DNA from: a virus
Virus record (IMG/VR): IMGVR_UViG_3300042522_000507
Coordinates: 1-23,466 of that record
Direction: 5' to 3' (one strand)
DNA length: 23,466 nt
The translations under genes and the position numbers were made by a program. Shown here in pieces: positions 1 through 23,466 of this stretch; the stretch's first letter is position 1; the number at the start of each line of letters is the position of its first letter. A model generated the notes under the pieces. That model did not search any database. It saw nothing but the letters and a program-made list of their open reading frames with translations, and was not told where the DNA came from.

Positions 1-1
1 T

Positions 2-697
2 AGCCGCAAGCGCAAGTGGACTCCGGTAGCAGTTCAAAAGGGCAACCTCGTGGATGGTTCTGAGGAATCAATCTACCGAGCCCTGGCTCTCCGTCACCTT
101 GAACTTCCGGTTGCTGAGTTCCTTAAACAAGGCCTGGAAAAGGAACTACCCAAAACTGCTGGTGTTATTGAAGCTCTTCAATCTAATATCCTTGATGAAG
201 AACGTCACGACCAAGCCTTTGAATATGTAGTTGCGGCCCATGGTTCAGACAGTAAAGCTGAAACCGAAGGTCGTCATATTCTCAAGGCGTGGATGGAAGC
301 ACCAGAGCATCCAATTCTAAAGGCCGCTATTCTTGAACGCAGTGTCTTCTTCGTCCTTCTTCCCTTCTACCGATTCAACGGAGACATCGGAATTAGAACC
401 ACGGCAGCCGATGTGTCAAGGGACGAACAAACCCATGTCGCGATCCACTCGATGGTCTGTTCAGAGCTGGGCCTCAAGTCCACACCAAGCCTCAATCGCC
501 TACGTAGAGCGACTGTGGGATGGGTAGTAGATGGACTGTCTGCCAGTTCAAACAAGTACCTTGATAAGGATTTCTGGCTGAGCCAATCGGATTCCCTTTA
601 TGAGCGCGGTAAAGCCCCAGGCCTTGCCGACACCCAACGTGCTCGAATGCCCGCGTTCTTCGAGGCGGCCAACACCGATCTTCCACAGTATGGCTAG
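2..697 (+). CDS. Ferritin-like diiron protein, RNR small subunit-like (5' truncated)
   Basis: The frame is open from base 2, so the gene starts upstream of the window; the first in-window start (GTG at 50) is probably internal. Numbering from that GTG, the protein shows the spaced carboxylate pattern of class I ribonucleotide reductase small subunits: DEERH (E50, H53), a central helix LERSVFF (E96), and RDEQTH (E126, H129), the last matching the RDExxH ligand motif of NrdB. An earlier ligand is probably E18 or E23. Such proteins make the radical or oxidised metal centre needed to turn ribonucleotides into deoxyribonucleotides; RNR-like genes often sit before the connector genes of cyanopodoviruses. 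The spacing E50-E96 is shorter than in classical R2, and the place of the radical tyrosine (seven residues after E50) is F57. It could therefore be another ferritin-like oxidase. The metal-binding fold is well supported; the RNR role is inferred. Confidence 0.6.
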   Translation, partial: SRKRKWTPVAVQKGNLVDGSEESIYRALALRHLELPVAEFLKQGLEKELPKTAGVIEALQSNILDEERHDQAFEYVVAAHGSDSKAETEGRHILKAWMEAPEHPILKAAILERSVFFVLLPFYRFNGDIGIRTTAADVSRDEQTHVAIHSMVCSELGLKSTPSLNRLRRATVGWVVDGLSASSNKYLDKDFWLSQSDSLYERGKAPGLADTQRARMPAFFEAANTDLPQYG

Positions 698-893
698 TCC
701 CTTTCTTGACGAAGACACCCTGCCCCTGACCCGCGTGGTTGGGGGCAACGTTGATCTGGATAAGCTCATTGCTGAACTAGATCACATGTATCCAGACAAT
801 TATCCTGATCACGAGATGACACCTTGGGAGGCAGGACGGATGGCTGGATGTATTGAAGTTATCCGACATCTCAAAGCAAAAAAGGAGATTTAA
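690..893 (+). CDS. Small acidic hypothetical protein
   Basis: This 67-residue protein begins at an ATG that overlaps the stop of the RNR-like gene by 8 bases and ends just before the gp7.3-like gene. An in-frame upstream start at 600 would lie deep inside the previous gene and is not preferred. The protein is soluble-looking and rich in Asp and Glu in its first two thirds (SPFLDEDTLP, DLDKLIAELDHMYPDNYPDHE), ending in a short helix with lysines (VIRHLKAKKEI). No catalytic motif or membrane segment is visible. Its position between the nucleotide-metabolism end and the head genes suggests a small accessory gene translated with its neighbours. I do not recognise a function. Confidence 0.7.
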   Translation: MASPFLDEDTLPLTRVVGGNVDLDKLIAELDHMYPDNYPDHEMTPWEAGRMAGCIEVIRHLKAKKEI

Positions 894-895
894 TC

Positions 896-1237
896 ATGTG
901 TGTTGGTGGTGGCCAAAGACAAGCTCATCATGCAGCTGAAGCGGCTAAGCGTGAATCTGCAGCTGCAATTTCTCGGCAAGAAGTACTGTATCGTGACGAG
1001 ATGGCGCTGATGCGTCAACAGGCGGAGCAGAACCGTCCTGTGCCTCCCCCGGTTCCTGTTGGAATCAATGATCCAGCTGCTCGCATTACCTCAAAGCGTA
1101 GCAAGCGTTCTACTCAACGTCAGGCTGCTATGGGTGCTGCTGCCCTCCGTATTCCTACTGCTGGTATTTCTACTGGTGGTGGAACTGGAACTCCTGCTGC
1201 TACTGCTGGTAGTTCTGTCAAACTTAATATTGGTTGA
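896..1237 (+). CDS. gp7.3: gp7.3-like tail/host-range protein
   Basis: This 113-residue protein lies directly before the portal gene, the place of T7 gene 7.3, whose product is a tail-associated protein needed for adsorption. It has an Ala/Gln/Arg-rich helical N-terminal half (residues 8-47), a proline-rich linker (PVPPPVPVG, about 48-56), a basic patch (SKRSKRSTQRQ, 66-76) and a Gly/Thr/Ser-rich C-terminus ending SSVKLNIG. T7 gp7.3 likewise has a basic stretch followed by a Gly/Ser-rich tail ending in GGGINI; the similarity is in pattern, not close identity. It has one of the few clear Shine-Dalgarno sequences here (AAGGAG at 882-887, 8 bases before the ATG). Its stop overlaps the in-frame TTG codon that precedes the portal ATG. 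The assignment rests mainly on position and architecture. Confidence 0.6.
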   Translation: MCVGGGQRQAHHAAEAAKRESAAAISRQEVLYRDEMALMRQQAEQNRPVPPPVPVGINDPAARITSKRSKRSTQRQAAMGAAALRIPTAGISTGGGTGTPAATAGSSVKLNIG

Positions 1238-1239
1238 TC

Positions 1240-2886
1240 ATGGAAAATCAGTCCGCCGCGTCTCGCTACGCAAGGCTAGCCAGTGATCGGACGATCTTCC
1301 TTGATACTGCCAGGGATTGTGCCGAGCTGAGCCTGCCCTATCTCCTGACTCGAACAGGAGTTGTCAATGGTCAGAAACTTACCACCCCATGGCAATCGAT
1401 GGGCGCCAAGGGTGTTAATGTGATGGCCTCGAAGCTTATGTTGAGCTTGTTCCCTGTGAACACAACATTCTTTAAGCTTCAGATCAATGATGGCAAATTG
1501 GCTTCGGACCCAAATCTTGACGCTAAGATCAGATCTGAGATCGACTTGAGCCTCTCCAAAATGGAGAAGGTAGTCATGCAAAACATCGCTGAATCACAGG
1601 ATCGTGTGATCCTACACCAGGCGATGAAGCACTTGATTGTAACCGGGAATGTCCTGGCATACATGGGTTCAAAAGGGGTAAAGATTTATCCTCTCGACCG
1701 CTATGTGGTTGTACGAGATGGAGAAGGTCAGCCCACTGAGATTGTTACGGTTGAATCCATCAATCGTCAATTCCTTCCAAAGGAGTTTCAAAAGACCAGT
1801 CAGAACATTAATCGTGTAGATGACAACACCTCCACACCTTCTGTTGATGTAACTGTTGGTGAGGATGAGGTTGCTGTTTATACGTGGGCTAAGCTTCAAG
1901 ATGGTCAATGGCGTTGGCGTCAAGAAGCCGATGATATGATCATTCCCGATTCAATGGGTAAGGCCCCCAAGACTACAACCCCATGGCTTCCTCTTCGCTT
2001 CAATGTTGTCGATGGTGAAGACTACGGTCGTGGTCGTATTGAGGAATATCTTGGAGATCTTAAGTCTCTTGAAGGACTCATGCAAGCAATGGTGGAAGGT
2101 TCCGCTGCTGCTGCTAAGGTGGTCTTTCTGGTATCTCCTTCTGCTACCATTAAGCCTTCTGTTTTGGCGAAGGCAGGAAATGGTGCAATCATTCAAGGAC
2201 GTGCTGAAGATGTAACTGCTGTTCAAGTTCAAAAGCAGGCAGATTTCGCTTCGGCGTTTCAAATGATTACCTCCTTGACGCAACGGTTGTCGGAGGCCTT
2301 TCTTATTCTGTCTGTTCGTCAGAGCGAAAGAACAACCGCTGAAGAAATTCGCGCTACCCAACAGGAACTTAACGAGCAACTGGGGGGAATCTATGGTAAT
2401 CTTACCTCTGAATTGCTGCGCCCCTATCTCCAACGTAGGCTATTCCTGCTTCAACGTTCTGGAGATCTGCCGAAGCTTCCTAAGGGTGTCGTATTCCCAA
2501 CCGTAATTGCTGGCCTTGATGGTGTTGGCCGTGGTCAAGACCGGGAATCTCTAATGATGTTCCTGTCTACCGTGGCTCAAAGCCTTGGGCCAGAAATGGT
2601 GATGAAGTACATTCATCCTGATGAAGCAATTAAACGCCTTGCAGCAAGTCAAGGCATTGATCCACTTAGTCTGATCAAGACCAAAGAAGAACAAGCTGCA
2701 GAGCTACAGTCGCAACAGGCTCAAGCAATGCAAGGTTCTATGGTTAATCAGATGGGTGATCTTGCCAAAGCTCCGCTGCTTGATCCATCCAAAAACCCCG
2801 AAGCATTAGATTCGATTCGTAATGTCGCCGCAAACTTCCAAGAAGGAAACATCTCCTCTCCAGTCATCCCCGCAGCCGGAGCTTGA
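1240..2886 (+). CDS. gp8: Portal protein (head-tail connector, gp8)
   Basis: The 548-residue product matches the T7-type portal in length (T7 gp8 is about 536) and content. Portals form the dodecameric ring at one capsid vertex through which DNA is packaged and ejected, and on which the tail assembles. Recognisable stretches include the N-terminal ASRYARLASDRTIFLDTARD, the segment TPWQSMGAKGVNVMASKLM near residues 45-65, and the C-terminal block with LPKLPKGVVFPT, AGLDGVGRGQDRESL and ASQGID, which parallels T7 gp8 (LPKEAVEPTISTGLEAIGRGQD). The end (about residues 480-510) is Gln/Ala-rich and helical, as expected for the barrel and crown. I chose the ATG at 1240 over the TTG at 1234 because the TTG overlaps the previous stop and gains only two residues. 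No Shine-Dalgarno sequence is visible. Confidence 0.95.
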   Translation: MENQSAASRYARLASDRTIFLDTARDCAELSLPYLLTRTGVVNGQKLTTPWQSMGAKGVNVMASKLMLSLFPVNTTFFKLQINDGKLASDPNLDAKIRSEIDLSLSKMEKVVMQNIAESQDRVILHQAMKHLIVTGNVLAYMGSKGVKIYPLDRYVVVRDGEGQPTEIVTVESINRQFLPKEFQKTSQNINRVDDNTSTPSVDVTVGEDEVAVYTWAKLQDGQWRWRQEADDMIIPDSMGKAPKTTTPWLPLRFNVVDGEDYGRGRIEEYLGDLKSLEGLMQAMVEGSAAAAKVVFLVSPSATIKPSVLAKAGNGAIIQGRAEDVTAVQVQKQADFASAFQMITSLTQRLSEAFLILSVRQSERTTAEEIRATQQELNEQLGGIYGNLTSELLRPYLQRRLFLLQRSGDLPKLPKGVVFPTVIAGLDGVGRGQDRESLMMFLSTVAQSLGPEMVMKYIHPDEAIKRLAASQGIDPLSLIKTKEEQAAELQSQQAQAMQGSMVNQMGDLAKAPLLDPSKNPEALDSIRNVAANFQEGNISSPVIPAAGA

Positions 2887-3070
2887 AGAAGAACTTCAGG
2901 AACTAAATCCTGAGGACTTTGAACTTCCTGATTCCATTGAACTGACTACTCGTAAAAAGTATGCGGGTAAGCCTAAAGTTCGTGCTAACACTTCCCGCCC
3001 ACAGGTAGGAAGTCATGGACCCAAGATCTCTACTCCAACCTTTGGCACCGTTCGCGGTGAATACAACTGA
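2822..3070 (+). CDS. Small hypothetical protein overlapping portal end
   Basis: This 82-residue ORF starts inside the last 65 bases of the portal gene in the +1 frame and continues to 3070, filling what would otherwise be a 200-base gap before the scaffold gene. The N-terminal third is Ser/Pro/Gln-rich (its codons also encode the portal end). It is followed by a strongly acidic stretch (PELEEELQELNPEDFELPD, about residues 19-37) and then a basic, Gly/Pro/Ser-rich C-terminus (TRKKYAGKPKVRANTSRPQ). This acidic-then-basic, low-complexity layout suggests a small, largely unstructured morphogenesis protein. T7 has no counterpart between genes 8 and 9. No motif gives a function. The part beyond the overlap is convincing coding sequence; the exact start is less certain. 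Confidence 0.65.
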   Translation: MSPQTSKKETSPLQSSPQPELEEELQELNPEDFELPDSIELTTRKKYAGKPKVRANTSRPQVGSHGPKISTPTFGTVRGEYN

Positions 3071-3087
3071 TCCACAACCCAACCACC

Positions 3088-3936
3088 ATGCCTGAAATTA
3101 CGTTTGATTCCACTGATGACCTCGACCTTACTGAGGCTCGTCAAACCAACGAAGCACGTCTTCTTGAGATTGGAGATAAACTTCAAAACGAAGAGGATGC
3201 TCGTGAACAACGCAAGTACGATCAAGCCCGAGAGGATGCTGAATCAGAACTGCGGTATGCTGGTAAGTTCAAATCTGCTGAAGATCTGGAGAAAGCATAC
3301 AAAGAGCTAGAGAAGAAGCTTGGTCAGAAGGAAGAGCCTGCTTCTGAGGAAGAGCCAGAGTCAGGGCAAGAGTCGGAGCCAGAGTCAGAAGAGGAAGTTT
3401 CTGAAGAGTCTGAGGAAGTTCAAACTATTCTAAAGGCGTCGGAAGAGTACTACTCCAACGACAACCAGCTCAGCCCTGAGACCCTCCAGAAGCTCAAGGA
3501 ACTGCCCTCTGAAAAGCTGGTAGAGGCTTACCTGGAACTCCAAAAGAACGCCCCTCCTGTGGCCGCTAAGGCCCTCTCCGAGACTGATGCACAGGCCATC
3601 GTTAAGTCCGTTGGTGGTGAAGAGGCCTATGGTCAAACCCTGGCCTGGGCCTCTGAGAACCTTTCTCCTGCTGAGGTTGCTGCCTACGATAATGTCGTGA
3701 ACAGTGGCAACAAGGATGCTATCTTCTTTGCTGTTCAAGCTCTCAACCAGCGATACAAAGATGCTGTTGGGTTTGAAGGGCAGCAGGTGTCCGGCAAGGC
3801 CGTACGTAATAACGTAAAAGGTTTCCGTTCACAAGCCGAATTGGCACGGGCCATCTCTGATCCTCGCTATCGGAATGACCCCGCCTATCGCATGGACATC
3901 GAAACAAAGCTGGCTGCAAGCGGCGATCTGCTCTAA
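3088..3936 (+). CDS. gp9: Capsid assembly scaffolding protein (gp9)
   Basis: The 282-residue product lies between portal and major capsid genes and has the features of a T7-type scaffold, the internal protein that directs coat assembly and leaves before DNA fills the head. The N-terminal 90 residues are charged and helical with many Glu and Lys. Residues of about 85-115 are a very acidic Glu/Ser/Pro low-complexity run (EEPASEEEPESGQESEPESE). The C-terminal part is helical and Ala-rich, ending in a more basic region (KAVRNNVKGFRSQAELARAISDPRYR) likely to bind the coat protein, then a helical tail. T7 gp9 is similarly acidic with a functional C-terminus (about 307 residues). The ATG at 3088 follows a leader without a Shine-Dalgarno sequence (cacaacccaaccacc). 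Confidence 0.9.
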   Translation: MPEITFDSTDDLDLTEARQTNEARLLEIGDKLQNEEDAREQRKYDQAREDAESELRYAGKFKSAEDLEKAYKELEKKLGQKEEPASEEEPESGQESEPESEEEVSEESEEVQTILKASEEYYSNDNQLSPETLQKLKELPSEKLVEAYLELQKNAPPVAAKALSETDAQAIVKSVGGEEAYGQTLAWASENLSPAEVAAYDNVVNSGNKDAIFFAVQALNQRYKDAVGFEGQQVSGKAVRNNVKGFRSQAELARAISDPRYRNDPAYRMDIETKLAASGDLL

Positions 3937-3944
3937 CTGATCGT

Positions 3945-3962
3945 GGGGACTGCAATGTCCCC
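3945..3962 (+). other. Hairpin GGGGAC/GTCCCC after the scaffold gene
   Basis: A perfect 6-bp stem, GGGGAC (3945-3950) with GTCCCC (3957-3962), closes a 6-base loop TGCAAT, 8 bases after the scaffold stop codon. No T-run follows, so it does not look like an intrinsic terminator. It may instead stop exonucleases or be an RNA cleavage site between the scaffold and capsid messages. The same six-base stem recurs in the terminator after the capsid gene. Confidence 0.5.
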
Positions 3963-4011
3963 CTGCCAATTGAGGATGGCAAACCTCGTTAAAAACCTAG
4001 TCATGACTGGA

Positions 4012-4042
4012 GTATTGGCCCACTGAGGTGGATACCCAATAC
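4012..4042 (+). repeat. Stem-loop GTATTGG/CCAATAC in the capsid leader
   Basis: GTATTGG (4012-4018) pairs with CCAATAC (4036-4042); within it CCAC (4020-4023) pairs with GTGG (4028-4031) around a TGAG loop. The upper and lower stems are separated by one base on one side and four on the other. The left arm partly recurs in direct orientation at 4050-4059 (GTATTGCCCA). Confidence 0.5.
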
Positions 4043-4071
4043 AAAGGACGTATTGCCCAAAAACTGAATAC

Positions 4072-4083
4072 TTCGAATTCGAA
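4072..4083 (+). repeat. 12-bp perfect palindrome TTCGAATTCGAA
   Basis: This sequence equals its own reverse complement over 12 bases. It lies 50 bases before the capsid start codon, and its centre is 18 bp from that of the next palindrome. It could be a protein-binding site; no binding protein is known to me. Confidence 0.5.
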
Positions 4084-4089
4084 TAAAAA

Positions 4090-4101
4090 CCAAGTACTTG
4101 G
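4090..4101 (+). repeat. 12-bp perfect palindrome CCAAGTACTTGG
   Basis: A second self-complementary 12-base sequence, 32 bases before the capsid start codon. As an operator it would lie very close to the capsid start; as RNA it could fold only into a small loop, so a double-stranded DNA site or a dimer contact is more plausible. The function is not known. Confidence 0.5.
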
Positions 4102-4133
4102 AAAACTGATAACTTTCTTTTTTCCTTAAACCA

Positions 4134-5135
4134 ATGACTGCAACTCTTACTCAGCTCGGCCAATCTAACAAGGCCGGCGATACTAAAGCTCTTTTTCTGA
4201 AACTGTTTACGGGTGAGGTCTACGAGGCCTTCCGTAATGCTACGATTGCAAAAGGACTGGTTCAGAACCGGACCCTGCGCAACGGCAAAGAAGCCCAGTT
4301 CATTCACACCGGCCGCATCCAAGCTGGTTTCCACACCCCCGGTACTGCTATCCTTGGTAGCGGCAACCCTCCTGTGGCCGAAACCACCATCGCAATGGAT
4401 GACCTGCTGGTTGCCAGCGCGTTCGTTTATGACCTGAACGAGACCCTGGCCCAGTACGACATTCGCGGCCCCATCGCCCGTCAGATCGGCCAGAGCCTGG
4501 CTGAATTCTATGACCGTCGCGTGTTCCGCGTTCTGGACCGTGCCTCTGGCCTGTCCGCTGCTGTGACCGGCGAGCCTGGTGGTTTCCGCGTGAACCTGGG
4601 TCTCAACAAAGAGTACGATGCTCAGGCCCTGGTTGACGGCTTCTTTGAAGCTGCCGCCCGTCTCGATGAAATCGCTGCTCCTAAGGATGGTCGTGTGGCC
4701 GTGCTGGCTCCTCGTCAGTACTACGCCCTGATCAGCCAGGTGGATACCAACATCCTGAACCGTGAATACGGCAACACCCAGGGTAACCTGAACAGCGGTG
4801 AAGGTCTCTACGAGATCGCCGGTATCAAGATCTACAAGTCCAACAACATCCCCTTCCTTGGTAAGTACGGCTCTGCTGCTGGTACTGCCATCGATGCGGC
4901 TGCTGTGACCGGTGAGAACAACAACTACGGTATCGCTACCGACTTCACCAACAGCTGCGGCCTGATCTTCCACCGTGATGCTGCTGGTGTTGTGGAGGCC
5001 ATTGGTCCCTCCGTTCAGACCACCGGTGCTGACACGAAGGTGATCTATCAAGGCGATGTTATCGTGGGCCGTCTGGCTTACGGTGCTGGCCCTGTGCGCG
5101 TTTCCTGCGCCGGTGCCTTCCGTAACGTGGCCTGA
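4134..5135 (+). CDS. gp10: Major capsid protein (gp10)
   Basis: The 333-residue product is the T7-type major coat protein with the HK97 fold (T7 gp10A is 345 residues). Several hundred copies form the icosahedral shell after scaffold-guided assembly. Typical features are the N-terminal TLTQLGQSNKAGDTKALFLK, the loop segment GKEAQFIHTGRIQAGFHTPG, the paired-helix region with QIGQSLAEFYDRRVFRVLDR, and the ending with YQGDVIVGRLAYGAGPVR. Codon use is distinct from the neighbours: strongly G/C-ending and even (CTG, ACC, GGC, CGT); bases 4441-4500 hold 41 G or C against 27 in a sample from gp12 (7441-7500). That fits selection for very high expression. The gene is isolated by a structured leader and a strong terminator. 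No Shine-Dalgarno sequence precedes the ATG. Confidence 0.95.
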   Translation: MTATLTQLGQSNKAGDTKALFLKLFTGEVYEAFRNATIAKGLVQNRTLRNGKEAQFIHTGRIQAGFHTPGTAILGSGNPPVAETTIAMDDLLVASAFVYDLNETLAQYDIRGPIARQIGQSLAEFYDRRVFRVLDRASGLSAAVTGEPGGFRVNLGLNKEYDAQALVDGFFEAAARLDEIAAPKDGRVAVLAPRQYYALISQVDTNILNREYGNTQGNLNSGEGLYEIAGIKIYKSNNIPFLGKYGSAAGTAIDAAAVTGENNNYGIATDFTNSCGLIFHRDAAGVVEAIGPSVQTTGADTKVIYQGDVIVGRLAYGAGPVRVSCAGAFRNVA

Positions 5136-5142
5136 TTTCTTT

Positions 5143-5175
5143 GGGGACTTCTTCGGGGGTCCCCTCCCCTTTTTT
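5143..5175 (+). terminator. Intrinsic terminator after the capsid gene (T-phi position)
   Basis: GGGGACTTC (5143-5151) pairs with GGGGTCCCC (5156-5164) around a TTCG loop, giving a 9-bp stem with two G-U pairs and a stable C(UUCG)G cap, starting 8 bases after the capsid stop. TCCCC and then six T follow (5170-5175). T7 has its main late terminator T-phi in the same place, where leaky termination lowers expression of the tail genes relative to the coat protein. The T-run starts five bases after the stem, so efficiency may be partial. Confidence 0.85.
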
Positions 5176-5188
5176 ACCTGCTCAATCA

Positions 5189-5788
5189 ATGACTACCAAA
5201 CTACAAGCAATCAACCAGATGCTTTCTGGTATTGGGCAGGCACCCGTGGTGTCTCTCGATATTGCAAATCCTGAAATTGCTCTTGCTGAAACCGTACTTG
5301 ATTCGGTCAATCGTGAGGTGCAAGGAGAGGGGTGGCATTTCAATACTGAGGTGAACTATCCGTTTACTGCTGATGTCAACGGGGAGGTTCTGGTTCCTCA
5401 GAATGTGCTACAACTTTCCGATAACAAGATCTCCAATGTCCAGAAGTACCAGACCGTACTGAGGGACGGTAAACTTTACGACAAGGTAAACCACACCTAT
5501 ACCTTTACCGCAGGCAGCACTATTAAGTGTGATGTTGTCTGGTTCTTTAACTTTGAAGATCTTCCTCAGGTCTTTAAGGATTACATCACTCAGCGCTCTG
5601 CTCGTGTCTTTGCTGGACGTGCCCTTGGTTCCCAAGAGATGGTAACCTTTAACGTTCAGGATGAGGTGTTGTTGCGGGCGAATTGTATTGCCTACGACAC
5701 TGACACTTCGGAAGCCAATATCTTTGGTCAGGAGAACGGTCAGAACTTCTACATCTCTTATACCCCCTACCGAGCTATTGCACGATAA
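5189..5788 (+). CDS. gp11: Tail tubular protein A (gp11)
   Basis: The 199-residue product matches T7 gp11 (196 residues), the adaptor ring that joins the portal to the tail nozzle. The N-terminal helix TTKLQAINQMLSGIGQAPV is the family hallmark (helix, then IGxxPV), followed by LDIANPEIALAETVLDSVNREVQGEGWHFN; the middle has the WFFNFEDLPQVFKDYITQRSAR segment typical of the family. The ATG at 5189 is chosen because the longer frame from the TTG at 5141 would translate the terminator hairpin. There is no Shine-Dalgarno sequence. The stop overlaps the next start by one base (TAATG), so it is probably translationally coupled with gp12. Confidence 0.93.
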   Translation: MTTKLQAINQMLSGIGQAPVVSLDIANPEIALAETVLDSVNREVQGEGWHFNTEVNYPFTADVNGEVLVPQNVLQLSDNKISNVQKYQTVLRDGKLYDKVNHTYTFTAGSTIKCDVVWFFNFEDLPQVFKDYITQRSARVFAGRALGSQEMVTFNVQDEVLLRANCIAYDTDTSEANIFGQENGQNFYISYTPYRAIAR

Positions 5789-8724
5789 TGGCTGCCATCT
5801 CTCAGAAAATTCCTAATCTAATTGGTGGTGTATCTCAGCAGCCTGATAGTCTCAAGCTCAACAACCAACTGAGAAGTTGCACCAATTACTATCCAGACCC
5901 TACCTTTGGTTTGGCTAAACGGCCAGGCCTTCGTGGTATCAGGCGTCTGACAAATGCTACGGCAAGCGGTACGTGGTTTACCATCTTCCGAGATGAGGAA
6001 GAGAAGTACATTGTTGAGTTTACCAAAGCTGGTGCTCTACGCATTTGGGACGCCAATAGCGGCATTGAACAAACTGTAAACGCAACTGCTTCCACCTACG
6101 CAGCACATACAAACGCAGATGATCTTGCTATCTTGCAGATTAATGATTACACGTTTGTGCTTAATCGTAAGGTTGTTGTAGCAGAGAACGCTGCAGATCT
6201 GAGCCCTACGGTGAATCCGTTTGGTTTTATTTCCCTTAACAACATTGCGTACTCTACAACTTACACTGTTATTGTTGATGGTGTTAGTTTTAGCTATAAC
6301 ACACCCACTACCTCAACGACAGCTCTTAATGCTGCGGACATCCTAAACGGTTTGGCTGGCTCTATTAACGCCAACCCTGCCTTTGTTGCTACAGTTGTCG
6401 GTAGCTCTATTCATGTTCGTCGAGCTAACAACGCTAACTTTTCCTTGGAAGCGCGTGGTGGTCAGACTGGCACTGCAATTCAAGCCTTTAAGGGTGTTAT
6501 CAGTGTTGTGTCTGAACTGCCAACTCAATTCCTTAATGGATCTAAGATCAAGGTTCAGGCTTCTGAAAACTCAGATGGCGATGACTATTGGGTAGTCTTT
6601 CAAACAAGTAATGGTGGAGCCAGTGGTACTGGTTCTTGGGAAGAGACTATTGCTGGTGGTATTGTTGAAACCATCAACGAAGCGACCCTTCCTCACGTAA
6701 TCATTCGTGAAGCCAATGGAACCTTTACCTTCCGTAAGCTAGACGAAGCTTCAGCAACAGCAACCCCCTCCACATCTTCGGTCAGTGGTGTTCCTCAAAC
6801 AGTATCCGTTCTAAGTTCTGGCAATGGACGATATGCTGTTGGCCAAAGCTTCCCTGTTTATGGTGGCACTGGTCTGAACCTACGGCTTAAGGTAACAGCA
6901 ACTCGAACAGATACTACAACCACTAACTTTGCTTGGGCTCCTAGTCCAACGGATTATGTTGAGCGTATCATCTATACCTCAGGCAGTCAGCTTTATCGTT
7001 GGTATCGCAATGGTGAGGTATTCCAAACTACGAGTTCAGACGCTTCGTTTGACATTGGCAACAACACCTATTCCGTTCTTGGCGCTTACAATACAGTAGC
7101 TTCAGGCGATCCATCTATTGCTTTGAGGCAGCAGGCTGGTCTGCGCATTGTCACCACCACCACAGGTGTCATTGATTCAGTTGAAATCAGTCGAGCAGGC
7201 CGAGCATATACTGCTTTGGATACGGTAACTAACCTTGAAGGTGATACGTTCCGCGTACTGACAGTTGCCACCGTTACTCTGAACGTGGATGCAGTTGCCA
7301 AGCAGTTCTGGAAGCCCAGAGAAGTAGGTGACAATACAACCAATCCAATGCCTTCCTTTGTCGGTAACCCCATCCATGGAATTGCATTCTTCAAGAACCG
7401 ATTGGTTTTCATGTCAAATGAAAATGTAATCACCTCTCAAGCAGGAGACTACTTTAACTTCTTTGCTTCTACGGTTCTTACGGTTGTAGCTAGCGATCCA
7501 ATCGATCTTTCGTCTGGTAGTCTACGTCCAATTGAACTGCGGCACTCCATTCAAACTACTCGTGGTTTGGTTCTGTTTGCAGACAATGCTCAATACATTC
7601 TAGAAACCACAACCGAAGCATTCTCGGCAGCTACTGCTGAGATCAACTCTGTGTCGTATTACAACCAGAGTCCTCGTATTGCTCCGATTGATACTGGTCC
7701 GAGTATTGTATTCCTTGAAGAAAGTGACACCGCAGCACAGGTGTTTGAAATGCTTGTTGGTGAAGCAGTTGGTTCAAAGCCTGCTGTTGTTGAACTGACA
7801 CGTATTATTCCTTCCTATATTCCCTCGGATATTAAGGAACTGAAGATTACCTCCTCTGCCACCACCTTCATGCTCACCACCTATCGTGAGCCTAATGCTA
7901 TCTATGTGTTCCGCTTCTTCAATGATGGAGCTGAACGACGGATGGCTTCCTGGTTCAAGTGGGTAGTAAGTGGTGATGTAGAGATGATCGAATTCAACCA
8001 TGATCAGCTTTACATTGTTACCAAGCAGGATGGTGGTTATGTAATTAGCCATGTCAACCTTCTGACAGAGACTCCTGGTGGTGCTGTGTTCTTTGACGGG
8101 GGCTATGTGGATCTTCGTCTTGACCTGATGGATTACAACCCCACAAAGGTTTACTTCGCAGGGACGAACACTACCCACGTATGCTTCAAGGATGGATTCA
8201 ATCAAGCCAATCTTCAACCAGTTCTTGTCAGCTTGGATCCTCTTAACCCAGGCTACGTCCAAGAGCTTGACCTTGAAGTAGATCTTGCTCAACCAGTTGG
8301 ACAGCGTTACTTTGTAGAGGTGGATGGAAATCAGACCCTTTCTAAGTTTGCTCTTGGATACAAGTATGTTGCTCAGGCTACCATGCCTGCCTTCTTCGTA
8401 ACCAATAGTGAAGGGCGAAAGGATACCTTGAATCTTCCCATGGTCAATCGTATGCAGATTGATAGCTACAACTCTGGACCGTTTAACATCACCGTGGATG
8501 CTGACGGAAGAGACGCCTTTAGCTTGGACCTTCCTCAAATTACAAGTAACCTTTACTTGGCCAACTCTGTTCCTATTCTTAGGAATGCTCAAAACAAAGT
8601 TCCTGTGATGGCAAAAGGTAACCAAGTAGAAATCACTCTTACCGCAGACTCACCATTCCCCACTGCATTTACTTCTCTTAACTGGGAAGGTACTTACAAT
8701 AATCGCGGCGTCAAGTCCGTATGA
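5788..8724 (+). CDS. gp12: Tail tubular protein B (gp12, nozzle)
   Basis: The 978-residue product is the T7 gp12-type nozzle, of which six copies form the tail tube end that meets the host surface. The start AISQKIPNLIGGVSQQPD and the following LRSCTNYYPDPTFGLAKRPG are diagnostic. The C-terminal half keeps the family core, for example NPIHGIAFFKNRLVFMSNEN, FNFFASTVLTVVASDPIDLS and ASWFKWVVSGDVEM, with many beta strands. It is clearly longer than T7 gp12 (794 residues). The surplus appears to lie at about residues 150-500, which include a Thr/Ser/Asn-rich beta domain and a segment with GNGRYAVGQSFPVYGGTG and GVIDSVEISRAGRAYTALD, absent from T7. These may be surface-exposed and touch the host. 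The stop overlaps the gp13 start (ATGA). Confidence 0.93.
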   Translation: MAAISQKIPNLIGGVSQQPDSLKLNNQLRSCTNYYPDPTFGLAKRPGLRGIRRLTNATASGTWFTIFRDEEEKYIVEFTKAGALRIWDANSGIEQTVNATASTYAAHTNADDLAILQINDYTFVLNRKVVVAENAADLSPTVNPFGFISLNNIAYSTTYTVIVDGVSFSYNTPTTSTTALNAADILNGLAGSINANPAFVATVVGSSIHVRRANNANFSLEARGGQTGTAIQAFKGVISVVSELPTQFLNGSKIKVQASENSDGDDYWVVFQTSNGGASGTGSWEETIAGGIVETINEATLPHVIIREANGTFTFRKLDEASATATPSTSSVSGVPQTVSVLSSGNGRYAVGQSFPVYGGTGLNLRLKVTATRTDTTTTNFAWAPSPTDYVERIIYTSGSQLYRWYRNGEVFQTTSSDASFDIGNNTYSVLGAYNTVASGDPSIALRQQAGLRIVTTTTGVIDSVEISRAGRAYTALDTVTNLEGDTFRVLTVATVTLNVDAVAKQFWKPREVGDNTTNPMPSFVGNPIHGIAFFKNRLVFMSNENVITSQAGDYFNFFASTVLTVVASDPIDLSSGSLRPIELRHSIQTTRGLVLFADNAQYILETTTEAFSAATAEINSVSYYNQSPRIAPIDTGPSIVFLEESDTAAQVFEMLVGEAVGSKPAVVELTRIIPSYIPSDIKELKITSSATTFMLTTYREPNAIYVFRFFNDGAERRMASWFKWVVSGDVEMIEFNHDQLYIVTKQDGGYVISHVNLLTETPGGAVFFDGGYVDLRLDLMDYNPTKVYFAGTNTTHVCFKDGFNQANLQPVLVSLDPLNPGYVQELDLEVDLAQPVGQRYFVEVDGNQTLSKFALGYKYVAQATMPAFFVTNSEGRKDTLNLPMVNRMQIDSYNSGPFNITVDADGRDAFSLDLPQITSNLYLANSVPILRNAQNKVPVMAKGNQVEITLTADSPFPTAFTSLNWEGTYNNRGVKSV

Positions 8725-9188
8725 AATGTAAACAGCTGTTCCACCGCGCCACACGCTATGATGCTATGTATGTGGCTGAAAATCTTCAAGAGGATGATCG
8801 GCAGGAGATTCTGGGTCTAGGCATGGATCCAGTCTCCGCCATTACTCTTTCGGTGTTGGGGTCTGACAACCCTATTACCTTTTACAATCCATATACTGCA
8901 ATGATTTGTGGTGTTGCTGGGGTATCCAGAACAGATGCCCATAGTGGAGCCGTCTGGATGTTGACCACACCGGATGTCCGCCCGATACCACATCTATTCT
9001 TTCGAGAAGCTAAAAAATGGCTTAGTCAACAAACTGACTATGAGATGCTTCATAATATCGCAGACCCAAGGAACACGATGCACATGAAGTTGTTGCATAT
9101 GCTTGGGTTTAAGCGGCTTGCCTATGTTACAGTAGGTCCGTCTAATCTTACCTATGTTCAATTTGCAAAACTAATGCCATGTGTTTAG
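8721..9188 (+). CDS. gp13: Internal virion protein gp13-like (GNAT-like fold)
   Basis: This 155-residue protein occupies the place of T7 gene 13 (138 residues) and resembles it, especially in the second half. FREAKKWLSQQTDYEMLHNIADPRNTMHMKLLHMLGFKRL parallels the T7 pattern of an RESKRML-like helix, an N-A-x-x-x-R stretch and a HLRWLKWLGFEW-like ending (shown here as separate parts: FREAKKWLS, NIADPRNTMHMKLL, HMLGFKRLAY). The pattern also resembles N-acetyltransferases (DUF2833 family in phages), but acetylation has not been shown for the T7 protein, which is needed for virion morphogenesis and infectivity. It starts within the gp12 stop (ATGA), and its last 10 bases overlap gp14. Confidence 0.8.
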   Translation: MKCKQLFHRATRYDAMYVAENLQEDDRQEILGLGMDPVSAITLSVLGSDNPITFYNPYTAMICGVAGVSRTDAHSGAVWMLTTPDVRPIPHLFFREAKKWLSQQTDYEMLHNIADPRNTMHMKLLHMLGFKRLAYVTVGPSNLTYVQFAKLMPCV

Positions 9189-9916
9189 GACCAGCAACAC
9201 TTGCCATTGTAACTGCCGTTGGTAGTGCTGTTAGTGGCGGTATTCAATCTATTGCGAGTTATAATCAAGAGACACAGGCTACCATCTCTGCCAATCGGCA
9301 GTCAATGAGGGCCTACGAGATTCAGATGAATCAGTTCAACGCTCAGATGATGTCCTATCAGGAGTCTCAGCGTATGTATCAAGAACAGATTCAAATGAAT
9401 GCTGAGGCTGCCAATCGGGCCTATGTGTCTGAACAGAATAAATTCCAAGCCGAACAACGCAAAGCAGCTGAGGATGCTCAAAAGTTAATGCTTCAATCTA
9501 TGCAGCGACAAGGTACCGTACTGGCATCGGGTCGCTCTGGTCAGTCTATTGGCCTTCTTATGGCAGATGCAGAGCGTGAGTACGGCAGGGACCTGGCAAT
9601 GCTCGGTCAGAACCTGGCCTATTCTCAGGAGGATTACTTCCTTGGCACACAAAGTATCTTCCAGGATGCTAAGTCTGCCAATACACTGGCGGCTAATCAG
9701 CGTCAAATGAAGCCTACCCAGCCCGGTATGCCTGATATGCAAGCAGGTCCAAGTAGCTTTGGATTGATTGCTGGTCTTGGTGGGTCTGTTATGCAAGGAG
9801 TTTCTACGTATTCCAGTTTGGCTCCAGCAAAGTCTAAAAATCCTGTAAAATCTCCAACACCTATTCCAACGCCAAAAGGTGGTAGTTCTAAAGCCACCTA
9901 TATTAAATGGTCATAA
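9179..9916 (+). CDS. gp14: Internal virion protein B (gp14)
   Basis: The 245-residue product has the order and make-up of T7 gp14 (196 residues), a core protein ejected first into the cell and thought to form a pore in the outer membrane. The N-terminus (LGPATLAIVTAVGSAVSG, about residues 3-20) is hydrophobic and Ala/Gly-rich. Residues of about 30-115 are a long Gln/Met/Ala/Glu-rich helix with coiled-coil character. A Gly/Ser segment SGRSGQSIGLLMADAEREYG follows, typical of these proteins, and a Pro/Lys/Ser-rich tail ends the protein. The start overlaps the end of gp13 by 10 bases. Like the gp7.3-like protein, it begins Met-Cys-x-Gly. Confidence 0.85.
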   Translation: MCLGPATLAIVTAVGSAVSGGIQSIASYNQETQATISANRQSMRAYEIQMNQFNAQMMSYQESQRMYQEQIQMNAEAANRAYVSEQNKFQAEQRKAAEDAQKLMLQSMQRQGTVLASGRSGQSIGLLMADAEREYGRDLAMLGQNLAYSQEDYFLGTQSIFQDAKSANTLAANQRQMKPTQPGMPDMQAGPSSFGLIAGLGGSVMQGVSTYSSLAPAKSKNPVKSPTPIPTPKGGSSKATYIKWS

Positions 9917-9922
9917 CCACTC

Positions 9923-12900
9923 ATGGCAATCTATGAACCCCGTGGTAGTCAGGTAGAATTAACGGGACCTTCACGTGCCGTTGGTTTTAATCCTGAAGAA
10001 ACGTACAATCCAAACACTGCCTTTCTCAATAAGGTAGAGCAAGATTCTCAATTAGCTAATCAGCAGCTTCAACAACAGCAGCGATCAGAAGAGGCAAGGC
10101 TGGAGCGTAGTGCTTCAGAAATGGAAGCCTTGGTTGGATTCTCTGATACGCTTGGTAAGTTCCTTCTTGATTACACCCAGAAGAAGCGCAAACGGGACAT
10201 TGCTTCCGGCTATGCCAAGTTCATTCGTGGTGAGACCCGTATCAAACCTGAGGCGGTTCAAAAGCACCAAGAGCAGAACATAGCACTTCAAACCGCAGCC
10301 ACTGCTGATGGTAAGCTGGCACGAACTGCTGCTGCCATTCCTGGCAATGAAGGCTCCGCAAGCACTCTTATTAAGGCCTCTCCGGCCCTCAGAGGCTGGG
10401 AAGCAGAAGGTGCGGCCATTGCCCAGGCACAGTCTGCTCCAACCGAACTGGAGGCTTATCTAAGCTCTCAGAAGAGCAGTGGGCGGACGATCCAATACAC
10501 CAATCCAGATGGGTCAACGGAATCGATTTTACTGAGTCGTAACATTCGTGGTGATCAGGTTCGTAAGGCTGTTGAGTTCCTTACTACTGAATGGATCGAT
10601 CAATCAGGCTTTTCCCGTTTGAATCCAATGCTTGTGCAAGAGCACGGCGGATTCAACATGTTCATGGCTCAGAAGCAGGCCACCACCAATTGGCAGAAGG
10701 ATGCTGACGAGGCGGCAATCGGTCTGGCTAAGGACATGTTCCGAGCTAAGACAGGTCAACTGTTTTCTGCGGTGACAGATGCTGCCGCCGCACAGCAAGC
10801 CTTTAACCAACTAGAAGCTGATCCACTGCTGACCAATCAGGAGAAGAATGAGCGGTATGCTTTGTCGATTCAAAACGATGTAGCAACTCGTCAAGGTCTT
10901 CAAGCCATCGGTAATCTTACCATCAACGGTATTCAATTCAGAGATTACTTCCGAGATTACTTTAAGGCAGCAGAAGAACGCATTGATAAGGAGGCTTCTG
11001 ATAAGGCATCCCAGGCTCAGACTTCCTATAATGATTGGGCACGTACTACTCTGAATGCCATTGGAGCAGCACCATCTATTGCAGAAGGTGAGAAACTTCG
11101 AGAGGCAGCCATTAAGGAAGCACAACGGCAGGGCATGGGTACTGAGATTATTTCTCAAATCCAGAACGCTGACGTTAATGCAACTGTTAATGGTCTTCGT
11201 GAGAACTTTAAGAATGGTAACCCACTTAAACTGACCAGTAGTGAACTCAGTGGTTTGGAGGCTCAGTATCCATTCCTCAAGGATGAAATTGCTACCTGGA
11301 AGGACATGGTTCCTCAACAGGAAGATCTGAAGCGCACCTTTGATCGTGCTCGTGCCGAAGCAGAGGTACTTGTCAATGCAAGCCTAGCCAACCGTAACAA
11401 GTTTAAGCTAGGTAAAGAGCCCATGATTTTGAAGGCATTGTCCCTTCAGTCTCTTAACGTTGTCAGCACACAACTCTTTTCTAAGTATGCTGGTGGGGAC
11501 AAAGTTCCTGATCAGGCTCAGTTGGCAAGAGAAATAGCAGCACAGGCTATTCAACAATTTTCTACAAAGGGAAGTCCGGTACAAATCAATACCCAAGGAC
11601 AACCCATCAATCCAGAGTTTCTTACTCCAACACCTGGAGCTAAGATTTCTATGGAGGACTGGATTCCGCCTACTCTTGATGCCAAGAAGGTTAAAGCTAC
11701 GGCTGATCGTCTTGATCGTCAAATGGCGGGACGGTATGCTCCTGATAATAAGGTTATCGGATTAGACTATTTCGATGATCTACAAGCAATGGAGGATCAG
11801 GGAGTTGATCACACTAAAAACAATCTTTTAGTGGCAGCAGCTCGTCAAGCCGGCCAGACCGCTGACCAATTCATTAGGAGCCAAGCGGCCCTAGCAACAT
11901 TTGACTGGAAACCTAACAAAAATAAAGAACAAACTAGAAAGGCGCTTCTGGAAAAAGATCCACAAGCCGCAGAACTTTTCAATAATATTTGGCTTTCCCC
12001 TGATTATCGGAGGGCTAGAGAGCGGGAAATTGAGCGTGTTTTCGAACAACGTACCAATCTTCAACAGCTTAATATTGGAGCTGACGCCGGTAAAGTAATC
12101 ACCCCTCTGATGCAGTCCATTCTTAATGGCGAAAGTAGTGGAGGGAATTATGATGCTGTTAACCGTGGTGGAGCTGGGGACACGCCTGGAGGCCTTCCTG
12201 GTCTGTCTAAGATGACTCTATCGCAGGTAATGGCTCAACGCAACAGCGGTTATCGTCACTTTGGGGCATATCAATTTAACCCTGATACGATGATGGCAGT
12301 TGCTCAACGTCTTGGTATTAATCCTAATACCCCTTTCAATAAGGAAACCCAACAACGACTTGCTTATGGGATGATCTATGAAGAAGCCCTTCCTTGGCGT
12401 GGTGGTTTGAACGATTTTGTTCAAGGTCGTAATACTAACATTGCTGCTGCTCGTAATGACATTCGCACTGAATGGACTGCGCTCAGGAATGTATCGGACC
12501 AACAACTAGATACCATGCTACGGCAGGCTCGCCAACAACGGGCAGAGTCTAAGCGGCAAAATTCTTTGGCATCCTTTAAGCCTCAGGTCTACTCGGTAAC
12601 GATTGAAAATGGTGGCCCTAGGGACCAACCTGGACTTGATATTTACTTTGAAAACAAACAATTCCCTGCCGTTCTGGATGGGGTTGTTAAGGACATGGAT
12701 TATGATCCAGGCTATGGTTACTACACCGTAGTTGAATCAGTCAATCCATCAACAGGTGAAAAGGTAGATGTTCTCTACTCTCACCAAGACGCACCAGGGC
12801 CAGTTCAACTTGGTCAAACTGTGCGTAAGGGTCAGATCATTGGTAAGCAAGGCAGCGCAGGCAATGTCCGCAATGCTGATAGTATTACCAGTATCGACTT

Positions 12901-12994
12901 CTTCCAACCAGCTCCACGTGGTAGCCGCTCTATGGCGCGTTATCCTGGGTGGAGAAAGCTTGCCGAAAGCATCAAACGTGAACTAGGCAAGTAA
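9923..12994 (+). CDS. gp15: Internal virion protein gp15-like, with muramidase-like and degenerate M23-like domains
   Basis: The 1023-residue product lies at the T7 gp15 position but is longer (T7 gp15 is 747). The first 700 residues are mostly helical and charged, with a Gln-rich coiled-coil start (about 35-90), as expected for a stacked core protein that forms the periplasmic tunnel. Residues of about 725-825 look like a lysozyme or lytic transglycosylase fold: NGESSGGNYDAVN with E737 as likely catalytic acid, then FGAYQFNPDTMMAVAQRLG and TPFNKETQQRLAYGM. Residues of about 912-1005 resemble an M23 (LytM) peptidase: FPAVLDGVVKDMD, GYGYYTVVE, VLYSHQDAPG and VRKGQIIGKQGSAGNV. Where active enzymes have the zinc-binding HxH, this one reads S-I-D, so it is probably inactive and may bind peptidoglycan. 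In T7 the transglycosylase is in gp16. No Shine-Dalgarno sequence is present. Confidence 0.85.
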   Translation: MAIYEPRGSQVELTGPSRAVGFNPEETYNPNTAFLNKVEQDSQLANQQLQQQQRSEEARLERSASEMEALVGFSDTLGKFLLDYTQKKRKRDIASGYAKFIRGETRIKPEAVQKHQEQNIALQTAATADGKLARTAAAIPGNEGSASTLIKASPALRGWEAEGAAIAQAQSAPTELEAYLSSQKSSGRTIQYTNPDGSTESILLSRNIRGDQVRKAVEFLTTEWIDQSGFSRLNPMLVQEHGGFNMFMAQKQATTNWQKDADEAAIGLAKDMFRAKTGQLFSAVTDAAAAQQAFNQLEADPLLTNQEKNERYALSIQNDVATRQGLQAIGNLTINGIQFRDYFRDYFKAAEERIDKEASDKASQAQTSYNDWARTTLNAIGAAPSIAEGEKLREAAIKEAQRQGMGTEIISQIQNADVNATVNGLRENFKNGNPLKLTSSELSGLEAQYPFLKDEIATWKDMVPQQEDLKRTFDRARAEAEVLVNASLANRNKFKLGKEPMILKALSLQSLNVVSTQLFSKYAGGDKVPDQAQLAREIAAQAIQQFSTKGSPVQINTQGQPINPEFLTPTPGAKISMEDWIPPTLDAKKVKATADRLDRQMAGRYAPDNKVIGLDYFDDLQAMEDQGVDHTKNNLLVAAARQAGQTADQFIRSQAALATFDWKPNKNKEQTRKALLEKDPQAAELFNNIWLSPDYRRAREREIERVFEQRTNLQQLNIGADAGKVITPLMQSILNGESSGGNYDAVNRGGAGDTPGGLPGLSKMTLSQVMAQRNSGYRHFGAYQFNPDTMMAVAQRLGINPNTPFNKETQQRLAYGMIYEEALPWRGGLNDFVQGRNTNIAAARNDIRTEWTALRNVSDQQLDTMLRQARQQRAESKRQNSLASFKPQVYSVTIENGGPRDQPGLDIYFENKQFPAVLDGVVKDMDYDPGYGYYTVVESVNPSTGEKVDVLYSHQDAPGPVQLGQTVRKGQIIGKQGSAGNVRNADSITSIDFFQPAPRGSRSMARYPGWRKLAESIKRELGK

Positions 12995-13004
12995 ACGGGA
13001 CAAT

Positions 13005-13035
13005 AAGCCCCCTCCGGCTGCGGCCATGGGGGTTT
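13005..13035 (+). terminator. Possible terminator or processing hairpin after gp15
   Basis: AAGCCCCC (13005-13012) pairs with GGGGGTTT (13028-13035), an 8-bp stem with one G-U pair. Within the loop CCG can pair with CGG around GCTG. The right arm ends in only three T and then CCCAC, so termination would be weak. Confidence 0.45.
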
Positions 13036-13055
13036 CCCACCAAAAACAAATCAAC

Positions 13056-13069
13056 GCCCTTGAGGGGGC
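13056..13069 (+). other. Small hairpin before gp16
   Basis: GCCCT (13056-13060) pairs with GGGGC (13065-13069) around TGAG, 15 bases before the gp16 start codon. It is short but G/C-rich. It could slow ribosome entry or simply be chance. Confidence 0.3.
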
Positions 13070-13084
13070 ACACAGCAACTTCTC

Positions 13085-16000
13085 ATGGCACTTAAAGACT
13101 GGGATCCAAGGGGTAACTACGGTGAATACGTAAACCCTGGCACTGGCAAATCAACGAAAAAACTTCAAGAAGAGCGACGTGCTGAAGAAACGCAAGCCGA
13201 GCTTCAACGTCTGAAACAAGCAAAAGACAAGCAAAAGGCAGACAAAGAAAAGATTCGAGCCAAAGGTCGTCCTAAGGCTACAACCCAAACTTGGAATCCA
13301 GCCAAAGCTGCCGGAGAGGTGCTTAAGCCTGTGGGTGATGCCATCATGGCACCATTCAATGCGATCTCTGAAGGAGCAACTCAGCTTGAAAAGGCTATCC
13401 GTACTCCAGAACAGATTGCCCAAAAGAAAGAATCTAGTAAAAAGGTTCGGCAAAATATTAACAAAGCAATGGAAGGGGCGGCTCCAGTAAAGGAAGTTGC
13501 TAAGGTAGCTCTTAAAGGAACCGGTCTGGGCATTGTTGAACAAGCTACAGATGTGGTTGTTGAGGCTGGTCAAGGGGCAGCCGCTGTTCTTCAGAAAACT
13601 TTTGGAGCTAAGGTAAAACCTGAAAACGATCCTTTCCGTCCTGATCGGTACATCCGAGCAGAGACCGATCTTGGTATCACTCCTGAAACTCAAGCAGGTA
13701 AGTTTGCCGCTAAGATCCTGGGTCTTGTAAATGCTTCCCGCCTTGGGCGTCGTGTGGCAGCCAAAACTGTTCCTGGATTCAAGGAACTGAAGGGTGCTAA
13801 AAGAGTTCTGCAGAACGTACCAGATGCGGCTGCAGGCTTTGTCATGGCAGATCCTAATGAAGAAGATGCTGCTAACTTCAGTGCCTGGCTTCAAGATAAG
13901 GCTCCTGATTGGCTTAAGCCTACGTTCGTATTAGCAGGTGATGCCGACTACGATAACGTCTATGCTTATCGAGCCCTGACTGCTCTGGAGGATCTGGGTC
14001 TTGGCGCTGCTGCTGATGCTCTTGGCGCTAGTCTTAAGGCATTTGGCTTTAAGTTCAAGCCTGGTAAGAGTAATCCTGCTGCTGAGATTTTGGCAGAACA
14101 AGGCAAGAAGCTTGATGATGCGCTTGATGGTGCTTCTAAGCAAGCAGAAGTTGACGAAGCTGTGGAGGCAATCCGTTGGGATGATACAAACTTCGGCCCT
14201 CGGCGTCAATCTATTCTTGATGAACTGGATAAGCAAAAAGCACGTCTTGATGATCCATGGGATGATGCTGCTGATGCTCAGAAAAAGATTGATGAGTTGA
14301 ACCTACAACTGACAGAAGTAGAGAACGCTGCTACCAAATCCGTCATGCCGATGGAGCCTGGTGTAAAGCCTCTTGTCTACGAAGCAGCTGCTACGGTTAA
14401 ATCCACCAAGTATCTGACAGAAGACATCATTAGTGGTGCTACCCTTATTACGGATGCTGCCATCAAAAATGCTAACCTTCAAGACATTTGGGACCAGTCC
14501 CTTAAGCCTATTGTAGATGCACTTGCCCCACAAAAGCTGGAGCAGATGTATCGTAAGTTTGGCAAGAAGGCTCCGGAAGAGATCCAACGTCTCAACCGTG
14601 CCATGTTTGAAAGCTTTCAGGAAGTTCTGGATAGTGCTCAGACTTCCGAAGAGGTGACTGATAAAATGCTTGCTGTATTCCGGGGCATGGATCAGACCTT
14701 CATCGGTGAGTATGGTGTTGAGCAGCTGAAGACCCCTGCGGTCATGGCCACTCAATCCATGATGAAGTACCTGGCACGTAAGGCAAGTAACCTTGGTCAC
14801 CTTCGTAATGATCTGGAAGCTTCTGGAATCAAAGGTGCTAACGTTGATGATAAGTTGATTGATACCATCACAGGTTTGATTATGCTTCGTAAGGAGGCAT
14901 GGTCGCTGGAAGCTGGTCGTCGTCTTGCTATCGGTCGTGGGCCTTGGGGCGCAGCCAAAACATCACAAGCCTTAGACAATGCTGAGTCCTTCACTGAAGC
15001 CAAACAACTTAGCCGTAAGATGCTTGATCAATGGGCACTTAAGGTAAAGAATGGTTTGCGTAGTGGTGATCCGGATGCCATCAATGAGATGCGTCAGATG
15101 ACTATGGCAATGGCACTGTCTGGTGGTGATCCAGCAAAGGCTATTAACTTTGCCGAGACCGCCATTAGGTACATGGGTCAGAACGTTCTGGGTCAGTGGA
15201 TGAATAGTATTCTCTCTGGTCCCAAAACCTTGATCCGTAACTTCGGTTCTGTCATTCGATTGATTGGTCAGCCCATTGAAGTTGGCCTTGTTGGTGTGAT
15301 GAAGGGTGACGATCGTTTGATTGGAGTTGCAGGTGCTGGATTTACTGGCATGTTCACTTCTCTCTTCGATGCTGCTCAGGTTGCTGGTACTACCATTAAG
15401 ACAGGCATTCCTGCTACGTGGGACCAACATCAGATCATCCGTCATGCCGAAAAGATGGCTATGCTGGATGGTATGGAGATGATGGCAAAGACCCCTGGCC
15501 AACAGCGAACCGTGGGTTTCATGCGTTTCCTTCAAGCTTTCTCAGAGTTTACTGGTATTCCAAACCGGTTGATGATGGGTGGTGATGACTTTGTTAAGGT
15601 CATGGCTGCTCGTCAGAAGATCTATGAGGATGCGTACCTCTTTGCTTTTGATAAGGTTGGTGGCAAGATCGGGACTCAAAATACCAAAGAATTTAATAGC
15701 TGGATGGAGCATGCATTGATTGCTGCTTCCCAAAAAATGGATGTTAAGACAGGTCAGATCTTTGATGATGCTGTTCTTGAATATGCAGAAAGGGCTACCT
15801 TTACCAATGCTGCCGATCCAGATAACAAGTTCTTTGCAGCCTTTGAGCGCCTAGCAGAAGCTGACATCAATGGGGTTCCTGTTGGACGCTTCATGATGCC
15901 GTTTGTGCGTACCCCTGCCAACATCATGGGGTATCAGTTGGAAATGATGCCACTTGCCAGCCGACTTCTTGGTGGGTATCAAAAAGCCATCAAGGAAAAC

Positions 16001-17104
16001 GATACCGTTAAAATTGCTGAATATCAAGGGCGAGAAGCTATTGGTTCACTGATTGTAAGCCTTGGCTATGCTATGGCATGGTCTGGTCACATCACTGGCA
16101 ACATGCCTGCTGATCCAGTTCTTCGGGCTCAATGGCGGGAAGCCGGTATTCCTCCTCGTTCTGTACGGGTAGGAGATAAGTGGGTCAGCTATGCTTGGTT
16201 TGAACCCATGTCAAACTGGTTCGCATCTGCTGCTGATCTAGGAACGCTTGAAAAGATGGGACTTATTGGTGAAACTGAAAAGCTCTCCAGTACCCTTGTA
16301 TTCTCCATTGCTGCTGGTTTTGTCGAGAAAAGCTACTTGTCTCAACTAGACGGTATTTCTTTCTTCCTTGATCCAGTTGGTAACTATGAAAAGCTGACCC
16401 GTCAAAAGGAACGCTTTGGTGATCCAAACGGAACACTTGACATTATTGCTTCTAGTGCCTTCAGTGCGGTTAACTCGGTGCTGCCCTACTCCAGCCTGCG
16501 GCGTTCCATTTCCAATTCAATGGATCCATACTACCGAGAGTACAATACTATGTTTGATCGGGTATTGGCCAACGCACTTCCTGGATTGTCTCAAACCAAC
16601 CCTCTTGATCGCAGTATTCTTAGTGGCACACCCATGCTCCAGCCAAGTGGTGGACTGTGGAATGCTAATGTTCCATTTGAACTGCGTGATGTAAATAATG
16701 ATCCAGTGGCAAAGACCCTTATGGACATCAACGCCTGGCCTAAGGAACAACTCTATGTATCTACCATGGGCTTTAGGTACACGGGTAAGCAGCGGGAACA
16801 GATCCAAAAGATGGTTGCTGATATGGGTCTTAGGGACGCCCTTAAGAAGCATTTCAACTCTCAAGAGTTTAAGGATGACCGTAAACTTTGGGAGAACCAG
16901 GCCATTCCTGCTGGTATGAAATTTGGTGAGCCGTACTTCTTGTCTCGTACCAAAGAGATCATTACCGAACACATCAATATGGCTAAGGATGAACTGGAAT
17001 ACAATGATCCAGAACTTCGTGCTCGTATTGAGAAGGCTATGGAACTAAAGGCACGTCAAGAGTCTAGCCAATTTGCACCACTTGAATCTTATTACAAACA
17101 GTAA
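13085..17104 (+). CDS. gp16: Internal virion protein D-like, gp16 (DNA ejection)
   Basis: At 1339 residues this is the largest product and matches the length and position of T7 gp16 (1318), the core protein that extends into the cell and pulls in the leading end of the genome. The N-terminal 65 residues are Lys/Glu/Gln-rich and helical (EERRAEETQAELQRLKQAKD); residues 60-160 keep this character. Later stretches resemble large ejection proteins of many podoviruses, for example SGPKTLIRNFGSVIRLIGQP (about 709-728), GRFMMPFVRTPANIMGYQ (about 935), a hydrophobic helix GSLIVSLGYAMAWSGHI (about 986) and the block YSSLRRSISNSMDPYYREYN (about 1134), which is often conserved. Unlike T7 gp16, no transglycosylase domain is visible at the N-terminus; that function appears to have moved to gp15. 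Confidence 0.88.
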   Translation: MALKDWDPRGNYGEYVNPGTGKSTKKLQEERRAEETQAELQRLKQAKDKQKADKEKIRAKGRPKATTQTWNPAKAAGEVLKPVGDAIMAPFNAISEGATQLEKAIRTPEQIAQKKESSKKVRQNINKAMEGAAPVKEVAKVALKGTGLGIVEQATDVVVEAGQGAAAVLQKTFGAKVKPENDPFRPDRYIRAETDLGITPETQAGKFAAKILGLVNASRLGRRVAAKTVPGFKELKGAKRVLQNVPDAAAGFVMADPNEEDAANFSAWLQDKAPDWLKPTFVLAGDADYDNVYAYRALTALEDLGLGAAADALGASLKAFGFKFKPGKSNPAAEILAEQGKKLDDALDGASKQAEVDEAVEAIRWDDTNFGPRRQSILDELDKQKARLDDPWDDAADAQKKIDELNLQLTEVENAATKSVMPMEPGVKPLVYEAAATVKSTKYLTEDIISGATLITDAAIKNANLQDIWDQSLKPIVDALAPQKLEQMYRKFGKKAPEEIQRLNRAMFESFQEVLDSAQTSEEVTDKMLAVFRGMDQTFIGEYGVEQLKTPAVMATQSMMKYLARKASNLGHLRNDLEASGIKGANVDDKLIDTITGLIMLRKEAWSLEAGRRLAIGRGPWGAAKTSQALDNAESFTEAKQLSRKMLDQWALKVKNGLRSGDPDAINEMRQMTMAMALSGGDPAKAINFAETAIRYMGQNVLGQWMNSILSGPKTLIRNFGSVIRLIGQPIEVGLVGVMKGDDRLIGVAGAGFTGMFTSLFDAAQVAGTTIKTGIPATWDQHQIIRHAEKMAMLDGMEMMAKTPGQQRTVGFMRFLQAFSEFTGIPNRLMMGGDDFVKVMAARQKIYEDAYLFAFDKVGGKIGTQNTKEFNSWMEHALIAASQKMDVKTGQIFDDAVLEYAERATFTNAADPDNKFFAAFERLAEADINGVPVGRFMMPFVRTPANIMGYQLEMMPLASRLLGGYQKAIKENDTVKIAEYQGREAIGSLIVSLGYAMAWSGHITGNMPADPVLRAQWREAGIPPRSVRVGDKWVSYAWFEPMSNWFASAADLGTLEKMGLIGETEKLSSTLVFSIAAGFVEKSYLSQLDGISFFLDPVGNYEKLTRQKERFGDPNGTLDIIASSAFSAVNSVLPYSSLRRSISNSMDPYYREYNTMFDRVLANALPGLSQTNPLDRSILSGTPMLQPSGGLWNANVPFELRDVNNDPVAKTLMDINAWPKEQLYVSTMGFRYTGKQREQIQKMVADMGLRDALKKHFNSQEFKDDRKLWENQAIPAGMKFGEPYFLSRTKEIITEHINMAKDELEYNDPELRARIEKAMELKARQESSQFAPLESYYKQ

Positions 17105-17106
17105 CA

Positions 17107-17913
17107 ATGGCCGTTACACAGAACACCTATACGGGGAATGGATCTACAACGCTCTATTCCCTGTCTTTTCCTTACCTCGAACAAGCACACGTAAAGGTTA
17201 CCATTAACGGTACGCTTACTACTGCGTTTGTCTTTGCCAATGACACGACCATTCAGTTCCTGTCTGCTCCGGCAAACGGTGCTGCTATTTTAATTTATCG
17301 TTCAACAGATGATGCCGATTTAAACAATACGTTTTTTGCTGGCACATCAATTAAAGCTCAGGACCTGAATGATAACTTCCTTCAGAGTCTCTATATCTCT
17401 CAAGAAACAGCAACGCTTGCCAGTAATCAAGCCACTGCTGGCCTTCAAGCACAGATCACTGCTGCTACTAATACGGCAAACAACGCATCTACCACAGCTA
17501 CCTCGGCTGCAACTGATGCTTCCACCGCACTAGGGGTTGCCAACGCAGCAGTATCTACTTCACTGCAGAAGGCTGGAGATACCATAACTGGCAATATCAA
17601 TAACACGGCAACTGGTTACTTTGATCTGCCTGTAGGCACAACAGCCCAACGTCCTGGTAGTCCAAACCTTGGCATGATTCGATTTAATTCGGATCTTACT
17701 GCCTACGAAGGCTACAACGGTAGCGGGTGGACTTCCATCGGCGGTGGGGCCAAAGGTGGTGGTACGGATGATTGTTTCTATGAGAATAGTCAGAACATCA
17801 CCTCGTCTTATACGATTACTGCTGGCAAAAATGCAATGAGTGCTGGTCCTGTAACCATTCAAACTGGTGCTGTTGTTACGGTTCCATCTGGTTCTGTTTG
17901 GAGCATTGTTTAA
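17107..17913 (+). CDS. gp17: Tail fibre adaptor, T7 gp17 N-terminal type
   Basis: The 268-residue product starts with the domain that fixes T7-type fibres to the tail: VTQNTYTGNGSTTLYSLSFP, VKVTINGT, TTIQFLSAPANGAAILIYRS (residues of about 2-75), then FFAGTSIKAQDLNDNFLQSL. An Ala/Thr/Asn-rich segment (about 98-155) with heptad character suggests a trimeric stalk. A small beta module follows (GYFDLPVGTTAQRPGSPNLG ... YEGYNGSGWTSIGG), and the end (CFYENSQNITSSYTITAGKN ... VTVPSGSVWSIV) is a cap often seen at the end of cyanophage structural proteins. It is half the length of T7 gp17 (553) and has no large receptor-binding tip, so I infer that it is an adaptor to which the next gene products attach. 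The start lies two bases after the gp16 stop. Confidence 0.85.
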   Translation: MAVTQNTYTGNGSTTLYSLSFPYLEQAHVKVTINGTLTTAFVFANDTTIQFLSAPANGAAILIYRSTDDADLNNTFFAGTSIKAQDLNDNFLQSLYISQETATLASNQATAGLQAQITAATNTANNASTTATSAATDASTALGVANAAVSTSLQKAGDTITGNINNTATGYFDLPVGTTAQRPGSPNLGMIRFNSDLTAYEGYNGSGWTSIGGGAKGGGTDDCFYENSQNITSSYTITAGKNAMSAGPVTIQTGAVVTVPSGSVWSIV

Positions 17914-17915
17914 TT

Positions 17916-18356
17916 ATGCCTATTACTATTAACGGATCCGGCACCGTAACCGGAATTAGTGCAGGTGGTCTTCCTGACGGAGTGATCACCAACCCAGATT
18001 TGGCAGCGGATGCTGTAAGTCGCAGCAAGCTCGATGCTGATACAGCCACTGGTGTTTGTAAGGCCTGGGTGAACTTTAACGGCACCGGCACCGTGGCGAT
18101 CCGTGCGAGCTACAACGTGAGCAGCATTACGGATAACGGGACTGGGGACTATACGGTGAACTTCACGACGGCGTTGGCGGATGCGAATTATTTAGTAGTC
18201 GGTGCATCTGCCAAAAACTCGTCTATCGGCGCTGTTCCCATCGGCATTCAGTCAGCCGCAACTCCAACAACAACCGCAGTCAGAATTGAGTCTGGATACT
18301 TCAGCACCAACATTCGCGCTGATTTTGACATTATTGGTATCACCATCTTCCGCTAA
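17916..18356 (+). CDS. Short tail fibre protein with mobile beta module
   Basis: The 146-residue product begins MPITINGSGTVTGISAGGLP, a start common in small fibre proteins of cyanophages, then GVITNPDLAADAVSRSKLDAD. From about residue 47 it carries a widely exchanged phage fibre module (WVNFNGTGTVAIRASYNVSS ... GDYTVNFTTALADANYLVVG), which is probably a beta-rich tip domain. Base composition rises abruptly in G+C inside the gene at about 18055, where this module begins, which suggests mosaic joining. An in-frame TTG at 17898 overlaps the previous gene; the ATG at 17916, two bases after that gene's stop, is preferred. The role in host recognition is inferred. Confidence 0.8.
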   Translation: MPITINGSGTVTGISAGGLPDGVITNPDLAADAVSRSKLDADTATGVCKAWVNFNGTGTVAIRASYNVSSITDNGTGDYTVNFTTALADANYLVVGASAKNSSIGAVPIGIQSAATPTTTAVRIESGYFSTNIRADFDIIGITIFR

Positions 18357-18362
18357 CCCACC

Positions 18363-18776
18363 ATGAAACGAATCATCTACCCAACCCCTGATGGCGGCGT
18401 CGCGGTGATCATCCCCGCAGTATCCGTCGAACTAGCCCTGAAGGATGTCCCCGAGGGCGTGGCCTACGAGATCGTTGATGAAGCTGACATCCCCACCGAC
18501 CGTTACTTCCGCAATGCGTGGGTAATGGGCGACTGCTGCATCGGCCACGACCTAGACAAGTGCAAAGCCCTCGGCCACGACCTTCGCCGTCAACAACGTG
18601 CCGAGGAGTTCAAGCCCTTTGACGAGGTAATCATGAAACAGATCCCCGGAGCTGACGCTGTTGCTGCGGAGGAGGCTCGTCAGGCCATCCGCGAGAAGTA
18701 CGCCCTGATCCAAGACGTGATTGAAGGCGCGTCTACCCCTGATGAAATCAAGACCGCCCTGGAGGTGAACCAATGA
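18363..18776 (+). CDS. Fibre-associated or fibre-assembly protein
   Basis: The 137-residue protein starts KRIIYPTPDGGVAVIIPA and then has an acidic, mixed alpha/beta body (LALKDVPEGVAYEIVDEADI) and a helical C-terminal half (ARQAIREKYALIQDVIEGAS). It is not repetitive like the fibres on both sides. Small alpha/beta proteins in fibre clusters are often chaperones for fibre folding or tail assembly, so that role is likely but unproven. Cysteines occur in GDCCIGHDLDKCKALGHD, a Cys/His pattern that could bind a metal (two adjacent Cys, His, Cys, His at about 59-72). The DNA is G/C-rich (35 of 60 bases at 18421-18480), unlike the genes before 18050. The stop overlaps the next start (ATGA). Confidence 0.7.
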   Translation: MKRIIYPTPDGGVAVIIPAVSVELALKDVPEGVAYEIVDEADIPTDRYFRNAWVMGDCCIGHDLDKCKALGHDLRRQQRAEEFKPFDEVIMKQIPGADAVAAEEARQAIREKYALIQDVIEGASTPDEIKTALEVNQ

Positions 18777-19390
18777 CACTTCGATTGAACGGCTCCACCT
18801 CCGGCTACACCGAGATCGACGCTCCGGCAGTGGCGGGGAATAACACGCTGGTGTTGCCGACTGGCAATGGCTCCGCTGGCAACATCCTCGGCACAGATGG
18901 TGCTGGAAACCTGAGCTGGGTTAATGGCCGCATGGTGCTCGCCACCGCTCAGAACACCACCAGCGGCACCAGCATCGACTTCACCGGGATTCCGAGTTGG
19001 GTGAAGCGGATTACGGTGATTCTCAGCGGAGTCAGCACCAACGGGGCGAGCGGCGTCAGGGTTCGACTGGGCAGCGGCAGCGTCCAGACCACTGGATACA
19101 ACGCAAGGAGCACCTTGGGCACCACGGGATGGAACTCAGTGACATCAACCACTGGCGGATTTGATATTCCGGTTGGCGCTGTCAGTTTTGTGGACGGTCA
19201 CATCATCTTCCACAATCTGGCAGCAAACACATGGATTGCTGCTGGTCTTTTGACATCTGACAACCCCGCCATCCTCTGGACCGGTGGAAACGTAAGTCTT
19301 TCAGGCACCCTCGACCGCGTCCGCATCACCACCGTCAACGGCACCGACACCTTTGACGCGGGGTCGATTAACATTCTCTACGAGGGCTGA
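18773..19390 (+). CDS. Tail fibre protein with exchanged host-recognition module
   Basis: The 205-residue product starts TLRLNGSTSGYTEIDAPAVA and NTLVLPTGNGSAGNILGTDG, a start segment common in cyanophage fibre genes. It then has a beta-rich module containing SGTSIDFTGIPSWVKRITVI (about residues 64-83) and LSGVSTNGASGVRVRLG, which I recognise as a widespread fibre domain in siphophages and prophages of other bacteria. The rest is beta-rich with Gly, Thr and Asn and ends INILYEG. Such modules are probably trimeric jelly-roll-like tips. High G+C and the distant relatives point to lateral acquisition. The start overlaps the preceding stop (ATGA). Confidence 0.8.
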   Translation: MTLRLNGSTSGYTEIDAPAVAGNNTLVLPTGNGSAGNILGTDGAGNLSWVNGRMVLATAQNTTSGTSIDFTGIPSWVKRITVILSGVSTNGASGVRVRLGSGSVQTTGYNARSTLGTTGWNSVTSTTGGFDIPVGAVSFVDGHIIFHNLAANTWIAAGLLTSDNPAILWTGGNVSLSGTLDRVRITTVNGTDTFDAGSINILYEG

Positions 19391-19392
19391 TT

Positions 19393-20451
19393 ATGAGCAC
19401 ACTCAACGTAACCAACATCGCCGGCCCATCCAACACCGGCACAGCAGCTACCCTCAGCTCCATCAACGGCGGCCCGATCTCTGGCGCCAGGAACCGCATC
19501 ATCAATGGCAACTTTGACATCTGGCAAAGGGGCACATCGACTGGAAGCTGGGTGGCGCCTATTACCAATTACTATTGGGCAGATCGCTGGGTTGCTAATT
19601 CAAGCGGCACAGGCGGCGCAGGGTCTCTTAGCCAACAAGCCTTTACCCCAGGCCAAACCGACGTACCGGGTGAGCCAACATTTTTTCAACGCTGGCAAAT
19701 CACTTCTGCAGCCAGTGGCCAAACCGCTGGTAACTGCTGGATTGAACAGCGAATTGAAGATGTTCGTACCCTAGCCGGGCAAACGGCAACTCTTAGCTTT
19801 TATGCCAAGGGTACCGGTACTTTGCCAAACATTTTTGCCACCCAGACCTTTGGATCAGGTGGGTCAACACAGGTTGCATATACATTGGCATCAAACGTGG
19901 TGCTCAGTTCAACATGGACAAAGTACACCTACACAGTGTCTCTCGCGTCTATCAGCGGAAAGACCATCGGCACAAACCACTATGTTGGCATAACCTTTAT
20001 GGTGCCACTCAACACCACTTACACGTTCGACCTGGCGCAAGTGCAGTTTGAACCGGGCGCCGTCGCCACCCCGTTTGAGCGGCGGAGCTACGGGCAGGAG
20101 CTAAGTCTGTGTCAGAGGTATTTTGAAACTTCCTTTGATGGTGTCGCGGTAGGCACTGCTGGAAACACTGCCAGCTGTTTGTTCCATGTGAACATTAACG
20201 TCAGCGACTTTTATAGCTACGGCCCCTGCCAGTATCAGCAACAGAAAAGGGCAACACCTACAGTTACCATCTACTCTCCGTTAAATGGTGCGACTGGTGT
20301 TCTGTACAATCTCAGTACAAACTCAAACGTAGGCAATGCTGGGGTCGCCAGTGTAGGTACGCGAGGGTTCCGGCTGTTTTGTAGTAACAGCGCGATGAGT
20401 CCGGTAAACAGTGCTCACGCCATCCATTACACCGCCTCTGCTGAGTTGTAA
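19393..20451 (+). CDS. Tail fibre / receptor-binding protein with jelly-roll domain
   Basis: The 352-residue product is the longest distal fibre candidate. After a short N-terminal attachment part (TLNVTNIAGPSNTGTAATLS) it has the sequence RNRIINGNFDIWQRGTS (residues 33-49) and ADRW, the usual start of a carbohydrate-binding-like jelly-roll in phage fibres. Aromatic and Gly-rich strands follow (CWIEQRIEDVRTLAGQTATL, SFYAKGTGTLP), and the domain closes with FDLAQVQFEPGAVATPFERR and QELSLCQRYFETS, again typical. The C-terminal 100 residues vary and may bind the receptor. I infer that this is the main host-range determinant of the cassette. It starts 2 bases after the previous gene. Confidence 0.82.
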   Translation: MSTLNVTNIAGPSNTGTAATLSSINGGPISGARNRIINGNFDIWQRGTSTGSWVAPITNYYWADRWVANSSGTGGAGSLSQQAFTPGQTDVPGEPTFFQRWQITSAASGQTAGNCWIEQRIEDVRTLAGQTATLSFYAKGTGTLPNIFATQTFGSGGSTQVAYTLASNVVLSSTWTKYTYTVSLASISGKTIGTNHYVGITFMVPLNTTYTFDLAQVQFEPGAVATPFERRSYGQELSLCQRYFETSFDGVAVGTAGNTASCLFHVNINVSDFYSYGPCQYQQQKRATPTVTIYSPLNGATGVLYNLSTNSNVGNAGVASVGTRGFRLFCSNSAMSPVNSAHAIHYTASAEL

Positions 20452-20454
20452 CCC

Positions 20455-20688
20455 ATGACCATGTACCAATTCACCCAGGGCGACACCATCCTCCGCCTCG
20501 CGGACAACGCCTTTATCCCACCCGACCCCGCCAACACCGACTACCAGGCCTATCTGGAGTGGGTCGCTGCTGGCAACATGCCCGAGCCTGCCCCCGAGCC
20601 CAAACCTGCCCCGGTACTTACAACTGAGCAGAAGCTGGAAGCCGCTGGGCTGACTGTGGCGGAACTGAAAGAGCTGTTCGGCCTTTAA
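20455..20688 (+). CDS. Small tail fibre assembly-like protein
   Basis: The 77-residue protein begins TMYQFTQGDTILRLADNAFI, passes through PPDPANTDYQAYLEWVAAGN, and has a Pro/Glu/Ala linker (PEPAPEPKPAP) before a small C-terminal helix (EQKLEAAGLTVAELKELFGL). The D-Y-x-x-Y-L-x-W-x-x-x-G-N pattern with a Pro-rich linker is common in small proteins that follow fibre genes in siphophages and cyanophages, and in prophage XkdW-like proteins; some assist fibre assembly. A second ATG two codons in (20461) is also possible. G+C is high, as in the rest of the cassette. Confidence 0.72.
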   Translation: MTMYQFTQGDTILRLADNAFIPPDPANTDYQAYLEWVAAGNMPEPAPEPKPAPVLTTEQKLEAAGLTVAELKELFGL

Positions 20689-20694
20689 CCTATT

Positions 20695-20826
20695 ATGGCT
20701 AAACCAAAAGGTGCCATGAATAAGGTGACCCATGTTCCTGGTCCTCCGAAACTTTCTCGACAGGGCCAGGGCAAACGGTCCCTTCCTAACCATGGCAGGA
20801 AACAAACTCGTGGCCAAGGCCGATGA
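20695..20826 (+). CDS. Tiny basic protein (43 residues)
   Basis: This short ORF starts 6 bases after the preceding stop and ends in an ATGA overlap with the next gene. The product (AKPKGAMNKVTHVPGPPKLS, then RQGQGKRSLPNHGRKQTRGQ) is very basic, rich in Gly, Pro, Arg and Lys, and has no acidic residue. It probably binds nucleic acid or sits in the virion in unstructured form. The tight coupling to the next small basic gene supports its reality. No function is known to me. Confidence 0.6.
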   Translation: MAKPKGAMNKVTHVPGPPKLSRQGQGKRSLPNHGRKQTRGQGR

Positions 20827-20978
20827 AAACAAACAAAGTTAAGAAAGTGATGGGTGAATTCAAACGAGGCACCCTTCACAGCGGATCCAAAAAGGGTCCT
20901 AAGGTAACTTCTCGCGCTCAGGCTACGGCCATTGCTATGTCTGAGCAGCGTCGTTCCAATCGCAAATCAAAGAAATGA
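20823..20978 (+). CDS. DUF6496-like small basic protein
   Basis: The 51-residue product contains KVMGEFKRGTLHSGSKKGPK and then VTSRAQATAIAMSEQRR, matching the short pattern VMxEFKxGxLxSGSxxGxxVxSRxQAxAIAxSE of the DUF6496 family found in many bacteria and phages. The function of the family is unknown. The protein is strongly basic and ends RRSNRKSKK, so binding to DNA or RNA is plausible. It overlaps its neighbours on both sides by 4 bases (ATGA), so the three small genes form one translational unit ahead of the endolysin. Confidence 0.78.
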   Translation: MKTNKVKKVMGEFKRGTLHSGSKKGPKVTSRAQATAIAMSEQRRSNRKSKK

Positions 20979-21172
20979 TCACTCTCTTTGGCATTAAGCT
21001 GTCCTATGAGGCAGCCCTCTTTTTTGGACTGTTCATTGCTTCTGAACTTCTTGGCATCAGCAAGTATCGGTCCAACAGCCTTGTTCAACTGCTTCTCAAG
21101 GTAACCACTTTGCTGAAGCCCCTGCGGTCTGAGGATGATAAACTTCGTCGCATCAAGGATTCCTTTAAGTGA
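20975..21172 (+). CDS. Small membrane protein, holin candidate
   Basis: The 65-residue product has one hydrophobic segment (about residues 10-27, YEAALFFGLFIASELLGI) followed by a second, amphipathic helix (about 34-49, NSLVQLLLKVTTLLKPL) and a charged C-terminus (RSEDDKLRRIKDSFK). The size, the short N-terminus, the single span and charged tail, and the place directly before the endolysin gene and after the fibre genes resemble T7 gp17.5, the 67-residue class II holin. Sequence identity to T7 is not obvious, so another small membrane function, such as a spanin part, is possible. The stop overlaps the GTG start of the endolysin. Confidence 0.6.
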   Translation: MITLFGIKLSYEAALFFGLFIASELLGISKYRSNSLVQLLLKVTTLLKPLRSEDDKLRRIKDSFK

Positions 21173-22158
21173 CACGTATTCTATTGCCAGTTAGCCAGTA
21201 CTATCCTCAAACCGATAGTAGAACGGCTCACGCAGATAGGATGTGCTTTTCCAGCACGATGGCTATGGGTATTAAGTACTTGTGGCCCAAGTCTCTTCTT
21301 GGAGCAAACGCAGATGATGACTATCTTCGTACGGTTCTTAAGTATGGAGATACCACTAACTCGTTTGCTCAGATTCAAGCAGCAGCTACTTACAAGGTAA
21401 AGGCCACCTTTTATCGGAATGGTAGCCTCAGGTCCCTCCAGGATCGCCTGGAAGCTGGTCTTCCTGTTCCTGTGGGCTTCCTACACCATGGTCCTGCTTC
21501 TGCCCCTCGTGGAGGCGGACACTGGGTTCTCCTGATAGGTATGACGGAGACACACGGCATCTTTCACGACCCCTTTGGTAAGCTTGACAACGCCAATGGA
21601 GGCTATGTGAGCCGTGGATCGGGTGGAAAGGCTGTTAAATACTCTTGGAAGAACTGGCTACCACGGTGGGAGGTTGATGGTCCTGGGACTGGATGGTTTA
21701 TGGACCTGCGAAAGATTGAATCAACCCAACCCAAACCACCAATTGCCTCCTTTGATAACACGTGGAAGGGTGTCATGGCCGTTGCCAAGGCAAAAGGTGT
21801 TAAGTTTCCCGAGGTTGTTGCTGCTCAATGGGCCCTTGAGTCCGGTTATGGTAAACATACCTCTGGAAAGAACAACTTCTTTGGCATTAAAGGTAGCCCT
21901 GGTACCACAACAGAAACAAAAGAGTTCCTTAACGGCAAATGGGTTACCATTAAAGACACGTTTAAGGACTATAACACCCCTGAAGAGTGCATTCAACACC
22001 TGATTTCCCTTTGGTACGACGACTACAAAGGGTACGAAGGTGTCAATCGTGCTACTTCTGCTGAGGAATGCTGTCGATTGCTTCAACAAGAAGGTTATGC
22101 CACTGATCCAAGCTACCCTTCTAAACTAATTAAGCTCATTCAGGAGAATTACAAATGA
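21169..22158 (+). CDS. Endolysin: C39-like peptidase plus glucosaminidase
   Basis: The 329-residue product has two hydrolase domains. The N-terminal half (about 5-180) is C39/papain-like: C26 in RMCFSSTMAM, H118 in GGGHWVLLIGM and D134 in FHDPFGK could form the catalytic triad that cuts peptide cross-links. The C-terminal part (about 195-329) has the mannosyl-glycoprotein endo-beta-N-acetylglucosaminidase pattern VVAAQWALESGYGKHTSGKN and NFFGIKG, with E224 as likely acid, and would cut the glycan chain. No signal peptide is visible, so release needs a holin, probably the gene before it. The GTG start overlaps the previous stop (GTGA). T7 uses a quite different amidase (gp3.5) encoded early. 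The assignment of each domain is good; cleavage targets are inferred. Confidence 0.85.
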   Translation: MTRILLPVSQYYPQTDSRTAHADRMCFSSTMAMGIKYLWPKSLLGANADDDYLRTVLKYGDTTNSFAQIQAAATYKVKATFYRNGSLRSLQDRLEAGLPVPVGFLHHGPASAPRGGGHWVLLIGMTETHGIFHDPFGKLDNANGGYVSRGSGGKAVKYSWKNWLPRWEVDGPGTGWFMDLRKIESTQPKPPIASFDNTWKGVMAVAKAKGVKFPEVVAAQWALESGYGKHTSGKNNFFGIKGSPGTTTETKEFLNGKWVTIKDTFKDYNTPEECIQHLISLWYDDYKGYEGVNRATSAEECCRLLQQEGYATDPSYPSKLIKLIQENYK

Positions 22159-22406
22159 CTGTACTTACCCCTCCTTCGGGTAGTTACTCCTTGGATTATG
22201 TGGAGATTGCAAACGCATCCAGTAATCCTATTCCAACTGTTACTGGGTTTGAAATTCCCAAGTATGACTACATTTCCCTGAGTTACACTGGTGGTAATGT
22301 AACCGGAGTGGTCTATAAAACCGGCGGCGCTGGTGGTACCACTGTGTCAACACTGACGTTGACCTATAACGGCACCAACGATCTGACAAGCGTTACCAAG
22401 AGTTAA
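22155..22406 (+). CDS. Small beta-rich virion-like protein
   Basis: The 83-residue product is rich in Thr, Ser, Gly and Asn and reads as repeated strands (PKYDYISLSYTGGNVTGVVY, then KTGGAGGTTVSTLTLTYNGT). It has no membrane segment and no Cys or His. I recognise this P-K-Y-D-Y-I-x-L-S-Y-T-G pattern from small conserved proteins of several phages; it is probably a structural component of the virion, but its function is unknown. A good Shine-Dalgarno sequence (AGGAG, 22142-22146) lies 8 bases before the ATG, which overlaps the endolysin stop. Confidence 0.72.
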   Translation: MTVLTPPSGSYSLDYVEIANASSNPIPTVTGFEIPKYDYISLSYTGGNVTGVVYKTGGAGGTTVSTLTLTYNGTNDLTSVTKS

Positions 22407-22410
22407 GTTA

Positions 22411-23010
22411 ATGGCATACGTATTTAATCCATTTACTGGGACTTTTGACACCACCAATACTGCAGCTGCAGGGTTTACGCTTGGCATTAATCCAATTGTC
22501 AATCGTTATTACTTTGGATGGGGTGTAACTCCTGGCACTGCTGGCACACGAGTTGCTACTGCAAGCCGTGTGTATTACGTTCTATTTGCCAACCCAACCA
22601 GTACAACATGGACTCGTGTTGGCACTAGAATTGCTACAGGAACAACAGGCAGTTCAAGGCTGGGTATTTATGCCGTAGGAAGCACAGGCCTTCCGACTAC
22701 GCTGTTGCAAGATTTTGGTACGGTAACAAATACCAGTGGTGATAAAGAAATCACAATAGCGTATACGTTAGCACCTGGAAGCTATTACCTTGCTTTGGTG
22801 TCAGATAATACACCTACATTTGCTGGTCATTTTACCGATCTTACTGCAGCGTCTTATGTTTTTGGCGCAGACTCTCCCACTGCTGTTACGGTTCCAGCGT
22901 TGTGGTACGAAACTTCTACCGGTAATGTATTACCCAGTACTGCTAATACCACACTAACGCAAGAAGATGCCTCTGTAAGGCGTCCCATGATTTGGTTGAG
23001 GAAGGTTTAA
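22411..23010 (+). CDS. Putative virion or fibre-accessory protein
   Basis: The 199-residue protein starts AYVFNPFTGTFDTTNTAAAG, a common start of small phage structural proteins, then has a beta-sandwich-like body with aromatic strands (NRYYFGWGVTPGTAGTRVAT, SRLGIYAVGSTGLPTTLLQD, LAPGSYYLALVSDN). The last two resemble phage lectin-like or concanavalin-type modules (G-x-Y-Y-L-A-L), so carbohydrate or surface binding is possible but not shown. Codon use is like that of the head and tail genes (28 G/C of 60 bases at 22561-22620), unlike the G/C-rich fibre cassette. The stop overlaps the next start by one base (TAATG). Confidence 0.7.
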   Translation: MAYVFNPFTGTFDTTNTAAAGFTLGINPIVNRYYFGWGVTPGTAGTRVATASRVYYVLFANPTSTTWTRVGTRIATGTTGSSRLGIYAVGSTGLPTTLLQDFGTVTNTSGDKEITIAYTLAPGSYYLALVSDNTPTFAGHFTDLTAASYVFGADSPTAVTVPALWYETSTGNVLPSTANTTLTQEDASVRRPMIWLRKV

Positions 23011-23351
23011 TGGCTTCTCTTACAACTAATGGTAGCACTACGGCTGGCAGCTTTTTGACCAGTGATACCACCACTGCTTTTGAGGTTGGAGCTGCGCGTA
23101 CCATTGCGCTTGGTGCTACCAGCGCTAACCTTGCGCTAACCTCTACCTGCCGATTCATTTCCATTACGTGTACTGGTGGCACCCACTGTCACTATCAGAT
23201 TGGTGTCGGTACTCAAACGGCCTCTGCCACAACCCATTATCTGCGGACGGGCGAGCGGTTGAACCTTGCTGTACCCATTGGAGCTAACATTGCTGCTATT
23301 CAAGGCACTGGGTCCAGTACAACTCTATTCATTACGGAGTTGACAAACTAA
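23010..23351 (+). CDS. Small beta-rich hypothetical virion protein
   Basis: The 113-residue product is Thr/Ser/Ala-rich with strands and no charged core (ASLTTNGSTTAGSFLTSDTT, ARTIALGATSANLALTSTCR). It resembles the small structural or decoration proteins seen at the end of phage late operons; I cannot name it. I chose the ATG at 23010 because the frame from the TTG at 22992 lies inside the preceding gene, and the ATG has a good Shine-Dalgarno sequence (AGGAAGG, 22999-23005). The gene ends 2 bases before the terminase small subunit start. Confidence 0.7.
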   Translation: MASLTTNGSTTAGSFLTSDTTTAFEVGAARTIALGATSANLALTSTCRFISITCTGGTHCHYQIGVGTQTASATTHYLRTGERLNLAVPIGANIAAIQGTGSSTTLFITELTN

Positions 23352-23352
23352 A

Positions 23353-23466
23353 ATGGGCAGCAGAGCAACTGAGGATCAGTTCAACGAGCTTCACGGCCTC
23401 GTTACAAAGGAACTGATTGGTCGCATTGAAAGCGGCCTTGCTACCACTCAAGATCTTAAGGCGGCT
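23353..23466 (+). CDS. gp18: Terminase small subunit (gp18), 3' truncated
   Basis: The frame from the ATG at 23353 is open for 38 codons to the end of the window. Its start, GSRATEDQFNELHGLVTKEL then IGRIESGLATTQDLKAA, is the helical N-terminus I associate with gp18-type small terminase subunits of cyanopodoviruses, which bind genome ends and guide the large subunit (gp19) to the portal. The position after fibre and lysis genes matches T7, where genes 17, 17.5 and 18 follow in this order. Only a fragment is visible, so the length and C-terminus cannot be judged. Confidence 0.75.
   Translation, partial: MGSRATEDQFNELHGLVTKELIGRIESGLATTQDLKAA

Follow-up and report, generated by a model that had tools for sequence, protein, structure and literature searches.

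T7-like cyanophages abound in seas and lakes, and their major capsid protein (MCP) needs high expression. How such a phage makes far more capsid than the products of the neighbouring genes is a question raised here by a gap, crowded with perfect palindromes, that precedes the capsid gene in the window, by which is meant the whole stretch of DNA analysed, a virus fragment of 23,466 bases from a T7-like cyanopodovirus. In the collection searched, the nearest named phage is Synechococcus phage S-CBP2, with 73% DNA identity across the capsid gene. The genes at the left of the window include the portal (Pfam Head-tail_con), and the 197-base gap (3937-4133) is bounded by the following genes:

3088..3936, plus strand: gene for the T7-type scaffold (capsid assembly), 5' of the gap, 282 aa (Pfam PF05396, E 2.8e-9)
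4134..5135, plus strand: MCP gene, 333 aa (Pfam PF21703, Gp10A-like, E 2e-65)

Directly 3' of the MCP gene, at 5143-5164, stands a strong terminator-like hairpin with a T run. The gap itself carries the following elements:

3945..3962, plus strand: 5' module of the gap, hairpin GGGGAC-UGCAAU-GUCCCC (DNA GGGGAC-TGCAAT-GTCCCC), seen in the sequence
3972..3997, plus strand: H-type pseudoknot, from loop-tail covariation and conserved bases
3997..4010, plus strand: P1, self-complementary hairpin CUAGUCAUGACUGG, from the palindrome scan and covariation in relatives
4012..4042, plus strand: bulged stem, from covariation (8 of 11 pairs changed on both sides) and the predicted fold
4072..4083, plus strand: P2, perfect palindrome TTCGAATTCGAA, from the palindrome scan and close-family comparison
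4090..4101, plus strand: P3, perfect palindrome CCAAGTACTTGG, centre 38 nt 5' of the MCP start codon, from the palindrome scan and relatives
4100..4125, plus strand: S4, alternative helix of GGAAAA (4100-4105) with TTTTCC (4120-4125), from a permutation test

The original prediction described a cluster of palindromes too dense for chance, and this description holds. The perfect palindromes lie where it had placed them, at 3999-4008 (AGTCATGACT), 4072-4083 and 4090-4101, and the two stem-loops that it had named, 3945-3962 and 4012-4042, are present in the sequence; the latter also appears in the predicted fold, which begins at 3965, so that 3945-3962 lies outside its scope. The chance of 1 in 4096 given for a 12-bp palindrome is correct for a single position in random sequence of equal base composition. 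At that rate, the six perfect 12-nt palindromes of the whole window compare with 5.7 by chance, showing no overall excess; two of the six fall inside the gap. When the gap was shuffled 5000 times with its dinucleotides preserved, at least two 12-mers arose at a frequency of 0.0004, and no shuffle gave as many as three palindromes of 10 nt or longer. A search for the same palindromes elsewhere gave no second copy of the three among the window's palindromes of at least 10 nt. Six full cyanophage genomes each hold 9-13 palindromes of 12 nt, which is the chance number, and those of the gap are not repeated; where a gap has palindromes, it is therefore the gap that is special, not the genome.

Relatives were collected by four IMG/VR scans with different capsid proteins as queries, which gave 290 loci. 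Start positions were entered for 229 of them, and 228 loci together with the window had at least 140 nt upstream; these 229 upstream regions comprise 166 distinct ones, judged on the last 130 nt. The remaining loci were duplicate copies of a contig, had no MCP start or too little upstream sequence, or were excluded by hand. The window's own group is that with MCPs 86-100% identical. In the 166 distinct gaps, perfect 12-mers occupy 168 of 31,137 centres, compared with 10 of 147,316 in MCP coding sequence and 23 of 142,831 further upstream.

The start-proximal palindrome, P3, is the most regular. In 149 of the 166 gaps, a perfect palindrome spanning at least 10 nt (10-18 nt) has its centre at -62 to -30 before the start codon, as against 3.9% of shuffled zones; the centres lie mostly at -38 to -42. 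The S-CBP4 query gave it in 58 of 58 gaps, the S-CBP2 query in 25 of 28 and the Syn5 query in 24 of 34; in the window's group, 42 of 46 gaps have it. For the window, L069 and L072, the palindrome counted is P2, which lies in the same zone and equals P3 in length. The palindromes of the 149 gaps comprise 38 different sequences with ten central tetranucleotides (GATC, GCGC, CCGG, GTAC, AGCT, CATG, GGCC, TCGA, AATT, CTAG). Several of the 38 are length variants of a single core (AAGTACTT, AAGCGCTT), so this is turnover of lineages and not 38 independent sequences; the 38 also include P2 of the window's closest group and a palindrome of locus L059 within an inserted ORF. Within the window's group, ten forms of P3 occur, with six centres (L059 excluded). 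Besides that of the window, examples are CTAAGTACTTAG, CCAAGCGCTTGG, CCAACATGTTGG, CTCAGATCTGAG, TCTCTAAGCGCTTAGAGA, GTTCTAGAAC and GAATCGATTC. The arms are partly conserved inside a lineage, not between lineages. A palindrome of 8 nt or longer persists at P2 in 33 of the 46 gaps of the close family, compared with 9.8% when shuffled, and its commonest forms are ATCCGGAT, AGGATCCT and that of the window. The refuting outcome named for the prediction, a lack of conservation in close relatives, did not arise: what they conserve is position and symmetry, and sequence much less.

Among named phages, P3 is present in KBS-P-1A (CCAAACGTTTGG at -43), P-SSP2 (TACGTACGTA at -44) and NATL1A-7 (TCTCAACGTTGAGA at -46). 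The gaps of P60, S-RIP1 and Syn5 have no 12-mer; 10-mers stand instead in Syn5 (GTTCTAGAAC) and, by eye, in S-RIP1 (CAAACGTTTG). In the 200 nt before the capsid gene, no 10-nt palindrome was found in T7, Klebsiella phage kpssk3, Pseudomonas phage Pf-10, the pelagiphages HTVC025P and HTVC201P, or uvMED S31-C1, and K1F has one, starting at -25. A second perfect palindrome, CCGTCTAGACGG, was observed behind the bulged stem of P-SSP2 (L428, at -105) and KBS-P-1A (L429, at -91). In 17 gaps, the P3 zone has no palindrome that reaches 10 nt: six with an ORF there (L028, L029, L063, L068, L213, L233), ten from the Syn5 query and L237.

Comparison of the gap in relatives for compensatory changes, proposed as a check, shows that the leader covaries, both in the loop-tail pairing of the pseudoknot and in the stems of the close family. 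In the window, the pseudoknot stem is formed by GAGG 3972-3975 with CCUC 3984-3987 and is followed by the A-rich strand GUUAAAAA (3988-3995); GG 3978-3979 of the loop pairs with CC 3996-3997, only two pairs where most relatives have three to five. The hairpin stems of relatives are GAGG/CCUC, GUGG/CCAC, GACC/GGUC, GAGC/GCUC and AAGG/CCUU, each hairpin being followed by the same A-rich strand or a near variant and then by a strand complementary to the hairpin loop (UGGG/CCCA, CACG/CGUG, GCAC/GUGC, GGA/UCC, CGG/CCG, GAU/AUC). The covariation of loop and tail was reached in none of 5000 permutations with 25 distinct pairs, and in 4 of 20,000 with one row per tail; the anchor was found in 67 of the 166 gaps, and two spurious distinct rows (L032, L294) are included.

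For the stems, a close-family alignment of 18 sequences (17 distinct rows) was used, without the window and L078, whose 5' strand MAFFT had displaced. Over the whole structure, 12 pairs are changed on both sides against 5.0 in shuffles, and none of 500 shuffles reaches 12. P1 has seven pairs in this alignment, including the centre, with all cells paired and four of the seven changed on both sides; the centre pair is AU in 11 cases, CG in 4 and UA in 1. In the window, P1 holds one U.G pair (3998/4009) around its perfect core 3999-4008 and shares C3997 with the pseudoknot. One G.U pair occurs in six distinct forms of P1 (the window, L231, L217/L229, L209 and two Syn5-like forms), and no A.C pair was found among the forms, three printed A.C rows being other elements or a bulged form and a seventh G.U row another element. 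Exceptions are L218, with an A.A mismatch, and L214 and L404, each of which by eye has a one-base bulge. By this variation, G.U without A.C and a centre changing on both sides, P1 looks as if it acts at the RNA level. The bulged stem is composed of an outer helix of seven pairs (GUAUUGG 4012-4018 with CCAAUAC 4036-4042), an unpaired C at 4019, an inner four-pair hairpin CCAC-UGAG-GUGG (4020-4031) and AUAC (4032-4035). It was the only element recovered by RNAalifold on the diverse MAFFT alignment, since MAFFT fails to line up palindromes. Between the covarying helices, bases in and around GUUAAAAAC, GGCC and GA-A-CC are invariant or nearly so. The close-family covariance model scores the window at 87.3 bits; phages like S-CBP2 score more weakly, some only near E 0.1.

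Hairpins similar to parts of this core were also noticed elsewhere. A hairpin with GUUAAAAACC stands before other genes in other phage contigs (L115 near 4161, L127 near 1245, L134 at 1276-1326 on the minus strand), and its stems differ yet pair (GAGG/CCUC, GUGG/CCAC). The pseudoknot part may belong to a wider phage RNA motif. The manA RNA, suggested by an Hsp20-like gene (by eye) behind the similar hairpin in L115, was rejected, being absent from the Rfam matches. In HTVC201P (L424; GACCCCUUGCGAGGGACAAUC) and uvMED S31-C1 (L425; GGCCCUUCUAGGAGGACACCC), a hairpin resembling the bulged stem is seen by eye before the capsid gene, and the element may extend beyond cyanophages.

Near the start codon, S4 pairs the 3' arm of P3 with the pyrimidine tract directly 5' of the start codon. 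S4 and P3 partly exclude each other because GG 4100-4101 is common to both. The mean longest run of pairs is 4.76, compared with 4.08 when permuted, and none of 1000 permutations reaches 4.76. The helices are GGAAAA/TTTTCC (the window by eye, L007) and elsewhere AGAGAG/CTCTCT, GGGAAT/ATTCCC, GAGGAA/TTCCTC and TGAGAAT/ATTCTCA; Syn5-like rows have little S4 pairing. This covariation of the 3' arm points to an RNA level for P3. A separate argument from wobble pairs (21 G.U against 4 A.C breaks) was dropped: G.U was observed 20 times as compared with 20.6 when permuted, so that the G.U excess at the ends of P3 arises from flank composition and wobble pairs are no sign of P3 acting as RNA.

The 5' module varies in kind. 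In the 166 distinct gaps, a hairpin of the window's type was found in 16, a tRNA-like T-arm with at least six of seven acceptor pairs in 60, a hairpin with loop CACCUCAGAGUCGGA in 62, a T-arm only in 3, and none by script in 25, some of which give a relaxed ARAGORN match. The figure of 60 is an upper one, since six of seven pairs often arise by chance; nevertheless, acceptor pairing averages 6.21 against 5.79 permuted over 56 distinct regions, and the largest of 300 permutations is 5.98. The loop CACCUCAGAGUCGGA is a nearly invariant 15 nt, and its hairpin stands upstream of the leader also in S-CBP1 (L003) and S-CBP4 (L004). Default ARAGORN found no complete tRNA in 24 loci; at a relaxed threshold, 29 of the 166 gaps match, five without a proper anticodon, and NATL1A-7 has an annotated tRNA-Gly at this position. 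The tRNA-like modules are varied (L007, L013, L019, L058, L303, L335, NATL1A-7 and others) and lie mostly 125-190 nt before the MCP; by eye, many have a 5-6 nt anticodon loop or acceptor and T arms only, and they are interchangeable with plain hairpins. The proposal of an RNA-processing region is borne out indirectly, in its general direction, by the conserved covarying leader and by a tRNA-like module in up to 60 of 166 gaps.

Taken together, the comparison supports the view that the gap is a conserved structured RNA leader, which would act in cis as the 5' leader of the capsid mRNA. The parts so supported are the pseudoknot, P1, the bulged stem with a stable tetraloop, P2, P3 about 40 nt before the start codon, and S4. 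Post-transcriptional control of the capsid mRNA is the best reading, and dimerisation we infer. Symmetry kept while the letters change suggests that the messenger pairs with its own second copy and is not a docking site for a single protein; with a probability of about one half, this self-pairing would be what the palindromes most likely serve. It is proposed that the palindromes are held self-complementary through the centre by selection, since the RNA pairs with a second copy, as kissing loops or as an extended duplex of 10-18 bp. Such pairing could stabilise or gather the capsid mRNA, and could either release the S4 helix next to the start codon or close it; the tRNA-like module or hairpin would probably mark a processing site that splits the capsid mRNA from the scaffold message. 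The outcome would be post-transcriptional control of capsid synthesis in phages without an internal promoter there. For this explanation as a whole, self-pairing of the leader RNA together with capsid control, we see the chances as evenly balanced.

The palindromes could also be ordinary intramolecular hairpins of a stabilising or RNase-resistant 5' leader, with centres that are palindromic and have no dimer function. This would agree with the G.U pairs of P1, with the rest of the leader, which behaves as intramolecular RNA structure, and with P3 hairpins of 14-18 nt, predicted at -0.7 to -5.6 kcal/mol; for short RNA palindromes, intramolecular folding is usually faster than dimerisation. However, a stem with a 4-nt loop needs no central complementarity, so that the two central bases would be free to vary, yet self-complementarity is kept through the centre by complementary change, across the 38 sequences and ten centres of the P3 zone and the AU, CG and UA centres of P1. 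Of the distinct gap hairpins with five Watson-Crick pairs and a 4-nt loop, 16 of 29 have a palindromic loop, compared with 3 of 113 in MCP coding sequence and 8 of 167 upstream. An internal control is given by the bulged stem of these leaders: the script picks it in 159 of the 166 gaps, giving 45 distinct hairpins, and its loop is UNCG or GNRA in 31 of these and palindromic in none (the other 14 include at least one wrong pick, CUUG-AGGA-UGGG, in ten loci), indicating that an ordinary hairpin is built differently in these leaders. Predicted hairpin energy is 0 or worse for 18 of the 38 P3-zone sequences, too weak for a hairpin to form (17 of 36 without two odd sequences), and for 54 of the 149 gaps, whereas predicted dimer energies range from -8.6 to -30.7 kcal/mol, flanking bases being ignored in both cases. 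Weak hairpins with strong dimers, as predicted here, are what is expected of a duplex between two copies or of a double-stranded DNA site. The predicted dimer of the full window leader pairs via P1. Whole-leader stability is unremarkable (z -1.23 for the window, -0.48 for S-CBP2), which counts against our best reading. Ordinary hairpins are in our view an unlikely explanation, though one to be taken seriously.

The other possibility to which weak hairpins and strong duplexes lead is that P3, and perhaps P2, is a double-stranded DNA site recognised by its symmetry or shape, with a homodimeric protein or nuclease as its partner, and that the RNA elements around it are separate. A sequence-specific operator was rejected as first choice on account of sequence turnover: the idea of a regulator-binding site finds no support in view of the ten P3 forms with six centres in the closest group and the 38 sequences with ten centres overall, which a sequence-specific protein would hardly tolerate. 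The operator test gave no conserved half-site among relatives and no repeat sites elsewhere in the genome. A reader of symmetry is kept as a rival for P3. The P3 palindromes are perfect, internal mismatches being very rare; they give no wobble signal in excess of what composition explains, and their arms are partly conserved within a lineage. Moreover, in some lineages an ORF replaces P2 and P3: in L028, L029, L059, L063, L068, L213 and L233, an ORF with an AWAAGLFEGEG-like stretch ends 11-22 nt before the MCP. That of L059 has 130 aa with the stretch AAGLFEGEGSI, comes after the leader core, in place of P2, P3 and S4, so that L059 counts among the 149 only through a chance palindrome inside it. 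The ORF looks, by eye, like a single-motif LAGLIDADG homing endonuclease; the L059 copy matched no Pfam family at E 1. Single-motif LAGLIDADG homing endonucleases act as homodimers. As the ORF stands where the palindromes were, P3 can be lost in some lineages. Against a DNA site argue the number of sequences and centres among related phages, the chance rate of 12-nt palindromes in the six genomes, P1, which looks RNA-level, and the 3' arm of P3, which covaries with S4. We consider this explanation improbable, and self-pairing of the messenger remains the preferred reading.

It may be asked whether the pseudoknot, P1 and the bulged stem with its invariant unpaired bases form a core that represents a new class of ligand-binding riboswitch or of ribozyme. 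Invariant or near-invariant bases between covarying helices are in line with this, as is a weak match to SAM-II (RF00521) in L232. However, that match, at 16.0 bits (E 0.14), is 20 bits short of the gathering score of 36, and SAM-II was rejected; the match is absent in the window, in the S-CBP2-like L206 and in ten further loci scanned. The likeness led to the loop-tail permutation test, which supported the pseudoknot and not SAM-II. No Rfam 15 family was found at gathering score in the leaders of 13 sources, nor in the further leaders scanned, and nine terminator-like sites in 3000-5500 include none within 3937-4133 that could serve as a switch. A riboswitch or ribozyme is thus very improbable. 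At some distance from the leader, Glutamine-II riboswitches (RF01704, above gathering) were observed a few hundred bases before the MCP in L003 (978-1061), L004 (1032-1096) and L114 (3661-3715); in S-CBP1 and S-CBP4, the Glutamine-II phages of L003 and L004, psbA is directly upstream.

The idea of promoter parts in the gap also finds no support. No sigma-70-like site was found in 3000-5500, and the Syn5 RNA polymerase promoter ATTGGGCACCCGTAA is absent from the window at up to three mismatches. The Syn5 genome carries the 15-bp promoter exactly twice, at 4929 and 44797, far from its MCP at 20017, and S-CBP2 has one copy with two mismatches, elsewhere and on the other strand. Since the Syn5 promoters are not at the MCP, a gap promoter for that enzyme cannot account for the capsid level of Syn5. 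Two promoters are described for the Syn5 genome, one of which serves over 37 kb (PMC3950665). That the gap is mainly a phage late promoter, like phi10 before T7 gene 10, would suit the annotation of phi10 in the corresponding T7 gap and the expression required of a capsid gene, but given these promoter positions and conserved parts that covary as RNA it is scarcely probable at all.

If the messenger does pair with itself, the several self-complementary elements of the leader might bring capsid mRNAs into association in the infected cell, as a concentration-dependent switch, because P3 competes with the helix beside the start codon, and may gather them at the places of head assembly; we regard this extension as possible but doubtful. 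If true, a bacterial system would have an mRNA that regulates as a homodimer; according to a review, functional RNA oligomers have rarely been seen in nature (PMC7357161). Elements whose symmetry is better conserved than their sequence also make a clear case of selection on self-complementarity, and a conserved leader before exactly this gene makes the question of capsid overproduction testable. Among the matches listed by a literature search, covering main texts of mostly non-subscription papers, apparently no paper deals with this leader.

The leader shares features with several known systems. Like tRNAs and tRNA-like structures, up to 60 of the 166 gaps have a T-arm with a UUCGAUU-type loop and acceptor pairing upstream; unlike in tRNA, many of these modules have, by eye, an anticodon loop of 5-6 nt or no D and anticodon arms, and the window has a plain hairpin instead. 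In SAM-II and other H-type pseudoknots, likewise, a hairpin loop pairs with a strand after a GUUAAA-type linker; the leader's loop is far shorter than that of SAM-II, whose downstream conserved part is not seen here. GP20-b RNA (RF03003) overlaps the window as a full-model match at 3938-3999, with 20.6 bits against a gathering score of 36.2 (E 0.073), and has no match in ten other loci at E 0.5. With T7, the window shares the scaffold-capsid gap that serves the capsid gene, where T7 has phi10 and the gene 10 leader, and the Tphi terminator stands at the place matching the terminator-like hairpin 5143-5164. However, the T7 gap has a promoter, and palindromes of 10 nt or longer are absent from the 200 nt preceding gene 10, whereas the cyanophages have a structured RNA, and Syn5, unlike T7, has no promoter of its own polymerase in this gap. 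Palindromic elements of RNA dimerisation are reviewed for HIV-1 DIS, the oskar 3'UTR, Moloney SL2 and the guanidine-II riboswitch (PMC7357161). As described there, these elements are self-complementary, like those of the leader, and the RNA can kiss or form an extended duplex. The leader differs from the DIS type in standing before the capsid gene of a DNA phage, in having two to three elements in a row, with dimers that are predicted only, and in that the entire element of 10-18 nt is palindromic.
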